A stretch of DNA of 64,000 nt from Leptolyngbya sp. NIES-2104. Lineage in GTDB: Bacteria; Cyanobacteriota; Cyanobacteriia; Leptolyngbyales; Leptolyngbyaceae. The stretch is taken from the NCBI RefSeq assembly GCF_001485215.1, contig NZ_BBWW01000001.1, forward strand, positions 5,208,001 to 5,272,000, given 5' to 3'. Under the pieces are notes generated by a model. The model saw only the letters and a program-made list of their open reading frames with translations, searched no databases and was not told the origin of the DNA. Shown one piece after another: positions 1 through 64,000 of this stretch. Made by a program: the position numbers and the translations under genes. How positions within the stretch are numbered: position 1 is the first letter of the stretch; each line of letters begins with the position of its first letter.

Positions 1-61
1 GATTGATAACTGAGATTGCCCATGAAAACGGCGATAAATCAGCAGTTGGAGGACTTATTTC

Positions 62-1099
62 GTGGAAAACACGCTTGGTTTAGAAATTATTGAAGTCGTG
101 GAACAGGCGGCGATCGCCTCGGCGCGTCTCATGGGAAAAGGCGACAAGAATGAAGCCGATCGAGTCGCAGTAGAAGCAATGCGGGAACGCATGAACAAAA
201 TCTACATGCGCGGTCGGATCGTGATCGGAGAAGGGGAACGTGACGATGCCCCGATGCTGTACATCGGTGAAGAAGTGGGAATTTGCTCACAGCCGGATGC
301 CGCAACTTTCTGTAACGTCGAGGAATTGATCGAAATCGACATCGCAGTTGACCCTTGTGAAGGTACGAACCTGTGCGCGTACGGTCAGCCTGGATCGATG
401 GCAGTCTTGGCAATCTCCGAAAAAGGCGGCTTGTTCGCGGCTCCTGACTTCTATATGAAGAAACTCGCGGCTCCTCCGGCTGCAAAAGGCAAAGTCGATA
501 TTAATAAATCGGCAACCGAGAACCTGAAGATTTTATCGGAGTGCTTGGATCGCTCGATCGATGAATTGGTCGTGGTCGTGATGAAACGCGATCGACACAA
601 GGACTTGATCAAAGAAATTCGGGAAGCAGGTGCACGAGTTCAACTGATTAGCGATGGAGATGTCGGCGCGGCGATTAACTGCGGTTTCGCTGGAACCAAC
701 ATTCACGCGCTGATGGGCATCGGTGCGGCTCCTGAAGGGGTGATTTCTGCGGCGGCGCTTCGCTGTTTGGGCGCACACTTTCAGGGTCAGTTAATCTACG
801 ATCCTGAAGTGGTACAAACCGGACTCATCGGAGAAAGCAAAGAAGCGAATATCAATCGCCTCAAGGAAATGAACATCACCGATCCGGACAAGGTTTACTC
901 TGCCGAAGAACTCGCATCCGGTGAAACCGTCTTGTTTGCAGGAACAGGAATTACTCCGGGCAACATCATGAACGGTGTCCGATTCTTCAAAGGTGGCGCG
1001 AGAACTCAAACCTTGGTTATTTCTAGCCAATCGAAGACGGCGCGATTTGTGGACACGATCCACATGTTTGATCAACCGAAGATCGTTCAATTGCACTAA
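62..1099 (+). CDS. glpX: Class II fructose-1,6-bisphosphatase / sedoheptulose-1,7-bisphosphatase
   Basis: This enzyme removes the 1-phosphate from fructose-1,6-bisphosphate and, in cyanobacteria, also from sedoheptulose-1,7-bisphosphate, so it serves both gluconeogenesis and the Calvin cycle. The 345 residues match the usual GlpX length. Visible motifs are the metal-binding stretch GEGERDD near residues 57-62 and DPCEGT at 97-102, both hallmarks of the class II fold. The start is a GTG at 62, which gives the family-typical N-terminus [11 protein letters not shown]. The gene upstream lies outside the window. Downstream comes a palindromic repeat and then hemA on the same strand. Family assignment is very secure; dual substrate use is inferred from cyanobacterial homologues. 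Confidence 0.97.
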
Positions 1100-1101
1100 C
1101 T

Positions 1102-1307
1102 AGGATGTTTAGAGAGTGTGGAAAGTCTCTCCGCTGCGTTGCGCTCTCGCCCTGAAATGAATTTCGGGCTAATGGGCGAAAGTCTACTGAAGTAGACTAA
1201 GAGCAAGTTTCGAGTTCTTAGTTCATTTCTAATGGACTTGCGTCGATTAGCCCGAAATTCCATTTCAGGGCGGGGCAGGGCAACGACGAAGACTTTTCAA
1301 ACATCCT
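1102..1307. repeat. Interspersed palindromic repeat, copy 1 (CCCTGAAAT-type core)
   Basis: This is a 206-bp imperfect palindrome between glpX and hemA. The outer ends are inverted (AGGATGTTT at 1102-1110, AAACATCCT at 1299-1307). The main arms run from about 1148 (CGCCCTGAAATG) to about 1273 (CATTTCAGGGCG). Inside are two small hairpins, AGTCTACT-GA-AGTAGACT and AGTCCATT/AATGGACT type. Its closest relative in the window is the copy at 50288-50494. Confidence 0.85.
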
Positions 1308-1320
1308 CTAAAACCGGAAC

Positions 1321-1381
1321 AAGGTGAGAGAGAATGAAAGAGAGCGTTGGCTTTCATTCTCTCTTCATCGTCCTTCACCTT
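1321..1381 (+). promoter_or_regulatory. Long hairpin in the hemA leader
   Basis: An inverted repeat pairs GAGAGAATGAAAG (about 1328-1340) with CTTTCATTCTCTC (1351-1363). An outer pair AAGGTGA (1321-1327) and TCACCTT (1375-1381) extends it. It ends 27 nt before the hemA ATG and has no T-tract, so it looks more like a leader structure than a terminator. It matches no riboswitch class I know. A regulatory role is inferred. Confidence 0.5.
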
Positions 1382-1408
1382 GATTGATTTATTAGAGCGC
1401 TTTTTAAT

Positions 1409-2695
1409 ATGAACATTGCTGTTGTTGGGCTAACTCACAAAACTGCACCCGTCGAAGTTCGTGAGAAACTGAGCATTCCTGAACCCGTTTGTGATAAAGC
1501 GATCGCACAACTTTGTAGCTACCCGCACATCGAAGAGGTAGCCGTTTTGAGCACCTGCAATCGTCTGGAACTCTATCTCGTGACTTCTGACACGGAACAG
1601 GGAATCCGCGAAGTCAATCAATTTTTATCAGAACACAGTAAATTGCCGAGTTCTCGTCTGCGTCCTTATCTGTTCACGTTGCTGCATCAGGATGCTGTGA
1701 TGCACTTGATGAGAGTGGCATCGGGACTCGATAGCTTGGTGCTCGGTGAAGGTCAGATTCTCGCGCAGGTAAAACAGTGTCACAAGCTCGGACAACAGCA
1801 TCGCGGTATTGGGCGCGTTTTGAATCAATTATTTAAGCAAGGCATTAGTGCAGGAAAGCGAGTCAGAACCGAAACCAGCATCGGAACGGGTGCGGTGTCG
1901 ATTAGTTCTGCTGCGGTGGAATTGGCACAGATGAAAGTCGATCAGCTTTCGGATCAGCGCGTGACGATCATCGGTGCGGGCAAAATGTCGCGCTTGTTGG
2001 TACAGCATCTCTTGTCGAAAGGCGCGACGAATATTGTGATCTTGAATCGATCGATGGATCGCGCTCGTGAACTAGCGAATCTGTTTCCGGATGCGCCTCT
2101 GCGACTATTACCGATCGCAGATATGATGGACGCGATCGCACAATCGGACATTGTATTTACGAGTACTTCTTCGACCGAGCCGATTCTCGATCGAGCGAAT
2201 CTCGAACCCGTACTTGATCCGAATCAGCCGCTGATGGTAATTGATATTGCCGTTCCGCGAAATGTAGCAGCCGATGTGAACGAGTTGCCGACTGTTCGAG
2301 CGTTCAATGTCGATGATTTGAAAGCGGTAGTCGCGCAGAACCAAGAAAGCCGTCGTCAAATGGCAATGGAAGCAGAAGCTTTACTCGACGAAGAAGTGGA
2401 ATCATTTGAGGCTTGGTGGCGATCGCTGGAAACGGTTTCGACGATTAGCTGTTTGCGCGATAAAGTCGAAGCAATTCGGGCACAGGAATTAGAGAAAGCC
2501 TTGTCAAGATTAGGAACTGAATTCGGCGATCGACATCGCGAAGTGATTGAAGCACTTACCAAAGGGATCGTAAATAAGATTCTGCATGATCCGATGGTAC
2601 AACTGCGATCGCAGCAAGATATCGAGGCGCGACGACAAGCGATGGAAACGTTGGAACTGTTGTTTAATCTCGATCGACAACAGGCAGGGGTTTGA
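1409..2695 (+). CDS. hemA: Glutamyl-tRNA reductase
   Basis: This NADPH-dependent enzyme reduces glutamyl-tRNA to glutamate-1-semialdehyde, the first committed step of tetrapyrrole (haem and chlorophyll) synthesis. The 428 residues fit the family. The catalytic cysteine is C50 in the motif STCNRLELY. The dinucleotide-binding segment VTIIGAGKM lies near residues 185-193, followed by the C-terminal helical dimerisation region. The ATG at 1409 gives the canonical start [21 protein letters not shown], so the start is secure. The gene is flanked by palindromic repeats on both sides and probably transcribed alone. A long hairpin precedes it and may regulate expression. Confidence 0.98.
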
Positions 2696-2741
2696 TTTGG
2701 AGCGGTCTGTGAGCTTTTCAGACCTGTTGCCCTCACTCCAA

Positions 2742-2937
2742 GGCGTGTTTTAGAATCCTTCGCTTCGTTCACTCCCGCCCCGGAATAGAATTCGGGGCTA
2801 ATCGTGCGAAGTCCGTTAAAACCGACTAAAGACGCTGAATTTATCTCTTAGTCCCCTTCAGTAGACTTCGTTCTGTTAGCCCCGAATTCCATTCCGGGGC
2901 GGACGGACAACGAAGCGAGAAGGCTTTAAACACACCC
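2742..2937. repeat. Interspersed palindromic repeat, copy 2 (CCCCGGAAT-type core)
   Basis: This copy lies between the convergent hemA and the lipoprotein gene at 2952. The core arms are CGCCCCGGAATAGAATTCGG and its near-complement ending near 2901. The outer arms are also inverted: GGCGTGTTTTAGAATCC at the left, with AAACACACCC and CGAAGCGAGAAGG at the right. Two inner AGTC...GACT hairpins are present. Confidence 0.85.
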
Positions 2938-2951
2938 GATATGTCTCAACG

Positions 2952-3692
2952 TTACTGCGACACGGTTTGAAATCCCGTTTCTCTCAGAACCTCGGTGCCA
3001 CCTTGCCGAACAATCAGCGTCGTTCCTGAAGTCGTTGGACGATCGCTAATCGGAGACTGAACCGCGTAAGTGTAATTGCCATTTTGCCAAGCCGTCACAA
3101 CTACACCATTTCGAGCACTAGTCTTACCTTGGGTTAAATTGATACATTTCCCTTGGGCATCACAACCGCGATAGGTTGCATTGCCCGTATTATTGACCCC
3201 AGACCAAGCCTTTAGATTCCCGATCGTAATCGTCCACTGCCCATTTGTGAGCGTTTGTGAATCTGATGTAGGCGCATTCACCAGTTCCAGACTCGTCACC
3301 ACGACCCCGCTCGTACCTTGCTCGTAAACGGGGCGAACTTTCTGATTGAGAAAGGCACTCTGATTGTCGCAGGTTGCTAAACTGGTCGGAGTTGCAAACC
3401 GCTGGCTATTCGCACCTTCGAGCGTCAGCGTACAGCTTGAATTCTTAAGTTTTAACTGTCTGACTGTTGCAATCTCTGGAAGATTGTTCGATCGATTACT
3501 TGTCGGATTAGCTGCGATCGCTTCGGTCTTTGTTGGAGTCGTATCAGGCTGAGATACTGTGTTACTCGTTGCAACTGTGGGGGTCGGTTCTTGAGCGGTT
3601 GTAGTTTGAGCGGCATTGGTTTGAGCATTGCCACAGCTAATGAGACTGACAGAACAAGATGCGATCGCAGCAAATAAAAGTAGCTTTTTCAT
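2952..3692 (-). CDS. Hypothetical lipoprotein with low-complexity linker
   Basis: This is an uncharacterised secreted protein of 246 residues. The N-terminus is a lipoprotein signal peptide: a KK pair, a hydrophobic run and the lipobox-like ISCG ending at about C20. Residues 23-70 are rich in T, Q, A, P and S and look like a flexible linker. The rest (70-246) has four cysteines placed as expected for two disulphides (SCTL, ATCD, GCDAQGKC) and many beta-prone stretches. I recognise no family. It stands alone between a palindromic repeat and surE. Attachment to a membrane by lipid is inferred from the signal; the function is unknown. Confidence 0.75.
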   Translation of the reverse strand: MKKLLLFAAIASCSVSLISCGNAQTNAAQTTTAQEPTPTVATSNTVSQPDTTPTKTEAIAANPTSNRSNNLPEIATVRQLKLKNSSCTLTLEGANSQRFATPTSLATCDNQSAFLNQKVRPVYEQGTSGVVVTSLELVNAPTSDSQTLTNGQWTITIGNLKAWSGVNNTGNATYRGCDAQGKCINLTQGKTSARNGVVVTAWQNGNYTYAVQSPISDRPTTSGTTLIVRQGGTEVLRETGFQTVSQ

Positions 3693-3768
3693 GATGGTGA
3701 GTGCCTCTCGATGTGTGTTGTGAAGCCAGCTACAGCAACTCGAAAAGCAATTCCCGAAACAGAAAATA

Positions 3769-4446
3769 CTAAACTTTCAACCGAGTGATCGCAATCTGAC
3801 CTGATAAACAGATATCCACATCAGAACCTCGATCGCGCTTGCGGGCGGCATACTTACCACAGTAATAAAATTCATCACCTTCGATCCGAAAATCACTCGG
3901 TAGCGGCTGTGTACAAGGCTCACAGAAAATCATCTCAGGATCAGGTGCATCTGGTTCCACATACGGAAGATTCACATTCCAGTAAGTTCCTGTCTCATAA
4001 GGTCGATCGATTAATTCTTGCAATACTTTTGCAGCTAACTGAGTCGATCGATCCCAATCGACCGGAATTCGACCTTTCTTATACTGCGAAATTGCAATTC
4101 CTGGAATTCGGTGAAATGCTGCTTCTCGAACGGCTGCAACTGTTCCAGAAATATAAACATCAACGCCCAGATTGCCACCCGAATTAATACCAGATAAAAC
4201 CAGTTTAGTATCGGGAAAAAGATAGTTCAACGCAAGCCGACTACAATCTGCTGGAGTTCCCCCGATCGCAAATTCTCGATCGCTGCGTTTCTCGACTCGA
4301 ATCGGCTGCGTCGTCGTTACTTGATGACCACAACCGGAATAATGACCACTCGGAGCAACCAAAATTCCGGTTCCATTCATCGCCTGCATCAATGCACGAA
4401 TTCCGGGTGCATCAATGCCATCATCGTTTGTCAAAATAATCGTCAT
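3769..4446 (-). CDS. surE: 5'/3'-nucleotidase SurE
   Basis: SurE is a metal-dependent phosphatase that dephosphorylates nucleoside monophosphates and is often linked to stress survival. The N-terminal motif ILTNDDGIDAPGI carries the metal-binding D8 and D9. The APSGHYSGCGHQVT segment near residue 32 and SGINSGGNLG near residue 85 complete the active site seen in the family. The length of 225 residues is slightly short, mainly at the C-terminus, compared with many SurE proteins. The start ATG shares a base with the TGA stop of pfkA upstream (TGATG), so the two genes are very likely co-transcribed and translationally coupled. Confidence 0.93.
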   Translation of the reverse strand: MTIILTNDDGIDAPGIRALMQAMNGTGILVAPSGHYSGCGHQVTTTQPIRVEKRSDREFAIGGTPADCSRLALNYLFPDTKLVLSGINSGGNLGVDVYISGTVAAVREAAFHRIPGIAISQYKKGRIPVDWDRSTQLAAKVLQELIDRPYETGTYWNVNLPYVEPDAPDPEMIFCEPCTQPLPSDFRIEGDEFYYCGKYAARKRDRGSDVDICLSGQIAITRLKV

Positions 4447-5525
4447 CAGTCTCCCAAGTAGATCCCTAATCCGCGTGCAGTTTTCACCAGTGTACTTTCT
4501 GGATCAACCACACAATACCGCGCAATTGCATTCTGAATTGGAACATCGATCACTCGTCGATCGTGCCATCCCACCATGCGATCGAACTTTCCTTCTGCAA
4601 TCAGATCCACTGCTGCAACTCCGAAGACAGACGCGAGTAAGCGATCGAGCGGTGACGGGGTTCCACCTCGCTGAACATGCCCTAGAACCATCACCCGCGT
4701 TTCGGCTCCATTACAAGCATGAATACTATCTGCTAAGTATTGTCCAATCCCACCATATCGCTGTTCTCCGTGAGCATGAACACAGCTAATCGCATCCCCC
4801 GATTCAGTTTTCACTGCTTCCGAAACAATGATCAATGAATAGTTCTTGCCTTGGGCTTGTCGCTCATCTAATCTGCGACAGAGATTGCTAATCTTGTAGG
4901 GAATTTCAGGAATCAAAATCACATCTGCACCGCCAGCAATTCCAGCACTAATCGCAATGTGTCCCGCATCGCGTCCCATCACTTCGAGAATCATCACTCG
5001 TGAATGACTCGCTGCTGTGAAATGCAATCGATCGAGCGCTTCGGTCGCAATGTTCACAGCGGTATCAAAACCAATCGATCGCTCTGTGATGTCAACATCG
5101 TTATCGATCGTTTTCGGAATGGTGACGAGATTCATTCCGCCTTGTTGTGCTAACTTGCGAAGAATCGCCATACTTCCATCGCCACCGATTCCAATCATCG
5201 CATCGAGTCCTAACATTCGATAGCCTTCGATGATTTCTTCAGAGCGATCGAGAATTTGTCCATCAGGCATCGGAAACGCAAACGGATTACCTTTATTGGT
5301 CGTTCCTAAAAAGGTGCCGCCGTGGGTGAGACTGCGATCGACTTTCTCAATTTCTAGCGGTGTAAACTCTGGGGGTCGTGCCATCAATCCATTCGTAGCG
5401 CGAGAAATTCCGAGCACTTTCCAATCGTATTCAGTCGCCCGAAACACAACCGCTCGAATTACCGCATTCAGTCCGGCACAATCGCCACCGCTGGTTAAAA
5501 TTCCAATCCGTTTGACTTCGCCCAT
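4446..5525 (-). CDS. pfkA: 6-phosphofructokinase
   Basis: This glycolytic enzyme phosphorylates fructose-6-phosphate to fructose-1,6-bisphosphate. Motifs seen are GILTSGGDCAGLNAVIRA at the N-terminus, GGDGSM (nucleotide site; the glycine after GGD is the ATP-using type), PKTIDNDVD with the catalytic aspartate, and MGRDAGHIA. I chose the ATG at 5525, giving MGEVKRIGILTSGG; an upstream in-frame ATG at 5537 would add only MYEI. The length (359 residues) fits group A kinases. It overlaps surE by one base. Its start faces the divergent era gene across under 100 bp, so their promoters share that space. ATP rather than pyrophosphate use is inferred from the motif. Confidence 0.95.
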   Translation of the reverse strand: MGEVKRIGILTSGGDCAGLNAVIRAVVFRATEYDWKVLGISRATNGLMARPPEFTPLEIEKVDRSLTHGGTFLGTTNKGNPFAFPMPDGQILDRSEEIIEGYRMLGLDAMIGIGGDGSMAILRKLAQQGGMNLVTIPKTIDNDVDITERSIGFDTAVNIATEALDRLHFTAASHSRVMILEVMGRDAGHIAISAGIAGGADVILIPEIPYKISNLCRRLDERQAQGKNYSLIIVSEAVKTESGDAISCVHAHGEQRYGGIGQYLADSIHACNGAETRVMVLGHVQRGGTPSPLDRLLASVFGVAAVDLIAEGKFDRMVGWHDRRVIDVPIQNAIARYCVVDPESTLVKTARGLGIYLGD

Positions 5526-5604
5526 AATCTCATACACTGAATAAGCTGTGTGAGTGTATTACGATTCGCCAAACAGTATTCAAGATTACAGAATAGATTT
5601 AGGA

Positions 5605-6537
5605 ATGTCAGAAGAAACAGACATTTATACCCCAATTCCTACGGCTCCAGAGAACTTTCGATCGGGCTTCGTTGGCATTATCGGTCGCCCGAATGTCGGC
5701 AAGTCTACGATCATGAATTTCCTCGTAGGTCAAAAGATCGCGATTACGTCTCCGGTCGCCCAAACCACCCGTAATCGATTACGCGGCATTCTCACCACTC
5801 CAGAAGCGCAAATCATTTTCGTAGACACTCCCGGAATTCACAAACCGCATCACCAACTCGGACAAGTGTTAGTCAAGAATGCTCAGAGCGCGATCAACGC
5901 GGTTGATGTGGTTCTATTTGTAGTGGATTGTGCGACAGAACTGGGTGGAGGCGATCGCTATATTGCAGAGTTGCTACACCAGACTGAAACCCCGGTAATT
6001 CTAGGATTAAATAAAGCCGATCAACAGACCGATGAACAATTTGACGATCGCTATCGGGAACTCGCTGCCGAACGAGACTGGACGATCGCGAAATTTTCCG
6101 CCCTCAAAGGCGATGGAATGGAAGAATTGCAGCGATCGATTATCGAAAATTTAGAACCTGGACCGTACTACTATCCGCCCGATTTAGTCACGGATCAGCC
6201 CGAACGGTTCATCATGGGCGAACTGATTCGAGAACAAATTCTGCTGCTCACTCGTGAAGAAGTGCCGCATTCAGTCGCGATCGAGATTGAAAAAGTCGTT
6301 GAAGAGCCGAAACTCACACGGGTCTTTGCGGCGATTAATGTGGAGCGTCCTTCACAAAAAGCGATTTTGTTAGGGAAAGGCGGCGGAATGATTAAATCGA
6401 TCGGCACTGCTGCCCGTGAACAAATCCAGAAATTGATCGACGGTCAGGTCTATCTGGAATTGTTTGTGAAAGTGATGCCGAAGTGGAGGCAATCGCGGGT
6501 ACGGTTGGCGGAATTTGGGTATCGGGTGGAGGATTAA
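5605..6537 (+). CDS. era: GTPase Era (30S ribosome assembly)
   Basis: Era binds the 3' end of 16S rRNA and helps mature the small ribosomal subunit at the inner face of the membrane. The GTPase motifs are all visible: GRPNVGKST (P-loop), DTPGIHKPH (switch II) and NKAD. The C-terminal KH domain has the GxxG loop in LLGKGGGMIKSIG. I place the start at ATG 5605 (MSEETDIYTP); the frame stays open to a GTG at 5554, which would add 17 poorly conserved-looking residues. The gene is divergent from pfkA and convergent with murA, with a palindromic repeat and a murA terminator between. Confidence 0.95.
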   Translation: MSEETDIYTPIPTAPENFRSGFVGIIGRPNVGKSTIMNFLVGQKIAITSPVAQTTRNRLRGILTTPEAQIIFVDTPGIHKPHHQLGQVLVKNAQSAINAVDVVLFVVDCATELGGGDRYIAELLHQTETPVILGLNKADQQTDEQFDDRYRELAAERDWTIAKFSALKGDGMEELQRSIIENLEPGPYYYPPDLVTDQPERFIMGELIREQILLLTREEVPHSVAIEIEKVVEEPKLTRVFAAINVERPSQKAILLGKGGGMIKSIGTAAREQIQKLIDGQVYLELFVKVMPKWRQSRVRLAEFGYRVED

Positions 6538-6544
6538 CGCGAAT

Positions 6545-6733
6545 TCGATGATTTTTGCGCTCACGTTTCTATCTCGCCCCGGAATGGAATTCGGGGCTAA
6601 CAGTGCGAAGTCAGTTGAAACTGACTAAAGACCTTCAACTCGACTCTTAGTCCCCTTCAGTGGACTTTGTTCGATTAGCCCCGAATTCCATTCCGGGGCG
6701 AGATAGAAACGTGAGCGAGAAATCTCAACGAAC
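6545..6733. repeat. Interspersed palindromic repeat, copy 3
   Basis: This is the cleanest copy. The arms CCCCGGAATGGAATTCGGGG and CCCCGAATTCCATTCCGGGG are exact reverse complements over 24 bp once CTAA/TTAG is included. Further outside, CTCACGTTTCTATCTCG is mirrored by CGAGATAGAAACGTGAG. Inner hairpins are AGTCAGTT-GA-AACTGACT and AGTCC...GGACT. It sits between the convergent era and murA genes. Confidence 0.9.
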
Positions 6734-6749
6734 TAGCCATTAACCACTA

Positions 6750-6780
6750 ATAGAAAACCCGCCAGCAATGCCAGCGAGTT
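6750..6780 (-). terminator. Terminator of murA
   Basis: Read on the minus strand, AACTCGCT pairs with GGCGGGTT around a short loop and is followed by TTTCTATT. It begins 14 nt after the murA stop codon, where an intrinsic terminator is expected. Confidence 0.6.
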
Positions 6781-6793
6781 TATCTAAATCAAT

Positions 6794-8179
6794 CTACCCG
6801 ACCATTTTCGATTCCACTGGAGCCGTCAGCACCGCATCCTCCTGACCGCGTTCAATCTTCGCGCCCAGTCCCCGCAACTTCGCCTCAATATTGTCATAAC
6901 CCCGATCGAGATGATTCAATCCTCGCACCGTGGTCATGCCATTTGCCGCCAACCCTGCAATCACTAACGCCGCCGATGCGCGTAAATCCGTTCCCTGAAC
7001 AGGCGCACCCGACAACTGAGGCACACCCCGCACGATCGCAATATTGCCTTTTAGACGAATATCCGCGCCCATTCGATTCAGTTCCGCCACATGCTGAAGG
7101 CGATTCTCGAACAGCGTTTCCGTAATCACACTATCGCCGTCTGCCAACGTCAACAGTGACATAAACGGCGCTTGTAAATCGGTCGGAAATCCTGGGAATG
7201 GCAGCGTTTCGATGTCGGTGCCTCGGAATGATCCAGCAGGTAGCACCCGAACGGTATCCGGAGCATCGATCGCGACTTTCACCCCGATTTCGTGCAGTTT
7301 TGCGATCGCAGCACTCAAATGATCCGGAACGACCGGAGACAGGCTAATTTCCGATCGAGTAATCGCGCCTGCCAGCAAAAATGTTCCGGCTTCAATGCGA
7401 TCGGGCACGACCGAATAATCGACCTCATGCAGTTTTTCAACGCCATTGATCACGATCCGATTCGTTCCTGCACCTCGAATCTGTGCGCCCATCGCCCGAC
7501 AGAAGTTCGCTAAATCCACGACTTCCGGTTCTTGGGCGGCGTTCTCGATGATGGTTTCTCCTTCCGCCAGAGTCGCTGCCATCATGATGTTTTCAGTCGC
7601 GCCCACGCTCGGAAAATCGAGATAGATTCTCGCTCCGGTTAATCGCTTCCGATTCCCACGCACATGAGCATTCACGACTCCATGTTCGATGATCACTTCT
7701 GCGCCTAACGCTTGCAGCCCTTTGACGTGCAAATCGACAGGTCGATCGCCGATCGAGCATCCTCCCGGCAATGGCACCTGAGCCACGCCTAAACGCGCCA
7801 AGAGGGGACCTGCGACAAAGAAACTGGCTCTGAGCTTACTGACAATATCGTAAGGCGCTTTCGACTGCGTAATCTCAGACGCATCCAGATCGAGAATGCC
7901 TTGGCTGTGAGAAACTTTCACTCCTAACGCAGACAGGATCTCACCAATTCGAGTGATATCGAGTAGCGAAGGCACATTGCGTAATCGACAAGTTCCTGAG
8001 CATAAAATCGAACCTGCCATTAACACAAGCGCAGAATTTTTCGCGCCGCTGATAGTGACATGCCCACTTAGGGGCTGTTTTCCCCAGATATGTAGGACGG
8101 GCTGATGGTCTTCCGGTGAAGATTGAGAATTTGACAAGCTGGGAGAGGGAGTAATGGGTCTGTCCTCCTGAGTAGGCAT
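6794..8179 (-). CDS. murA: UDP-N-acetylglucosamine 1-carboxyvinyltransferase
   Basis: MurA transfers enolpyruvate from PEP to UDP-GlcNAc, the first committed step of peptidoglycan synthesis in the cytoplasm. The sequence carries [13 protein letters not shown] near the N-terminus and the active-site loop [16 protein letters not shown] with the catalytic cysteine, the residue targeted by fosfomycin. About 40 extra residues ([18 protein letters not shown]...) precede the conserved core, a polar leader of unclear meaning. I use the ATG at 8179; a GTG at 8191 is also in frame. The gene converges on era and is followed by its own terminator. Family assignment is very secure. Confidence 0.96.
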
Positions 8180-8349
8180 GTTTACAATCACTTCAAATTT
8201 GGTTTAGATTCTACCGGAAAGTTGGGAATTGTCCAGCATCGAAGTCAACGGCAACGAATCGATGCTCGTGAAACTCGATCGAAAAGATTGACATTCTGAA
8301 CCCCTTACGTCACAATCAGAGATCGCGATGCCCAAACGAGTTCGCACCT

Positions 8350-8433
8350 GCGGGACTGGCGGAATTGGTAGACGCGCTAGATTCAGGTTCTAGTGTTCGC
8401 AAGGACTTCCGGGTTCAAGTCCCGGGTTCCGCA
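8350..8433 (+). tRNA. tRNA-Leu (anticodon CAG)
   Basis: The cloverleaf can be drawn by hand. The acceptor GCGGGAC pairs with GTTCCGC (one G-U). The D arm contains GCGGAATTGGTAGACGC. The anticodon stem CTAGA/TCTAG holds the 7-base loop TTCAGGT with anticodon CAG. A long variable arm follows, as expected for a class II tRNA, and the T arm is CCGGGTTCAAGTCCCGG. The discriminator base is A. The 3' CCA is not encoded (ATT follows). There is no intron. Confidence 0.96.
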
Positions 8434-8441
8434 TTTTCAAG

Positions 8442-8479
8442 AATGGATTGTTCTCAATCGGAGCAGTCCATTTTTATTT
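8442..8479 (+). terminator. Terminator of tRNA-Leu
   Basis: AATGGATTG (8442-8450) pairs with CAGTCCATT (8464-8472) and is followed by TTTTATTT. It starts 9 nt after the tRNA and fits an intrinsic terminator. Confidence 0.65.
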
Positions 8480-8529
8480 GGACAGTTCTACTTATGTATC
8501 GAGGATTCTCGATCGGGAAAATCTAATCT

Positions 8530-9186
8530 CTACAATTGTCCCGAAATTGGCTGACAGGTATTATTAACCGCTGTCGTGTTGACCGGAATCAGTTCATCGC
8601 GCTGCAAAATCTGATTATCAATGCCCAGAGCACGAACATCACAGATTCCAGTCGCGCCCGGAGCCACTAGCAACAACATGCCATCGACTCCACGATCGCG
8701 CAGTACTTTACCATTGTTAAATGTCACTTCAACGGCTGCGACCGTCGGTTCTAGAATTTCTCCATAGAATACGGCATGGCGCTGTTTGTCTTTGGTGTTC
8801 GTGCGCCCGACTCCGTATTCGATTAATTTCTTGGTATTCGCCGTTTTCGAGGCTTTGGTGAAGTAGCTGCCGCTGCTGACGAGATTCCATTCCATGCCGT
8901 TTCGTTTCGCGACTCGGTAACTCAGCATCGGTTGAGGTTTTTGGTCTTTCGAGAAGCGAATCGATCGATCATCTAAACAATTGCCGCGATAAAGAGCGAC
9001 CATACCTTCTGACCATTTCCGCACCGTGAGCACCTGAAATTCTTTGGCTTCGGTCTTCGATTCATCAGGACAAGTGAACGGGCGACGAATCATTTCTTCT
9101 GGAGTCGCTGCGACGATCGAAACCGTATACCCGATCGGTGCAAGACACATCAAACCCACTAAACCACCTAGCCAGCGTCGAATCAT
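8530..9186 (-). CDS. Hypothetical exported protein
   Basis: This is an uncharacterised protein of 218 residues. The start is placed at ATG 9186 because AAGGAAC, a good ribosome-binding site, lies just upstream; a longer frame opens at 9216. The N-terminus MIRRWLGGLVGLMCLAPIGY with the following hydrophobic residues is a signal peptide or anchor. The mature part has four cysteines (PFTCPDES, GNCLDD, GICDVRA, NTCQPI) that could form two disulphides, and a basic centre. I recognise no family. It is followed by the tRNA on the opposite strand and preceded by mdh. An extracytoplasmic location is inferred from the signal. Confidence 0.7.
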   Translation of the reverse strand: MIRRWLGGLVGLMCLAPIGYTVSIVAATPEEMIRRPFTCPDESKTEAKEFQVLTVRKWSEGMVALYRGNCLDDRSIRFSKDQKPQPMLSYRVAKRNGMEWNLVSSGSYFTKASKTANTKKLIEYGVGRTNTKDKQRHAVFYGEILEPTVAAVEVTFNNGKVLRDRGVDGMLLLVAPGATGICDVRALGIDNQILQRDELIPVNTTAVNNTCQPISGQL

Positions 9187-9288
9187 GGTCAGTTCCTTAA
9201 GGCAACACAGATACAAAACTCTATGTGGTCTAGTCTCCCTCCTTTTTGAGGAAAACGTCTCTTTCTACGGGGGAGTTTTAAGAGTTGC

Positions 9289-10251
9289 CTACACTGTAGC
9301 CGCTAAAAGCTGATTTGCACGCTCGACATTTTCCCGCACCGATGCAGCAGAACGATGTAATGCTGCTTGTTCTGCCTCGGTTAAGTCCAATTCCAGAATT
9401 GTTTGAATTCCTTGACATCCCAATCGACACGGTACGCCGATAAAGACATCATTCAAGCCATATTCGCCCTGGAGGTAGGCAGCGATCGGTAACAGGCGGG
9501 ATTTGTTGTAAAGGATCGCTTCGACCATCACACAAGCCGATGACGCAGGCGCATAGAACGCACTTCCGGTTTGCATCAGTTCTACAATCTCTGCGCCTCC
9601 GTTGCGAGTCCGATCGATGAGTTGCGCGATCGTCGATTCCGGCAACAGTTGATCGATCGGAATCCCGTTCACTGTGGAATATTTCGGCAGTGGCACCATC
9701 AAATCACCATGTCCACCGAGAACTGTCGCGCTGATATCCGCGATCGACACATCCAATTCCATCGCAATAAAGGTCTGAAATCGCGCCGAATCGAGTACGC
9801 CTGCCATTCCCATTACTTGTTTTGGTGGCAGTCCGCTGGCTTCCCAGGCAATGTGAGTCATGACATCGAGCGGATTGGTTACGACGATAAGCACAGCATT
9901 CGGGGAATATACGATCGCGCTTTTGACAGTTTCCCGGACAATCTTCGCATTTGTCCGCAGTAAATCATCTCGACTCATTCCCGGTTTGCGAGGAATACCA
10001 GCGGTAATCACAATGACATCAGAGCCAGCCGTATCTTGGTAATCGTTTGTACCGATAATTTGTCGATCGTGCCGTTCGACTCCTCGCGCTTCCATCAGAT
10101 CGAGCGCTAATCCTTGAGGACGACCTTGAATCACATCGAGCAGTACCACATCGGCTAGATTCTTCTCAGCGACTCTTTGAGCGAGGGTGCTTCCAACATT
10201 TCCGGCTCCGATCACAGAAACGCGAAATTGGGTACAAGTCGGAGAAGCCAT
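9289..10251 (-). CDS. mdh: Malate dehydrogenase (LDH-like type)
   Basis: This enzyme interconverts malate and oxaloacetate with NAD(H). The Rossmann motif VIGAGNVGSTLAQ is at residues about 13-26. TAGIPRKPGMSRDDLL contains the substrate-binding arginine loop typical of LDH-like malate dehydrogenases (R-K/R-P-G-M), which separates it from lactate dehydrogenase. The catalytic histidine lies in LGGHGDLMVPL. The length of 320 residues is normal. A perfect 9-bp inverted repeat lies 35-58 bp upstream of the start. The gene appears to be monocistronic. Confidence 0.94.
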   Translation of the reverse strand: MASPTCTQFRVSVIGAGNVGSTLAQRVAEKNLADVVLLDVIQGRPQGLALDLMEARGVERHDRQIIGTNDYQDTAGSDVIVITAGIPRKPGMSRDDLLRTNAKIVRETVKSAIVYSPNAVLIVVTNPLDVMTHIAWEASGLPPKQVMGMAGVLDSARFQTFIAMELDVSIADISATVLGGHGDLMVPLPKYSTVNGIPIDQLLPESTIAQLIDRTRNGGAEIVELMQTGSAFYAPASSACVMVEAILYNKSRLLPIAAYLQGEYGLNDVFIGVPCRLGCQGIQTILELDLTEAEQAALHRSAASVRENVERANQLLAATV

Positions 10252-10285
10252 AAATTTGCCGCCAGTGCGATCGACATTAGTGTAA

Positions 10286-10309
10286 CGCTCTCGAACTGAG
10301 TCGAGAGCG
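10286..10309 (-). promoter_or_regulatory. Perfect inverted repeat upstream of mdh
   Basis: CGCTCTCGA (10286-10294) and TCGAGAGCG (10301-10309) are exact complements with a 6-nt loop, 35 bp upstream of the mdh start. It may be an operator or a leader hairpin. No T-tract follows on either strand. Confidence 0.45.
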
Positions 10310-10514
10310 ATCGGGTCGCGATTCTTTAGATTTCACAAGGCTTGTCACCCTTTTAGGTCAGTCACGTTGATGCAATAGACACTTCCAAAGACAGAACAGA
10401 AGCTTCACCCGTGGCAGATGGGATAGAGGAAAGGCAATGGTTAGAGTTGTCTTATTCACATTGCTTCAAGCAACTGGCTCGTTGAAGTTCTTATAAAACA
10501 TCTAAAAAAAGCCT

Positions 10515-12641
10515 ATGTACGCACCCATTTGGACGGGAAAAGTCTATCCGTTAGGCGCAGCCTGGGACGGAAAAGGAACTAACTTTTCGATCTTTTCTGA
10601 ACATGCAACTGGTGTCGAAGTTTGTTTGTTCGATGCTCAAGGTGAAGAGCTACGGTTGCCTCTGTATGAAGGCGAGAATTTCCTTTGGCATGGTTATGTT
10701 CCTGGAATTGCGCCAGGTCAGCGATATGGCTTTCGTGTACATGGACCTTGGCAACCTGAACAAGGACATCGATTTAATGCAAACAAGCTTTTGATTGACC
10801 CTTACGCAAAAGCGATCGAGGGCTATGTTCAACAAGGCGAAGCAACCTTTAGCTACCGCTGGGATGATCCTGCCGCAGATTTAGGATTTTCTGAGTTAGA
10901 TAGTGCTGATCTGATGCCGAAGTGCATTGTGGTGGATCAAGGCTTTAATTGGGAAGGGGATCAGCTTTTACAAACTCCCTGGAACGAGACAGTCATTTAT
11001 GAGATGCACGTTAAAGGTTTTACTCAGAAGCATCCTGAGATTCCAGAACATCTACGCGGAACTTATGCAGGACTCGCACATCCAGCCGCGATCGCGCATT
11101 TGCAATCGTTAGGAGTCACGGCAGTTGAATTAATGCCTGTGCATCACTTCTTAGCTCATCCGGGTCACTTAGCGAGTAAAGACTTATCGAACTATTGGGG
11201 CTACGATTCGATCAATTATTTTTCACCGCATTCGGGCTATAGTTCTGACAAGACTCCAGGCGGACAGGTGCAAGAATTCAAAGAGATGGTGAAAGCTCTG
11301 CACAAAGCTGGGATCGAAGTTATTTTAGATGTCGTTTACAATCACACTGGCGAAGGAAATCACGCAGGTCCAACCCTTTCACTAAAAGGAATTGACAACA
11401 AAACGTACTACCGCCTAGTCGAAGGAAATGAGCGGTACTACATGGACTTTACCGGATGTGGTAACTCGCTCAATGTGCAAAGTCCTCAAGTGCTAAAGCT
11501 GATCATGGATAGCTTGCGCTACTGGGTGACAGAAATGCACATTGACGGCTTCCGATTTGATCTCGCTTCTGCACTTGCACGAGAACTCTACGCCGTTGAT
11601 AACTTAGCCTCGTTCTTCGATATCATTCACCAAGACCCAATTCTGGCAGGTGTGAAGTTGATTGCTGAACCTTGGGACATTGGGGACGGCGGCTATCAGG
11701 TCGGAAACTTCCCGGTGCTGTGGTCAGAGTGGAATGGTCGCTATCGGGATGAAATGCGCGATTTTTGGCGGGGTCAAGATGGTAAGCTTGGTGACTTTGG
11801 CTATCGATTCACAGGTAGTCCAGACCTCTATCAATTAAACGGTCGCAGACCTCATGCCAGCATTAATTTTCTGACAGCACATGATGGATTTACCTTGCGG
11901 GATTTAGTCAGCTACAACGAGAAACACAATCTAGCCAACGGTGAAGATAACCGGGATGGAGAAAGTCACAATCGATCGTGGAATTGTGGCATCGAAGGCG
12001 AAACTGATAATGCGGAAGTGCTACGCCTCAGAGAACGTCAACAGCGAAATATGTTATCGACGCTGATGCTGTCTCAAGGGATTCCGATGATTGTGATGGG
12101 TGATGAAATGGGTCGCACTCAATCTGGCAATAACAATGCGTACTGTCAGGATAATGAGCTATCTTGGCTCGATTGGGACTTATGCGATCGCAATAAAGAC
12201 CTGCTCAATTTCACCCGCGAATTGATTCATTTCCGCCAAGAACACCCCGTTTTTCGCCGTCAACGCTGGTTCCAAGGACAAGCGATTCACGGTTCAAGCG
12301 TAAGCGATATTGCTTGGTTTAATCTCGATGGCAACGACATGACCGAAGAGCAATGGGGTAACGGCTACTCGAAAACGATCGCGGTGTTCCTGAACGGAAA
12401 CGAACTTCCCGATCGCGGTCCCAAAGGCGGACGCATTCGAGATAATAACTTCCTATTGCTCTTCAATGCTCACTGGGAAATGCTCGAATTTACCCTTCCC
12501 GCCCGCTTACGACAACGCAAATGGTCTGCTCTTATCAACACCAAAGAGCCGCGCTTTATCACCGAGAAGATTACCTTCTCAGGAACAAAGACGGTTCCGG
12601 TAATGGGTCGATCGCTGGTTGTTCTGCAATCGGGCATCTAA
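10515..12641 (+). CDS. glgX: Glycogen debranching enzyme GlgX (GH13)
   Basis: GlgX hydrolyses alpha-1,6 branches of glycogen, mainly short limit-dextrin branches. The order is an N-terminal CBM48-like beta domain ([18 protein letters not shown]), a GH13 catalytic barrel, and a C-terminal beta domain. The catalytic nucleophile is D349 in GFRFDLAS, the acid is E385 in AEPWD, and the stabilising aspartate is D457 in TAHDGF. The 708 residues match the family. The start ATG at 10515 is followed directly by [14 protein letters not shown], typical of cyanobacterial GlgX. A 12-bp hairpin lies just past the stop. GlgX and isoamylase are close relatives; the GlgX call rests on length and motifs. Confidence 0.94.
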
Positions 12642-12647
12642 ACTAAA

Positions 12648-12674
12648 GCGGGGTTTGTCAACGACAGATCCCGC
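12648..12674. terminator. Hairpin after glgX
   Basis: GCGGGGTTTGTC pairs with GACAGATCCCGC (two G-U pairs) around a 3-nt loop, 7 nt after the glgX stop. The 3' side on the plus strand is A-rich rather than T-rich, so its role as a terminator of glgX is uncertain. It may mainly stabilise the mRNA end. Confidence 0.45.
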
Positions 12675-12745
12675 CTGAAAAAATATTTGGAGTAGCATAA
12701 GAACGTAGAATAAAACGATCGTCTCCGATGCGAAACATACACAGT

Positions 12746-12973
12746 ATGGAAATTGCCCCACACATTAACATTGATCCTGCTATTTGCGGCGGCGTACCCG
12801 TAATTACTGGAACTCGAATTCCTGTTGCGATCATCATTGGTGCTCTTGCCAGCGAAATGACCGAAACGGAAGTGATGGAGGACTATGTTTTAACAAGAGA
12901 GCAAATCAAAGCCGCACTTGCCTATGCTGCTGATATGGTGAAGCACGTTGAAGCTTTCCCCATCGGAGCTTAA
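12746..12973 (+). CDS. DUF433 antitoxin-like protein
   Basis: This small protein of 75 residues belongs to the DUF433 family, which resembles VapB-type antitoxins with a winged-helix-like DNA-binding fold. The family signature is visible: HINIDPAICGGVPVITGTRIPV, then a helical segment ending in TREQIKAALAYAADM. I place the start at ATG 12746 (MEIAPHINID); a start at 12728 would add six residues. Only three bases separate it from the DUF5615 gene downstream, so the two are surely one operon. By family knowledge it should neutralise that partner and may repress their shared promoter; this is not proven here. Confidence 0.88.
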   Translation: MEIAPHINIDPAICGGVPVITGTRIPVAIIIGALASEMTETEVMEDYVLTREQIKAALAYAADMVKHVEAFPIGA

Positions 12974-12976
12974 ATT

Positions 12977-13345
12977 GTGAACTTTCTTGTCGATGAAAAT
13001 ATGCCCAGACCACTTGCGGCGAAGATTGCCGAATTGGGATTTCAAGTTCAAGATGTACGCGACATTGGGCTGACAGGGCATTCCGATGATGAAGTGATGC
13101 AAGCCGCTATTGCGGCTGATGCAATCATCATTACAGCAGATCGTCGCTTTGCTGATCCACGTAGTTGGGCAGAAGCATTCACCGCAGGTGTCATCTTCAT
13201 CAACTTACCAGGAGGAACATCGACGAAAACCATAGTTGCGAAAGTTCTCGACCTGCTTCAAAATCGTACTCCTGATTCTCTACTTGGAGCCTACACTACA
13301 GTAGAACTCAGACGTTCACTTTCTCGCCCGATTCGACCGCGTTAG
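12977..13345 (+). CDS. DUF5615 PIN-like toxin
   Basis: This 122-residue protein is a PIN-like (Mut7-C-like) nuclease of the DUF5615 family and the likely toxin of the pair. It begins MNFLVDENMPRPLAAKI, with the D-E-N acidic cluster at residues 6-8. A second acidic cluster is at IITADRRFADPRS, near residue 54. These are the expected metal-binding carboxylates. The start is a GTG at 12977, three bases after the DUF433 stop. RNA cleavage activity is inferred from the PIN-like family and has not been shown for most members. Confidence 0.87.
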   Translation: MNFLVDENMPRPLAAKIAELGFQVQDVRDIGLTGHSDDEVMQAAIAADAIIITADRRFADPRSWAEAFTAGVIFINLPGGTSTKTIVAKVLDLLQNRTPDSLLGAYTTVELRRSLSRPIRPR

Positions 13346-13355
13346 TCACCTCAAA

Positions 13356-14396
13356 CTATTCAAGAGCAAGTTGAATCAATCGATCGACTAAATTCGGATA
13401 AGACACTCCAGATGCTTCCCACATCATCGGATACATACTTGTTGCCGTGAATCCAGGCAGCGTATTGATTTCATTGATTAACACTTCACCCGTCGATTCC
13501 ACATAGAAAAAGTCAACGCGACTTAAACCCGAAGCATCAACCGCCTGAAAAGCCTGCAATGCTCGTTCCTGAATTAAGCTCGTAATTTCTGCCGGAAGTT
13601 GAGCGGGAATCACATGGCTCGATTTGCCTGCGGTGTACTTCGTTTCGTAATCATAAAAGTCGCTATCAAACCGAATTTCACCCACCACCGAAGCTTTCGC
13701 TTGCTCATTTCCTAACACCGCACATTCGACTTCACGCGCCACGACTCCCGCTTCGACGATGATTCGTCGATCGTAACTCGCAGCACTATCTAACGCCGCT
13801 TCTAACTCTGCACGAGTCCGAACTTTCGAGATGCCAACTGATGATCCTAAGTTTGCAGGTTTGATAAAGCAGGGATAACCGAGTTCCGTTTCGATGCGAT
13901 CGCACAATTTCGGAAACACACAAGGATTCGAGTAGATTTCCGATCGACTGACTCCCAAATATTTCACCTGCGGCAAGCCCGCCTGAGCAAACGCGGTTTT
14001 CATCGCCAGCTTATCCATCCCGACCGAAGACCCCAACACACTAGAACCGACAAACGGTTTCTGCATCAAAGTCAGCAAACCCTGAATCGTTCCATCTTCA
14101 CCATTCGGACCGTGCAGAATCGGAAACCAAACATCGACTTGAGCCGCTTCAGACGGAAATTGCCAGAGATTCGTGGCGCTATCTTCACAGTCAATTGCAC
14201 CTGATTCTAAAACCGATCGAGCAATATCGGGCGATCGCCATTGTCCGTCTTTCTGAATGTAGAACGGCATCAGATCATATTTCTCGGCATTGGCAGGATC
14301 GCTGAGGGCTTGAGCAATCGATCGAGCCGATGCGATCGAGACTTCATGTTCGCCAGAACGCCCACCAAATAGCAATCCTACTTTTAGCTTCGTCAT
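13356..14396 (-). CDS. ddl: D-alanine--D-alanine ligase
   Basis: This ATP-grasp enzyme joins two D-alanines for the peptidoglycan stem peptide. Motifs seen are [16 protein letters not shown] at the N-terminus, [13 protein letters not shown], the ATP-binding loop [13 protein letters not shown], and the C-terminal metal site [15 protein letters not shown]. The 346 residues match the long-loop VanA/Ddl type. It is transcribed towards the toxin-antitoxin pair with only 10 bp between their ends. It appears monocistronic. Together with murA, it is one of two cell-wall precursor genes in this part of the window, but they are not in one operon. Confidence 0.96.
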
Positions 14397-14508
14397 AATC
14401 TGATCCCAATTTTCTTTTGAACTTTAGACCATTTAGTCGATCGCGTCTAGAGGACACGATAAGAGAACGTGCATCGGAACGCTTTCAGGAACATTAATAC
14501 GAACTGGG

Positions 14509-14560
14509 TTGACGCTTATGTTGATTAGGTCTTAGGATTTTAACCGTAAAATACGGTTAA
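14509..14560 (+). promoter_or_regulatory. Promoter and palindromic operator candidate of the dioxygenase gene
   Basis: A sigma70-like promoter reads TTGACG (14509-14514), an 18-bp spacer and TAGGAT (14533-14538). Immediately after it lies a perfect inverted repeat TTAACCGT-AAAAT-ACGGTTAA (14540-14560), covering the expected transcription start. This layout is typical of a repressor operator. The promoter and operator roles are inferred. Confidence 0.55.
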
Positions 14561-14585
14561 TCTACCAATTTAATGTAGAATTGTG

Positions 14586-14702
14586 ATGAACTTAAACAGA
14601 GTGGGCAATCGATCGCTCCTTTCGTTGCTTGTGACCGATGGCAACAAAGAAGCAGACCTAGTAATTGCCGCTCTACGGATACAACAGCTTTTGGAGAATT
14701 GA
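14586..14702 (+). CDS. Possible 38-codon leader ORF
   Basis: An ATG at 14586 opens 38 codons (MNLNRVGNRSLL...QQLLEN) that stop with TGA at 14700-14702, one base before the dioxygenase ATG. The last codons contain the TTGGAG that serves as ribosome-binding site for the next gene, so the two could be translationally coupled. No strong ribosome-binding site precedes its own start. It could equally be chance in a 300-bp leader. Nothing else but the promoter and operator is seen in 14397-14703. Confidence 0.3.
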   Translation: MNLNRVGNRSLLSLLVTDGNKEADLVIAALRIQQLLEN

Positions 14703-14703
14703 C

Positions 14704-15669
14704 ATGAGTAACAAATATATTGAAGTCAAACAAGTTTCTGGGTTTATTGGGGCTGAGATTAGCGGGGTCGATCTTTCACAGGCTTTGCACGATGATGCTG
14801 TTCGAGAAATTCGGGAAGCTTTGCTGAAGTGGAAGGTCATCTTCTTCCGCAATCAGAACATTGATCATGCCGCTCAGATTGCTTTTACGGCTCGGTTTGG
14901 CGAAGTCACTTACGCCCATCCGCATGAAGACGACCCGATCAAAGGGTTTCAGGAAATCATGCCCGTTGATCGTCGTCGCTTCGATCGCAAAAATGGCTTG
15001 CGGAAAACGAGCTACGAACATCACTGGCATACAGATGTTACAGCAGCCATTAACCCACCCGCAGCATCCGTTTTACGGGCTGTGAACGTTCCAAGCTTTG
15101 GAGGTGACACGACTTGGACAAATTTAGTGGCTGCTTATGAAGGTCTGTCTGCTCCACTCCGGGCATTAGCAGACACGCTCAAAGCTGAACATCGGTTTAA
15201 TGCGCGATCGGATGTTCCTAGCAAGAGTAAGTTTGCTCAACGCATTGCGGCAAATCCACTCGTTTCGATTCATCCGGTCGTCAGAGTGCATCCTGAGACC
15301 GGAGGACGAGCACTGTACGTCAATCCTGGCTTTACCTCACACATTGTCGATGTCTCGCAGCAAGAGAGCGACTTGCTTCTAGAGCTATTCTTTAACCAAA
15401 TCACAAAGCCCGCCTACACCACTCGATTTCGCTGGAACAATGGTGATATTGCATTCTGGGACAATCGCGCTACGGCTCATTTAGCTCCACAGGATTTAGA
15501 TCATATTGAAGTTGAGCGCGTTCTCTACCGCACCACGATTACTGGAGATGTTCCCGTTGGAGTGGATGGATTTCGATCGCAAATCGTAGAAGGTGAAATG
15601 TTCAGCGCTAAAGTCCCGACAGTCTTGCAAGAAAGTTTCGATACAAAGCTCAGTACTCTGGTCCATTAA
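14704..15669 (+). CDS. TauD/TfdA-family Fe(II)/2-oxoglutarate dioxygenase
   Basis: Members hydroxylate substrates such as taurine, alkylsulfonates or alkylsulfates with O2 and 2-oxoglutarate. The iron-binding facial triad is visible: H109 and D111 in HWHTDVT, and the distal H259 in RATAHLAPQD; VERVLYRTTI supplies the arginine that binds 2-oxoglutarate. I chose ATG 14704 because GGAG sits 8 bp upstream; a frame from 14665 is longer but lacks support. The 321 residues are somewhat longer than E. coli TauD. It stands alone behind its own promoter and a palindromic operator, so it is probably controlled by a local regulator. The substrate cannot be told; no sulfonate transporter is nearby. Confidence 0.85.
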   Translation: MSNKYIEVKQVSGFIGAEISGVDLSQALHDDAVREIREALLKWKVIFFRNQNIDHAAQIAFTARFGEVTYAHPHEDDPIKGFQEIMPVDRRRFDRKNGLRKTSYEHHWHTDVTAAINPPAASVLRAVNVPSFGGDTTWTNLVAAYEGLSAPLRALADTLKAEHRFNARSDVPSKSKFAQRIAANPLVSIHPVVRVHPETGGRALYVNPGFTSHIVDVSQQESDLLLELFFNQITKPAYTTRFRWNNGDIAFWDNRATAHLAPQDLDHIEVERVLYRTTITGDVPVGVDGFRSQIVEGEMFSAKVPTVLQESFDTKLSTLVH

Positions 15670-15676
15670 ATCGGAT

Positions 15677-16537
15677 TCAGCACACAGATTGTAGTCGGGT
15701 AGTTTGTTGAATTTGTCGATCGAGCCAACGTTCTAGATCAATCAACAGTTCCTCATAGTTAATATCATTGTGCGGAGCATGACGACTACCCGGATACTCG
15801 TGTCGTTCTTTATCCGATAACGTCAGTTGCTCAAAGAATGCCTGACTTCCTTCAGGATGCGCGACAACATCATCTCCGCCATGCAGAATCAACAATGGCA
15901 CTTGTAAATTTGCTGCCTGAGATTCCACCCAAGCGATCGTCTTAAACAACTCAGAGCCAAATCGCGCACTGGCGATCGAATGCACGAGCGGATCTTGAGT
16001 GCAATCATTCAGCACTTCTCGATCGCGTGAGATTGCTTCGAGATCAATGCCGACCTTGAGCCTGAAACGCGGTGCAATGCGTGAGAATGTGTTTGCTAAC
16101 CACAATTTGGTTGATGAAATGCCGTTTAGACCGAGTGCAGGCGCGATCGTAATGATGCCTTGTAGTGCAGTGGGAAACCGCAAACCATAGTCTAAAGCAA
16201 TCATTCCCCCCAAACTATGCCCTAAAACAAAACGTGGACAATTTGAGCATTGTTCGTCGATGACCTGAAGAAAGCGACTCAGATCAGCGCGGTACTCAGA
16301 CCAATCATTGAGATGTCCGCGCAAACCCGTCGATCGCCCATGTCCGCGTAAGTCGAGCGCATAAACGGTATAGCCAGCAGGAACGAGGTATTGAATAACA
16401 TTGTTAAATCGCCCGCTGTGGCTTCCAAGTCCGTGTAGCAGAATTACGATAGCCTGAGTTTGATGCTGAGGCTGACAAGATTGATAGTGAAGTTTGAGTC
16501 CTCCAACGCTTTTGAAGAACCCTTGAGTGTGGTGCAT
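15677..16537 (-). CDS. Alpha/beta hydrolase, monoacylglycerol lipase-like
   Basis: This is a serine hydrolase of the Hydrolase_4 (lysophospholipase/monoglyceride lipase) type. The oxyanion segment ILLHGLGSHSGRF is followed by YALDLRGHGRSTGLRGH and the nucleophile elbow LGHSLGGMIALDYG. The acid is in LHGGDDVVAHPEG and the histidine in SRHAPHNDI, so the triad is complete. I use ATG 16537 (MHHTQGFFKSV), which fits the family start; a start at 16582 is possible. No signal peptide is seen, so a cytoplasmic enzyme is likely. It converges on the dioxygenase gene with 7 bp between. Actual lipid substrate is not known. Confidence 0.85.
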   Translation of the reverse strand: MHHTQGFFKSVGGLKLHYQSCQPQHQTQAIVILLHGLGSHSGRFNNVIQYLVPAGYTVYALDLRGHGRSTGLRGHLNDWSEYRADLSRFLQVIDEQCSNCPRFVLGHSLGGMIALDYGLRFPTALQGIITIAPALGLNGISSTKLWLANTFSRIAPRFRLKVGIDLEAISRDREVLNDCTQDPLVHSIASARFGSELFKTIAWVESQAANLQVPLLILHGGDDVVAHPEGSQAFFEQLTLSDKERHEYPGSRHAPHNDINYEELLIDLERWLDRQIQQTTRLQSVC

Positions 16538-16582
16538 TGTGAAAAATTTAGTTGTGTTGGGATAGTTGCCACATTGAATCAC

Positions 16583-16972
16583 ACGGAGTTAAAAAATCTT
16601 TGTCACTTTGATTACCAGAATTTAACGATTCTAAAATTGTTTGTGTTCCAAGCTACAAATCTAGTTCACTGGCTTAGAAATGGCTTGGAGTAACTGGCAA
16701 TCCTTCGCTCTTTATCAATTCACATCACTTCAGATTATCGTTTTAAGAAATAAGAACGTTTGCTTCTATGAATTGAACCGCTTACAGTGAAGACATTGAA
16801 GACAAGCGGAGTTCAAAGCCGAATCAATCCACGATTCGATTGAGTCAAGGCACTTCTGCCAAACGTCTTCTCAAGGCTTAGCAATTCATTCAAAAATTGC
16901 TGAATGCTTGCTCAATGTGAGTGAAGCACAGGTTTAATCTGTCAGCCTTCAATTCTACAGAGGTTTTTTCCC
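16583..16972. other. Intergenic region with no gene seen
   Basis: This is a 390-bp spacer between the divergent alpha/beta hydrolase and DUF1003 genes, and it must hold both promoters. An inverted repeat AGCAATT/AATTGCT lies near 16879-16900. I see no convincing ORF or RNA. Confidence 0.5.
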
Positions 16973-17671
16973 ATGAAACGTCCACAATCAAACCACTTGA
17001 ATCAACAGCAATCAATCTTAGAATCGGCTCCCCCCAAGCCGACCCGTGGGCAACGTCTCGCCGATGCAATGGCTTCTAAAGTTGGCTCCTGGGCATTTAT
17101 TGGAACCCAGAGCGTCATCTTGGCAGGCTGGATTGGAGCAAACTCGATTCCAGGTGCACCCCATTGGGACGAATCCCCCTTCATTCTGCTGAATCTAGTG
17201 TTTTCCTTCGCCTCGGCTTACACTGCACCGGTTGTGTTGATGAGTCAGAATCGCCAGTCTGAAGAAGACCGCTACTCTGCCATGATGAACCACAAAGTTA
17301 ACTTACACGTGGCGCAAGAGATCGAGCGATTGCATCAGAAAATTGACGATTTACAAACACGGCAACTGACCGAGCTTTCTCAGCTATTGGAAAAACAGCC
17401 GGAAGCAATGTCAACTCAACGCGATCGACTACCAAGCAAAATTTACTTGGTTGCCCAAGCAAATCAGAACGGAGTTGCAAAAGACAATCGCAAGCCCAAA
17501 ACGGTGTCTGTGTTGTTGCCTCAATCGGTGTTCAATGCTCAGACAACAGATACGGTTTTGCCGTCTCATCTGCAAACCAAGCAGAAGTTTGAGGTGTCGA
17601 TCGACAATTGTGCGATCGCAAATTCGCTCAATCGAACCGTCATTAAAAACGGCGATCGACAACATTCTTAA
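16973..17671 (+). CDS. DUF1003 membrane protein
   Basis: This is a DUF1003-family protein of 232 residues and unknown biochemical role. The family core is seen: LADAMASKVGSWAFIGTQSVILAGW forms the first membrane segment, FILLNLVFSFASAYTAPVVLMSQNRQ the second, followed by the conserved basic SEEDRYSAMMNHKVN and a coiled-coil-like QEIERLHQKIDDLQTRQL. The C-terminal 90 residues are hydrophilic and not part of the family core. The next gene, a cadD-like transporter, starts 11 bp downstream and is probably co-transcribed. A membrane location is inferred from the two hydrophobic segments. Confidence 0.85.
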   Translation: MKRPQSNHLNQQQSILESAPPKPTRGQRLADAMASKVGSWAFIGTQSVILAGWIGANSIPGAPHWDESPFILLNLVFSFASAYTAPVVLMSQNRQSEEDRYSAMMNHKVNLHVAQEIERLHQKIDDLQTRQLTELSQLLEKQPEAMSTQRDRLPSKIYLVAQANQNGVAKDNRKPKTVSVLLPQSVFNAQTTDTVLPSHLQTKQKFEVSIDNCAIANSLNRTVIKNGDRQHS

Positions 17672-17682
17672 GGTCAGTTGAA

Positions 17683-18409
17683 ATGAACGAACTTATCACG
17701 GCAGTTTCTACGGGGATCACTGCATTCATCGCTACAAACTTAGACGACGTTCTGATCCTGCTGTTGTTCTTTTCTCAAGTGAATGCAAACTTTCGACATC
17801 GACACATTGTATCCGGTCAGTATCTTGGATTTGCAACATTAGTGCTAGTTAGCTTACCGGGCTTTTTTGGTGGATTGATGTTTCCGCAAGAATGGGTGGG
17901 ACTGTTGGGAATTGCCCCGTTGCCTTTGGCACAGCGAAGCTGCTCGCGATTGGATTAAGCCGCTTACTGACACCAGAAGCCGACGAAACAGAAACCAGTC
18001 TGTCAGAAAAGACATCTCCTTTTTCTACATTAATTTCGCCTCAGACTTGTAGCATCGCTGCTGTAACCTTTGCGAATGGAGGCGACAATGTTGGAATCTA
18101 TGACCCCTGTTTGCGAATTGTACTTGGGATAGTTTGATCGTCGTTTTAAGTGTGTTTTTCTCAATGGTCGGTGTGTGGTGCTCTATGGCTTATCAACTGA
18201 CTCGAATTCCTGCAATTGCAGAAACGCTATCTCGCTACGGCAATCTACTAGTTCCATTTGTGCTGATTGGCTTGGGAATTCTGATTTTGATTGATAGTCA
18301 TACGCTCGAAAATCGCGGTTTAGCAGTTCTAACACTCGTGATTACTGGAATTTGGACGCTGAAATTGATTGCGGCTCTCAATCTGACTGCAAAGAAGATT
18401 TTGGATTAA
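17683..18409 (+). pseudogene. Cadmium resistance transporter CadD-like, two frameshifts
   Basis: Three reading frames together spell one CadD-like integral membrane protein. It starts MNELITAVSTGITAFIATNLDDVLILL (17683, frame 1). It continues from about 17919 in frame 3 with VAFGTAKLLAIGLSRLL and FANGGDNVGIY, and ends from about 18104 in frame 2 with PLFANCTWDSLIVVLSVFF and the C-terminus at 18409. Each junction is a one-base loss at a run of four C (near 17915-17918 and 18104-18107); adding one C at each restores an intact protein of about 242 residues. It may be a true pseudogene or two homopolymer sequencing errors. CadD proteins export cadmium or related cations. Confidence 0.8.
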
Positions 18410-18648
18410 TCAATGCTTTGACAAACAAGAATATTTGATTCTATTAGTGTAGTTTTCTACAGTTAAGCAAGGTGGATTAGAGCGTAGATTTGCTCTGATA
18501 TCACTTTCCCTTCATGACATGGTGATACTGTATGAAACCTCTAAATAAACGATCGGGAGACGGAGATTTATTTCAGGCAGGCTATGGCAATGAATGATAA
18601 CTTTTCAAATATCCTCTTACAATCAGTGCAAAATAGTTCTGTTTCGTT

Positions 18649-19587
18649 ATGCCCGATCACTATCGTCAACTATTAGAAAAGATGCCTGCGGTGCTGGCAA
18701 CGGTCGTTCAGATTAAAGGTTCTGTACCGCGTGAAGTCGGCGCGAAAATGATCATTACCGAAACCGAGATTTTCGGCACGATCGGGGGTGGAGCAGGAGA
18801 AGCGAAGGTGATTCGGCAAGCGTTAGAGGTGCTGGCAACTGGCGAAAAGCAATGGGTCGAGATTGATTTAACAGGCGCACCACAGCGGGAAACTCAAGGG
18901 ATTTGTGGCGGAATCATGCAGGTGTGGTTGGAACGATGGGACAGCGATCGATACCGTTCTCTCATTCAGCAAATCTTGACGAAGCTCGAATCCGGGCAGA
19001 CGGTCTCGATCGTGACTCCGTTCAATGCGGAACAATTCCCTTATCTATCTCGTGATTGTCCTGAGCAAGCTTTTATTGAAACGATCGAACCTGCTCCAAC
19101 TTTATTAATTGTAGGCGCGGGACATTGTGGAATTGAACTCGCGAAAGTTGCGAATTTGATTGGATTTCAAGTGATCGTACAAGACGATCGAGCGAATTGG
19201 GCAAATGTCGATCGCTATCCCAACGCCAAAATTTTCAACACCCCAATCGATGAAACCGTAAATCAACTCGCAACACATACCCAACTCTACGCAGCCTTAG
19301 TCACACGCGGATATCAATATGATTTAGCAGCATTGAAAGCTTTAGTCGATCGACCGATTCCCTGTCGCTACATTGGAATGATCGGGAGTGAAAAGCGCGT
19401 TAGACAGGTGTTTCAATCATCGGAAATTTCTAGAGAGAAACTTCGATCGATCTACGCTCCGATCGGTTTAGATATCGGAGCCTTAACACCCGAAGAGATT
19501 GCAATCAGCATCAGTGCAGAATTAATTTTAGTTCGACGTGGGGGAACTGGTCGATCGCTTTCCCAATCGTTGAGAATGATAGACTGA
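18649..19587 (+). CDS. XdhC/CoxI-family protein
   Basis: XdhC-like proteins help insert the sulfurated molybdenum cofactor into xanthine dehydrogenase-type enzymes. The N-terminal XdhC_CoxI domain is seen in ATVVQIKGSVPREVGAKMII and the GTIGGGAGEAKVI motif. The C-terminal Rossmann domain has LIVGAGHCGIELAKVA near residue 162, and RYIGMIGSEKRV is typical of the family. The length of 312 residues is normal. The ATG at 18649 gives the expected start. No molybdenum hydroxylase gene lies nearby, so its partner is unknown; it may act elsewhere. The Sua5 gene starts 21 bp downstream on the same strand and is likely co-transcribed. Confidence 0.88.
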   Translation: MPDHYRQLLEKMPAVLATVVQIKGSVPREVGAKMIITETEIFGTIGGGAGEAKVIRQALEVLATGEKQWVEIDLTGAPQRETQGICGGIMQVWLERWDSDRYRSLIQQILTKLESGQTVSIVTPFNAEQFPYLSRDCPEQAFIETIEPAPTLLIVGAGHCGIELAKVANLIGFQVIVQDDRANWANVDRYPNAKIFNTPIDETVNQLATHTQLYAALVTRGYQYDLAALKALVDRPIPCRYIGMIGSEKRVRQVFQSSEISREKLRSIYAPIGLDIGALTPEEIAISISAELILVRRGGTGRSLSQSLRMID

Positions 19588-19608
19588 GAGCCTCAATTTG
19601 AATCACCC

Positions 19609-20190
19609 ATGCCACAAGTTGAATTTAAAACACTAATCGAATCGGTTCGCGCTGGAACGCATCTCGCAAGTTTTCCAACCGATACTGTTCCTGCTTTGGC
19701 TGCAAGACCCGATCGAGCCGAGCTAATCTACATCGCGAAACAACGTAGCCTTGATAAGCCTTTGATTCTGATGGCAAGCGAAATCGACGAGCTTTGGAAC
19801 TATGTCAAAGGCAGCGATCGAGAATTAGAAGCCTGGAATGCGATCGCGAAACAATACTTACCGGGTGCATTAACTTTAGTGCTTCCCGCAAACGATCGTG
19901 TTCCTGCTGCAATGAATCCGAGCGATCCAACTACGATCGGTGTAAGAGTTCCGAATCATGCGATCGCCCGTCAAATTCTGGCAAAAACGGGCGCATTAGC
20001 TACCACAAGCGCCAATCGCTCCGGACAACCTGCACTGTTATCAATGCCAGAAATTGCAGCAGAATTTCCGGAGGTCATGGTCTTAGATGCAAACTCTACC
20101 GAAGTTGCATCAGGAACCCCTTCGACCGTGGCGAAATGGACAGGAGAAGGATGGCAAATTTTAAGACAGGGCGCGATCGTATTAATGTGA
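19609..20190 (+). CDS. L-threonylcarbamoyladenylate synthase (Sua5/YrdC/YciO family)
   Basis: The family makes threonylcarbamoyl-AMP from threonine, bicarbonate and ATP for the t6A37 modification of ANN-decoding tRNAs. Visible signatures are the TDTVPALAA substrate loop near residue 22, the basic IAKQRSLDKPLIL segment, LPGALTLVLPA, GVRVPNHAIARQIL and TTSANRSGQPA. At 193 residues it is the short form without the Sua5 C-terminal domain. Whether this is the essential synthase or a YciO-like paralogue cannot be decided from one window. It follows the XdhC gene closely; a half palindromic repeat lies between it and the DUF2993 gene. Confidence 0.88.
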   Translation: MPQVEFKTLIESVRAGTHLASFPTDTVPALAARPDRAELIYIAKQRSLDKPLILMASEIDELWNYVKGSDRELEAWNAIAKQYLPGALTLVLPANDRVPAAMNPSDPTTIGVRVPNHAIARQILAKTGALATTSANRSGQPALLSMPEIAAEFPEVMVLDANSTEVASGTPSTVAKWTGEGWQILRQGAIVLM

Positions 20191-20210
20191 CTCTCAACCC
20201 ACAATCTTTC

Positions 20211-20300
20211 TTCAGTCCCCGGAGCGCGGACTTCGCACCGTTAGCCCCGAATTCCATTCCGGGGCGGACTCACAACGCAGCGCAACCTCTCCCCCAACGC
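20211..20300. repeat. Interspersed palindromic repeat, half copy 4
   Basis: Only the right half of the element remains: AGTCCCC...GGACTT, then TTAGCCCCGAATTCCATTCC and GGGGCGGACTCACAACGCAG. The left arm is missing or fused with the end of the upstream gene. It fills most of the gap between 20190 and 20317. Confidence 0.8.
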
Positions 20301-20316
20301 ACGATCGAGCAACTCA

Positions 20317-21132
20317 ATGGACTTTTTCACTATTCTGCTTTCCACCTTACTCGGCATTCTCTCCCCCACCGGAATCGTCGTCGATCGCATTGCCGAATCT
20401 CAAATCCGTAAACAACTCGTCCGCGCCGAACAGCTACAAGTTCGAGTCGATAATGCTCCGAGTTATCAGATTGTTCAAGGTCGCGCCGATCGCATTCGCA
20501 TCGCAGGACGCGGACTATTCCCCGTGCAAGATCTTCGCATCGATACTTTAGAGCTAGAAACCGATGCGATCGCGCTTCAACTTAAAACCCGCAGATTAGA
20601 AAAACCCTTACAGGCAGGCGTTCGGATAGTTCTAACTCAATCGGATATCGATCGCGCTCTCAAATCTCCCTTCGTCACCACTCGACTGAGAAACCTTGGA
20701 ATTCGATTACTCCGTCGCGATGTCCGCCAAGTGGAACGCTACGACTTTCTCAATCCGCAACTCACTTTACTACCAGACAACCGCGTCCGATTCCAAATCG
20801 AGCTACAAGAACAAGGCGATCCCGCGAAACTAAAAATCGTTGCCGAAGCACAACCGCAAATCATTCAAGGTCGATCGCTACAACTGAACAATCTAAGAAT
20901 CTGGGCAAATGGACAAGAAAGCCCTGAACCTGTTACAAGAGCGATCGCTAACGTGATTCGCGATCGTACTGATCTCCGACTCTTAGAATCCTCGAACATC
21001 ACCGCTCGAATTCTCAACCTCAAATTTGCGCCCTCTCGTTTAGAAGCCGCGACCTTTATCCAAATTCGCAACCCACAAAAAAGGGAGGCACCAAACGCCT
21101 CCCCATCTCAGCCTATCAAACCTGCAAATTAG
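20317..21132 (+). CDS. DUF2993 (LmeA-like) protein
   Basis: This 271-residue protein belongs to DUF2993, widespread in cyanobacteria and related to the mycobacterial lipid-binding protein LmeA. The N-terminus [20 protein letters not shown] is a hydrophobic anchor or signal. The conserved pattern follows: [21 protein letters not shown], then [28 protein letters not shown] and [12 protein letters not shown]-terminal tail of about 20 residues is polar and proline-rich. The 3' end contains the pstB terminator, and its stop overlaps the pstB stop on the opposite strand. Binding of lipids at the envelope is inferred from the family, not shown. Confidence 0.85.
21071..21103 (-). terminator. Terminator of the pst operon inside the convergent gene
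   Basis: Read on the minus strand, GGGAGGC pairs with GCCTCCC around a 7-nt loop and is followed by six T. It lies 26-58 nt past the pstB stop. The same bases encode residues near [10 protein letters not shown] of the DUF2993 protein, so the terminator and coding sequence overlap. Confidence 0.85.
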
Positions 21133-21935
21133 CCAAAACGACCGCTGACATACGCCTGAGTCGCTTGCTCTTGAGGACTTTGGAAAATGCGCTCAGTGCG
21201 ATCGTATTCCACAATATACCCAGTTCTTTGACCTTTCGCGTTCGCTTCCACGTTAAAGAACGCCGTGTAATCCGAAGCGCGAGAAGCCTGCTGCATATTG
21301 TGAGTCACAATCACGATCGTGTAATTCTGCTTCAACTCTTGCAGCAAATCTTCTACTTTGAGAGTCGAAATCGGGTCAAGTGCTGAACAAGGTTCGTCCA
21401 TTAGAATCACATCGGGCTGAACCGCTACCGCACGCGCAATACACAACCGTTGCTGCTGACCACCAGAAAGATCCGTCCCGTAAGCTTTGAGCTTATCTTT
21501 CACGTCATCCCAGAGTGCAGCTTGTTTTAGCGATCGTTCAACCAACTCATCCATGTCGCCCTTGTAGCCGAGCAGTCGAGGACCAAACGCAATATTGTCG
21601 TAGATTGTTTTCGGGAACGGGTTCGGCTTTTGGAACACCATGCCAATTTGCCGCCGCACTTCCACCGGATCAATCTCTGTCGCGTACAGATCCTGATTGT
21701 GATAGTAAATCTTGCCGTCGATATGGAACGACTTGATTAAATCATTCAAGCGATTAAAGCAGCGCAACACCGTACTTTTACCGCAGCCCGAAGGACCGAT
21801 AAACGCCGTTACCGCATTTTTGGGAACCTCGATCGACACATCCCGCACCGCCAAGAAACTGCCGTAGTAAATATTCAGATTCTCAGTACGGAAGACCGAC
21901 TCAGTTTGGCGAACGTCCTGAACTCTAGAAGTCAT
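21129..21935 (-). CDS. pstB: Phosphate ABC transporter ATP-binding protein
   Basis: PstB is the ATPase of the high-affinity phosphate importer. Seen are the Walker [14 protein letters not shown], the Q-loop region, the ABC signature [14 protein letters not shown], Walker [13 protein letters not shown] and the switch histidine in IVTHNMQQA. The 268 residues are typical. The gene is last in the pstS-pstC-pstA-pstB series, with 42 bp between it and pstA. Its stop overlaps the DUF2993 stop by two bases and its terminator lies inside that gene. Expression is probably induced by phosphate starvation through the Pho box upstream of pstS. Confidence 0.97.
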
Positions 21936-21977
21936 AAGTCAGATGAAAGATAAAGGATGGAGCGTTTCAAAAAAGAT

Positions 21978-22853
21978 TTACCGACGTTTGATCACCATGC
22001 GAGACAGAACACTGGTAATCAGCACTAACAACACCAATACTAACGAACCCGCCCAAGCAAGTTCTTGTTGAGCCGGAAACGGAGAAGTCGCAAAATCAAA
22101 CACCAACCGCGACATCGTTGCGATCGGTTCCCACAAGGACGTAGCCCAAAAGCGATTAAACGAAGCCGTAAATAGCACCGGAGCCGTTTCACCCGCTGCC
22201 CGTGCCAATGCCAGCATAATCCCGGTTGTAATCGCTGGAATCGCCGCTGGTAAAACAATCTGTAACGTGGTTTGTATCCGCGTCGAACCCAATCCGGTGG
22301 CTGCTTGCCGAAATTCATTCGGTACGGCTTCGAGCGCTTCCGCCGCAGTTCTCACGATCGTCGGCAACATCAACACCGCTAATGCAAATCCACCCGCCAC
22401 CGCTGAGAAAGTTCCGGTGCTGAGAACGACGACCGAATACGCAAACGCTCCAATGACGATCGACGGAACCCCACTTAACACGTTCGTTAAAAAGTTCACC
22501 GCCTCCGCTAACTTCGTATCGCGTCCAAACTCAGACAGGTAAATCGCCGCAACAATGCCAAACGGGATCGCCATCAATGCCGCAATTCCAACGGTGAGAA
22601 GTGTCCCCACAAACGCATTTCCAAATCCACCACCCGGTAAGCCAGGAGCGGGGGGCAGTTGGGTAAAAACGCTCGGAGACAGTCGAGAAGCACCATTAAT
22701 TAACACGTAAAACGTAACGGCTGCGAGCGGAATCAACGCCAGCGCAGCACAGACGAATGCCGCGATCGTCATTACGGAAGAGAACAACGTGCGGGGAGAA
22801 CTCGGTTTGCGCTTTAAATCTCGTCCGGCAGACACAAATTCTGGAGAAGTCAT
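21978..22853 (-). CDS. pstA: Phosphate ABC transporter permease PstA
   Basis: PstA is one of two membrane subunits that form the phosphate channel. The 291 residues include about six hydrophobic segments, starting with TIAAFVCAALALIPLAAVTF. The EAA-type cytoplasmic loop that docks PstB is seen as EALEAVPNEFRQAATGLGST. The C-terminus SVLSRMVIKRR is basic, as expected on the inside. It lies 27 bp downstream of pstC and 42 bp upstream of pstB in the same operon. Assignment to PstA rather than PstC rests on order and similarity. Confidence 0.95.
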   Translation of the reverse strand: MTSPEFVSAGRDLKRKPSSPRTLFSSVMTIAAFVCAALALIPLAAVTFYVLINGASRLSPSVFTQLPPAPGLPGGGFGNAFVGTLLTVGIAALMAIPFGIVAAIYLSEFGRDTKLAEAVNFLTNVLSGVPSIVIGAFAYSVVVLSTGTFSAVAGGFALAVLMLPTIVRTAAEALEAVPNEFRQAATGLGSTRIQTTLQIVLPAAIPAITTGIMLALARAAGETAPVLFTASFNRFWATSLWEPIATMSRLVFDFATSPFPAQQELAWAGSLVLVLLVLITSVLSRMVIKRR

Positions 22854-22880
22854 ACAAGTCCTTATCTAATTCGAGAGTGC

Positions 22881-23837
22881 CTAGAGCTTCATACTGAATC
22901 GGCGAACAATGAGTTCCGCCAGCACGTTCACGACAAGCGTTAAAAAGAACAAAATCAACGCCGCATACAACAAAGATGCGACTTGCAGTCCACTCGCTTC
23001 CGCAAACTGGTTCGCCAGCAACGATGCGACTGTGGAACCTTGCGACAGAATCGAGAACGATCGGATCGTGTCCACGTTTCCGATCACCATCGTCACTGCC
23101 ATCGTTTCCCCCATCGCCCGACCCAGCGCCAACATAATGCCGCCCACAATTCCAGAGAACGCCGCAGGCAACAGCACCTTAAAGATTGTCTCCCACCGAG
23201 TGGCACCGAGTCCATAAGACGCTTGGCGCAATTCTGCGGGCACAGCGACCAACGCATCACGAGAAATCGCGGCAATAATCGGCAAAATCATAATCGCCAA
23301 AATAATCCCAGCCGCGTAGATTCCCGGACCCGCCGGAGGTGTACTAAAAATTGGAATCCAGCCGAAATTCGCGTTCAACCAAATCCCGAACGGACGCAGG
23401 ACGGGAATCAGCACGAAAATGCCCCACAATCCATATACTACGCTCGGAATCGCCGCCAACAGTTCTACCAAGAACACGATCGGCTGTTTCACCCGTGGCG
23501 GTAAAAAATCTTCACTCAAAAATAGCGCCACCCCGATCCCGATCGGCACTGCCAACAACAACGCTAAAAATGAAGTGACTAACGTTCCATATATCTGAGT
23601 CAGTGCGCCGAATATGTCATCCTGGACGCTCCACCGACTTGTCACTAAAAAACTCAGTCCAAACTTTTGAATGGCTGGGAGCGCATCGGTTCCCACTTGT
23701 CCCGCAATCGTCAACAGCAGTACGCCAACTCCGATCGCAAAGGCAGCCGTCAGCCAAACAAATCCAGTATCAATCGAGCGATCCGCTTTTGAGCGTCGCC
23801 AAGACATCGGTGATGAGCGATCCGCAGACGTAGCCAT
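22881..23837 (-). CDS. pstC: Phosphate ABC transporter permease PstC
   Basis: PstC pairs with PstA to form the inner-membrane path for phosphate. The 318 residues have a first membrane segment at about residues 28-46 and the large periplasmic section typical of PstC, with WSVQDDIFGALTQIYGTLVTS. The docking loop is DALVAVPAELRQASYGLGAT, closely matching that of PstA. The gene lies between pstS (107 bp upstream) and pstA (27 bp downstream). The gap to pstS contains no strong terminator that I can see, so one transcript is likely. Confidence 0.95.
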   Translation of the reverse strand: MATSADRSSPMSWRRSKADRSIDTGFVWLTAAFAIGVGVLLLTIAGQVGTDALPAIQKFGLSFLVTSRWSVQDDIFGALTQIYGTLVTSFLALLLAVPIGIGVALFLSEDFLPPRVKQPIVFLVELLAAIPSVVYGLWGIFVLIPVLRPFGIWLNANFGWIPIFSTPPAGPGIYAAGIILAIMILPIIAAISRDALVAVPAELRQASYGLGATRWETIFKVLLPAAFSGIVGGIMLALGRAMGETMAVTMVIGNVDTIRSFSILSQGSTVASLLANQFAEASGLQVASLLYAALILFFLTLVVNVLAELIVRRFSMKL

Positions 23838-23943
23838 AAGAAATGGTTGATGAAAGTGATGAAAACAATACCATGCGATCGCAGATCGACCAGAGCGTAT
23901 TCTCCTGAATCCGGGTAAAATTCTCCGGTCGATGTACGATTTT

Positions 23944-25059
23944 TTACTTCGTTGCTACCTTGATCGTTTCAAGCGCTGAAGCCGCTTTCGTCGTAATCGT
24001 TTCTGGTAGCGGCAAGTAACCTAACTCGGTTGCAAACTTCTTACCGTTTTCGCCGTAAGCCCACTTGAGAAAGTCATTGAACGCTTTCGCTCTTGCTGGA
24101 TCTCTGGGGTTTTCATACAGCAGGAGATACGTCAAACTCACGATCGGGTAAGCGTCTTTTCCTTCTGGATCAGGCACATTCACCGCGAAAGTCTCTGGAA
24201 CGTTAACGCCTTCTAGCGCTTTTGCAGCCGCTTCAGGAGTCGGAGCAACAAAGGCTCCTGATTTGTTCTGTAAGCTCGCGGTCGGCAAGTTGTTTTGTTT
24301 TGAGAATGAGTATTCGGTGTAGCCGATCGCGCCTGGAGTCTGTTGAATCTGAGCGGTTACGCCCTCATTTCCTTTTGCTCCGGTTCCGGCGGGCCATTCT
24401 ACAGTTTTACCTGAGCCGCCTTTCCAGTTCGGACACGCTTTCTCAACATGCCGGGTGAAAATTGCCGTCGTTCCACTGCCGTCTGAACGGTGTACAAAAG
24501 TCAGCGGTTGGCTGGGTACGTTCGGGTTATTCGCTTTGATCTTCGGATCGTCCCAGGTCTTGATCGAGCCATCGACGATGCCGCAGAGTGCTTCACGCGA
24601 GAGTTTCAGGTCAGGCACTTCTTTGAGACTGTGTGCCATCACGATGAACAATCCGGTGGACGGAACTTGAATCGCTTTACCTCGATCGGCAGGCACTTTC
24701 GCCCGATCTTCATCTTTAAGCGGATCATCGGTCGCACCGAAATCAACCGTCTGATCCAAGAAGCGTCGAACACCCGCACCACTTCCAACCGAGTCATAGC
24801 TGATTTGAACGTTCGGGTTTTGCTTGTTGTATTCCTGGAACCAGCGTTGATACACCAAGTTCGGAGCCGAAGCGCCTGCTCCATTAATCGAAATCGTACC
24901 GCCGCCCGCAGAAGGCGCAGAAGCGGGACTACTGCCACCCGTTGCACCTTGAGGAGGAGTGTTTGCGGTTTGAGGAGTACAGGCTGCCAATCCAAAGGTC
25001 AGGGCAGCGAGAGAGGAAAGAGATGCTCCTAACTGAGCTTTCTTCTGAAAAAACGCCAT
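23944..25059 (-). CDS. pstS: Phosphate-binding lipoprotein PstS
   Basis: PstS is the periplasmic phosphate-binding protein of the Pst system. The start is placed at ATG 25059 (MAFFQKKAQLG); an upstream start at 25077 would add six residues. The signal ends in a lipobox, LAAC, so the mature protein is membrane-tethered. A low-complexity linker rich in G, S, A and P follows (residues 33-53), then the binding domain with INGAGASAPNLVYQRW, the phosphate loop VHRSDGSGTTAIFT and GVTAQIQQTPGAIGY. The length of 371 residues is normal. A two-repeat Pho box lies 53 bp upstream. Confidence 0.96.
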   Translation of the reverse strand: MAFFQKKAQLGASLSSLAALTFGLAACTPQTANTPPQGATGGSSPASAPSAGGGTISINGAGASAPNLVYQRWFQEYNKQNPNVQISYDSVGSGAGVRRFLDQTVDFGATDDPLKDEDRAKVPADRGKAIQVPSTGLFIVMAHSLKEVPDLKLSREALCGIVDGSIKTWDDPKIKANNPNVPSQPLTFVHRSDGSGTTAIFTRHVEKACPNWKGGSGKTVEWPAGTGAKGNEGVTAQIQQTPGAIGYTEYSFSKQNNLPTASLQNKSGAFVAPTPEAAAKALEGVNVPETFAVNVPDPEGKDAYPIVSLTYLLLYENPRDPARAKAFNDFLKWAYGENGKKFATELGYLPLPETITTKAASALETIKVATK

Positions 25060-25111
25060 AAATAAAACGCAGGGCAACGTATGTAGGTATCTCCAATACG
25101 GTACACCTACA

Positions 25112-25130
25112 GACTTAAGGCAAGGTTAAG
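25112..25130 (-). promoter_or_regulatory. Pho box upstream of pstS
   Basis: On the minus strand, CTTAACCT (25130-25123) and CTTAAGTC (25119-25112) are spaced by 3 bp, giving the 11-bp periodicity of the cyanobacterial Pho box (consensus repeats like CTTAACCT) bound by the PhoB/SphR regulator. It lies 53 bp from the pstS start, so the operon is expected to respond to phosphate starvation. Confidence 0.82.
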
Positions 25131-25450
25131 AAGGTATACTTTCTTCCCTCCCCTGACCGCTTGTTGCCTGCGCTACAGACAGAAATGAACGGATTCTTAA
25201 AAAATTTAGAATCTTCTCATTTCTGCATATAAACTCGTCCGGGACTAGAACAGCGCACGAGCACTGATTCCTATCTTTAAGATTCCCCAATAATGTAACG
25301 TTTTGTCAACTTTCTGAGAACAATTCTTTTAATTTTTATCGTTGTAAAAACCCTTCATCACGAACTGCCCCAAAGGTCTCATAAGAATTCACAGTGGGAA
25401 TGATAGAAATTCCTATTTTTACAGGTAGACGAAAGGCGAATCTTGTGCTT
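25131..25450. other. Non-coding spacer between pstS and rbp promoters
   Basis: This part of the divergent spacer is AT-rich and holds no ORF I can support. Beyond the Pho box and the rbp promoter described separately, I see no clear element. Confidence 0.4.
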
Positions 25451-25494
25451 CTCATTTCGAGATGAGTCTAGTATAATACTCTCAAAACAAGAGT
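25451..25494 (+). promoter_or_regulatory. rbp promoter with flanking palindromes
   Basis: A perfect -10 box TATAAT lies at 25472-25477. No good -35 box is seen at 17 bp. In that place is the inverted repeat CTCATTTCGAGATGAG (25451-25466), which could bind an activator or repressor. Just downstream, ACTCTCAAAACAAGAGT (25478-25494) would form a hairpin at the 5' end of the mRNA. About 90 nt of leader precede the GTG. Confidence 0.6.
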
Positions 25495-25585
25495 TCGGCG
25501 ACAGCTAAATGGCTGAGCGGTATTGATTTCTGCTCGATCGGCTTTCTCCGAGTTCGCCCCTCACACGAATGGTTTGGAGAGTAAC

Positions 25586-25876
25586 GTGACTATTTATATT
25601 GGCAACCTGTCCTTTCAGGCGACTGAAGACGATCTCAAAGAAGTGTTTGCTGAATACGGCGAAGTCAGCCGCGTGAGCCTTCCGACAGACCGAGAGACAG
25701 GCAGAAAACGCGGGTTTGCGTTTGTCGAAATGGCGGACGATGCCCAAGAAGATGCTGCGATCGCGGAGTTGGATGGTGCAGAATGGCTGGGTCGAGAGTT
25801 AAAAGTGAATAAGGCGAAGCCGCGTGAGTCGCGCCCTGCCGGAGCCAAGAGTTTTAGTAAGGGTGGTAATTTCTAG
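25586..25876 (+). CDS. RNA-binding protein, RRM type (cyanobacterial Rbp)
   Basis: This short RNA-binding protein has a single RRM. RNP2 is IYIGNL at residues 3-8 and RNP1 is KRGFAFVEM at about 42-50, both intact with their aromatic residues. A short basic tail (RESRPAGAKSFSKGGNF) follows, with little glycine, so it resembles the short-tail Rbp class rather than the long glycine-rich one. The start is GTG 25586, preceded by GGAGA at a good distance; the frame extends upstream but without support. Cyanobacterial rbp genes are often cold-induced and their proteins can localise mRNAs to the thylakoid; such roles are inferred here. A strong terminator follows. Confidence 0.93.
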   Translation: MTIYIGNLSFQATEDDLKEVFAEYGEVSRVSLPTDRETGRKRGFAFVEMADDAQEDAAIAELDGAEWLGRELKVNKAKPRESRPAGAKSFSKGGNF

Positions 25877-25881
25877 AGACT

Positions 25882-25926
25882 AAAGAGCGGATGGATCTGA
25901 GGATCTATCCGCTCTTTTGGTTTTTT
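25882..25926 (+). terminator. Strong terminator of rbp
   Basis: AAAGAGCGGATGGATC (25882-25897) pairs over 16 bp with GATCTATCCGCTCTTT (25902-25917) around a 4-nt loop, followed by TTTTGG and six T. It begins 6 nt after the stop. Confidence 0.93.
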
Positions 25927-25965
25927 GGAAGTTTTGGGATGAGGGCGGATTTGCCTTCATCTATT

Positions 25966-26163
25966 GGAGTGTGTTGACGGCTTTTTCGCTTCGTTGTTCA
26001 CCCGCCCCGGAATGGAATTCGGGGCTGACAGAACGAAGTCCACTGAAGGGGACTAAAAGCCAAGATTAGCGTCTTCAGTCCTTTTCAAAGGACTTCGCAC
26101 GATTAGCCCCGAATTCTATTCCGGGGCGAGAGTGAACGAAGCGAGAGGTTTTAAAGCACGTCT
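25966..26163. repeat. Interspersed palindromic repeat, copy 5
   Basis: The core arms are CCCCGGAATGGAATTCGGGG and CCCCGAATTCTATTCCGGGG. The outer arms TCGCTTCGTTGTTCACCCG and GAGAGTGAACGAAGCGAGA are mirrored. Inner hairpins are AGTCC...GGACT and AGTCCTTT/AAAGGACT. It lies between the convergent rbp and DUF937 genes. Confidence 0.88.
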
Positions 26164-26183
26164 TAGAAGGGGGAAGCAAAAAC

Positions 26184-26714
26184 TTATCGCTGTTGGTTGA
26201 GAAATTGCCCAGCCATCCCCATCACATCGCCGACATCCACATCACCATCGCGATCGGCATCGAGAAAAGCGTTCAACACTGGATTTCCAGCGGATTGACC
26301 GCCTTGCTGTGCTGATCCGCTTTGGAGCAGATTGAGAACGAGCGGCACGAGAACAGGCAGCATCGATTGAATTGTTCCAGCATTCAATCCGGTTTGCTGT
26401 GCGATATTTTCAGAAACCTGTTGCTGTGCGCCTCCGGGAAAAAGAGCGCTGACGGCTTGTGGATTGCTGCCCAGTCCAGAGAATTGATTCACGAGGGATT
26501 GAACATGACCGCTGCCCTGACTGGCTTGCTGATTTTGCAGCGATGAGCGGACGTAACCGCCTAGGAGTGACATCACCGTTTGAGTGGTGTTCGAGTCGAT
26601 GCCTTGGTTGCCAGCCACTTGCTGAGCAACTCCTAAGATGCTGCCGAGTTGATTTGTCGAGGCTTGCTGTTGCGGATTAGCGACCGCACTCATAATTTGA
26701 TCAAAAAGACCCAT
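26184..26714 (-). CDS. DUF937 protein with a calcium-loop-like tail
   Basis: This is a DUF937-family protein of 176 residues and unknown function. I start it at ATG 26714 (MGLFDQIMSAV), the usual family N-terminus, rather than 26780. The body is rich in glutamine, with helical repeats such as LGSILGVAQQV and VMSLLGGYVRSSLQ. The C-terminus has DADRDGDVDVGDVM, a D-x-D-x-D-G-D pattern like a calcium-binding loop of dockerin or EF-hand proteins; this suggests calcium binding but is not proven. No signal peptide is seen. It is convergent with rbp and divergent from the GTPase gene. Confidence 0.8.
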   Translation of the reverse strand: MGLFDQIMSAVANPQQQASTNQLGSILGVAQQVAGNQGIDSNTTQTVMSLLGGYVRSSLQNQQASQGSGHVQSLVNQFSGLGSNPQAVSALFPGGAQQQVSENIAQQTGLNAGTIQSMLPVLVPLVLNLLQSGSAQQGGQSAGNPVLNAFLDADRDGDVDVGDVMGMAGQFLNQQR

Positions 26715-26860
26715 AGAGTTGTGTTGATGATACGAGAGCGTTAACTTCCTGACGATAAAAAATCTTGCTGAGAATTTCAAGCGAAATTTTGAATCTGATC
26801 AGCGGAACACGATCGCATTGAATCAGACAGAATAGAGAAAAGTTGCTCTGAGCTTGAGTG

Positions 26861-28462
26861 ATGCGCTTATCTCGACTGATTACGCTGGTGGTGGGTGTTG
26901 CAGTAATTTTGGGGTTGGTGATTTGGCTGATCGATTCGATCACCAGATTGAGTTGGGCGATCGCGAATCCGTTTTTGGCGAATTTAGTGATTTTTCTGGT
27001 GATTGTGCTGCTGGGTGTGTTGATTGCAGCCTTTACCTACTACTTTTTCTGGTTGCCGAGTCGATCGAGACGACGGAAGCGAATGCCGCCTCCAAACGTT
27101 TCAGAAGTGAAAACGGAAGCCGCTCAGGAGAATTTGCAAGCGGTTCGGCAACAAGTGGCGCAGATTCAAGATGAGATTGCCCGACGGGAATTGATTGCAC
27201 GATCGAAACAAATCGAGCAAGATCTGGCGCGTCGAGAATTTCGTCTAGTCATTTTTGGAACGGGATCATCTGGAAAAACTTCGCTCGTGAATGCGCTGAT
27301 AGGGCAAATTGTCGGGAAAGTGGGCGCACCGATGGGAACGACTGAAGCGGGCGCGACTTACCGGATGAAATTGCAGGGAGTCGATCGAGAAGTCATCATC
27401 ACCGATACACCCGGAATTTTAGAAGCCGGAGTCGCGGGAACCGAGCGGGAAACACTAGCGCGACGATTGGCGACTGAGGCAGATTTGATTGTATTCGTGT
27501 TAGATAACGATTTGCGGCAGTCGGAATATGAGCCATTGCAGGCATTAACGCAGATTGGCAAGCGATCGATTGTGGTTTTGAACAAAGCGGATCTCTATGT
27601 TCAGGAAGATTTAGAGGCGATTTTGGCACGATTGCGGGAACGAGTGCGGGGAACGGTCGCGCTTGATGATGTCGTTGCGATCGCGGCAAATCCTCCGAGA
27701 ATGCAAACCGAAACCGGAGAATGGCTTTATCCTGATCCAGAAATTACGGATTTAATCGATCGGATTGTTCATATTCTCAGGACTGAAGGCGAAGATTTGC
27801 TTGCAGACAATATCTTGATTCAGTCTCAGCGATTGGGCGAAGAAGCGCGGCGATTGATCGATGAACAGCGACACAAACAAGCGGAAAAATTAGTCGATCG
27901 CTATCAGTGGATCGGGGCAGGCGTGATTGCAGCGACTCCGATCCCGGTTGTGGATTTGTTAGCGACAGCAGCGGTGAACGCTCAAATGGTCGTGGAGATT
28001 GGGCGAATTTATGGGTGTGAAATTACGATCGACCATGCGCGTGAAATGGCGATTTCATTGACGAAAACGCTCGTAGGATTGGGTATTGTGCGGGGTGCGA
28101 TCGAGATTGCTACAACTGCCTTACAAGTTAGTGTGGCGGGATTGATCGCAGGTCGAGCCATTCAGGGTGTCAGTGCGGCTTATTTGACTCGAATCGCTGG
28201 CAGAAGCTTTATCGAATATTTCCGCAATAATCAAAGCTGGGGGGATGGTGGCATTACTGAAGTCGTGCAGAAACAATTTCAACTGAATCGGCGCGATGAA
28301 TTTATCAAAACGTTTATGCAGGACGCTGTGACTCGTGTGATTCGACCGTTGCAGCTTGAGATGAAAGCAGAATACGAGCCAGAACCGTTAGAAGAATTGA
28401 GAATGCCGGAATATGAGGAACTTCCGAGAGCAAAGGAAGATACGATCGACGACTGGAAGTAA
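26861..28462 (+). CDS. Membrane GTPase with C-terminal DUF697
   Basis: This is an Era-like GTPase of about 533 residues with a membrane anchor. Two hydrophobic segments form the N-terminus (ITLVVGVAVILGLVIWLI and LVIFLVIVLLGVLIAAFTYYFFW). A coiled-coil-like linker follows, then the GTPase domain: GTGSSGKTSLVNAL near residue 135, TDTPGI and LNKADL. The C-terminal part (WIGAGVIAATPIPVVDLLATAAV onwards) is DUF697, which is hydrophobic and found after such GTPases. I prefer ATG 26861 over the GTG one codon earlier. The cellular role is unknown; proteins of this kind are suspected of acting in membrane or ribosome-related stress. Confidence 0.85.
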   Translation: MRLSRLITLVVGVAVILGLVIWLIDSITRLSWAIANPFLANLVIFLVIVLLGVLIAAFTYYFFWLPSRSRRRKRMPPPNVSEVKTEAAQENLQAVRQQVAQIQDEIARRELIARSKQIEQDLARREFRLVIFGTGSSGKTSLVNALIGQIVGKVGAPMGTTEAGATYRMKLQGVDREVIITDTPGILEAGVAGTERETLARRLATEADLIVFVLDNDLRQSEYEPLQALTQIGKRSIVVLNKADLYVQEDLEAILARLRERVRGTVALDDVVAIAANPPRMQTETGEWLYPDPEITDLIDRIVHILRTEGEDLLADNILIQSQRLGEEARRLIDEQRHKQAEKLVDRYQWIGAGVIAATPIPVVDLLATAAVNAQMVVEIGRIYGCEITIDHAREMAISLTKTLVGLGIVRGAIEIATTALQVSVAGLIAGRAIQGVSAAYLTRIAGRSFIEYFRNNQSWGDGGITEVVQKQFQLNRRDEFIKTFMQDAVTRVIRPLQLEMKAEYEPEPLEELRMPEYEELPRAKEDTIDDWK

Positions 28463-28469
28463 TGTCACA

Positions 28470-28650
28470 TGAGATCGATGGATCGCCTTGCTTCGTTGTT
28501 TGCAGCTTCAGCCCCCTAAATCCCCCAAAATTGGGGGACTTTGACAGTGGCAGCATTTCCCCAATTCAATAATTTTTTCCACTCAAAGTCCCCCAGAATG
28601 GGGGATTTAGGGGGCGAAACACCGAAAAACGAAGCGGAAAGACTCATCGA
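28470..28650. repeat. Palindromic repeat with a different core (CCCCCTAAATCCCCC)
   Basis: The arms CCCCCTAAATCCCCCAAAAT and GAATGGGGGATTTAGGGGG are near-perfect complements, extended inward by GGGGGACTTTGA and TCAAAGTCCCCC. The outer flanks again carry the GCTTCGTTG type of sequence seen in the other repeat family, suggesting shared ends with a different centre. Confidence 0.75.
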
Positions 28651-28664
28651 ACTAACGTTTACAT

Positions 28665-28702
28665 GGAAATAAGAAAACTCCAGCCTCATGACAAGCTGGA
28701 GT
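28665..28702 (-). terminator. Terminator of the rhodanese-like gene
   Basis: On the minus strand ACTCCAGC pairs with GCTGGAGT (28702-28677) around a 10-nt loop and is followed by TTTCTTATTT. It starts about 45 nt after the stop codon at 28747. Confidence 0.75.
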
Positions 28703-28746
28703 CCCAATGTTCTAGCCAACGAACTTAAAAGAAGTCACACGATCGA

Positions 28747-29238
28747 CTATGGTTTTTCAAAGTCGATTTCTTGACGCTCAAAGTGGTTCTTCACGTTGTC
28801 AACCACGTTGTACGCATTCTTGCCCGGCTCTGCACGAGTTTCATCAATGCCTTCGGTCGAACCCGCAACTTCCTTCCAAGCTTCTAAGCCGCCTTTGAGT
28901 TCAGCAATGTTCTTGAAACCAGCTTGACGCAGCAGTTTTGCAGCTTCACTCGTCTCTTGATCACTTGCACCGTAAACATAGATGTCGCGATTGGCTTCGT
29001 AGTTGCTCTTGGTCAGTTCGACCACTTCATTCATCGGAAAACAAATCGCACCCATGATGTGTCCGGAGTTGAAGATTTCGCGATCGCGGACATCAATAAT
29101 CGTTAATCCAGGTTCGCCCCATTCCAGACGAGACTTCAAATCATGAACCGAAGATTCTGCCTTCAATCCAGGGGGAGTCGGGGTAACGTTTGGCAGAATT
29201 TCTTTAGCTTTTTCAATTGCATCTTCTACTTTAGACAT
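28747..29238 (-). CDS. Rhodanese-like domain protein without catalytic cysteine
   Basis: The 163 residues consist of a polar N-terminus and a single rhodanese domain: LTIIDVRDREIFNSGHIMGAICFPMNE at about 45-71, then RDIYVYGASDQETSEAAKLLRQAGF and the closing LKGGLEAWKEVAG. In active sulfurtransferases the residue after the YVY strand is a cysteine; here it is G90. Sulfur transfer is therefore unlikely, and a binding or regulatory role is more plausible. A 30-residue acidic tail follows the domain. A hairpin that contains the only purine-rich ribosome-binding candidate lies directly before the start codon, hinting at control of translation. Confidence 0.87.
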   Translation of the reverse strand: MSKVEDAIEKAKEILPNVTPTPPGLKAESSVHDLKSRLEWGEPGLTIIDVRDREIFNSGHIMGAICFPMNEVVELTKSNYEANRDIYVYGASDQETSEAAKLLRQAGFKNIAELKGGLEAWKEVAGSTEGIDETRAEPGKNAYNVVDNVKNHFERQEIDFEKP

Positions 29239-29246
29239 AATAAAAA

Positions 29247-29281
29247 CTTCCCGTAGAGGTCATGATTAATCTAACGGGAAG
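29247..29281 (-). promoter_or_regulatory. Hairpin overlapping the ribosome-binding site of the rhodanese-like gene
   Basis: On the minus strand CTTCCCGT (29281-29274) pairs with ACGGGAAG (29254-29247), which is followed by TTTTTATT and then the ATG. GGGAAG is the only Shine-Dalgarno-like sequence. The structure could act as a thermometer, attenuator or protein site; all of these are inference. Confidence 0.5.
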
Positions 29282-29346
29282 CGTAGAAGCGACTTATCTA
29301 GCTGCGGTCAGAAGCCTTTAATCGCCGCAGGGTAGATTAGCGAAAC

Positions 29347-30195
29347 TTATTCAAATGTTTTTGTGCGCCAAGGAGTCGGATCAACAGCGGCTCCGTGAAC
29401 GAATACGCCCCAGTGCAAGTGCGGTCCGGTTGCAGATCCAGTTGATCCGATCGCGCCAATTCGCTGTCCCGGTTTGACAAGATCACCTTCTTTCACATCA
29501 ATCCGGCTCATGTGAATGTAGATTGATTCGACTCCCTGACCGTGATCGAGTCCAACACAGTTTCCATGCACTCGAAAGCCTTGAGATTCACGTCCTACTA
29601 AAACGACTCGACCCGCCGCGGGAGCCACGATCGCTGATCCATATCCCCCTGCATAATCAATGCCTCGATGATAGTAGTCTTTTGCAAACACACCATTGTA
29701 ATAGCGCCGAATGCCATACCCAGAAGTAACTTCACCACTACTTGGACGAGCGAATTTTCCTGACCAAAGCTTTTCAGGAGACACGATCGCTTTAAACGCA
29801 TCAATGCGATCGAACTCTGCATCGTCGCCGTTACTATCTTTTCCGGGTGGTAGCCAAATGCTTTGAGTCGGAAACGATCGATTTCGCAAGGTGACTGGGA
29901 TTGTTTGGGTATCGGTTCCAGCGGCGATTTGAATTGAGAGACGACCGGGACGATCAAGCGGTGTGGTCGGTAAAAGAGTGCGGTAGCGATTATTGCCTAA
30001 ATCGAATGCTGGATAATTCTTACCATTAAAGCTAATGGTTGGAGCAGTTTGAGCTTGAGTAATGACTGCGATCGTGTCTCCAAGCGCGGGAGATTGGGGC
30101 GTAATTTGAGCTTGGAGCGCGTGAGAGGGTCTAGAGAAAACGAGGAGGAGCGCAATGGCAATTCCAATGAGGGTAAAACGTTTAGTCAGGAACAC
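29347..30195 (-). CDS. M23-family (LytM-type) peptidase, exported
   Basis: This is a predicted zinc endopeptidase that cuts peptidoglycan cross-bridges or stems outside the cytoplasm. The signal peptide is at residues 1-28 (LIGIAIALLLVFSRPSHA). A beta-rich region of about 85 residues follows (31-115). The M23 domain has all ligands: H176 and D180 in HRGIDYAGG, H228 in IYIHMS, and H259/H261 in GPHLHWG. Full conservation argues for an active enzyme rather than a degenerate EnvC-like activator. It is divergent from the methyltransferase gene. Secretion is inferred from the signal. Confidence 0.92.
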   Translation of the reverse strand: MFLTKRFTLIGIAIALLLVFSRPSHALQAQITPQSPALGDTIAVITQAQTAPTISFNGKNYPAFDLGNNRYRTLLPTTPLDRPGRLSIQIAAGTDTQTIPVTLRNRSFPTQSIWLPPGKDSNGDDAEFDRIDAFKAIVSPEKLWSGKFARPSSGEVTSGYGIRRYYNGVFAKDYYHRGIDYAGGYGSAIVAPAAGRVVLVGRESQGFRVHGNCVGLDHGQGVESIYIHMSRIDVKEGDLVKPGQRIGAIGSTGSATGPHLHWGVFVHGAAVDPTPWRTKTFE

Positions 30196-30269
30196 GGCAC
30201 TACGATTGATACAAAACTGACAACAGTTTACAGTTTGTTAGCGACGTGAACTGTATCGAGAGGCGTGGA

Positions 30270-30971
30270 ATGTTTTGGAGAAAATTCGGGGCACTGGTGG
30301 CGATTTGGCTGTGTCTCAGTTTGCCTGCGTTGGCAGATGACTATCAGATTCGGACGAATCACGATCCGGATGGAATTGGTAAATTTTACATGGGACGTGA
30401 GATTGCCGAAGTAATGGGACATCAGGGCGCAGGATGGCTAGAACGATCGAGCCGCACTTCTGAAGAGCAACCCGAAAAAGCGATCGCGGCTCTAAATCTC
30501 AAACCCGATAGCGCGATCGCCGATATTGGAGCCGGAACCGGATATTTCAGTTTCCGAATTGCGCCACAAGTTGGAAAAGTGTATGCGGTTGATGTTCAGC
30601 CTGAAATGATCGAGATTTTGAACGATCTCAAAGATGAGAAAAAGATTTCAAACGTTGAGCCGATTTTAGGCACTGAGACTGATCCGAATTTGCCAGAAAA
30701 TAGCGTCGATTTAGCATTGATGGTCGATGCGTATCATGAGTTTGAATATCCCAAGGAAATGATCGCGGGAATTGTGCGATCGCTAAAGCCTCACGGTCGA
30801 GTGGTTTTAGTCGAATACCGAGGCGAGAATCCATTTGTGTTTATCAAACCGCTGCATAAGATGACTCAAAAGCAAGCTCGTCAAGAAATGACCGCAGCAG
30901 GACTTAAATATGTGGAAACTCGAAATGGATTACCGCAGCAGCACATTTTGATTTTTGAAAAGGCAGGTTAG
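30270..30971 (+). CDS. Exported or membrane-anchored SAM-dependent methyltransferase
   Basis: This class I methyltransferase of 233 residues has motif I ADIGAGTGYFSFRIA and the post-I acidic residue in YAVDVQPEM. Unusually, it begins with a signal-like hydrophobic segment ending in ALA (WRKFGALVAIWLCLSLPALA), followed by DDYQIRTNHDPDGIGKFYMGREI, a leader also seen in some other cyanobacterial and proteobacterial methyltransferases. SAM is cytoplasmic, so true export would be puzzling; a membrane anchor facing the cytoplasm is possible. I start it at ATG 30270; a GTG at 30246 is in frame. The substrate is unknown. Confidence 0.85.
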   Translation: MFWRKFGALVAIWLCLSLPALADDYQIRTNHDPDGIGKFYMGREIAEVMGHQGAGWLERSSRTSEEQPEKAIAALNLKPDSAIADIGAGTGYFSFRIAPQVGKVYAVDVQPEMIEILNDLKDEKKISNVEPILGTETDPNLPENSVDLALMVDAYHEFEYPKEMIAGIVRSLKPHGRVVLVEYRGENPFVFIKPLHKMTQKQARQEMTAAGLKYVETRNGLPQQHILIFEKAG

Positions 30972-31170
30972 GGACTGTTTTGAAGCTTTCTCACTGCGTT
31001 GTTCACCCGCCCCGGAATGGAATTCGGGGCTAACAAAACAAAGTCCACTGAAGGGGACTAAAAGCCAAACGAAATCTCTTCAGTCCTTTGAAAAGGACTT
31101 CGCACCATTAGCCCCGAATTCTATTCCGGGGCGGACGTGAACGGAGCAAAAAAGCTTCAAACCACTCTAA
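30971..31170. repeat. Interspersed palindromic repeat, copy 6
   Basis: The core arms CCCCGGAATGGAATTCGGGG and CCCCGAATTCTATTCCGGGG are as in copy 5, including the same A/G mismatch. The outer ends TTTTGAAGCTTTCTC and AAAAAAGCTTCAAACC are inverted. It begins at the stop codon of the methyltransferase gene. Confidence 0.87.
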
Positions 31171-31227
31171 GGAAACTTACCAAAGCTTTTACGCTTCAAT
31201 AAGGCAAGTTAGACGTGAGCGGATACG

Positions 31228-31836
31228 ATGAGAGCGTTAATTTTTGGGATGTTGCTGCTTGCGTCGCCTGCGTACGCAGCAGAACTCGACCTTGATCCGA
31301 AAATCATTCAAAACAGTCCAGTTTTACAACGCTGGCAAAAGCAGGTTCCGAATGTGACCGAAGAGATTAAAACCGATCCGAGTTTTCGCCCAAGAATTCG
31401 CGTCGGTTACTCTGCCTCAGAATTAAAAGTCGGAATCGAGGATTTGCGAATCGATCGCACAAATTTCACGACCAGTGCCACCTATCAATCTTCCAATTGG
31501 GGCGCAGATTTGCATTACTATGTGCGTCCGCTCGGAAGTTATCTCAATGTCGCTCCTGTAGTTGGGTATCGACACTTAAACACCGAAGGACAAACGATCG
31601 ACGGTGCAAATATCGGCATCAGAGCATTATTCGTTTTATCTCGTGGCGGCGGCGCGGATATTAGCTTGACTCAAAGTTGGGTCGCTCCGTTTAGTGCAGA
31701 TGAAACTGGGTTAACTACTTTATCGATCGGGTATGCACTCACACACAATCTGCGAATCTCCACGGAGTTTCAGAGACAAAATTCACCGATTCAAAAAGAA
31801 AGCCGGATCGGTATCGGCTTAGAATGGATGCCCTAG
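31228..31836 (+). CDS. Hypothetical outer-membrane beta-barrel-like protein
   Basis: This is a 202-residue protein with a clear signal peptide (MRALIFGMLLLASPAYAAEL). The mature part alternates polar and hydrophobic residues in strands such as RIRVGYSASELKVGIEDLRI, WGADLHYYVRPLGSYLNVAPVVGYRHL and TLSIGYALTHNLRISTEFQ. It ends RIGIGLEWMP, and this pattern is typical of a small outer-membrane barrel. I recognise no named family. It starts 35 bp before trpB on the same strand and may be co-transcribed with it, though no functional link is evident. The barrel assignment is inferred from the strand pattern alone. Confidence 0.7.
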   Translation: MRALIFGMLLLASPAYAAELDLDPKIIQNSPVLQRWQKQVPNVTEEIKTDPSFRPRIRVGYSASELKVGIEDLRIDRTNFTTSATYQSSNWGADLHYYVRPLGSYLNVAPVVGYRHLNTEGQTIDGANIGIRALFVLSRGGGADISLTQSWVAPFSADETGLTTLSIGYALTHNLRISTEFQRQNSPIQKESRIGIGLEWMP

Positions 31837-31871
31837 AATAAAAGATGTTCTGAAATATTGAAAGTGCGATC

Positions 31872-33113
31872 GTGACTATTACTCCGCTTCCCCCCAATCG
31901 TTCTGTTTCAATCGAAAACCGCCCCGATGCGCTCGGCAGATTCGGCAAATTTGGTGGTAAATATGTCCCTGAAACATTGATGCCTGCTCTAGCAGAACTC
32001 GAAGCCGCTTACAAACAGTACAGTCAAGATTCAGCCTTTCAAGCAGAACTGCAAGGGCTTCTGAAAGATTACGTCGGTCGTCCGAGTCCGCTCTATTTTG
32101 CCCAAAGACTGACCGAGCATTATGCAAAACCGGATGGAACGGGCGCACAGATTTATCTCAAGCGCGAAGATTTGAATCATACAGGAGCGCACAAGATCAA
32201 TAACGCGATCGCTCAAGCTCTCTTAGCAAAACGTATGGGCAAACAGCGCGTGATTGCTGAAACCGGAGCGGGACAGCATGGAGTCGCGACTGCCACCGCT
32301 TGCGCTCGATTTGGCTTAGATTGCGTCGTGTACATGGGCGTTCACGATATGGAGCGGCAAGCGCTCAACGTATTTAGAATGCGCTTGATGGGTGCGGAAG
32401 TGCGTCCTGTTGCGGCTGGAACCGGAACGCTCAAAGATGCGACCTCCGAAGCGATTCGCGACTGGGTGACGAATGTTGAAACGACGCATTACATTCTCGG
32501 CTCAGTGGCGGGACCGCATCCGTATCCGATGATTGTGCGCGATTTCCATGCCATTATCGGTCAAGAAACCCGCGCTCAATGTCAGGAAAAATGGGGCGGC
32601 TTGCCGGATATTCTCTTAGCCTGCGTCGGTGGTGGCTCGAATGCAATGGGACTGTTTCATGAATTTGTGGAAGAATCCAATGTGCGGATGATCGGAGTCG
32701 AAGCGGCTGGACATGGTGTGGAAACGGATAAGCACGCGGCAACCTTGACCAAAGGACGAGTTGGAGTCCTTCACGGTGCAATGAGTTATTTATTGCAAGA
32801 TGAAGATGGACAGGTGATCGAGCCGCATTCGGTGAGTGCGGGTCTGGACTATCCGGGAGTGGGTCCTGAGCATAGTTATCTGATGGAAGCAGGACGAGCG
32901 GAATACTATGCGGTCACGGATGAGCAAGCATTAGCGGCGTTCCAGAAGCTGTCTCGGCTAGAGGGAATTATTCCCGCGCTGGAAACCGCTCATGCGATCG
33001 CATATCTCGATGCGCTTTGCCCGCAGCTTTCCGGGAGTCCTCGGATTGTGATCAACTGTTCAGGACGCGGTGACAAAGATGTCTTAAGCGTCTCGAAAAT
33101 TCTCAATCCCTAA
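31872..33113 (+). CDS. trpB: Tryptophan synthase beta chain
   Basis: TrpB condenses indole and serine to tryptophan with PLP. The lysine that binds PLP lies in [20 protein letters not shown], and the phosphate loop is [10 protein letters not shown]. The C-terminal [11 protein letters not shown] is also typical of TrpB1. The start is a GTG at 31872. The 413 residues include a short leader ([18 protein letters not shown]) before the conserved [17 protein letters not shown]. trpA is not adjacent, which is normal in cyanobacteria. A GC-rich hairpin follows the stop. Confidence 0.97.
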
Positions 33114-33122
33114 TTCAGTTTG

Positions 33123-33148
33123 CCCGTCTGGACTGTGATCCAGACGGG
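33123..33148. terminator. Hairpin after trpB
   Basis: CCCGTCTGG (33123-33131) and CCAGACGGG (33140-33148) are perfect 9-bp complements with an 8-nt loop, 10 nt past the trpB stop and between convergent genes. There is no long T-tract, so termination efficiency is uncertain. Confidence 0.6.
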
Positions 33149-33183
33149 TTCGATCTATTATAAGGCTCGAACAAAGTATTTAT

Positions 33184-33657
33184 TTAGAACTGCTCCAGTC
33201 CCATAAATCGACTTGAACTATCACCCGTCACAGCGTTGCAGGTGCTTGAGATGATTCGCGCATCAAACACTTCGATGCGGCAAGTTCCCGCTGTATTGTT
33301 CAGGACTCGCAAATTAGCAGATGAGTTAAAGCTCTGCACTCTCGTATTGAGGGTGAAACTATTGGGAGTGTTAGCGTCGTTGTCACGTCGGGAAATGACC
33401 CCCCGATATTGTAATCTGGCTCCTCGACCTGAAGGCTCTGTCATCTCTAGACTAAAGTTATTGCGCTCAAGGGTTAACCTTGTATTCGCATTTCGTCCTC
33501 TAGTAAAAGCAGATCCTTGTGCAACTCCTCGACCTTGAAAATTTTCTTGGGATGATGCGCTTGTCGGTAAATTTGGGGTGAGTTGAGCGATCGCGGGCAA
33601 TGCGAAACTTACTGCGCCGAAAAAAAGCGTCGATCGGATCAAAGATTGAGATTTCAT
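33184..33657 (-). CDS. Hypothetical secreted protein
   Basis: This 157-residue protein starts with a signal peptide (SLIRSTLFFGAVSFALPAIA). The mature part begins with a serine/asparagine-rich stretch and then shows beta-strand-like segments: NTRLTLERNNFSLEMTEPSG, RLQYRGVISRRDN and NSFTLNTRVQSF. Two cysteines near the C-terminus (GTCRIEVFD, SSTCNAV) could pair. It has no recognised family. It converges on trpB and is read in the same direction as the GH63-like gene, from which it is separated by a terminator-like hairpin. Confidence 0.7.
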   Translation of the reverse strand: MKSQSLIRSTLFFGAVSFALPAIAQLTPNLPTSASSQENFQGRGVAQGSAFTRGRNANTRLTLERNNFSLEMTEPSGRGARLQYRGVISRRDNDANTPNSFTLNTRVQSFNSSANLRVLNNTAGTCRIEVFDARIISSTCNAVTGDSSSRFMGLEQF

Positions 33658-33690
33658 AGCTTCTCCGAATTGTAAGATTGAGATGAATCA

Positions 33691-33718
33691 GCCTCTCTGA
33701 AGGGTTAATCAGAGAGGC
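33691..33718 (-). terminator. Hairpin after the GH63-like gene
   Basis: GCCTCTCTGA (33691-33700) and TCAGAGAGGC (33709-33718) pair over 10 bp, 16 nt downstream of the stop at 33734. The T-tract is weak on the minus strand. Confidence 0.55.
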
Positions 33719-33733
33719 GATCGCAATGTTGTT

Positions 33734-36470
33734 CTAAACGCGATACTTCTCCAGTTCTCCAGGAGTAATCGTGTTCATCACGGTTTCGGGTGTGAAGTAA
33801 CCGAGTGCTTGAATGATTCGAGCAATGCAGCCCGTCCATCCAGTTTGGTGACTCGCTCCCACACCTGCGCCATTGTCCCCGTTGAAATATTCGTAGAACA
33901 GAATTAGATCGCGCCAGTAAGGATCAGTCTGAAACTTCTCGGTTCCACCATACAGCGGACGATGACCTGCTTCGTTTCTAAGAAAAATACTGGTAATCCG
34001 TTCACTAATAGAGCTTGTTACTTCAAACAGGGTTGCTTGATGACCTGATCCGGTTGGATATTCGATTTTGAAGTTATCGCCGTAGTAGCTATAGAGTTGT
34101 AACAGCGATCGGATTAACAACAGATTCACAGGCATCCAAATCGGACCGCGCCAGTTTGAGTTACCGCCGAACATTCCCGAAGTCGAATCACCCGGAACAT
34201 ACCCGACTTTGTATTCTTGACCGCCATAGTTGAAGCGGTAAGGATTCTCCAAGTGATGGCGCGATAGAGAGCGAATCCCATAATCACTGAGGAATTCTGA
34301 TTCGTCGAGCATATAGCTCAATACGCGCCGCAACTTGTGTTCATTCAAAATCGAAAGCATCAATCGATTGCGCTCACCCAACTGATTTGGGAGATGAACA
34401 TTGTGCGTGAGTTCGGGATGCTGCATCATGAACTTCTGCGCGGCTTCTCTAAAATTGGGAAGTCGATCAAATGCTTCTTTTGGAAAGACTGCAACTGCCA
34501 TCAGTGAGAGTAGACCGACGAGCGATCGTACTTTTAATCGCGTCGAGTGACCATCCGGGAAGTGCAGAACATCATAGAAGAATCCGTCTTCTTCGTCCCA
34601 GAGTTCGTCGTGATTGTCCCCGATGCGATCCATTGCTCCAGCAATCCACATCGTATGTTCAAAGAACTTGATTGCAAAGTCTTCGTACAAGGGATCATGC
34701 AGAGCAAGCTCGATCGCGATTTGAAACATTCGCTGACTGAAAAACACCATCCATGCCGGTGCCATCGGCTTGATCTAAGTGCCCTCCTGTCGGCAAAGCA
34801 GCACTACGATCGAATACGCCAATGTTATCAAGTCCGAGGAAACCCCCTTGGAAAAGATTGTTACCGCCTTCGTCTTTGCGATTCACCCACCAAGTGAAGT
34901 TAATCACCAGTTTAGAGAAAGCATATTTGAGGAAATCGATATCGCCAACTCCATTGTTGCGTTCGCGATCGCGGGTGTAAATTTCCCAAGTAGCAAAGGC
35001 ATGAACCGGAGGATTAACATCACCAAAGTTCCATTCGTAAGCTGGAATCTGCCCGTTTGGATGGAGGTAATCTTCTCTGAGCATGAGCATCAATTGATCT
35101 TTGGCAAAATCAGGATCAATCAAGCTAATCGGGATCACGTGAAACGCTAAATCCCACGCTGCATACCAGGGATATTCCCACTTATCGGGCATCGAAACAA
35201 TGTCATCATTCAGCATATGAAACCAATCATTGTTCCGAATGTGCTGACGCTCTTTGAGATTTGTCCAGGGAGTTACGCCGCGCTCTCGAAGCCATTGATC
35301 GAGATCATAGTAAAAGTATTGCTTCGTCCACATCATGCCCGCCAAAGCTTGGCGCATCACATTCGCACGATCGGCATCTTCCTGTACCGCAGGCGGAATC
35401 ACGGTTGCATAAAACTCATTCGCTTCTTTGATTCGATCGGCAAACGCCTGCTCAAAGCCAATTCCAAAAGGATCGCCCATCTCGGTTGGATTGTACTTCG
35501 TCAAGCGCAGGTGAACCACCTTCGTTTCGCCTGCCTCGATCGTCATTTCGTAGTGCGGTGAAACTTTTGTGCCCCCATGATGCGGATTCACAGCGTCTTT
35601 CTGACCCTGCACAATGTAATTGTTGATGCCATCTTTGACATAGGGGCTTGCATTCGTGGAACCAAAGATCCGCTCATTGTTCGTTTCATTCTCTGTGAAT
35701 AGTAGCGGAGCGACTCCATCACAGTAAAAATAGTAGTCACGAACATATTTATCGAGCAAACTATCGGTGACATGCGCCTGCACAACGCTGTTTCCAGTTC
35801 CCTCGATCCGAGTCATGACGGGCTTTGCGCCTCCATTTTCCCAAGACCAAGTATTCCGAAACCATAGCGTTGGTAGTAGATGAATCGGAGCCGCTTCAGG
35901 TCCGCGATTTGCAATGCTGATTCGGATTAAGATATCTTCGTTATCCGCTTTCGCGTACTCGACAAACACATCAAAATAGCGATCGTCATCAAAAATCCCG
36001 GTGTCCAAAAGCTCATACTCTAGCTCATAGCGATTCCGGTTCCGATTGGTTTCGATCAGATCCTTGTAGGGAAACTCAGACTGAGGATACTTGTACAGAT
36101 ACTTCATGTACGAGTGAGTTGGCGTACTATCGAGGTAGAAATAGTACTCTTTGACATCTTCGCCGTGGTTGCCTTCGCTGTTGGTTAACCCAAACAATCG
36201 TTCTTTCAAAATTGGGTCTTTGCCGTTCCAAAGTGCGATCGCAAAACAGAGCAAGTTATGGTTATCGGTGATGCCGCCTAAGCCATCTTCACCCCAGCGA
36301 TACGCTCTCGATCGAGCATGATCATGTGGAAAATAGTTCCACGCATTGCCATCCGAACTATAGTCCTCGCGTACGGTTCCCCATTGCCGTTCACTGGTAT
36401 AAGGACCCCATTTGTACCAATCCACTTTGCCCGTGCGGGTTTGTTTTAGTCTTTGATCTTCTGCGGTCAT
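33734..36470 (-). pseudogene. GH63-like glucosidase (MGH1-type), split by one frameshift
   Basis: Two adjacent minus-strand frames encode the two parts of one glycosidase of about 910 residues. The N-terminal part (36470 down to about 34757) starts [18 protein letters not shown] and includes [20 protein letters not shown] and [20 protein letters not shown]. It runs to HLDQADGT and then goes out of frame. The C-terminal part (to 33734) continues [19 protein letters not shown] and ends with GWTGCIARIIQ. Removing one C on the plus strand at 34756-34757 joins DGT to AWMVFF exactly. The defect is thus one extra base: a recent mutation or an assembly error. Homologues are thought to hydrolyse alpha-glucosides. 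The HdeD-like gene lies 42 bp upstream. Confidence 0.85.
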
Positions 36471-36512
36471 AGTTTTGTTCTCGATGTTTGAGTAGGTGCG
36501 TAAGCGATCAGA

Positions 36513-37079
36513 CTACAAAGCGGTTCTGGCAACAGATTGACGGACTGCGAGAGCCGCAACCAGCAGAGAGATACCACTCATGAGCAAGCTAATTCCGACA
36601 TACAGACCGATCAACCAAATTGCACTAAACGGAAAGCGATTCAGCACCATGATGCCGAGAATCAGAGTTACAATTCCGTTTAATGCAACCAGCCAGGACA
36701 TGCGATGACCTGCTCGATTCGTAAATGCCATGATGATGGTGTAGATTCCTTCGACAATAAACAGCACACCGAAGGCGAAAGTTAATGCCAGCAATGCGGA
36801 ACCTAAATTAAATAAGATGTAGCAGCCTGCGATCGCGTAAAAGATTCCTACTAATAGATTGAGCCAAAATCCTCGAACAGGCTTTGATTGAAACGATTGA
36901 ACAATCATCACACCGCCACTAATCAGCGTAATCCAGCCGATCATCAGGGTGAAAAATGCTGAAGCGATCCCTGGTAAAACGATCGCAACAATTCCAAGAA
37001 TGATCAGAGCAATACTCAGAGCAATGACCCAACCGGTTGATTTCTTGACGTTGACATCAAGCTGAAGATCTGGATTCAT
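36513..37079 (-). CDS. HdeD-like DUF308 membrane protein
   Basis: This 188-residue integral membrane protein belongs to the HdeD/DUF308 family, which in enterobacteria takes part in acid resistance at high cell density. Six hydrophobic segments in three similar pairs are visible, beginning WVIALSIALIILGIVAIVLPGIASAFFTLMIGW. The repeated G-x-x-x-I/L-P pattern is typical. It lies 42 bp upstream of the frameshifted glucosidase gene on the same strand and could be its operon leader. A copy of the shared 17-bp motif lies 139 bp upstream, tying it to the other genes of the 37-48 kb region. Role in stress is inferred. Confidence 0.87.
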   Translation of the reverse strand: MNPDLQLDVNVKKSTGWVIALSIALIILGIVAIVLPGIASAFFTLMIGWITLISGGVMIVQSFQSKPVRGFWLNLLVGIFYAIAGCYILFNLGSALLALTFAFGVLFIVEGIYTIIMAFTNRAGHRMSWLVALNGIVTLILGIMVLNRFPFSAIWLIGLYVGISLLMSGISLLVAALAVRQSVARTAL

Positions 37080-37218
37080 CCTGTGTAACCTCGCTTTTGC
37101 AAATGGTTTATGAGAAGAAAGAGCAATTCACTGTTCTTTCTGTTTAGAAATTGAGTAACAAAACTGATCGAGCGATCGCAGTTTGCAGGATGCTGCTTTT
37201 ATAAGCTAGAGCAATACC

Positions 37219-37235
37219 ATATGAAACTGATAGGA
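37219..37235 (-). promoter_or_regulatory. Shared 17-bp motif, site 1 (HdeD-like gene)
   Basis: The minus strand reads TCCTATCAGTTTCATAT, 139 bp upstream of the HdeD-like start and in the same orientation. It matches sites at 41184, 46985 and 47595 at 14 of 17 invariant positions. Confidence 0.65.
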
Positions 37236-37245
37236 TGCGGGTCAA

Positions 37246-37710
37246 TCAGTTTTTTGCAGTCGCGATCGCGCAGGTTCCTCTTGCCCAACCCCATTCTTCG
37301 GTTCCAACCGAGACTTCGGAACCTGCACGGACGTTGCCTTGTCCTAAGTCCACTAGCGAAATTGCAGTCGCTCCTTGAAATGAGCCTCGATAGATGGGTT
37401 GCCCCTGGTCATTTTTGCGATCGAAGGTCAGCGGTGAAACTTGTGGCGGTTGTCCTGCTCTTGTCCAGGTAATTTGGGTGAAGCGACCCTCTGCAAATTT
37501 TGCATCATAGTTCCAGCCGTTGACCTTCGTTCCGGTGCAGGAGAACTGTTGAGCTGTCGTAGGCGGTTGAGGTGGCGTTGTTTGTTGAGGTGGCTGAGGT
37601 GGCGTTGTTTGCTGAGCCGTGTTGTCCTGAGAAGAGCAACTTACACCCGCAATCACAAGGCTAATTCCAGCTAGTCCAACGGCGATCGTTTGTTTGGTCT
37701 TGTTTGTCAT
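37246..37710 (-). CDS. Hypothetical lipoprotein with proline-glutamine linker
   Basis: This small lipoprotein of 154 residues starts at ATG 37710 (MTNKTKQTIAVGLAGISLVI) and has the lipobox AGVSC followed by SSQDN. A linker with two near-identical QTTPPQPPQ units comes next. The mature domain (residues 55-154) begins FSCTGTKVNGWNYDAKFAEG and ends WGWARGTCAIATAKN, with two cysteines that may pair. I recognise no family. It is upstream of the HdeD-like gene on the same strand but a regulatory motif lies between, so a separate transcript is likely. Confidence 0.72.
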   Translation of the reverse strand: MTNKTKQTIAVGLAGISLVIAGVSCSSQDNTAQQTTPPQPPQQTTPPQPPTTAQQFSCTGTKVNGWNYDAKFAEGRFTQITWTRAGQPPQVSPLTFDRKNDQGQPIYRGSFQGATAISLVDLGQGNVRAGSEVSVGTEEWGWARGTCAIATAKN

Positions 37711-37796
37711 TGATCGTTTCCTGAAGTAGGTTATTTGAAATTTCAAAGTTAGCTCTTGCTGTGGTTGAGATGCCCTGTGTATTCAGACGGTCTTAT

Positions 37797-37930
37797 CGTG
37801 CTTTAAAGTTCTCTCACTGCGTTGTTTACCCGCCCCGGAATAGAATTCGGGGCTAACAAAACGAAGTCCACTGAAGGGGACTAAAAGCCAGGACGATTAT
37901 CTTCAGTCCTTTGAAACACGTTCCAGAGTC
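37797..37930. repeat. Interspersed palindromic repeat, truncated copy 7
   Basis: The left arm (ACTGCGTTGTTTACCCG, then CCCCGGAATAGAATTCGGGG) and the first inner hairpin are intact. The element breaks off after TCAGTCCTTTGAAA and lacks the right arm. The truncation lies just downstream of the DUF3611 gene. Confidence 0.8.
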
Positions 37931-37952
37931 CCCAGGATATACAACTGTAGTT

Positions 37953-38561
37953 CTAGTCAATATAAGAACTTCGATGCTGGCGAACTTGGTAAAGGAGCAG
38001 CATCGTGACCACTAGCCCAATCAATCCAGCGGCGATCGTATTCACCATCGCTTGAATTGCAATCATATTTGAGGGTGTGATCAATGTGCCTGCTGATCCA
38101 ACAGTCGTACCCACCTGATTGGGAGTAACAACGGTTGCACCTTGAGGCAAAGTTAGCATCCTGATCGTGAGTTCTCCGACTCGAAATAGGGCAATTAATA
38201 GCGCGATCGACATACTCGCGACATTCACAACAATCCCGATCCTTAAATCTCGAATGACTTCGGATTTAGCAGGGCGCAGATCGCGGTCTTCTAGCTTACG
38301 AGCGAGTAGCGTGTAGCGAAAACACCAATAGATACTAAACAGTAGAATGAACAAGCACGCGATCGCCATCCACAAGCCTAATGAGAGCCTCCCGGTTTGC
38401 TGTCTTCCAGGCTGAAACAGCACATTCGCAACCACGACCAGAATGGGAATGAATCCTAGCGCACACTGCAAGCCAAAGCCAATCCAACCCAACCAGCGAA
38501 AAGAACGAGCAATCTGGCGAGGCGTTTGGCTTGGTGCTTCAGAATCAGAGAAGTTGAACAT
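37953..38561 (-). CDS. DUF3611 membrane protein
   Basis: This 202-residue protein belongs to DUF3611, a family found mostly in cyanobacteria and plastid-bearing plants. I start it at ATG 38561 (MFNFSDSEAPSQTPRQIARSF), which matches the family start. Four hydrophobic segments are seen: one near WLGWIGFGLQCALGFIPILV, one at ACLFILLFSIYWCF, one at IGIVVNVASMSIALLIALF and one near the C-terminus. It lies 7 bp downstream of the interrupted DUF1400 gene, so before the IS insertion it was probably the last gene of a DUF1400-DUF1400-DUF3611 operon. The insertion may now be polar on it. The function is unknown. Confidence 0.83.
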   Translation of the reverse strand: MFNFSDSEAPSQTPRQIARSFRWLGWIGFGLQCALGFIPILVVVANVLFQPGRQQTGRLSLGLWMAIACLFILLFSIYWCFRYTLLARKLEDRDLRPAKSEVIRDLRIGIVVNVASMSIALLIALFRVGELTIRMLTLPQGATVVTPNQVGTTVGSAGTLITPSNMIAIQAMVNTIAAGLIGLVVTMLLLYQVRQHRSSYID

Positions 38562-38851
38562 AGAATCGTTAAGGTTCTTTCGTTGTTGCTGTTTCGGACT
38601 CACAACGGCACAGCGGCTCACCCAAGATTTGCTGCATCATTGAGGTGACTGTCTGCAAATGGTTTCTTGCTCGATCGCGAGTGTTACTCACTCTCTGACC
38701 CACTTGAGCGATCTTTTTACCATCGAAGAACACTTCTGGAAGTGGATAGTTCTGGAGGAATTGCATCATCGAAACGGTGTTGTCTGAAGTGGAACAAAAA
38801 AACTGGACAGGTGAATAAGCTACACCCCTCAACCTCATGGTAGGAGTAGAT

Positions 38852-39172
38852 ATGAGCCAAAACAAACGTAAACAACACAGCGCCCAGTTTAAAGCCAAAG
38901 TCGCCCTCGAAGCGATTAAAGGAGAAAAGACAATCGCGGAAATCGCGAGTCATTACAGCGTTCACCCCACGATGATCCACAACTGGAAACGGCAGCTTTT
39001 GGACGGTGCGAGTGAGTTGTTTGAACGCGGTGCGAAATCGAGTGCAGTGGAGCCAGAAACGAGCGCCCAAGTTGACGAGTTATATCGACAAATTGGCAAG
39101 TTGCAAGTGGAGCGAGATTTTTTAGCCAACAGGTCGGCACGATTGGGCTTGCCGACCGAAAAGCCTTGGTAG
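38852..39172 (+). CDS. IS3-family transposase OrfA
   Basis: OrfA carries the DNA-binding part of the transposase: 106 residues with a helix-turn-helix (FKAKVALEAIKGEKTIAEIASHYSVHPTMIHNWKRQ) and a leucine-zipper-like helix (VDELYRQIGKLQVERDF). The start is ATG 38852, with GGAG 6-7 bases upstream. At codon 90 the sequence T TTT TTA (39118-39124) is a classic -1 slippery heptamer in the correct phase. Ribosomes that slip there read on into OrfB and make the full transposase. Those that do not slip make this short protein, which in related elements represses transposition. Confidence 0.94.
   Translation: MSQNKRKQHSAQFKAKVALEAIKGEKTIAEIASHYSVHPTMIHNWKRQLLDGASELFERGAKSSAVEPETSAQVDELYRQIGKLQVERDFLANRSARLGLPTEKPW
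39118..39124 (+). promoter_or_regulatory. Programmed -1 frameshift site (TTTTTTA)
   Basis: The heptamer T-TTT-TTA lies in the OrfA frame. After a -1 slip the frame reads FFSQQVGTIGLADRKALVDS and joins OrfB without a stop, as in other IS3-family OrfAB fusions. Confidence 0.88.
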
Positions 39173-40008
39173 ATTCAGAGCATCCAGAGTTGAGCATTGT
39201 GCGTCAGTGTGAATTGTTGGGCATTGCGCGATCGAGTTTCTACTACCAAGCTTTGCCGCCGTCGGAAGAAGAACTGGCAATCATGCGGTTGCTCGACGAA
39301 CAATACTTGGAAACGCCGTTTTACGGCAGTCGGAAAATGACGGTGTTTCTGCAATCGCGAGGGTACAACGTGAATCGAAAACGGGTGCAACGGTTGATGC
39401 GGGAGATGGGGTTGTATGCGATCTATCCGAAACCCAATACCAGCAAAGCCGATCCAGAGCATCGGATTTATCCCTATCTGCTGCGAGGATTAGCCATTAC
39501 GAATGCGAATCAGGTCTGGTGTACCGACATTACCTATCTTCCAGGCGCGAAGGGACACTTTTACCTGGTAGCAGTGATGGACTGGTACAGCCGCAAAGTC
39601 TTGTCATGGCGCATCTCAAACACGTTAGAAGTGGCGTTTTGTGTGGAGGCATTGGATGAAGCATTAGCGGGTTATCCCAAGCCAGAGATCTTTAACAGTG
39701 ATCAAGGCGCACAGTTCACGGCGACAGCGTTCATCGATTGTCTCCAAGCAGCTCAAATCAACATCAGCATGGATGGGCGAGGCAGATGTCATGACAACAT
39801 TTTCATTGAGCGATTATGGCGGAGTTTGAAGTATGAGTTGATTTATCTCAAGTCATTCGAGAATGGACAGCATTTGAATCAAGAAGTGAAACACTGGTTT
39901 CAATGGTACAATCAAGTCAGACCACATCAAGGATTAGAATACAAGACACCGAATCAAGTGTATTGTAGTAGTCTAAAGAATGTGAACATGAAAGAAGCAA
40001 AAGCGTGA
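39166..40008 (+). CDS. IS3-family transposase OrfB (DDE integrase domain)
   Basis: This is the catalytic half of the transposase. The HTH_21-like segment (SIVRQCELLGIARSSFYYQA) is followed by the rve integrase core. The DDE triad is visible: D in WCTDITYLPG, D in FNSDQGAQFT and E in NIFIERLWRSLKYE. The C-terminal WYNQVRPHQGLEYKTPNQV is characteristic of the family. The frame opens with TTG at 39166, but it is most likely made as an OrfAB fusion by -1 frameshifting in OrfA. No internal stop or frameshift is present. The first codons overlap OrfA by seven bases. Confidence 0.95.
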   Translation: MVDSEHPELSIVRQCELLGIARSSFYYQALPPSEEELAIMRLLDEQYLETPFYGSRKMTVFLQSRGYNVNRKRVQRLMREMGLYAIYPKPNTSKADPEHRIYPYLLRGLAITNANQVWCTDITYLPGAKGHFYLVAVMDWYSRKVLSWRISNTLEVAFCVEALDEALAGYPKPEIFNSDQGAQFTATAFIDCLQAAQINISMDGRGRCHDNIFIERLWRSLKYELIYLKSFENGQHLNQEVKHWFQWYNQVRPHQGLEYKTPNQVYCSSLKNVNMKEAKA

Positions 40009-40513
40009 ATTGAATCTAGATCAGTAAAGTTAGTAGAATTGAGATCTAGAACTGTAGCTTATTCACTATCTATTTCTTGTCCAACCCTACGGGTCCATCT
40101 CAGTCATCTTTTGCAGAAAGTACGATCGCAGATCTCAACGACTGTACGGGTTCAACGCGACGACGATTGTAAATCACTTGTCCGAGTTGATGTAATAGAA
40201 GCTCACCCGGTAGCGTGTTCAGAGTTCGATCTAAGGTGAGAAAGTTGACGTTCACTGGTTGATTAAGAAATCCTCGTAGAGCTTCTGGATCGGCTCCAGC
40301 TAGTCTAAGTTGAAACTGTCGTACAGGTACTAACTGACCTGTTTCAACGAATTTTTGCATATCTTCAACCGAAAAGGTTTCTTGAAAAATTCCATATTTC
40401 AAGATGACTCGTTCAGCGGCAAGCGTTGGAGTCGCGTAACTGAAGACTCCAGCACCCAATCCCACCATTAGAGTTCGTCTAAGCCACTTTGATAACATCG
40501 TTTTAGAGATAAG

Positions 40514-41122
40514 TTATGGACAGCTTGCAACGCGATCGAGAGTCGAAGCGGATGGACAATTACAAATCAGATTAAACAAAAATTCATTTGCTTCTAGAGC
40601 AGGAGGAATGCGCTGTGCAAGTGCATTGACACGGTTGTAAGCCCGTTCGACGCGAGGGAGCTGTACAGTCATTTCGTTGATCGGATAGTTACTCATTACT
40701 TCCAGGATTGAGATGCTTTGATTATTTCGATAAGAAGTGATTAATGCCGATCGCAAAGGTTGTAAGCTATCAGGAACCGTAATCGAACCGAGAGCGTTAC
40801 TGAGTTGGAATAGCATAAAATCCGCGATCGTATTGTTAAAGTTGCGCTCACTCAAGGGACGAGGAATCGCAATCTCACGGGTTAACGTGGATCGGATTGC
40901 TTGGGAAGTATTGGGAATTCTGGCGAAAAAGCTTTGTAAAGTGGTTCGCTGGGTTTCACCTGTTTCGACAAATCTGCGGAAATCGCTAAATGGAACGGAG
41001 GTACGAGATTCGTTAAACACTAAAGTAACGGTGTCGATCGCACTAGCACGAGAACTCAAGGCAAGACTCATCGCTAGAAACACACCCATTCCTAAAATAT
41101 TAAGCTGTATTCTCTTATGCAT
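40514..41122 (-). CDS. Stand-alone exported DUF1400 protein
   Basis: This 202-residue protein is a tandem paralogue of the IS-interrupted gene 15 bp downstream. The signal peptide is at residues 1-28 (LGMGVFLAMSLALSSRASA). The DUF1400 pattern follows: TVTLVFNESRTSVPFSDFRRFVETGE, LSNALGSITVPDSLQPLRSAL, and the closing ISILEVMSNYPINEMTVQL. Both paralogues continue for about 55 residues into a helical tail with a CxC near the end (CNCPSAS here, CRCESE in the other). DUF1400 normally precedes an alpha/beta hydrolase domain; here a separate lipase gene lies 56 bp upstream, so the domain may act in trans. A shared 17-bp motif lies 61 bp upstream. Confidence 0.82.
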   Translation of the reverse strand: MHKRIQLNILGMGVFLAMSLALSSRASAIDTVTLVFNESRTSVPFSDFRRFVETGETQRTTLQSFFARIPNTSQAIRSTLTREIAIPRPLSERNFNNTIADFMLFQLSNALGSITVPDSLQPLRSALITSYRNNQSISILEVMSNYPINEMTVQLPRVERAYNRVNALAQRIPPALEANEFLFNLICNCPSASTLDRVASCP

Positions 41123-41178
41123 CGATTTAACTGCCGCTCAATCCAGCAATGTGATGAATGTTCCATCACAATACTGAA

Positions 41179-42240
41179 TTAAAATATGAAACTTGTAGGA
41201 CGCTCAGCGGCAGTTCGTTGGAAAGCTTGGAAGCTGATTTGTTTCAACCTGCTGACCAATTGACCTCGATAAAGGGATACAGCGTGGCTAGTCCCCATCT
41301 CGCCGCCCGCATAGTCTAAAAACACCCATTCTTGTCCAGCGTGGTGATATTCCTGATTTCGCAGATTGGAAGGAGGAACCATCGGCACAATATCAGCAAG
41401 ATTGATGATTCGATAGTTATTTGGCGCGATCGTATTGAGATATTGCACAAAAGCGCGATCGCCCACTCTCGGAGCCGCATAGCTGTACAGACGAAGTTGA
41501 TTTTTGAGCTTAGAATTTTGAGCTAAATCTGCTGTTGCGAGTGTTGCCAATGCTCCCCCTAGACTATGCCCAACGACGAAACAAGGTAATGCTGGATTCA
41601 GTTGATTTGCAACTTGGCGGACTTGCTCTGAAAGTTGCTCATAAAGCCGCAGAAAGCCGGTATGAACTCTACCTCGTTTCGTTCCAGCTTGTAGATAATC
41701 GCTCTGGGTTGCTTGAAAGTTAGCAATCCATTCTTTCGGGTTAGAGGTTCCCCGGAAAACAATCAGATTATGTTCAGAGGTCGTCAGGGCAAATCCGATA
41801 AAAGCTTGGGTTGGCTTTACAATTCGCTGAGTAATTCGATTGCCTATCGGACTAAGATTTCTCAATAAAGTAGTTGTAGCATCCAAGCGAACATTGAAGG
41901 TCGCGATTTGAGTGTATCGATCGAGTCGATCGCTATAACTGGGTAGACTGCGAATTGCACCATTAAACTGGGGATCGCGCCGTTTTTGCTCGAACTGTTC
42001 CATCCCGATTTGACTGCACTGAATCAAGATTCTGGAGATTGCGCGATCGTAAGCGATCGTAGGTGAAAGAGTGATTTGACCGCTTAGATCTTTCCGAGTG
42101 GTTGGACTATCATCTGCACCAAATAGGGCTTCGATTGTTCCATCATCGGTTTGTGCTTGTGCAGATTGGGCGACGATACTTGCTGAGAAACTAGCTGTCA
42201 TGCTGCCTACTAAAAGCCTGCGTCGATTGAGTTTAGTCAT
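41179..42240 (-). CDS. Class 3 lipase, exported
   Basis: This is a triacylglycerol-lipase-like enzyme of the Lipase_3 family, 353 residues. The start is ATG 42240, followed by a twin-arginine-like signal (KLNRRRLLVGSMTASFSASIVAQSAQAQ), suggesting Tat export. The catalytic triad is complete: S226 in VVGHSLGGALATLA, D283 in INLADIVPMV and H319 in GTSHAVSLY; VFRGTSNPKEW is the oxyanion and lid region. It sits in an apparent operon after the 1210-residue hydrolase and YihY genes (26 bp gap) and before the DUF1400 pair. The last codons contain the 17-bp motif thought to control that pair. Confidence 0.9.
   Translation of the reverse strand: MTKLNRRRLLVGSMTASFSASIVAQSAQAQTDDGTIEALFGADDSPTTRKDLSGQITLSPTIAYDRAISRILIQCSQIGMEQFEQKRRDPQFNGAIRSLPSYSDRLDRYTQIATFNVRLDATTTLLRNLSPIGNRITQRIVKPTQAFIGFALTTSEHNLIVFRGTSNPKEWIANFQATQSDYLQAGTKRGRVHTGFLRLYEQLSEQVRQVANQLNPALPCFVVGHSLGGALATLATADLAQNSKLKNQLRLYSYAAPRVGDRAFVQYLNTIAPNNYRIINLADIVPMVPPSNLRNQEYHHAGQEWVFLDYAGGEMGTSHAVSLYRGQLVSRLKQISFQAFQRTAAERPTSFIF
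41184..41200 (-). promoter_or_regulatory. Shared 17-bp motif, site 4 (DUF1400 operon)
   Basis: The minus strand reads TCCTACAAGTTTCATAT, 61 bp upstream of the DUF1400 start. It is embedded in the last codons of the lipase gene (…TSFIF), so coding and regulatory functions would overlap. It is the most divergent of the four sites. Confidence 0.55.
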
Positions 42241-42266
42241 GAAACATTTACTTAAGGTGAACAAGG

Positions 42267-43193
42267 TTATTGATTCAAATCCTGACGACGACGGCTGCCG
42301 AATAGATGCGCGAAAACATAGGACATCACACAGCCAAATAGAAAAATCTGACAGGTGAGAAAAATCCATAGCAACAAAATCATCACGCCACCGATCACAC
42401 CATAAGACAGAAAATGGCTCCCGATCGAGATCACGCTATTACTCACTAATTGCTGAAGCCCAACCAGCAACGAAGCTACAATCAGCGCACCCAGCCACAC
42501 ATCGCGCCATGAAACATAGCTAGACGGTAAGGTTTTGTACAGAATGCAAATCGCGATCGCTAAAATCAAAAACGATGCACTCGTTTCTAATCCCCTTGTT
42601 AATTGAGATGGATCAATCTGAAGCCAAGAGACTGTTTCTTGAAACGTTGAGAACAGCTTCAAAATTCCCTTGATCACAATACTTGAAATCAATGAGGCAA
42701 CTAACAGCAAAGCCGTTCCCAGTACTAGCACAAATGAGAATAGCTTATTTGCCACAAAGAAAAGCATCATTTTCGCGGGTGATCCCGATTCAGAAATACG
42801 ACTCGACGATCGCCAAATCTTATTCACAGAACTTCTAAGAATGCCAAATACTGCACTCGCCGCCCACAGCAACACCACAAATCCGATGACTCCGGCTCCT
42901 ACACTATTTTGATTGAGCGAAATCACAGTTCCTTTGATTAACTCATGCACCTCTGGCGGAAGGTATCGCTGAATGGCTTGTTCGATCCCTTGAAATGCTT
43001 CTGTTCCAGGTGCAATCAGTTTACCGATAATGCTAAGAATCACCATCAGCAAAGGAAACAACGAAAACAGCGCAAAATAGGACAGCGAAGCCGCCATTCC
43101 GGGACAGTTATCTTGATCCCACTTCAGCCCGGTTTGAATCAGGAGTTGAGCGGGTTTTGAGGGAATCAGCGTCGATCGGATATATTGCAGCAT
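42267..43193 (-). CDS. YihY/BrkB (UPF0761) family membrane protein
   Basis: This 308-residue integral membrane protein belongs to the YihY/BrkB family, once thought to be RNase BN; its true role is unsettled. The N-terminal signature is GLKWDQDNCPGMAASLSYFALFSLFPLLMVIL, with the conserved A-x-x-Y-x-x-x-x-S-x-x-P-L core. About six membrane segments follow, including VGAGVIGFVVLLWAASAVFG and the C-terminal GVIGGVMILLLWIFLTCQIFLFG. The C-terminus is basic. Only 10 bp separate it from the large hydrolase gene upstream, and 26 bp from the lipase gene downstream, so the three form one operon. Confidence 0.92.
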   Translation of the reverse strand: MLQYIRSTLIPSKPAQLLIQTGLKWDQDNCPGMAASLSYFALFSLFPLLMVILSIIGKLIAPGTEAFQGIEQAIQRYLPPEVHELIKGTVISLNQNSVGAGVIGFVVLLWAASAVFGILRSSVNKIWRSSSRISESGSPAKMMLFFVANKLFSFVLVLGTALLLVASLISSIVIKGILKLFSTFQETVSWLQIDPSQLTRGLETSASFLILAIAICILYKTLPSSYVSWRDVWLGALIVASLLVGLQQLVSNSVISIGSHFLSYGVIGGVMILLLWIFLTCQIFLFGCVMSYVFAHLFGSRRRQDLNQ

Positions 43194-43203
43194 AGGACAT
43201 CCT

Positions 43204-46200
43204 TCACAAAGTCATGGGCGCGATCGGTTCAATGTCTGGATTGTGTCCGCCGACTTGATTCGTACGCAGCACCCAAACTGATGCACCTTGTTCTAAAAAG
43301 GTTTTGACGATCGCATCACTCGCTTTACGTGGGAGCAGTGTCCGCCAACTCCCTAAACCCGTCCAAAGATTGCGGAGGGGATCATCTTCGAGCGTTGTCC
43401 CTAGCTTAAATTCGTTCGTTTCCCAATCAGAACGCGGTGAACCAAACGGCTGCAATTGTGAATTGAGTCTGTGCTTAACTGCTAAAAGCTGCTGATACTG
43501 TTTTGCTTGATCTGGATTCTGACTTAACCAGCGCTCTAAATAAGATTGGTTCGCAGCAATTTCATCCGAGAGCGATCGAATACTCGCAAATAACGCTTGA
43601 TTCGCATCTTGAGCGCAATTGTTCGCAGGACCGACATAAGTTGCACCTGTTCCATCTCCGACCCGATATCGGGCGGTCATTGCTTCAAGCTGACGAATCA
43701 TACTATCTAAGGGCGATCGCTGGGTTCCGTTCAAGAGGTCAAAGCGACCCGTAAACGGCTCGAACTTGACTAAAACATCACACACCGGACGCACACCCAG
43801 CCAGCCAAATTGTCGATCGCCCATGTAGCGCGACCAATGTACCGTTCCTGATGTTAAGCCATCGGTGTTATGGGTGTAGACCTGATAGTATTGAATGTCA
43901 AATCGTCGCTCATCACTGATTGGATCATGAACAACGGTTGCAACCCCGTAGGCAAAATGACCGAAAAAGATCGGAGTTGCTGCCGCAGGTTCTTTTTTAT
44001 TGCCGCCAATGCCACCATAAACATGCAGTAATAAAGCGCGATCGCCAATTTTCCATTCGTCGATCGCGCTTTGATTGTTCTCAGATTGCCGATTTGCACA
44101 GAGAACCGATGAAATGTTGCCTTTTTGCTCGACTGCTTTTGCCCAGGATTCTTGTCGAATGTAGCGATAAGCAGCCTTGCTACCAAACACAACGCGATCG
44201 GGCTGAAGACGCAACAGCGATCGAGGTGCAAGCGATTGAACGACAAAGACCCCAGACGCATCTTTCGCACCGTAAATGTACCATCCTGTTTCGTTGAGGG
44301 GCGACCGTTCTAGCTTGTTCGCAGTGGAAGGAAGGCTACCATAGCACTGAGCGATGACCACTTCAGGTAAACGAACGGCTTCTTTCCATCCGTCAAAATC
44401 GCGAGATGCTCGGTTAAAGTGCGTCACCTGAAAACAATTGCTTCCGGCGATCGGGAATTCAAAGCGCACTAAGCCATAGTATCGTCCCGTAATTTCTGAA
44501 GGGGGGTGCTGAATGTACAAGGTTGAGCGATCGATCTCAACGGGATCTGTCAACATCACGATCAGATCATCGCTTGGGTGAGAGGCTGCAAGCGATTCGA
44601 GCGGTCCGACTTGTTGCCAGTGATTCACGCGATCGGGGTGAATTGTGCCGCCGTACTGACTGGAATAAGTTGCATTCACACTAAAATGCACATCGTGGGT
44701 AACGGCTCGAATCCATTGTTTGAGAGTCGGATCGTCTGCCCAACGCAGTACAACTTTTTTACCAATCAGTGATTCGTAGCCAGCAGGGGCATGATGCACT
44801 TCAAACCAAATTCCTCGAAGTTGACGACGCTCTGAGATCTGAGGCAGAATCAAACGACCCATCCAAGGCGCGATCGAGCGATACCAGTTTGAATCAACAG
44901 TTTGATCAAGCGGATAGTGCGTATAGTTGTTAAAATCTGCTTGTTTGTAGAGTTCGTAGTTGCTGATTGCTCTGGCGCGAGGAGGTGTATGAATGAGAAA
45001 ATCCCCGTTCAGGATTGAGAGGACTTGATCGATCGTATATTCAAGATGGCTCTGTCCATTCTGTAGATACGCATTCGGGTCCATGATTCCACCCGGAACC
45101 TGATGCCCCATCGCACCCAGCGAAATCTCGCTGATCTTCCCTTTTCGTAAGGCTCGATTCCAGTAAGAGAGCGGGAACCATTTACGTCGCCCCGGAAACA
45201 ATAAAGGACCTAAAGCAGCAACACTATCTTGATCCCCAACTAAATGGTATAGATGCTCTAACTTTAGAAAATTATTGTTCGCACTCATCACACCACCGAG
45301 CGAAATCACTTCAATCTCAGTTTCTAAAGCACGTCTGAGGTAAGGAGCTGCTGCGACCGACATTTGAGCGCCGCCACTATAGCCAATTAATGTAATCGGT
45401 GTGCCTTCTTTTGGTTGGTAGCCACGCTGAATCAAGCCATTATAGATGACCTGAGCAATGCCCTGATTGTAGATCGGACCATATCGCTTATCGGCGGAAA
45501 CTGCCACAATCCAAGCGTTTCGGATATTGACCATCAATCCGAGCAGCGCCATTGGATTTTCCCAACGCATTCGATCGGCAAGTCGCCACACCCAAGATAA
45601 AGGTCGATCGCTAACTAAGGCTTGATTTCGCACCGAGTAGAGCATTAGTCCTCTCACTAGCTCCATTCGTTCCGGTAGCGCAGGATCGAGTGCAGTGAGA
45701 AAGTCCTCCACATCAGGCGTGTAAGCTTCTCCAGATTGACCCACACCATCCAAGTAAACGACATAGCGATCGACTTGCTTAGAAGCTTGGCTCACAGTAG
45801 TCTGAGAGAGTTCTTTAGTCTCTAGCTCATCTCCAAACCAACCCGCCCACCAGCCCAATGTCTCCAAAGGGGCTAACAATCCAGCAAAGATCAGCGCCAC
45901 AATACCAATCCACGACAGATCAAATGTCCATCGCACCACACGTGGCAGGGTTGCATACCAGCTAAATAAACTGAGGCGAATCGGGCGCAAAAGGAGCGCA
46001 ACGACAACAAACAGCAACACCATTCCAAACAGAATTAACCCCAAACGAATCGCTTGAGGAATTCCCTGAAATCGGTTCTCCATCCGAACGCCCAGCGTTT
46101 GTGTATCCTGAGTGGGAAGCTCGATCGTGGTTGTTCCACTCGTATAAAGGGGAGCAACAGAACCAACCTCGATCGCAGAATTTGAGGACAAAATTCTGGT

Positions 46201-46836
46201 TTCCAAGCCTGTCTGGACTTGCTCTCTTAAGCGCGATCGCTGTTTTACTAAATCCACACCTGCCACTTTGCGATCGAGCTTTTGTCCGAATCGTGCGATC
46301 GGCTGTCCGATTGTTCCTTGTAGCAGTTGCAGGACAATCCAACCCACTGCAACATGCGTAAACGCCGCTGCACCTCCGACCTGAGCAACCGCACTCACCG
46401 CAGTCACCATTTGAAGTAAATGCCAGACCGAAAGCACATTGAGAATCGGACTTCCCAGATGTGGTAATGCTCCTAAGAATCCAAACAACAGCGGGGTATA
46501 GCTCAATCCAAACGCTTCGACTAAATCCCCCCAGGAAATTCGTGCAAACCCAGGAAGTAAGCCAATCAACCAAGTGCTAAACACCAAAAACAGGAACCCA
46601 AACGCGAACAAAATCGCATTGAGCAGCAAGCTCAGTAGAAATCGAACGGGCTTGACTCGGTTTGCAAACAGAATCACACTTTGTCCAATTCCTAAAGAGA
46701 GTCCAGCACCCAGCACCACTAAAAGCGCGATCGCTTGTCCCTGTGGATTGCGAATGATTCGTGCAAAAGCATCCTGACTGAGATAAAGTGCACCGTTGAT
46801 TAAATCGCTGAATGGATTGAGCAGAGGATCAGGCAT
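43204..46836 (-). CDS. Large membrane protein with alpha/beta-hydrolase domain and an unrecognised C-terminal half
   Basis: The 1210 residues fall in three parts. Residues 34-330 hold about six membrane segments. Residues 356-610 look like an alpha/beta hydrolase: RYVVYLDGVGQSG, the elbow GYSGGAQ with S487, the acid at GDQD (D535/D537) and H578 in LGAMGHQVPGG. Residues 620-1210 match nothing I know by name, but the order H960 (IFFGHFAYG), H1000 (TVHWSRYM) and C1074 (ANNCAQDANQAL) resembles a circularly permuted papain-like (NlpC/LRAT-type) site. The N-terminus MPDPLLNPFSDLI has no cleavable signal. It is the first gene of an operon with YihY and the lipase, 148 bp after a shared 17-bp motif. 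Substrates are unknown. Confidence 0.75.
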   Translation of the reverse strand: MPDPLLNPFSDLINGALYLSQDAFARIIRNPQGQAIALLVVLGAGLSLGIGQSVILFANRVKPVRFLLSLLLNAILFAFGFLFLVFSTWLIGLLPGFARISWGDLVEAFGLSYTPLLFGFLGALPHLGSPILNVLSVWHLLQMVTAVSAVAQVGGAAAFTHVAVGWIVLQLLQGTIGQPIARFGQKLDRKVAGVDLVKQRSRLREQVQTGLETRILSSNSAIEVGSVAPLYTSGTTTIELPTQDTQTLGVRMENRFQGIPQAIRLGLILFGMVLLFVVVALLLRPIRLSLFSWYATLPRVVRWTFDLSWIGIVALIFAGLLAPLETLGWWAGWFGDELETKELSQTTVSQASKQVDRYVVYLDGVGQSGEAYTPDVEDFLTALDPALPERMELVRGLMLYSVRNQALVSDRPLSWVWRLADRMRWENPMALLGLMVNIRNAWIVAVSADKRYGPIYNQGIAQVIYNGLIQRGYQPKEGTPITLIGYSGGAQMSVAAAPYLRRALETEIEVISLGGVMSANNNFLKLEHLYHLVGDQDSVAALGPLLFPGRRKWFPLSYWNRALRKGKISEISLGAMGHQVPGGIMDPNAYLQNGQSHLEYTIDQVLSILNGDFLIHTPPRARAISNYELYKQADFNNYTHYPLDQTVDSNWYRSIAPWMGRLILPQISERRQLRGIWFEVHHAPAGYESLIGKKVVLRWADDPTLKQWIRAVTHDVHFSVNATYSSQYGGTIHPDRVNHWQQVGPLESLAASHPSDDLIVMLTDPVEIDRSTLYIQHPPSEITGRYYGLVRFEFPIAGSNCFQVTHFNRASRDFDGWKEAVRLPEVVIAQCYGSLPSTANKLERSPLNETGWYIYGAKDASGVFVVQSLAPRSLLRLQPDRVVFGSKAAYRYIRQESWAKAVEQKGNISSVLCANRQSENNQSAIDEWKIGDRALLLHVYGGIGGNKKEPAAATPIFFGHFAYGVATVVHDPISDERRFDIQYYQVYTHNTDGLTSGTVHWSRYMGDRQFGWLGVRPVCDVLVKFEPFTGRFDLLNGTQRSPLDSMIRQLEAMTARYRVGDGTGATYVGPANNCAQDANQALFASIRSLSDEIAANQSYLERWLSQNPDQAKQYQQLLAVKHRLNSQLQPFGSPRSDWETNEFKLGTTLEDDPLRNLWTGLGSWRTLLPRKASDAIVKTFLEQGASVWVLRTNQVGGHNPDIEPIAPMTL

Positions 46837-46984
46837 AGTTTCATCTCTAGATGTCTCTTCGTCATCGATAGTTTCCTTGTGTCAGTAATCGTGAATGCAA
46901 AGATAGTTCGTTAGATCTCGGTGTGATTTAGCGAAGTCAATCTATGGATTTGAAGGGATACGCCATACACAATAAAGCAAGAAA

Positions 46985-47001
46985 ATATGAAACTCATAGG
47001 A
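46985..47001 (-). promoter_or_regulatory. Shared 17-bp motif, site 2 (large hydrolase operon)
   Basis: The minus strand reads TCCTATGAGTTTCATAT, 148 bp upstream of the 1210-residue protein. Positions 4-16 contain the near-palindrome TATGA-GTT-TCATA. It is followed on the minus strand by TTTCTTGCTTTA, partly shared with sites 1 and 3. Confidence 0.65.
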
Positions 47002-47074
47002 TCGAAAATTCTCGCTTCTCTAACTTTCGCTTGAGTCAGATTGTCTTAATATAAGGGGGCAAAAAGGAGAAACA

Positions 47075-47194
47075 GGATTGGAGCTAGCAATCTGTAGAAA
47101 AACTGTGCAGAAACATGAAGGACAAATCTGGGTCGAAAGCTGTTTGGGTGAAGGAAGCACCTTTTACGTTACCGATCGCGCAGAAGGGGACTCC
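47075..47194 (+). pseudogene. Remnant of a sensor histidine kinase (C-terminal tail)
   Basis: The frame reads [20 protein letters not shown] and then [13 protein letters not shown], which is the G2 box and final strand of an HATPase_c domain (usual form GLGLAICKKIVERHGG...GSTFYFTLP). Nothing of the rest of the kinase precedes it; stop codons and non-coding sequence lie upstream. It is in frame with the response regulator that follows, so the rest of the kinase was lost by a deletion. Confidence 0.8.
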
Positions 47195-47578
47195 ATGACT
47201 CAATCAAAGCGAATTTTAATTATTGATGACGAAGACGATATTCGGGCAGTCGTACAGGTTTCGCTCGAAGAGTTTGGCGGATGGCAAACGATTCCCGCTG
47301 CTTCTGGTATCGAAGGATTAGCGATCGCTCGATCGGAAGTTCCCGATGCAATTTTACTCGATGTTTCGATGCCAGATTTTGATGGCTATCAGGTGTTTGA
47401 AGCATTGCAGCAAAATGCTCGGACTCAAGCAATTCCAGTGATTTTCTTAACTGCGAAAGTGCTGCCAAGCGATCGACAACAATTTGCATCGCTCCAGATT
47501 GCAGGTGTAATTACAAAACCCTTTGATCCGACGCTAATCTGGCAAGAAGTTGGATTAATTTTAGGGTGGACAACCTGA
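47195..47578 (+). CDS. Response regulator, receiver domain only
   Basis: This is a CheY-like single-domain receiver of 128 residues. The start is placed at ATG 47195 ([14 protein letters not shown]); the open frame runs further upstream only because of the kinase remnant. The acidic pair D11/D12, the phosphorylation site D56 in AILLDVSMP, the threonine in FLTAKV and the lysine in ITKPF are all present, so it should be phosphorylatable. Its cognate kinase seems to be the deleted gene upstream, leaving it an orphan. The output could be a protein partner, since it has no DNA-binding domain. Confidence 0.9.
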
Positions 47579-47594
47579 ACAATTGACCCTCTTG

Positions 47595-47611
47595 TCTTAT
47601 GAGTTTCATAT
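47595..47611 (+). promoter_or_regulatory. Shared 17-bp motif, site 3 (receiver-MscS operon)
   Basis: The plus strand reads TCTTATGAGTTTCATAT, 17 bp after the stop of the first receiver gene and 162 bp upstream of the second receiver gene. The orientation relative to the downstream gene is the same as for the other three sites. Confidence 0.65.
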
Positions 47612-47773
47612 GTTTTTGATTTAGTCTACCAATCATGCCCTAATCTATCGATCTGCGGCGTTCAAAAATCAATTTAATCTAAGTTGCTATCGTGTTCCAA
47701 GCTGTTCAATGACCTTTCACCTGGAGTTGTCTGCATTGAATGCCGTTCTCTCTGGTGAGGCGGGAGAGAAATT

Positions 47774-48166
47774 ATGTCTGACAAAACAATCTTGCTAATT
47801 GAGCCTGAAGCAAGTCTCCGAGCAGTTCTAGAAATTTCCTTGAGTGAACTGGGTGACTGGCACGTCAACGTTTCGAGTTCAATTCAGCAGGGCATAGAAC
47901 AGTGTAAAATCACTCAGCCAGACGTGATTCTGCTAGACACTTCTACTCCAGAGATTGATGCTCTCATTTTTGTTGAGCAACTTAAATATCATTCAATGGC
48001 GCGATCGATTCCGATTTTGCTGATTACTGCCCGCGCCGACTGGTTTACATCCCATCAGTTACAAGCGATGGGATTCGCAGGCGCGATCGCAAAACCATTC
48101 AATCCGGCTACGCTATCCGCTCAGATTGTACACTTACTAGAAGCAAACCGCGAGGAGCGATCGTAG
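47774..48166 (+). CDS. Receiver-like protein with altered acidic pocket
   Basis: This 130-residue protein has the receiver fold: TILLIEPEASLRAVLEISLSELG, the likely phosphorylation site D55 in VILLDTSTPEID, LLITARA and AIAKPFNP. However, the metal-binding acidic pair of true receivers (normally DD or ED) is here E10-P11-E12, and the residue after the site is unusual. It may bind metal poorly and work without phosphorylation. It lies 18 bp upstream of the MscS gene, so the two are very likely translated from one mRNA, and may act together. It is a diverged relative of the receiver at 47195. Confidence 0.85.
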   Translation: MSDKTILLIEPEASLRAVLEISLSELGDWHVNVSSSIQQGIEQCKITQPDVILLDTSTPEIDALIFVEQLKYHSMARSIPILLITARADWFTSHQLQAMGFAGAIAKPFNPATLSAQIVHLLEANREERS

Positions 48167-48184
48167 AGCAGGTAAATCTATCCA

Positions 48185-49912
48185 ATGTTAAAGAACTATC
48201 GAGGTTTCCGCCTAAATAGGTCAGTCGTTTTGAAGTTGTTTCACCGACGGATTTGGGTGATTCTGAGTTTTGCGATCGTGCTCTTCTCGGTCGCGGCTCC
48301 GTCTCACGCTCAGCAACCGATTGAAGCGGGAAATCCGATCGATGGTTATCCGATTGTGCTTGATGGCAAAGAGCTATTTCGGCTGAAGCAAGGTGTGCCG
48401 GGGGTCGCATCTGCCAAAGAGCGATCGAGGCTCGTGAATGATCGCTTAGTTCAAGTGGCACAAGATGAGTCGGTATCCCCCACATCGATTCGAGTGGAAG
48501 AACAAGAAAGCGGCTCTGTGATTGTTGCGAGGGATACGGTTCTATTAACAGTGCGAGAAAGCGATCGCTTTGAGGATCAGTCTAGGCAATCTACCGCAGC
48601 GCAGAAAGTTCAAACGATGCAATCTGCGATCGAGCAATACCGCCACGATCGCAGTGTTCAGAAACTGAGTCAGGGGATTGGATTAACGCTGCTCAGCACG
48701 ATCGGATTGATTGGATTTTTGGTGATGCTCCAGCGATCGGTGTCTCGCCTGCTCCTAAAAATCAAAGAAGCTCAACACAATCATGCACTGGATCTGAGCA
48801 TCCAAGGTTTTCAGCTTCTTGGCTCTAGTGCGACAGGGTACCTCCTTACTAGTTTGCTTGGAATCTTACGGCTCGTTCTTTTACTCGGCAGCTTGTATCT
48901 CTATGTTCCGTTTGTGCTGAGTCAATTTCCAGCCACAAGAGCGATCGGGAATTCGATTTTGAGCGATATTGTCGATCGGCTAAACCAAGCGACAACTGCA
49001 TTTGTTCAATATCTACCGAATCTGGTGATGATTGGATTGATTGCACTGTTTACGCATTACGCGACTCAGTTTATTAAGCTGGTGATTATTGAATTAGGGC
49101 GAGATGATGCTTATTCGTGGTTCTACCCTGAATGGATACAGCCAACGAATCGCCTCGCAACCCTGCTGATTGTAATCATTGCCTGTATTGTTGCTACGCC
49201 TTATCTTCCGGGATTTAACTCACCTGCTTTTCAGGGAATTTCGTTGTTTCTGGGTGCATTAGTGACGCTTGGATCATCGTCTGCGGTGACGAATGCGATC
49301 GCGGGCATTATTTTGATTTACACTCGTGCTTTCCGAACCGGGGATATTATTGGCATCGGTGAAACGATCGGCGAAGTGGTTGAAAAAACAATGTTTGTTA
49401 CTCGACTGATCACGTTTAAGAAAGAAGTGATTACGATTCCAAATGCTTCAGTGCTCAATAGCAATGTGGTTAATTTCAGTGCTGTTGTTCGCATCCATCC
49501 AGCTTCACACAAACCGAATCAGGCTCTACTGCTTCACACTACCGTTACGCTTGGTTATGACATCTCCTGGCGCAAAATTCATGAGGTATTGATTCAAGCG
49601 GCAGAAACAACGATCGATGTTCTGTCCGAACCGCAGCCCTTTGTTTTGCAAACTGCCCTGAATGATTTTAATGTGAGTTACGAACTAAACGCGTATACGA
49701 ATCATCCAGAATTAATGCCTAGAATCTATTCAGAACTACATCAGAACATTCAAGACTATTGCAATCAAGCAGGCATCGAAATTCTATCACCAGCTTACAC
49801 TTCACTTCGAGACGGCAATCATTCAACAATGCCGATCGACTACTTACCAGAAAACTATACTGCTCCATCGTTTCAGATTCGCAGCCAGAATCAACAACAT
49901 GAATCAGATTAA
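48185..49912 (+). CDS. MscS-family mechanosensitive ion channel
   Basis: This 575-residue protein belongs to the large-size MscS family, which opens under membrane tension to release solutes on osmotic downshock. It starts with an extra N-terminal hydrophobic stretch ending in SHAQQP, a likely signal sequence, and a polar periplasmic region to about residue 150. Four or five membrane segments follow. The pore helix and beta domain are recognisable in FLGALVTLGSSSAVTNAIAGIILIYTRAF, RTGDIIGIGETIGEVVEKTMFVTRL and KKEVITIPNASVLNSNVVNFS. The C-terminal domain is typical. It is co-transcribed with a receiver-like gene, an unusual pairing. Confidence 0.92.
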   Translation: MLKNYRGFRLNRSVVLKLFHRRIWVILSFAIVLFSVAAPSHAQQPIEAGNPIDGYPIVLDGKELFRLKQGVPGVASAKERSRLVNDRLVQVAQDESVSPTSIRVEEQESGSVIVARDTVLLTVRESDRFEDQSRQSTAAQKVQTMQSAIEQYRHDRSVQKLSQGIGLTLLSTIGLIGFLVMLQRSVSRLLLKIKEAQHNHALDLSIQGFQLLGSSATGYLLTSLLGILRLVLLLGSLYLYVPFVLSQFPATRAIGNSILSDIVDRLNQATTAFVQYLPNLVMIGLIALFTHYATQFIKLVIIELGRDDAYSWFYPEWIQPTNRLATLLIVIIACIVATPYLPGFNSPAFQGISLFLGALVTLGSSSAVTNAIAGIILIYTRAFRTGDIIGIGETIGEVVEKTMFVTRLITFKKEVITIPNASVLNSNVVNFSAVVRIHPASHKPNQALLLHTTVTLGYDISWRKIHEVLIQAAETTIDVLSEPQPFVLQTALNDFNVSYELNAYTNHPELMPRIYSELHQNIQDYCNQAGIEILSPAYTSLRDGNHSTMPIDYLPENYTAPSFQIRSQNQQHESD

Positions 49913-49981
49913 CCCTTTCTTTAGAGTGGTTTTTGCTCTAGAATCCTGAATAGTGTACTGTTCCTTGCTCAGGGATTGATC

Positions 49982-50137
49982 ATGTCGATCGCACTTCCCA
50001 AACTCTTGCTCTCCGTGGTTTCTCTGCCTTGCGGATTGATCATTGCATTGGCGATCGAAAATCATGTCTCAATTTTGCTCGGCGGACTGGCTCTTGGTTC
50101 AACCGTCCTACAATCAGCCTTTCCGCACTCCGACTGA
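49982..50137 (+). CDS. Possible small membrane protein (51 residues)
   Basis: An ATG at 49982 opens 51 codons: MSIALPKLLLSVVSLPCGLI and then a polar gap and ISILLGGLALGSTVLQS-like hydrophobic stretch, ending HSD. Two short hydrophobic helices are likely. GATCATG precedes it without a clear ribosome-binding site, and no homologue is recognised. The 150-bp rest of the gap to the palindromic repeat holds nothing I can support. Confidence 0.4.
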   Translation: MSIALPKLLLSVVSLPCGLIIALAIENHVSILLGGLALGSTVLQSAFPHSD

Positions 50138-50287
50138 TCGACAACCGTTTCAAATCAATGCTCGCGTTACAGGCAATCGTAACACTGCCTATCAAGTTGC
50201 GGTTTTAGCGTGTGAGTAGTTGAATTTTCTGCGATCGAGAACTTGATACCAAATTGATCTTTGGCATTCTCGATCGCTTCGATCTAA

Positions 50288-50494
50288 GAGGATGTTTGAA
50301 AAGTAATCGTTGTTGCCGCAACCCGCCCTGAAATGAATTTCGGGCTAATCGGCGCAAGTCCATTGAAATGGACTAAGAACCTGAAGTTGGCTCCCAGTCT
50401 ACTTCAGTAGACTTTCCACGGTTAGCCCGAAATTCATTTCAGGGCGGGAGTCAAACGAGAGCGAAGAGACTTTTTATACTTTTCAAACACCCTC
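50288..50494. repeat. Interspersed palindromic repeat, copy 8 (CCCTGAAAT-type core)
   Basis: The arms CGCCCTGAAATGAATTTCGG and CCGAAATTCATTTCAGGGCG are perfect complements. The ends GAGGATGTTTGAAAAG and CTTTTCAAACACCCTC are inverted. Inner hairpins are AGTCCATT-GA-AATGGACT and AGTCTACT-TC-AGTAGACT; the second is the exact inverse of the first hairpin in copy 1, and the first of the second. So the core is inverted relative to copy 1. Confidence 0.9.
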
Positions 50495-50528
50495 TAAAAA
50501 CACGCTCCGTTTATTAGAATCTAACCCA

Positions 50529-51590
50529 TCAGCTTACTGCTACAAGTTCAGGCTGATTTGAGTCAGCAAGTTCTTGCTTCAACTGTTTTAGCAATCGAGC
50601 AAATTGATTCACATCATAGGATTCATTGCCCGATCGTTCTAGCCATTGCTCGATCGCTTGTGCCGTTTTTGAAGTCTGCATACAGCCAAACGTTCCCAAT
50701 CCTCCTGCAAGGTTGTGGGCTTCTGTTTGCGCCGCAATTTGCTGCTGCACGGTGAAATTACCCAATCGCAGCGATCGCTCTGCTGCTTCAAGTACGGCAA
50801 TGCGCTGCTCGATCGATAAACGAAATCGCTGAGTAATCTTCTCGATCGCAGCTCTGCCGCGTTCTGTATTTTGTCCGATCGCTAAAGCTGGATGAGTCGC
50901 TACGAGACTAAACTGTGGTGCTGCTTTTAACCGATATCCCAAACCATAAACGGTTTCAATAAAGTCATCGATCCCCACGGATTTTAATCGATGGCGCAAA
51001 TCTTTAATTAAATTCGTGACTGAACCTTCAACTGGAGTTTCATCGATCGACCAAAGATGATCAATGATGGCGCTACGGCTAAGAATATGTTGAGGATGAC
51101 GTAGAAAGAGTTCGAGTAGGCTGTATTCCTTGGCGCGTAGAGGAATGATGCTCTGCCTGTAAGTGACTTGAACTAAGGCGGGATCAAGACAAAGTTCGCC
51201 CCAGGTTAAAACGGGCGATGATCCCGCAGTTTCACTTCGACGAAGTAAGGCGCGGACTCTTGCTAAAAGCTGAGCAGACGTACAAGATTTCGCGACATAA
51301 TCATCCGCACCCGCATCTAATCCGGCAATAATATCTTCGTCCGAATCCTTGACGGTGAGCATGAGAATCGGGGTTTGACATCCTCGATTGCGAAGCTGGT
51401 GACACAGTTCAATCCCATTTAGCTCTGGCAGCATCACGTCTAGCAAGATTAGATCATAACTCCAGTTTGCAGCGAGTTCTAATCCAGATAGTCCATCTGC
51501 GATCGCGTCAACGGCGTAGTGCTGAGCAGTAAGCGTTGCTGAAAGCAATTGGCTTGTATCTCGATCGTCTTCAATTAAAAGGATTTTCAT
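50529..51590 (-). CDS. Response regulator with winged helix and C-terminal Hpt domain
   Basis: This 353-residue protein combines three modules. The receiver (1-120) has D8/D9, the phosphorylation site D51 in LILLDVMLPELNG and K101 in DDYVAKS. The OmpR-type winged helix (125-223) is seen in AKEYSLLELFLRHPQHILSRS and ETVYGLGYRLK. The C-terminal part (245-345) looks like an Hpt domain, with H292 in EAHNLAGGLGTFG as phosphotransfer histidine. A regulator with both phosphate acceptor types can take part in a phosphorelay and bind DNA. The start ATG 51590 gives MKILLIEDDRD. No kinase gene is adjacent. Target genes cannot be told. Confidence 0.9.
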   Translation of the reverse strand: MKILLIEDDRDTSQLLSATLTAQHYAVDAIADGLSGLELAANWSYDLILLDVMLPELNGIELCHQLRNRGCQTPILMLTVKDSDEDIIAGLDAGADDYVAKSCTSAQLLARVRALLRRSETAGSSPVLTWGELCLDPALVQVTYRQSIIPLRAKEYSLLELFLRHPQHILSRSAIIDHLWSIDETPVEGSVTNLIKDLRHRLKSVGIDDFIETVYGLGYRLKAAPQFSLVATHPALAIGQNTERGRAAIEKITQRFRLSIEQRIAVLEAAERSLRLGNFTVQQQIAAQTEAHNLAGGLGTFGCMQTSKTAQAIEQWLERSGNESYDVNQFARLLKQLKQELADSNQPELVAVS

Positions 51591-51903
51591 AAGTACTTCC
51601 TCAAATCAACGGATCTTGACTTAAAAGTAGATTCGTACTAATTCGGGGGCTGGTCATTCCTTGATATCAACGATTAAAGCGAAGGTTCAATCAAGGAAGA
51701 GCGTTTCGCTAAAGATGACCCGAATCTCGTATTTTCTAGTTTTGCGTTGAATAGAGCCATCAGTAGCTTAATACAAGTCGTTGAATAACACTACATTTTT
51801 ATAAAGTGTTAAACATCACAGAACTATCCAAATAGGTCAATGTATCTATCGTTAGAAAATGGCTGAAGTACGGGTTCGATTGTTATTTACCCAAACTGTA
51901 TTG
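51591..51903. other. Intergenic region with one hairpin
   Basis: This 313-bp spacer separates two minus-strand genes. An inverted repeat AACACT/AGTGTT near 51787-51811 with AT-rich surroundings may terminate the ferredoxin-like gene. The rest should hold the promoter of the response regulator. I see no gene. Confidence 0.45.
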
Positions 51904-52269
51904 TTATGAATCATTTGTATGCTGTCTTCTAGCAATCGTTGAATTTTCCACTGTGATTGCCGAATCTCTGAGTGTTGCAGAGCGACAAACATAAGCGGGG
52001 TGAATGCGGGGGTGAAGTAAGCGATCGACGGGTTGATTGTTTTCTAAATGAGACTGTGCGATCGCGTTGACATCAGTCGGCTTGACTCGACAATACCAAA
52101 TCTCATCGGGCAAAATTCGTACCGTTGCACCTAGGTTACATTGTCCTTGGCATTCAGCAGGCACGATCGCAGCATCGGAAGAACACTCTAAAAAAGCTGC
52201 CAGCACCTCGGCTGATCCCTGAGCAAGACAGCTTTGATACTGGCAGATTAAAACCTGTTTAGAGGACAT
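51904..52269 (-). CDS. Thioredoxin-like [2Fe-2S] ferredoxin domain protein
   Basis: This 121-residue protein resembles the thioredoxin-fold ferredoxins that bind one 2Fe-2S cluster. The four cluster ligands are C9 and C14 in CQYQSCLAQGS, and C40 and C44 in ECQGQCNLGATV. The middle IWYCRVKPTDVNAIAQSHLEN is typical, and the last 40 residues are basic and probably not part of the core. The CobW-type GTPase gene lies 59 bp upstream on the same strand, so they may share a transcript. The electron-transfer partner is unknown. Confidence 0.85.
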   Translation of the reverse strand: MSSKQVLICQYQSCLAQGSAEVLAAFLECSSDAAIVPAECQGQCNLGATVRILPDEIWYCRVKPTDVNAIAQSHLENNQPVDRLLHPRIHPAYVCRSATLRDSAITVENSTIARRQHTNDS

Positions 52270-52328
52270 TTTGGATTTTTGACGAAGGGTAAAGAAGGTA
52301 ACTTCGTCTGTTATGCCCTAGATTGCCC

Positions 52329-53447
52329 TTAGCGACCGAAACCTTTGCCTTTATTTTGTGAGGAAGGGCATAGACAAGCTTCGACTTGCGATCGTAGTTC
52401 CGCATGATCTAACCCTTGTCCGATCAGCACCAATTGATTTTTTGGGGTGCCTTTCCACTCATCGTCATCGAGCGAGAACCGTTTACCGCTCAGATGGAAA
52501 ATGTGACGCTTTGGACTTTCATCAAACCAGAGAATGCCTTTAGCGCGAAACACATTCGTCGGAAGCTGATTGTCTAAGAAATGCTGGAACTTCCGAATAC
52601 TAAACGGTCGATCGCTCTCGAATGAGATCGAGGTGAAACCATCATTCTCTAAGTGATTTGAGTGATGGTGATGGTCGTGATCATGATCGTGGGCGCAATG
52701 ACCGTGGTCGTGATCGCAACTGGAATGATCATGATGATCGTGGTCGTGGTGATCATGATCGTGATCGGATTCCGCATCGGGATCGAAGTATTGATCCGAC
52801 TCGAACAATCCAACGCTTAATAATGCTGCTAACGGAACTTGTCCTTTCACAGTGCGGAGAATTCTTGCACCTTCTTTGATATCGCGAATCCGGACTTCGA
52901 GCGCATCGACATTCGCTTCATCAACTAAGTCGGTTTTGTTCAGCAGAATGATATCGCCGTAGGCAATTTGACTGTAAGCGGCTTCACTGTTGAACAAATC
53001 TAAGCTGAAGTTTTCAGAATCAACCACGGTGACGATCGAATCAAGACGAGTTAAATCGCGTAATTCAGTTCCCAAAAAGGTCAACGCAACCGGAAGCGGA
53101 TCAGCCAGTCCCGTTGTTTCAACCACTAAATAATCGATTTTGTCCTGACGCTCTAGAACTTTATAGACCGCCTCTACAAGGTCATTATTAATGGTGCAAC
53201 AGATACAGCCGTTGCTGAGTTCCACCATGTTTTTATCTTCGTCGGTCTGGATAATCAGCTCGTTATCGATGCCAATTTCACCGAACTCGTTGACCAAGAC
53301 CGCCGTTTTCAAGCCTTGTTGATTCGTGAGAATGTGATTGAGCAAAGTCGTTTTACCGCTGCCCAAGAAACCTGTGATAATCGTAACCGGAAGCCCAGTT
53401 TTGGGCGCGTCCATCGGAGATTCAGACTGAGTGCTGACTGATTGCAT
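52329..53447 (-). CDS. CobW/ZNG1-family GTPase with histidine-rich loop
   Basis: This is a G3E-family metal chaperone GTPase of 372 residues. It has Walker A GFLGSGKTTLLNHIL near residue 26, the CxCC metal-binding motif in GCICCTINNDL, ETTGLADP and LNKTDL. Residues about 215-255 form a striking histidine-aspartate-rich loop with repeated HDHDH units and two cysteines, which is expected to bind zinc or another transition metal. The CobW C-terminal domain (FSIRKFQHFLDNQLPTNVFRAKGILWF) follows. Members of this group often deliver zinc under starvation, but some work with cobalt or iron; the metal is not decided here. A Zur site was not found by eye. Confidence 0.92.
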   Translation of the reverse strand: MQSVSTQSESPMDAPKTGLPVTIITGFLGSGKTTLLNHILTNQQGLKTAVLVNEFGEIGIDNELIIQTDEDKNMVELSNGCICCTINNDLVEAVYKVLERQDKIDYLVVETTGLADPLPVALTFLGTELRDLTRLDSIVTVVDSENFSLDLFNSEAAYSQIAYGDIILLNKTDLVDEANVDALEVRIRDIKEGARILRTVKGQVPLAALLSVGLFESDQYFDPDAESDHDHDHHDHDHHDHSSCDHDHGHCAHDHDHDHHHHSNHLENDGFTSISFESDRPFSIRKFQHFLDNQLPTNVFRAKGILWFDESPKRHIFHLSGKRFSLDDDEWKGTPKNQLVLIGQGLDHAELRSQVEACLCPSSQNKGKGFGR

Positions 53448-53538
53448 AGCACGATCGCATCAAATATCTTTTCCCCATTATTGCTGATTAGAATCGATTA
53501 GGATGGGATATCGATCGTTATTCATTTGAAAGAATTTC

Positions 53539-54963
53539 ATGGCTTTAGTCGTTTACAACACCTTAACCCGCAGCAAAGAACCGTTTGAGCCGATCGAATT
53601 GGGTCATGTGAAGATGTATTGCTGCGGTGTCACGGTGTACGACTTCTGCCATTTGGGTCATGCTCGATCGTATATTGTCTGGGATACGATTCGGCGCTAT
53701 CTAACGTGGCGTGGGTATCGAGTGCGCTATGTGCAGAATTTCACCGATATCGATGACAAAATTCTGAATCGAGCGCGAGAAGAAGGATCATCGATGGAAG
53801 CCGTTGCAGAATTGAATATTCAGCGCTATTTCGAGGATATGCGGCGGTTGAATATTTTGGATGCGGATGCTTACCCGCGTGCAACTGAAACTTTAGACGG
53901 TATCAAGCGCTTGATTCGCGAATTGGAAGAGAAAGAATTTGCGTATGCGGCGGGTGGCGATGTCTATTACGCTGTTCAGAAAGATCAAGAGTACGGGAAG
54001 CTTTCGGGACGCAAATTAGACGAGATGCAGGCGGGTGCTTCGGGGCGTGTCGATGAAGTGGAATCGAAAAAGCGCTATCCGTTCGATTTTGCTTTGTGGA
54101 AGGGGGCGAAACCGGGTGAGCCTGCGTGGGAATCGCCTTGGGGCAAAGGTCGTCCTGGATGGCACATTGAATGTTCGGCAATGGTGCGAGAATTTTTGGG
54201 AGAATTGATCGATATTCATGTCGGCGGCGCGGATCTGATTTTTCCACATCACGAGAATGAAATTGCTCAATCGGAACCTGTCACGGGTCGATCGCTTGCG
54301 AATTATTGGTTACATAACGGCATGGTGAATGTAGACGGTGAAAAAATGTCGAAATCGCTTGGCAACTTCACCACGATTCGAGATTTGCTTGATGTGAAAG
54401 GGGTTGCTCCGATGGTGGTTCGATTCTTCGTGCTGCAAGCGAGTTATCGAAAGCCGATCGATTTCACCAAAGACGCGATTACCGCTGCTGAAAATGGCTG
54501 GAATACGTTGAAAGATGGCTTGCTGTTTGGGTTTCGGCTCGATGCCAAATTAGATCAGGCATTTGAACCTGTTCGCTCGATCATTGAAGAATTCCAAACC
54601 GCGATGGATGACGATTTCAATACATCCGGTGCACTAGCGGCATTATTTCCCGTTGCCAAAGAGTTACAGCGGCAAGGCAATATTTTGATTCACGAGGGCA
54701 AAACAGATACTGCATCTGAGGCGCTTCTCCCACAGTGGCAGACATTAGTAGAACTTGCGAAAATTTTGGGGTTAGAGGCAGAACCGGAAGTGCAAACCTC
54801 TGGTGAATTCTCAGGGGATCAGATTGAAGCGATGATTCAACAGCGAAAAGCCGCGAAAAAAGCGAAGAATTTTGCCGAAGCCGATCGCATTCGTAACGAA
54901 CTTCAGGCACAAGGAATCACCTTAATCGATAAACCGGGCAACGAAACGATTTGGCATCGTTAA
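53539..54963 (+). CDS. cysS: Cysteinyl-tRNA synthetase
   Basis: CysRS charges tRNA-Cys. The class I signatures are present: the HIGH-like HLGHARSY near residue 37 and KMSKSLGN near residue 265. The zinc ligands include C28-like [14 protein letters not shown] and the downstream ECSAMV and [10 protein letters not shown] segments. The DALR-type anticodon domain and the C-terminal [20 protein letters not shown] complete the 474 residues. ATG 53539 gives the normal N-terminus with [13 protein letters not shown]. It is divergent from the CobW gene. A promoter-like TATAAT and a hairpin follow the stop and probably belong to tldD. Confidence 0.97.
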
Positions 54964-54978
54964 ACTAAGGAATGTGCG

Positions 54979-55019
54979 TATAATGACTAATCTCCAAGGG
55001 TAGGTTTTTCCGTTGGAGA
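54979..55019 (+). promoter_or_regulatory. tldD promoter -10 box with leader hairpin
   Basis: TATAAT at 54979-54984 is a perfect -10 box, without a good -35 box at the normal spacing. TCTCCAA (54991-54997) and TTGGAGA (55013-55019) then form a hairpin at or near the 5' end of the mRNA. The same hairpin could serve as terminator of cysS. Both roles are inferred. Confidence 0.5.
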
Positions 55020-55057
55020 GTCGCGCTCTTTTGTCCTGAACTCATCCACATCGCTCC

Positions 55058-56497
55058 ATGATTTCTGAACTTTCTCACTTCCTGAACGCGATCGATATTC
55101 CCGCTGATTGGGTGGGGCTTCGAGCCATGAAGGAAGCATCTACCACCCGCTCTGTTCGTGATGGCATTCCCGAAACTAATGGCTCCTCGCTAACTCAAGG
55201 CGTGATGGTCGAAGTTTTGGTAAATGGGCAAATCGGTTATGCAGCAACGAATTTGCTCAGTTTGGAAGGAATTCGAGCAGCGGCACAAAAAGCTTATCAA
55301 CAAGCGATCGCGGCTTCGGAATGGAATATTTATTCGACTCCACTTTCCGCCCGTCCGAAAGTCGTGGGTCAATATGTTTCTCCGCTGATGAAACCGTTTG
55401 ATGCACTCAGTCCGGGTGAGATTAACGAGCTTCTAATTAAAATTACTCGCGAACTGAAGGTTTCGGATCAAATCGTGCAAACAAGCGCAACCGCGTTGAC
55501 GACTGAGGCAGAAACTTGGTTCGTGAGTAGCAATGGCTCAGAAGTGTATCAGCATTTCTTTCGCATTGGGACAGATTATTCTGCGACGGCTCAGGAAGGT
55601 GGCGTGGTTCAACGTCGATCGAATAATGGTTGGCTGGCAAGCTGCTATCAAGGCGGATTAGAGTATTTCATCACTCCGGATCTGTGGTCGCGAGTTCAGC
55701 AGATTGGAACGCAAGCGATCGAGCTTCTCACCGCTGAAGATTGTCCGAGTGAGACGACGACATTGGTTCTCGCACCGGATCAAATGTTGCTACAGATTCA
55801 TGAGAGTGTTGGGCATCCGTTGGAACTCGATCGTATTTTGGGCGATGAGCGTAACTATGCAGGCGGAAGCTTTGTCAAACTCAAAGACTTCGGGAATCTG
55901 GTGTATGGTTCTCCATTGATGAACATTACCTTTGATCCGACGGTTTCTGGAGAGTTCGCAAGTTATAGCTTTGATGACACTGGCGCACCCGCAACCCGCG
56001 AATATTTGATCAAAGAAGGCGTTTTACAGCGCGGACTTGGAAGCTTGGAAAGTCAGGCGAGAACAGGCGTGAAAGGGGTAGCTTGTTCGCGGGCTTCGTC
56101 TTGGAATCGTCCGCCGATCGATAGAATGGCAAATCTTAACTTAGAGCCGGGTAACAAGAGCTTTGAGAAACTGATTGCAGGAATCGATCGGGGAGTCTAC
56201 ATGGAATCGAATCGCTCTTGGTCGATCGACGATCAGCGGCATAAATTCCAGTTCAGTTGCGAATATGCTAAACGCATCGAAAACGGCAAGCTCACGACAA
56301 CTTTGAGAAATCCGAACTATCGCAGTATTACACCTCAGTTCTGGGGTGGATTGGTTGCTGTGGGTGATCGATCGACTTGGCAAATGTACGGCACACCAAT
56401 GTGCGGCAAAGGTGAACCGAATCAAGCGATTACAGTCGGACATGGTTCTCCGATCGCAGTTTTTGCCGATATCGAAGTTTTTGGAGGGGGAGCATGA
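55058..56497 (+). CDS. tldD: TldD-type metalloprotease subunit
   Basis: TldD and PmbA (TldE) form a heterodimeric zinc protease that processes modified peptides and the CcdA antitoxin in E. coli. TldD is the catalytic subunit. The zinc motif HExxxH is at H248-E249-H252 in LLQIHESVGHPLELDR, and the C-terminal cysteine ligand region AYGTPMC-like MYGTPMCGKG is present. The 479 residues match the family. The gene overlaps the pmbA-like gene by four bases (ATGA), so the pair is translationally coupled and likely produces a 1:1 complex. Confidence 0.94.
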   Translation: MISELSHFLNAIDIPADWVGLRAMKEASTTRSVRDGIPETNGSSLTQGVMVEVLVNGQIGYAATNLLSLEGIRAAAQKAYQQAIAASEWNIYSTPLSARPKVVGQYVSPLMKPFDALSPGEINELLIKITRELKVSDQIVQTSATALTTEAETWFVSSNGSEVYQHFFRIGTDYSATAQEGGVVQRRSNNGWLASCYQGGLEYFITPDLWSRVQQIGTQAIELLTAEDCPSETTTLVLAPDQMLLQIHESVGHPLELDRILGDERNYAGGSFVKLKDFGNLVYGSPLMNITFDPTVSGEFASYSFDDTGAPATREYLIKEGVLQRGLGSLESQARTGVKGVACSRASSWNRPPIDRMANLNLEPGNKSFEKLIAGIDRGVYMESNRSWSIDDQRHKFQFSCEYAKRIENGKLTTTLRNPNYRSITPQFWGGLVAVGDRSTWQMYGTPMCGKGEPNQAITVGHGSPIAVFADIEVFGGGA

Positions 56498-57825
56498 CAA
56501 TGTTAGAAACTAGCTTTAATCAATTAGTGGATGAGATCCGCAATCAGTTAAAGCCAGAGGAACAATTCACACTCACCTTAGAAAGTGAGCAAAGCCAATT
56601 TACAAGATTCAATCATGCTAAAGTTCGCCAAACGGGGACGGTCAATGATGGTAGCTTGCAGTTGGTATTGATGCACAATCAGCGGAGTAGTTACCGAGAG
56701 TTTCCGTTTACCGGAAATCTTGAAAGCGATCGACAAATCGCGAATGATGCGATCGCGGCACTGCGCGAAGAAGTTGCACAACTTCCAGAGAATCCTTACT
56801 TAGTGCTTCCTGCTGGCAACAATACGAGCCGTGAAGTTCATACAGGTCAATTGCTAGATTCAGAAGCGGTCGTTTCTACACTGATTCCGATCGTTTCAGA
56901 TCTTGATTTTACGGGCATCTATGCGGCTGGATCAGTGATTCGAGCTTATGCCGATTCAGTCGGACAGAAGCACTGGTTTGCAACCGATTCTTATTCACTC
57001 GATTACTCATTGTTCACAGCGGATGGACAAGCTGTAAAAGGAACATTTGCAGGGTCAAATTGGAATGATGCAGCTTATAAAGCGAAGATTGAGGAATCGC
57101 GATCGCAGTTAGCCCGAATGGCTCAACTTCCGAAATCAATCCAGCGGGGACAGTATCGCACTTATCTTGCGCCTGCTGCCGTCGCGGAATTGATGACAAT
57201 GCTCTCTTGGGGCGGCATTAGTGAAGCCTCTCATCAACAAGGCGGAAGCTGTTTTAGTGCAATGCGACGCGGTGAAAAGAAGCTATCTCCGAAGTTTACC
57301 TTAAAAGAAAACTTCAAATCGGGAGTAGTTCCAAGATTTAACGACCTCGGTGAAATCGCGCCCTTAGAACTATCGCTGATTGAATCCGGTGAATTGATCA
57401 ATATGCTCACTTCATCAAGAACTGCAAAAGAATACGGACTTGAAGCGAATGGTGCAACGAGTGGAGAAGAACTGCGATCGCCCGAAATTTTGCCAGGGGA
57501 TTTGAAACACGATCGCATTCTTTCAGCACTGGGGACAGGGTTGTATCTCTCGAATCTGCATTATTTGAACTGGAGCGATCGACCCACCGGACGTATTACC
57601 GGAATGACTCGGTATGCTTGTTTTTGGGTTGAGAATGGTGAGATTGTTGCCCCGATCGAGAATCTCAGATTCGATGATAGTCTCTATCAATTTTGGGGTG
57701 AGAACCTGATTGCGCTCACAAGCTTCCGAGAGTTTATTCCTGATGTGGGAACATACAGCCATCGTAATTTAGGTGGGCTTCTTGCTCCCGGAATGTTAGT
57801 CGATCGCTTCACTTACACTTTGTAG
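56494..57825 (+). CDS. PmbA/TldE-type partner subunit
   Basis: This 443-residue protein is the non-catalytic partner in the TldD/PmbA family. It shares the two-domain plan with TldD but lacks the HExxxH motif; the equivalent region reads YLAPAAVAELMTMLSWGG and continues FSAMRRGEKKLSP. ATG 56494 overlaps the tldD stop by four bases, so coupling decides the start. The end is WGENLIALTSFREFIPDVG with VDRFTYTL. Processing of ribosomally made peptides is a known role of the complex in some bacteria; no peptide biosynthetic cluster is seen nearby, so the substrate here is unknown. Confidence 0.92.
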   Translation: MTMLETSFNQLVDEIRNQLKPEEQFTLTLESEQSQFTRFNHAKVRQTGTVNDGSLQLVLMHNQRSSYREFPFTGNLESDRQIANDAIAALREEVAQLPENPYLVLPAGNNTSREVHTGQLLDSEAVVSTLIPIVSDLDFTGIYAAGSVIRAYADSVGQKHWFATDSYSLDYSLFTADGQAVKGTFAGSNWNDAAYKAKIEESRSQLARMAQLPKSIQRGQYRTYLAPAAVAELMTMLSWGGISEASHQQGGSCFSAMRRGEKKLSPKFTLKENFKSGVVPRFNDLGEIAPLELSLIESGELINMLTSSRTAKEYGLEANGATSGEELRSPEILPGDLKHDRILSALGTGLYLSNLHYLNWSDRPTGRITGMTRYACFWVENGEIVAPIENLRFDDSLYQFWGENLIALTSFREFIPDVGTYSHRNLGGLLAPGMLVDRFTYTL

Positions 57826-57834
57826 TCATCACAC

Positions 57835-57990
57835 AGCCCGAACAATAGACCTCTATAAATTCGAGATGCCCAGCGAGTGGAAATCGGGGCTATGCAGACA
57901 AAGTGTACCGTCTTACTCAGTTCCCTACGGAGGGAAACCCTCCTTTAGGACTGAGCGCTTCGTACACTCGCAGCCATCTGATAGCGTTTC
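57835..57990. repeat. Palindromic repeat of a third type
   Basis: The element contains GGAAATCGGGGCTATGCAGA with a conserved-looking ACAAAGT, and then a hairpin formed by ACTCAGTTCCCTACGGAGGG and CCCTCCTTTAGGACTGAG around AAA. Only one copy lies in this window, but the form is like a dispersed repeat. It lies between pmbA and the next gene and may carry that gene's leader. Confidence 0.6.
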
Positions 57991-58009
57991 TCTTCCGGAT
58001 CTTTTTTCA

Positions 58010-59692
58010 ATGCTCATTTCGCGCATCCATCGATTTCTTATTCCGTCTGAACCAAAGCGCGCTCGCCGAGTCGCATTCTGGTTCAGTCTCTCTTTAGGCT
58101 TTGCGCTCTACTACGGCTTTCTTGTCCTGCAAAGAGCCTTTCGAGCCGAATACGTGGTACAGGATGATGCGCGAGAGTATGTCTTTTGGATGCAGCGATT
58201 TATTGATCCAGCCTTGCTACCGAATGATCTCATCGCTCAATATTTCAAGTCCATCACGCCGCCTGGATATGCTGCGCTTTATCAATTGATGGCAATGTTC
58301 GGAATCGAACCGCTTTGGCTGAGTAAAGTGCTTCCCGTTGGACTCGGACTAATTGCAACGATCTATAGCTTTGCAATTTGCTTGCGATTGTTCCCGTTTC
58401 CGATCGCTGCTTTTACCTCCACGCTGATTTTGAATCAAAGCTTATGGTTTCGAGATGATCTCAGTTCTGCAACCCCTAGAGCATTTGTAACTCCGCTCTT
58501 TCTAGCATTTCTCTATGCTTTGATTCGGAATCACAGATCGAGCCTAATTATTATCTTGATTCTCCAAGCGCTCATTTATCCACCGCTTGTCTTTATCACG
58601 ATCGCACTTTTACTAATAAGACTTTGGCACTGGGAATCTGGAAAGCTGCGATTTCGTGCTGATCCGCTGGTTTTCATTGGAATTGCAGTCAGCGCGATCG
58701 CGTTAATTCCCTATGCGCTTTCCTCTGCGGAATTTACTCCATTGATTACGCGATCGCAAGCCTTGACCATGCCCGAACTGTATCCCGGTGGTAGACATCC
58801 TTTTTTCCATCCGAATCCTTGGCATTTCTGGCTCATTGGTGAACATAGTGGAATGATTCCGCCGTTGATGCCTCCGTTGATTTGGTTAGGACTGCTATTA
58901 CCGATTTTGATGCGGTATCGATCGAGATTTCCTTTAGTCCAGCAAATTAACGATCGAATCTCAGTTCTGCCGCAAATTGTCTATGTATCTTTGGGGCTAT
59001 TCGTAGCGGCTCACTTATTGTTACTGCGGCTATTTTTCCCAACTCGATATACGACTCATAGCTTCAGAATTGTCTTAGCGATCGCGGCTGGAATTGTGAT
59101 CACCGTTCTACTCGATTCTATTCTCCGAGCTTCTCAGAACCTTGCAAAGCTCACTCTAGCTCTAATCATCGGGGTCGTGCTGCTGTTTTATCCACAACTT
59201 TCGAGCGGCTTCCCCAACACCAATTTCCGTGTGAGTAACAATGGAGCACTTTATCAATTTTTACGATCGCAGCCCAAAAATATTATGATTGCAACGCTTT
59301 CCGACGAAGCGAACAACATCGCAACTTTCGCTCAGCGATCGGTCTTATTTAGTAAAGAACATTCGCTACCCTTTCATCTCGGATACTACAATCAAATCCG
59401 ACAGCGAATCAGTGATGTGATGCAAGCACAATACGGTTATGATCTGACTTTGGCAAAAAGCGCGATCGACCAATACCAAATCAACTTCTGGCTACTTGAG
59501 AACACAACTTTCACGCCCAAATTTCTCCAGAATGCAACTTGGCTTGAAAGCTTCCAACCTGCTTACACCACTGCACTGAACAACCTACAGCAAGAAAAAT
59601 CTCTAGCATTTAGCAAACTCTCGCGCTGCTCGGTGTTTAATAGCGATCGATTCACACTCTTAGACGCTGCTTGTATTAAAACCGCTTCTTGA
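58010..59692 (+). CDS. Polytopic membrane protein, GT-C glycosyltransferase-like
   Basis: This 560-residue protein has about ten membrane segments, including FWFSLSLGFALYYGFLVLQ, VLPVGLGLIATIYSFAICL and SSLIIILILQALIYPPLVF. After the first segment comes EYVVQDDAREYVFWMQRFID, with the DD pair that resembles the catalytic loop of GT-C glycosyltransferases such as ArnT/PMT. A long C-terminal soluble part of about 130 residues follows. I start it at ATG 58010 (MLISRIHRF); the frame extends upstream to 57866 through a repeat, which is unlikely to be coding. Sugar transfer from a lipid carrier is a guess from topology; no partner genes are nearby. Confidence 0.75.
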   Translation: MLISRIHRFLIPSEPKRARRVAFWFSLSLGFALYYGFLVLQRAFRAEYVVQDDAREYVFWMQRFIDPALLPNDLIAQYFKSITPPGYAALYQLMAMFGIEPLWLSKVLPVGLGLIATIYSFAICLRLFPFPIAAFTSTLILNQSLWFRDDLSSATPRAFVTPLFLAFLYALIRNHRSSLIIILILQALIYPPLVFITIALLLIRLWHWESGKLRFRADPLVFIGIAVSAIALIPYALSSAEFTPLITRSQALTMPELYPGGRHPFFHPNPWHFWLIGEHSGMIPPLMPPLIWLGLLLPILMRYRSRFPLVQQINDRISVLPQIVYVSLGLFVAAHLLLLRLFFPTRYTTHSFRIVLAIAAGIVITVLLDSILRASQNLAKLTLALIIGVVLLFYPQLSSGFPNTNFRVSNNGALYQFLRSQPKNIMIATLSDEANNIATFAQRSVLFSKEHSLPFHLGYYNQIRQRISDVMQAQYGYDLTLAKSAIDQYQINFWLLENTTFTPKFLQNATWLESFQPAYTTALNNLQQEKSLAFSKLSRCSVFNSDRFTLLDAACIKTAS

Positions 59693-60044
59693 TCACTGCG
59701 ATCGTACCGAGAAAGACTATACACAAAGTTACAGCGACGATCGTTTCTTCAATCCTTGGCGACACGATCACAAAAAAATTCTGACCTTTGATCAACGCCG
59801 AGAAGCTAGACACACAGAACGGCATCAGATACAGGCGAAAAACCTGCCAAAAATCTTGACCTTGCGAGGAAACACTGAGTAACAAAGCTGTTCCGATTAC
59901 GGCACTAATCCCGATCGAGTTCATCCAAATCTTCGGTGACGGATCAAAATAAAAATAAACCGTCACTAAGTACCAAATGAGATAGCACCAGAGAACTGTT
60001 TTATTCGGTTTGATGTTTTGAAAATACTGGATCAGGCGCTTCAT
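59676..60044 (-). CDS. Small hypothetical membrane protein
   Basis: This 122-residue protein has three or four hydrophobic segments: WCYLIWYLVTVYFYF, SIGISAVIGTALLLSV, LYLMPFCVSSFSALI and IVAVTLCIVFLGTIAVI. The C-terminus is basic (KKRF). The 3' end overlaps the 3' end of the convergent membrane protein gene by 17 bp. I recognise no family. An ATG at 60044 is followed by a basic N-terminus, so the first segment probably has its N-terminus inside. Confidence 0.7.
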   Translation of the reverse strand: MKRLIQYFQNIKPNKTVLWCYLIWYLVTVYFYFDPSPKIWMNSIGISAVIGTALLLSVSSQGQDFWQVFRLYLMPFCVSSFSALIKGQNFFVIVSPRIEETIVAVTLCIVFLGTIAVIKKRF

Positions 60045-60245
60045 AATGCAGTTCCAATGCCTCGAACATCATCGCATCGATCGTGCTTTCTCAACTGTTT
60101 CACGTACTACGTTAAAGTCCTAATACTTTGACCGAATGATTACTCCGTGTTTCTACGCTCTTAAGTGTAAAGTTTATGCACGTAACTCCTGATACTAGGG
60201 TACACTGCCAGCAGAAATGATGAGCTTCAAAAGGAAATTAAACAC

Positions 60246-60497
60246 ATGACAGGTAACACATCTAACGACGCAAGCAAAAAAGTTGCAGCAGGCGTTTGTG
60301 GCATTTTGTTGGGTGCACTTGGAGTGCATAAGTTTGTCTTAGGTTACACAACCGAAGGAATCATTATGCTCGTAGCTTGCTTCCTAACATGCGGCTTGAC
60401 TGGGATTCTTGGTTTAGTCGAAGGTATCATCTACCTCACGAAGACCGATGAAGAATTCGTAAACACTTACGTCAAAAACAAAAAAGGCTGGCTCTAA
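60246..60497 (+). CDS. TM2 domain protein
   Basis: This 83-residue protein is a TM2-domain protein with two membrane helices joined by a short turn. The family pattern is clear: AAGVCGILLGALGVHKFVLGYTTEGIIMLVACFLTCGLTGILGLVEGIIYLTK, with the G-A-L-G-x-H-K/R-F motif that marks the family. The start ATG 60246 is preceded by AAGGAA at a suitable distance. Functions of bacterial TM2 proteins are largely unknown. It may be co-transcribed with the small membrane protein downstream. Confidence 0.9.
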   Translation: MTGNTSNDASKKVAAGVCGILLGALGVHKFVLGYTTEGIIMLVACFLTCGLTGILGLVEGIIYLTKTDEEFVNTYVKNKKGWL

Positions 60498-60562
60498 TTG
60501 CTCCTTAGCCTGATGTTGTGCGATCGACATTAGGCTACTCTTTACTCTCCATAATTTTCACA

Positions 60563-60745
60563 ATGCAGAATCTTCCAAAAGCTTCGCGTCTCTTCTTATA
60601 CAGCATTCTGGGAATGGGCTATTTTAATGCTTTTTCCTCGATCGACATGAACCCTTTTCTAAAAAACTATCTGATTCTCGTTCCGGTGCAAATCGGTCTT
60701 GTCATTTACTTTCTCTGGTTCCGTCGCGACACGCTTAGGGACTAA
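60563..60745 (+). CDS. Small hypothetical membrane protein
   Basis: This 60-residue protein has two hydrophobic stretches: FLYSILGMGYFNAF near the N-terminus and NYLILVPVQIGLVIYFLWF near the C-terminus, ending with RRDTLRD. I start it at ATG 60563 (MQNLPKASRLF); an upstream start at 60518 is possible. No family is recognised. It lies between the TM2 gene and the P-type ATPase gene, all on one strand, so a short operon is possible. Confidence 0.6.
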   Translation: MQNLPKASRLFLYSILGMGYFNAFSSIDMNPFLKNYLILVPVQIGLVIYFLWFRRDTLRD

Positions 60746-60800
60746 AAATCGAAACTTTTTGACCAATCCGGCAAAACATCTTCTACGCTCAAGAAAGGAG

Positions 60801-63146
60801 ATGTTTTTTGATTCGGAGCGTTTGATTTTGTCTCAAACCGTTTTACCCCCTACAACTGAAACCACCGAAACCGTCACGATCGATGTCACCGGAATGAAGT
60901 GTGCCGGGTGCGTTCGAGCCGTCGAAAAACAACTCACCCAGCAACCCGGAGTCAAGTCCGCCACCGTGAATCTAGTCACAGAACTCGCCACAGTCGAATG
61001 TGACTCGTCGATCGATCCGGACACTCTCGCCGCCAAACTCACCGAAGCAGGCTTCCCCAGCCAACCCCGCACCGCAGAACAGTTCGAGACTCCCGATCTA
61101 GCCGAACGCCGACAAGCCGAAATGCAGCGGCAAACTCGACAACTCGCGATCGCATCGCTCCTTCTAGTCTTTTCTACGATCGGTCATCTCCACATCAATT
61201 TTCTCGAACTCAGTAACGTCTGGTTTCACTGCGGGTTAGCGATCGCGGCTCTCGCTTTTCCGGGTCGATCGATGATCGTAGATGGTTGGCAAGGTCTGCG
61301 CCGCAATGCCCCGAATATGAACACGCTCGTGAGTTTGGGAACGCTGACCGCTTTTACTGCCAGTTTCGTCGCGTTAATTTTCCCTCAGTTGGGCTGGGAA
61401 TGTTTCTTCGATGAACCCGTGATGCTGGTCGGTTTCATCTTGCTTGGTCGAACCCTCGAACAACGGGCACGAGGACAAGCCGCCGCCGCTCTTCAGTCCT
61501 TAGCTGCCCTTCAACCTCGATCGGCAAGACTCATCGGCAAAAATGGCGCAACTCAAACCGGGATCGAAATCCCGATCGCGCATGTCCGCATCGGTGAATG
61601 GCTTCAAGTTCTGCCCAGCGAACAGATCCCCGTCGATGGCGAAATCGTGAACGGCGAAACCACGATCGATGAATCGCTCCTCACAGGCGAATCGATCCCC
61701 GTTCAAAAACAACCCGGTGATCTCGTCGTCGCAGGCACCCTGAATCAATCGGGCGCGATCGTGATTCAAGTCACCCGCGTTGGCAAAGATACGACCCTCG
61801 CACGCATCATCAATTTAGTCGAATCAGCTCAAGCCCGCAAAGCTCCGATTCAAAAATTAGCCGACACGATCGCAGGTTACTTTACTTACGGAGTCTTATC
61901 GATCGCGCTCTTCACGTTCTTATTCTGGGAATTCATTGGCACTAAGATTTGGACGAATCTACCGCAATGGACGATCGGGTTAGAACACGCTCACGATATG
62001 GGCATGATGGCGCATCCTTCCCCGATGTTGCTCAGTTTGAAACTCGCGATCGCAGTTCTCGTCATCGCTTGCCCTTGTGCCCTCGGACTCGCAACCCCGA
62101 CTGCAATTCTCGTCGGTTCAGGAGTTGGAGCCGAACGCGGGCTGTTAATTCGAGGCGGCGACGTTCTAGAGCAAGTACATTATCTCGATACGATCGTCTT
62201 TGACAAAACCGGAACGCTAACCACCGGAAAGCCCGTCGTTACAGATGTAATCGGAAACGATAACATTCTCCAAATCGCTGCCACAGTCGAAAGCGGAACA
62301 AAACACCCGCTTGCCGCCGCAATTCTACAAGCCGCCAAAGATCTACCGCTTCTCCCTGCCCAAGACTTCTACACCGAGGCAGGATACGGCGTTTCAGCTA
62401 AAGTTGAACTCGATTCGGTTCAGCAGCAAGTTCTCCTTGGAACGGCTCAATGGTTGGAGATGAATCAAATCGCGATTCCCGAAACGCTGCGATCGCAATC
62501 TGATCAACTCGCTTCTGAAGGAAAAACGATCGTCTACATCGCGTCTCAAACCTCGATCGGTTTAATCGCCGTTTCAGATGCGCTCAGACCCGATGCGAAA
62601 AAAACGATCGGAGCACTGAAAAATCTCAACCTCCGAGTCTTAATGCTGAGCGGCGATCGACAAATTACCGCTCAAGCGATCGCGAAAGATCTCGGTCTAT
62701 CCGATGTTCTAGCCGAAATCCCCCCAGACGGAAAAGCGAACACGATCGCCCAACTCCAAGCCGAAGGGCATCACGTCGGAATGGTCGGAGACGGAATCAA
62801 TGACGCGCCTGCCCTCGCTCAAGCCGATGTCGGAATCGCTCTAAAATCTGGAACCGATGTCGCGATCGAAACGGCGGGAATCGTCCTAATGCGCGATCGA
62901 CTCAGTGACGTGGTTGAATCAATTCGCCTCAGTCGCGCCACTTTCGCCAAAATCCAGCAAAATCTATTCTGGGCATTCGCCTACAACCTGCTTGGAATCC
63001 CGATCGCAGCAGGCATACTACTCCCGGCATTTGGAATTCTACTGAGTCCTGCCGCAGCAGGCGCATTCATGGCATTTAGCTCAGTCAGTGTCGTGACAAA
63101 CTCTCTATTGTTACGACGCTTTTCAAAATCGTCACACGCACAATAA
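60801..63146 (+). CDS. Heavy-metal P-type ATPase, copper type (PacS/CtaA-like)
   Basis: This P1B-type ATPase of about 781 residues moves monovalent copper across a membrane; in cyanobacteria CtaA serves the cell membrane and PacS the thylakoid. The N-terminal HMA domain has GMKCAGC (C34, C37). The membrane motif CPC is at C424-P425-C426 in IACPCALGLATP, the phosphorylated D468 in DKTGT, and the HP motif in TKHPLAAA; GDGINDAPAL is the hinge. ATG 60801 has AGGAG directly before it, too close for a good site, so a TTG at 60828 is a real alternative start. PacS and CtaA cannot be separated by eye. Confidence 0.93.
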   Translation: MFFDSERLILSQTVLPPTTETTETVTIDVTGMKCAGCVRAVEKQLTQQPGVKSATVNLVTELATVECDSSIDPDTLAAKLTEAGFPSQPRTAEQFETPDLAERRQAEMQRQTRQLAIASLLLVFSTIGHLHINFLELSNVWFHCGLAIAALAFPGRSMIVDGWQGLRRNAPNMNTLVSLGTLTAFTASFVALIFPQLGWECFFDEPVMLVGFILLGRTLEQRARGQAAAALQSLAALQPRSARLIGKNGATQTGIEIPIAHVRIGEWLQVLPSEQIPVDGEIVNGETTIDESLLTGESIPVQKQPGDLVVAGTLNQSGAIVIQVTRVGKDTTLARIINLVESAQARKAPIQKLADTIAGYFTYGVLSIALFTFLFWEFIGTKIWTNLPQWTIGLEHAHDMGMMAHPSPMLLSLKLAIAVLVIACPCALGLATPTAILVGSGVGAERGLLIRGGDVLEQVHYLDTIVFDKTGTLTTGKPVVTDVIGNDNILQIAATVESGTKHPLAAAILQAAKDLPLLPAQDFYTEAGYGVSAKVELDSVQQQVLLGTAQWLEMNQIAIPETLRSQSDQLASEGKTIVYIASQTSIGLIAVSDALRPDAKKTIGALKNLNLRVLMLSGDRQITAQAIAKDLGLSDVLAEIPPDGKANTIAQLQAEGHHVGMVGDGINDAPALAQADVGIALKSGTDVAIETAGIVLMRDRLSDVVESIRLSRATFAKIQQNLFWAFAYNLLGIPIAAGILLPAFGILLSPAAAGAFMAFSSVSVVTNSLLLRRFSKSSHAQ

Positions 63147-63257
63147 TCGGTTAGATTAGGTGAGGTTTAAATCGATCTCCGATCGGTTTGATTGACTACA
63201 ATAAACCTTCAAGAGTCACGAGTATCAAATAATGTCGGTACTCATACTGTGTTCCTC

Positions 63258-63271
63258 CGGGCAAGCCCGGT
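63258..63271. promoter_or_regulatory. Short GC hairpin in the spacer before the FHA gene
   Basis: CCGGGC-AA-GCCCGG at 63258-63271 is a perfect inverted repeat. It is the only clear structure in the 185-bp spacer and could terminate the ATPase transcript, although no T-tract follows directly. Confidence 0.35.
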
Positions 63272-63331
63272 CTATCTTGTCTAGGTCAGTCAATTCTTTG
63301 TCGTTCACCCACCCCTTAAATTCGAGTGTCA

Positions 63332-63760
63332 ATGCCCTCAGAACCGCATCAAAACCACCTCATCATTATCGAAGACGATAAAGGTCGCCGGGAGTTTGTG
63401 TTAGATGCCCCGGTTTATTCGATCGGACGCGATCCCAAATGTGATATTCGTCTAGTCTCCCAATTCGTCTCTCGTCGTCACGCCACCCTGCTCCAATTGC
63501 CTAACGAAGACGGTACACACTACTACCGCATCGTAGACGGCAACCTCAAAGGCAAACCGAGCGCGAATGGTCTACTGATCAACGGTCGCAAATTGCAACA
63601 GTGCGACCTCCGCAACCAAGACGAAATTGTATTTGGTCCACAAGTCCGAGCAATCTACTATCTACTGAAGCGCGATGCGGTGCTAACGGTTCCCCCTGAC
63701 GAATTCGACATTACGTTAATCAGTCCGAACATGGTGGGCGATCCAGAAGACGACGATTAA
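63332..63760 (+). CDS. FHA-domain protein
   Basis: This 142-residue protein consists of one forkhead-associated domain that binds phosphothreonine peptides. The signature residues are present: YSIGRDPKCDIRL (G-R), FVSRRHATLL (S-x-x-H), and SANGLLINGRKL (N-G). It ends with an acidic tail (MVGDPEDDD). I choose ATG 63332 (MPSEPHQ) since the GTG at 63326 would add only two residues. It probably reads a serine/threonine kinase signal, but no such kinase is in the window. It is the last complete gene on the plus strand. Confidence 0.9.
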   Translation: MPSEPHQNHLIIIEDDKGRREFVLDAPVYSIGRDPKCDIRLVSQFVSRRHATLLQLPNEDGTHYYRIVDGNLKGKPSANGLLINGRKLQQCDLRNQDEIVFGPQVRAIYYLLKRDAVLTVPPDEFDITLISPNMVGDPEDDD

Positions 63761-63828
63761 GCGAACAGCGATCGTATTCAAGGAGAGAACTGCTGCGATC
63801 GCGAGATTCTTCTGATGAACTGCGATCG

Positions 63829-64000
63829 TTATTCCCCTCGACGCTTTAAGGCTGCAACGATTTCCTCAATTTCTGCTGCTGCAATCGCATCTTGATCTGA
63901 TTTTGAATAGATTGTCAGTAAAACAATCTTGGCTGAGGAAACAACTTGATAAATCAGACGGTATCCTCCGCTTTTCCCTCTTTGAGCATCGCTGTTTCTG
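63829..64000 (-). CDS. RelE/ParE-like toxin, C-terminal part (cut by window edge)
   Basis: The minus strand frame from the window edge to the TAA at 63829-63831 reads RNSDAQRGKSGGYRLIYQVV, then SSAKIVLLTIYSKSDQDAIA and AAEIEEIVAALKRRGE. The GKSGGYRLIYQV...LLTIYSKSDQ pattern is the C-terminal half of RelE/ParE-superfamily toxins, which cleave ribosome-bound mRNA or poison gyrase. Its N-terminus and any antitoxin gene lie beyond 64000 or are missing; no antitoxin gene is seen on its 3' side. Confidence in the family is good, in activity low. Confidence 0.75.
   Translation of the reverse strand, partial: RNSDAQRGKSGGYRLIYQVVSSAKIVLLTIYSKSDQDAIAAAEIEEIVAALKRRGE

Follow-up and report, generated by a model that had tools for sequence, protein, structure and literature searches.

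The 1210-residue protein encoded on the minus strand at positions 43204–46836 of the window, by which we mean the whole 64,000-nucleotide stretch of Leptolyngbya sp. NIES-2104 DNA analyzed here, is to our reading a polytopic cyanobacterial membrane enzyme with two extracytoplasmic active sites that would act on acyl lipids or lipoproteins, an interpretation to which we give about an even chance. A preliminary description of this DNA had proposed serine and cysteine sites on one membrane protein. The serine hydrolase site is well supported, both by a fold search and by the invariance of its triad, and the cysteine site is plausible, given the order of its motif residues and their predicted secondary structure. 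The gene is a single open reading frame with exactly the length and limits first described; its strand, which that description lacked, is the minus strand, with the stop codon at 43204–43206, and all features below share it. The codons of the key residues were confirmed in the nucleotide sequence.

The N-terminal part is a membrane anchor. Residues 10–182 (46291–46809) form a Yip1-type bundle of five membrane helices, as judged from the predicted model and from separate homologues that match PF04893, and two more helices (residues 258–335, 45832–46065), placed by the model and by hydrophobicity, lie ahead of the hydrolase. The resemblance to the Yip1 family is in the five-helix membrane module: PF04893 scored above cut-off in separate homologues of ∼200 residues (L028, L029, and L204), below cut-off in others (L099 and L102), and gave no match in L100, L103, L105, and L107. 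The window protein differs in falling short of the family model, with no match to PF04893 in the Pfam search. Six membrane segments had been counted initially; the model places seven long helices ahead of the hydrolase, and because TM5 among them is weakly hydrophobic (mean 0.87), the number is best given as six or seven.

Residues 355–616 (44989–45774) make up the alpha/beta hydrolase domain. Its model aligned best with TesA in VIA-align (Z 14.4, 169 aligned, rmsd 3.1), the 50 listed rows being mainly esterases, lipases, thioesterases, and dienelactone hydrolases, and Foldseek returned a probability of 1.00 with a best E of 6.2e-3. Residue counts for this domain refer to alignment A3 (61 rows), where the nucleophile S487 in GYSGG (45376–45378), the acid D537 (45226–45228), and the base H578 (45103–45105) are each found in 61/61 rows, as are G485 and G489 of the GxSxG elbow. 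The full triad postulated from the sequence is thus real, and the choice then left between D535 and D537 falls on D537, because it is invariant whereas position 535 holds Asp in only 24/61 rows, which rules D535 out as the acid. On the window protein, Pfam gave DUF726 below cut-off (E 0.16), and stray Pfam matches in the 61-member set, reaching at most 5/61 members, were taken as chance. The domain shares its fold and Ser-Asp-His triad with alpha/beta hydrolases such as the TesA thioesterase, feruloyl esterase, dienelactone hydrolase, and APT1, but differs from them in sharing its chain with membrane helices and a second putative active site, and in a sequence that stays under the Pfam cut-offs. 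The domain would act as an esterase or thioesterase.

The remainder of the protein, the C domain (residues 625–1210, 43207–44964), is by sequence a cyanobacterial domain for which no family is recognised, which bears out the initial remark that the last 590 residues match no nameable one. The window C domain matched no Pfam or NCBIfam entry and no PDB sequence at E ≤ 1; the sole PDB sequence matches of its core at E up to 10 were antibody chains, taken as chance. When 82 members were searched singly, Pfam matches were scattered (each in ≤ 3 members, the best being DUF4880 at E 7e-4) and likewise attributed to chance, and NCBIfam gave none at E ≤ 0.01. One genome-collection scan nevertheless yielded 421 candidate relatives of the domain. 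Structure prediction and fold search, suggested at the outset, had mixed outcomes: the model is good (pLDDT 85.6, pTM 0.90), but Foldseek with the 600-residue C model found no PDB or viral structure at E ≤ 0.001. VIA-align located an OB-fold-like beta barrel at residues 782–873 (44218–44493), with a best Z of 6.5 (72 aligned, rmsd 3.1) that is under the caution line of Z 8. Rows matched there were mostly SSB, PriB, RPA, MCM, and CusF/SilF-type chains, which we take to be OB folds. Such folds make up most VIA-align rows for the C model, and the lack of NlpC/P60 rows among them is no evidence of a different fold.

Within the C domain, residues 925–1095 (43552–44064) are proposed as a permuted NlpC/P60-like (YiiX/LRAT-like) catalytic core on the basis of residue order, conservation, and secondary structure; the profile match is weak. 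Counts here refer to alignments A2 (82 rows) and A1 (24 rows). The proposed base, H960 (43957–43959), is present in 82/82 rows and is the first residue of model strand 350–361; the proposed third polar residue, Q985 (43882–43884), also 82/82, is on the strand after it; the proposed signature tyrosine, Y1057 (43666–43668), is kept in 82/82 rows of A2 and 23/24 of A1; and the proposed nucleophile, C1074 (43615–43617), opens model helix 464–484 and is kept in 81/82 rows, with Ser instead in one homologue (L060). Both residues singled out beforehand, S487 and C1074, are therefore conserved in homologues. The site was originally drawn from H960, H1000, and C1074, and the first and last of these hold; H1000 (43837–43839) is not a second catalytic residue, because it is His in 75/82 rows (A, S, or T in the other seven) and is replaced by D, S, K, or T in five of eight further C-domain proteins inspected.

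According to the structural account by Xu et al. 2011 (PMC3142127), permuted NlpC/P60 enzymes carry a His-polar-Tyr-Cys signature, represented in YiiX by H49, E64, Y115, and C128, and YiiX holds a fatty acid in its pocket. In the alignment, H960-Q985-Y1057-C1074 follows that published order, and the predicted model begins a strand at the His and a helix at the Cys, features shared with both YaeF/YiiX-like (PF05708) and LRAT-like (PF04970) proteins. LRAT-type sequences also have a Gly-Asp step ahead of the His, which corresponds to G931 (82/82) and D932 (72/82). On the other hand, the His and the polar residue are 15 residues apart in YiiX (PMC3142127) and 25 in the C domain, and the proposed core is one part of a 590-residue domain that also contains the OB-like barrel. 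Neither PF05708 nor PF04970 matched any of the 82 members at E ≤ 0.1. Profile–profile comparison with hhalign gave a weak signal for the core against nine YiiX-type sequences (P 0.019, with 3/150 shuffled decoys as high or higher and a best decoy of 26.9 vs 20.0 for the core), a set that is not neutral because its members were selected by a pattern demanding Gly-Asp, then His, then Cys, which makes their common Gly-Asp no evidence. With a single YiiX-type sequence, the core reached P 0.054 and the larger lobe 0.033, and the C domain gave no signal against LRAT, while LRAT vs the YiiX-type set scored 81%. The original idea of a circularly permuted papain-like fold of the YiiX/LRAT kind gains from the four-residue order and the strand and helix placement, but its second histidine does not hold, and the profile match is weak for YiiX-type sequences and nil for LRAT.

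The C domain also occurs with another partner. In 11 ORFs of cyanobacterial relatives, though not in the window protein, it is fused to a membrane domain of the CPBP/Rce1-like kind (C-CPBP), PF02517 scoring above cut-off in all three such proteins scanned (L023, L025, and L026). In L012, L061, and L050, genes of this type and of the Yip1-hydrolase-C architecture (A-B-C) are consecutive and share a strand. A comparable pairing is described in the report on Staphylococcus aureus lipoprotein N-acylation (PMC7387801), where two proteins are both required: LnsA, of the NlpC/P60 superfamily and permuted to judge from its nearest homologues, and LnsB, a relative of CPBP proteins. In both cases an NlpC/P60-type protein with a predicted signal peptide would be coupled to a CPBP-related membrane protein, within one polypeptide in the C-CPBP relatives. 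The differences are considerable: LnsA has 189 residues and the C domain about 590; LnsB departs from the CPBP catalytic motifs (PMC7387801), whereas the EExxxR protease motif is kept in 8/11 ORFs here; and the present genome encodes Lnt as well. LNT_N was found in this genome (G000) and in 48/58 genomes searched, own counted, so lipoprotein N-acylation needs no substitute. It is present in 24/27 genomes with a C-domain sequence (missing in G027, G032, and G040) vs 24/31 without, which rules out Lnt replacement, and the window protein is no simple Lnt substitute. Lnb_N (PF13387) had a match in 0/39 genomes.

We infer from sequence features that both active sites are extracytoplasmic. The segment after TM7 is acidic (D+E 5.2, K+R 1.1 per protein) and loop 6–7 is basic (K+R 2.8, D+E 1.7), and an N-terminal hydrophobic segment, in most cases preceded by basic residues, is seen in 11 of 11 C-CPBP ORFs. 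ORFs consisting of the C domain only argue against a fixed extracytoplasmic place: five of seven whole ones (L019, L027, L043, L098, and L125) have no N-terminal hydrophobic segment, and in L024 and L138 the segment is followed by basic residues.

An alternative that we consider rather unlikely makes the C domain a peptidase or amidase of the permuted papain-like type whose target is the cell wall or envelope proteins rather than acyl lipids, with the hydrolase working separately. The NlpC/P60 superfamily takes in wall amidases and peptidases, as both reports state (PMC7387801, PMC3142127), and the motif retained by most CPBP partners is that of a protease. However, PMC3142127 assigns the wall enzymes, whose S1 sites are hydrophilic, to the branch that is not permuted, and finds hydrophobic S1 sites in the three permuted structures that it compares; the residue order of the C domain is the permuted one, and its fused partner in the window protein is an esterase-type hydrolase. 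We likewise regard as unlikely that the serine hydrolase is the sole enzyme and the C domain a new binding or scaffold fold whose conserved Cys and His serve a structural or redox role. The lack of significant profile, sequence, and fold matches would fit such a domain, the OB-like barrel suggests binding, and many Gly, Trp, Pro, and Tyr positions of the C domain are invariant too. Yet among the positions conserved in at least 81 of the 82 rows there is a single Cys, C1074, and there are just three His, H960 being one of them; C1074 and H960 are placed as in permuted enzymes, with an invariant Tyr ahead of the Cys; and H960, Q985, and C1074 are kept in all eight further C-domain proteins, whatever the partner. 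That the fusion is accidental or decayed and without function is highly improbable, since the gene is split over two frames in a few relatives (L013, L022, and L069) but comparison with three relatives puts dN at about 0.1 of dS for each half, the active-site residues are nearly invariant, and 72/116 tree rows are labelled as full A-B-C.

This purifying selection, together with a match in 35/58 genomes searched (own genome counted), indicates that the ORF is conserved beyond chance. The same genome encodes a paralogue with 58% identity (G000:C1:213540-217160). Among viral contigs, 195 stretches matched a pattern and none encodes a relative, with no sign of viral spread, and the titles and abstracts that literature searches listed contained no description of this protein, of the Yip1-hydrolase-C fusion, or of the C-CPBP fusion. 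The next gene, 10 bp past the stop codon, belongs to the BrkB/YihY family (PF03631; 42267–43193), and a BrkB/YihY cluster member is also directly downstream in L031, L033, L035, L038, L039, and L060. With the window counted, a BrkB-type gene lies within the next seven downstream genes at only 10/77 loci, and the gene neighbourhood is a weak pointer to function.

For the membrane enzyme with two sites that we prefer, the most likely substrate by analogy is a membrane-located acyl lipid or lipoprotein, because the joining of C and CPBP domains parallels LnsA/LnsB, YiiX binds a fatty acid, and A-B-C and C-CPBP genes can be adjacent. The Yip1-type bundle and the two further helices would anchor the enzyme, and the Ser-Asp-His hydrolase would cleave an ester or thioester. 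H960, oriented by Q985, may activate C1074, on which the acyl group would form a thioester while Y1057 lies close to its carbonyl; water, an amine, or a hydroxyl group could then receive the acyl group from C1074. The thiol chemistry and the cooperation of the two sites are deduced. Since a serine hydrolase is joined to a cysteine domain with conserved residues like those of enzymes that transfer fatty acyl groups, one protein may both cut and move acyl chains on the extracytoplasmic side. We put forward only tentatively the more specific proposal of a cyanobacterial acyl-remodelling machine, a single extracytoplasmic polypeptide whose Yip1 scaffold bears a serine hydrolase and a thiol acyltransferase of the permuted papain-like type, an acyl chain being freed at one site and passed on at the other, with the C domain alternatively pairing with a CPBP intramembrane domain as a one-chain counterpart of LnsA/LnsB.

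Although it lacks a recognised family entry, the C domain bears a recognisable thiol signature and is found repeatedly beside two membrane partners that are unrelated to each other: an esterase-type hydrolase and a domain resembling CPBP proteases. Should acyl transfer be its function, cyanobacteria would possess an unrecognised way to remodel their membrane lipids or lipoproteins, and the LnsA/LnsB pair of S. aureus would have a distant parallel in fused form.

The 1210-residue open reading frame at window positions 43204–46836 is a real gene under constraint. Its extent agrees exactly with the preliminary description; the strand is minus, and the codons of the key residues were each verified. 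Against three relatives, dN was 0.09–0.23 and dS 0.93–2.08, with similar dN/dS levels in residues 1–625 and 626–1210. A further full-length copy at 58% identity is encoded in the genome and keeps every proposed catalytic residue. No Pfam or NCBIfam family reached its cut-off for the protein, and a PDB sequence search returned no chain at E ≤ 1.

The protein is a mosaic of a Yip1-type membrane part (A, residues ∼10–210), an alpha/beta hydrolase (B, ∼297–607) and a C-terminal domain without a recognised family (C, ∼620–1210), each also found apart in a search of 58 genomes. Relatives occur in 35 of these genomes, and A and B are separate, divergently oriented neighbours in 15, both counts including the own genome, where the pair lies at G000:C1:3701118–3701642 (minus) and 3701834–3702727 (plus). 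Separate A proteins scored above the Yip1 (PF04893) cut-off at loci L028, L029 and L204 and below it at L099 and L102, with no match to this family at L100, L103, L105 and L107; at the last six loci B and C are fused and A is its own upstream frame. An AlphaFold2 model of residues 1–625 (61 sequences; mean pLDDT 79.1, pTM 0.76) places five helices in A, then two more, then the alpha/beta domain.

For this model, esterases, lipases, thioesterases and dienelactone hydrolases dominate the 50 entries listed by VIA-align (Z up to 14.4), and the best Foldseek match had E = 6.2e-3 (probability 1.00). The serine triad proposed earlier was borne out, with S487, D537 and H578 each present in 61/61 sequences; of the two acids suggested, this selects D537 over D535, where Asp occurs in 24/61. 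Hydrolase relatives with 29–33% identity appear in Sinorhizobium, Microvirga and Nonomuraea records, the last retaining S, D and H. The Nonomuraea relative (L211, 2984–4891) carries >300 residues of open frame N-terminal to the hydrolase, matching no Pfam family at E ≤ 0.05.

For the C-domain alignment of 82 sequences, the window protein was joined by 81 others drawn from 79 of the 80 best loci of a genome-collection scan (L052, lacking an anchor, was left out). H938, H960, Q985 and Y1057 are invariant (82/82), and C1074 (81/82) is the only cysteine position with at most one exception among the rows, a level reached by only three histidines and two glutamines. A more distant set retains H960, Q985 and C1074 in 24/24 and Y1057 in 23/24. 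At L060 (8004–9830, Stenomitos frigidus), Ser replaces the cysteine, which may make this domain a naturally occurring variant that is inactive or uses serine. In the C-domain model (pLDDT 85.6, pTM 0.90), a strand starts at H960, Q985 ends the next strand and a helix starts at C1074; the H960 and Q985 side chains would share a face, judging from strand register with model strands 350–361 and 366–375 taken as one hairpin.

Xu et al. 2011 (PMC3142127) describe permuted NlpC/P60 enzymes as having a Cys/His dyad, a polar residue, a Tyr and a hydrophobic S1 site, and report for YiiX the signature residues H49, E64, Y115 and C128 and a fatty acid. The case for a candidate thiol site rests mainly on agreement with these enzymes in the order of the residues, in their invariance and in the secondary structure around them. 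The permuted papain-like arrangement first proposed is plausible for H960 and C1074; H1000, kept in only 75/82, drops out as a site residue. Foldseek of the C model found nothing at E ≤ 0.001 in PDB or viral structures, and the entries listed by VIA-align were mostly OB folds at residues 782–873, outside the proposed catalytic core (925–1095), with Z ≤ 6.5, below the caution line. In hhalign, the core alignment (103 of 105 sequences) matched nine YiiX-type sequences, picked by motif pattern, at P = 0.019, and 3/150 column-shuffled decoys scored at least as high as the real match (best decoy 26.9 versus 20.0); LRAT gave no signal with the core, and LRAT against the YiiX-type set gave 81%. Profile comparison therefore does not demonstrate NlpC/P60 membership, and the C domain is better described as probably working like these enzymes than as one of them.

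Averaged over 61 proteins, the loop preceding TM7 is basic (K+R 2.8, D+E 1.7) and the segment after it acidic (D+E 5.2, K+R 1.1). By eye, three separate B proteins (L028, L029, L030) have basic residues and a single hydrophobic stretch at their start. All 11 frames in which C is fused to a CPBP/Rce1-like membrane domain (C-CPBP) have an N-terminal hydrophobic segment, mostly preceded by basic residues. These features suggest that the hydrolase and the C domain lie outside the cytoplasm. The starts of C-only frames count against this placement: 5 of 7 whole ones (L019, L027, L043, L098, L125) lack a segment of this kind, and the other two (L024, L138) have their basic residues after it.

The C domain occurs in 47/386 genomes of a phylum sample, own genome included, and no relative was found in viral contigs. 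Among the best 80 of 421 candidate relatives in the genome-collection scan, 79 have cyanobacterial titles, some of which we take as such by genus and others by name in the title. The remaining locus, L071, has the title Candidatus Gracilibacteria; its A-B-C gene pairs on the tree with a Hydrococcus sequence (L070; support 100), and it may be a binning error. In the window, the next gene, 10 bp off, is BrkB/YihY-like; a class 3 lipase comes next, then a pair of short frames of one sequence cluster (40100–41122, minus), of which 40514–41122, the one scanned, matches DUF1400. A member of this cluster at L034 is an 867-residue protein with DUF1400 and PF03417 (AAT) domains. Two adjoining frames at 38837–40008 (plus), presumably resembling an IS3-type transposase, sit between the DUF1400-type frames and a DUF3611 gene. 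Across 81 loci, window included, DUF3611-type genes occur in 15, BrkB-type in 11, DUF308-type in 7 and DUF1400-type in 4; these are membrane or hydrolase genes, linked in only some of the loci, and such linkage is no proof of function.

Among 117 distinct C-containing frames in the loci compared, 92 have a long N-terminal part, 14 are short without a C-terminal extension (7 being cut or split genes) and 11 are short with one. The extension exceeded the PF02517 (Rce1-like) cut-off in the three scanned (L023, L025, L026), the others being assigned by motif; EExxxR is intact in 8/11, with SE in L023 and QE in L050 and L061. The two QE frames (L050, 11285–13936; L061, 6893–9580) lie downstream of an A-B-C gene and cluster on the tree. 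At L012, L061 and L050 an A-B-C gene and a second C gene lie in succession on the same strand, the gap between the frames being ∼9 bp at L012, ∼110 bp at L061 and ∼1.5 kb at L050; the second frame of L012, truncated by the locus end, has 898 residues in the 58-genome search. On an unrooted 116-row C tree, the C-CPBP label requires 2 changes, C alone (8 rows) 8 and A-B-C 11.

Lipoprotein N-acylation in S. aureus requires both LnsA and LnsB (PMC7387801). LnsA belongs to the NlpC/P60 superfamily, has a predicted signal peptide and is most closely related to permuted proteins; LnsB is related to CPBP proteins. The C-CPBP relatives, with the C domain and a CPBP-like domain on one chain, recall this pair, a parallel that suggests acyl transfer. 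LNT_N, a domain of the lipoprotein N-acyltransferase Lnt, is present in the own genome and in 48/58 searched, so the protein was rejected as a plain Lnt substitute.

What is shown comprises the gene, its modules, the residue conservation, the hydrolase fold and the predicted secondary-structure placement. We infer a chemistry in which acyl esters or thioesters are most likely hydrolysed at the serine site, and in the C domain C1074 would become an acyl-cysteine, H960 serving as the base, Q985 as the residue that orients it, and Y1057 lying close to the acyl carbonyl. The two sites may cooperate, and their substrates would be lipids or lipoproteins outside the cytoplasm.
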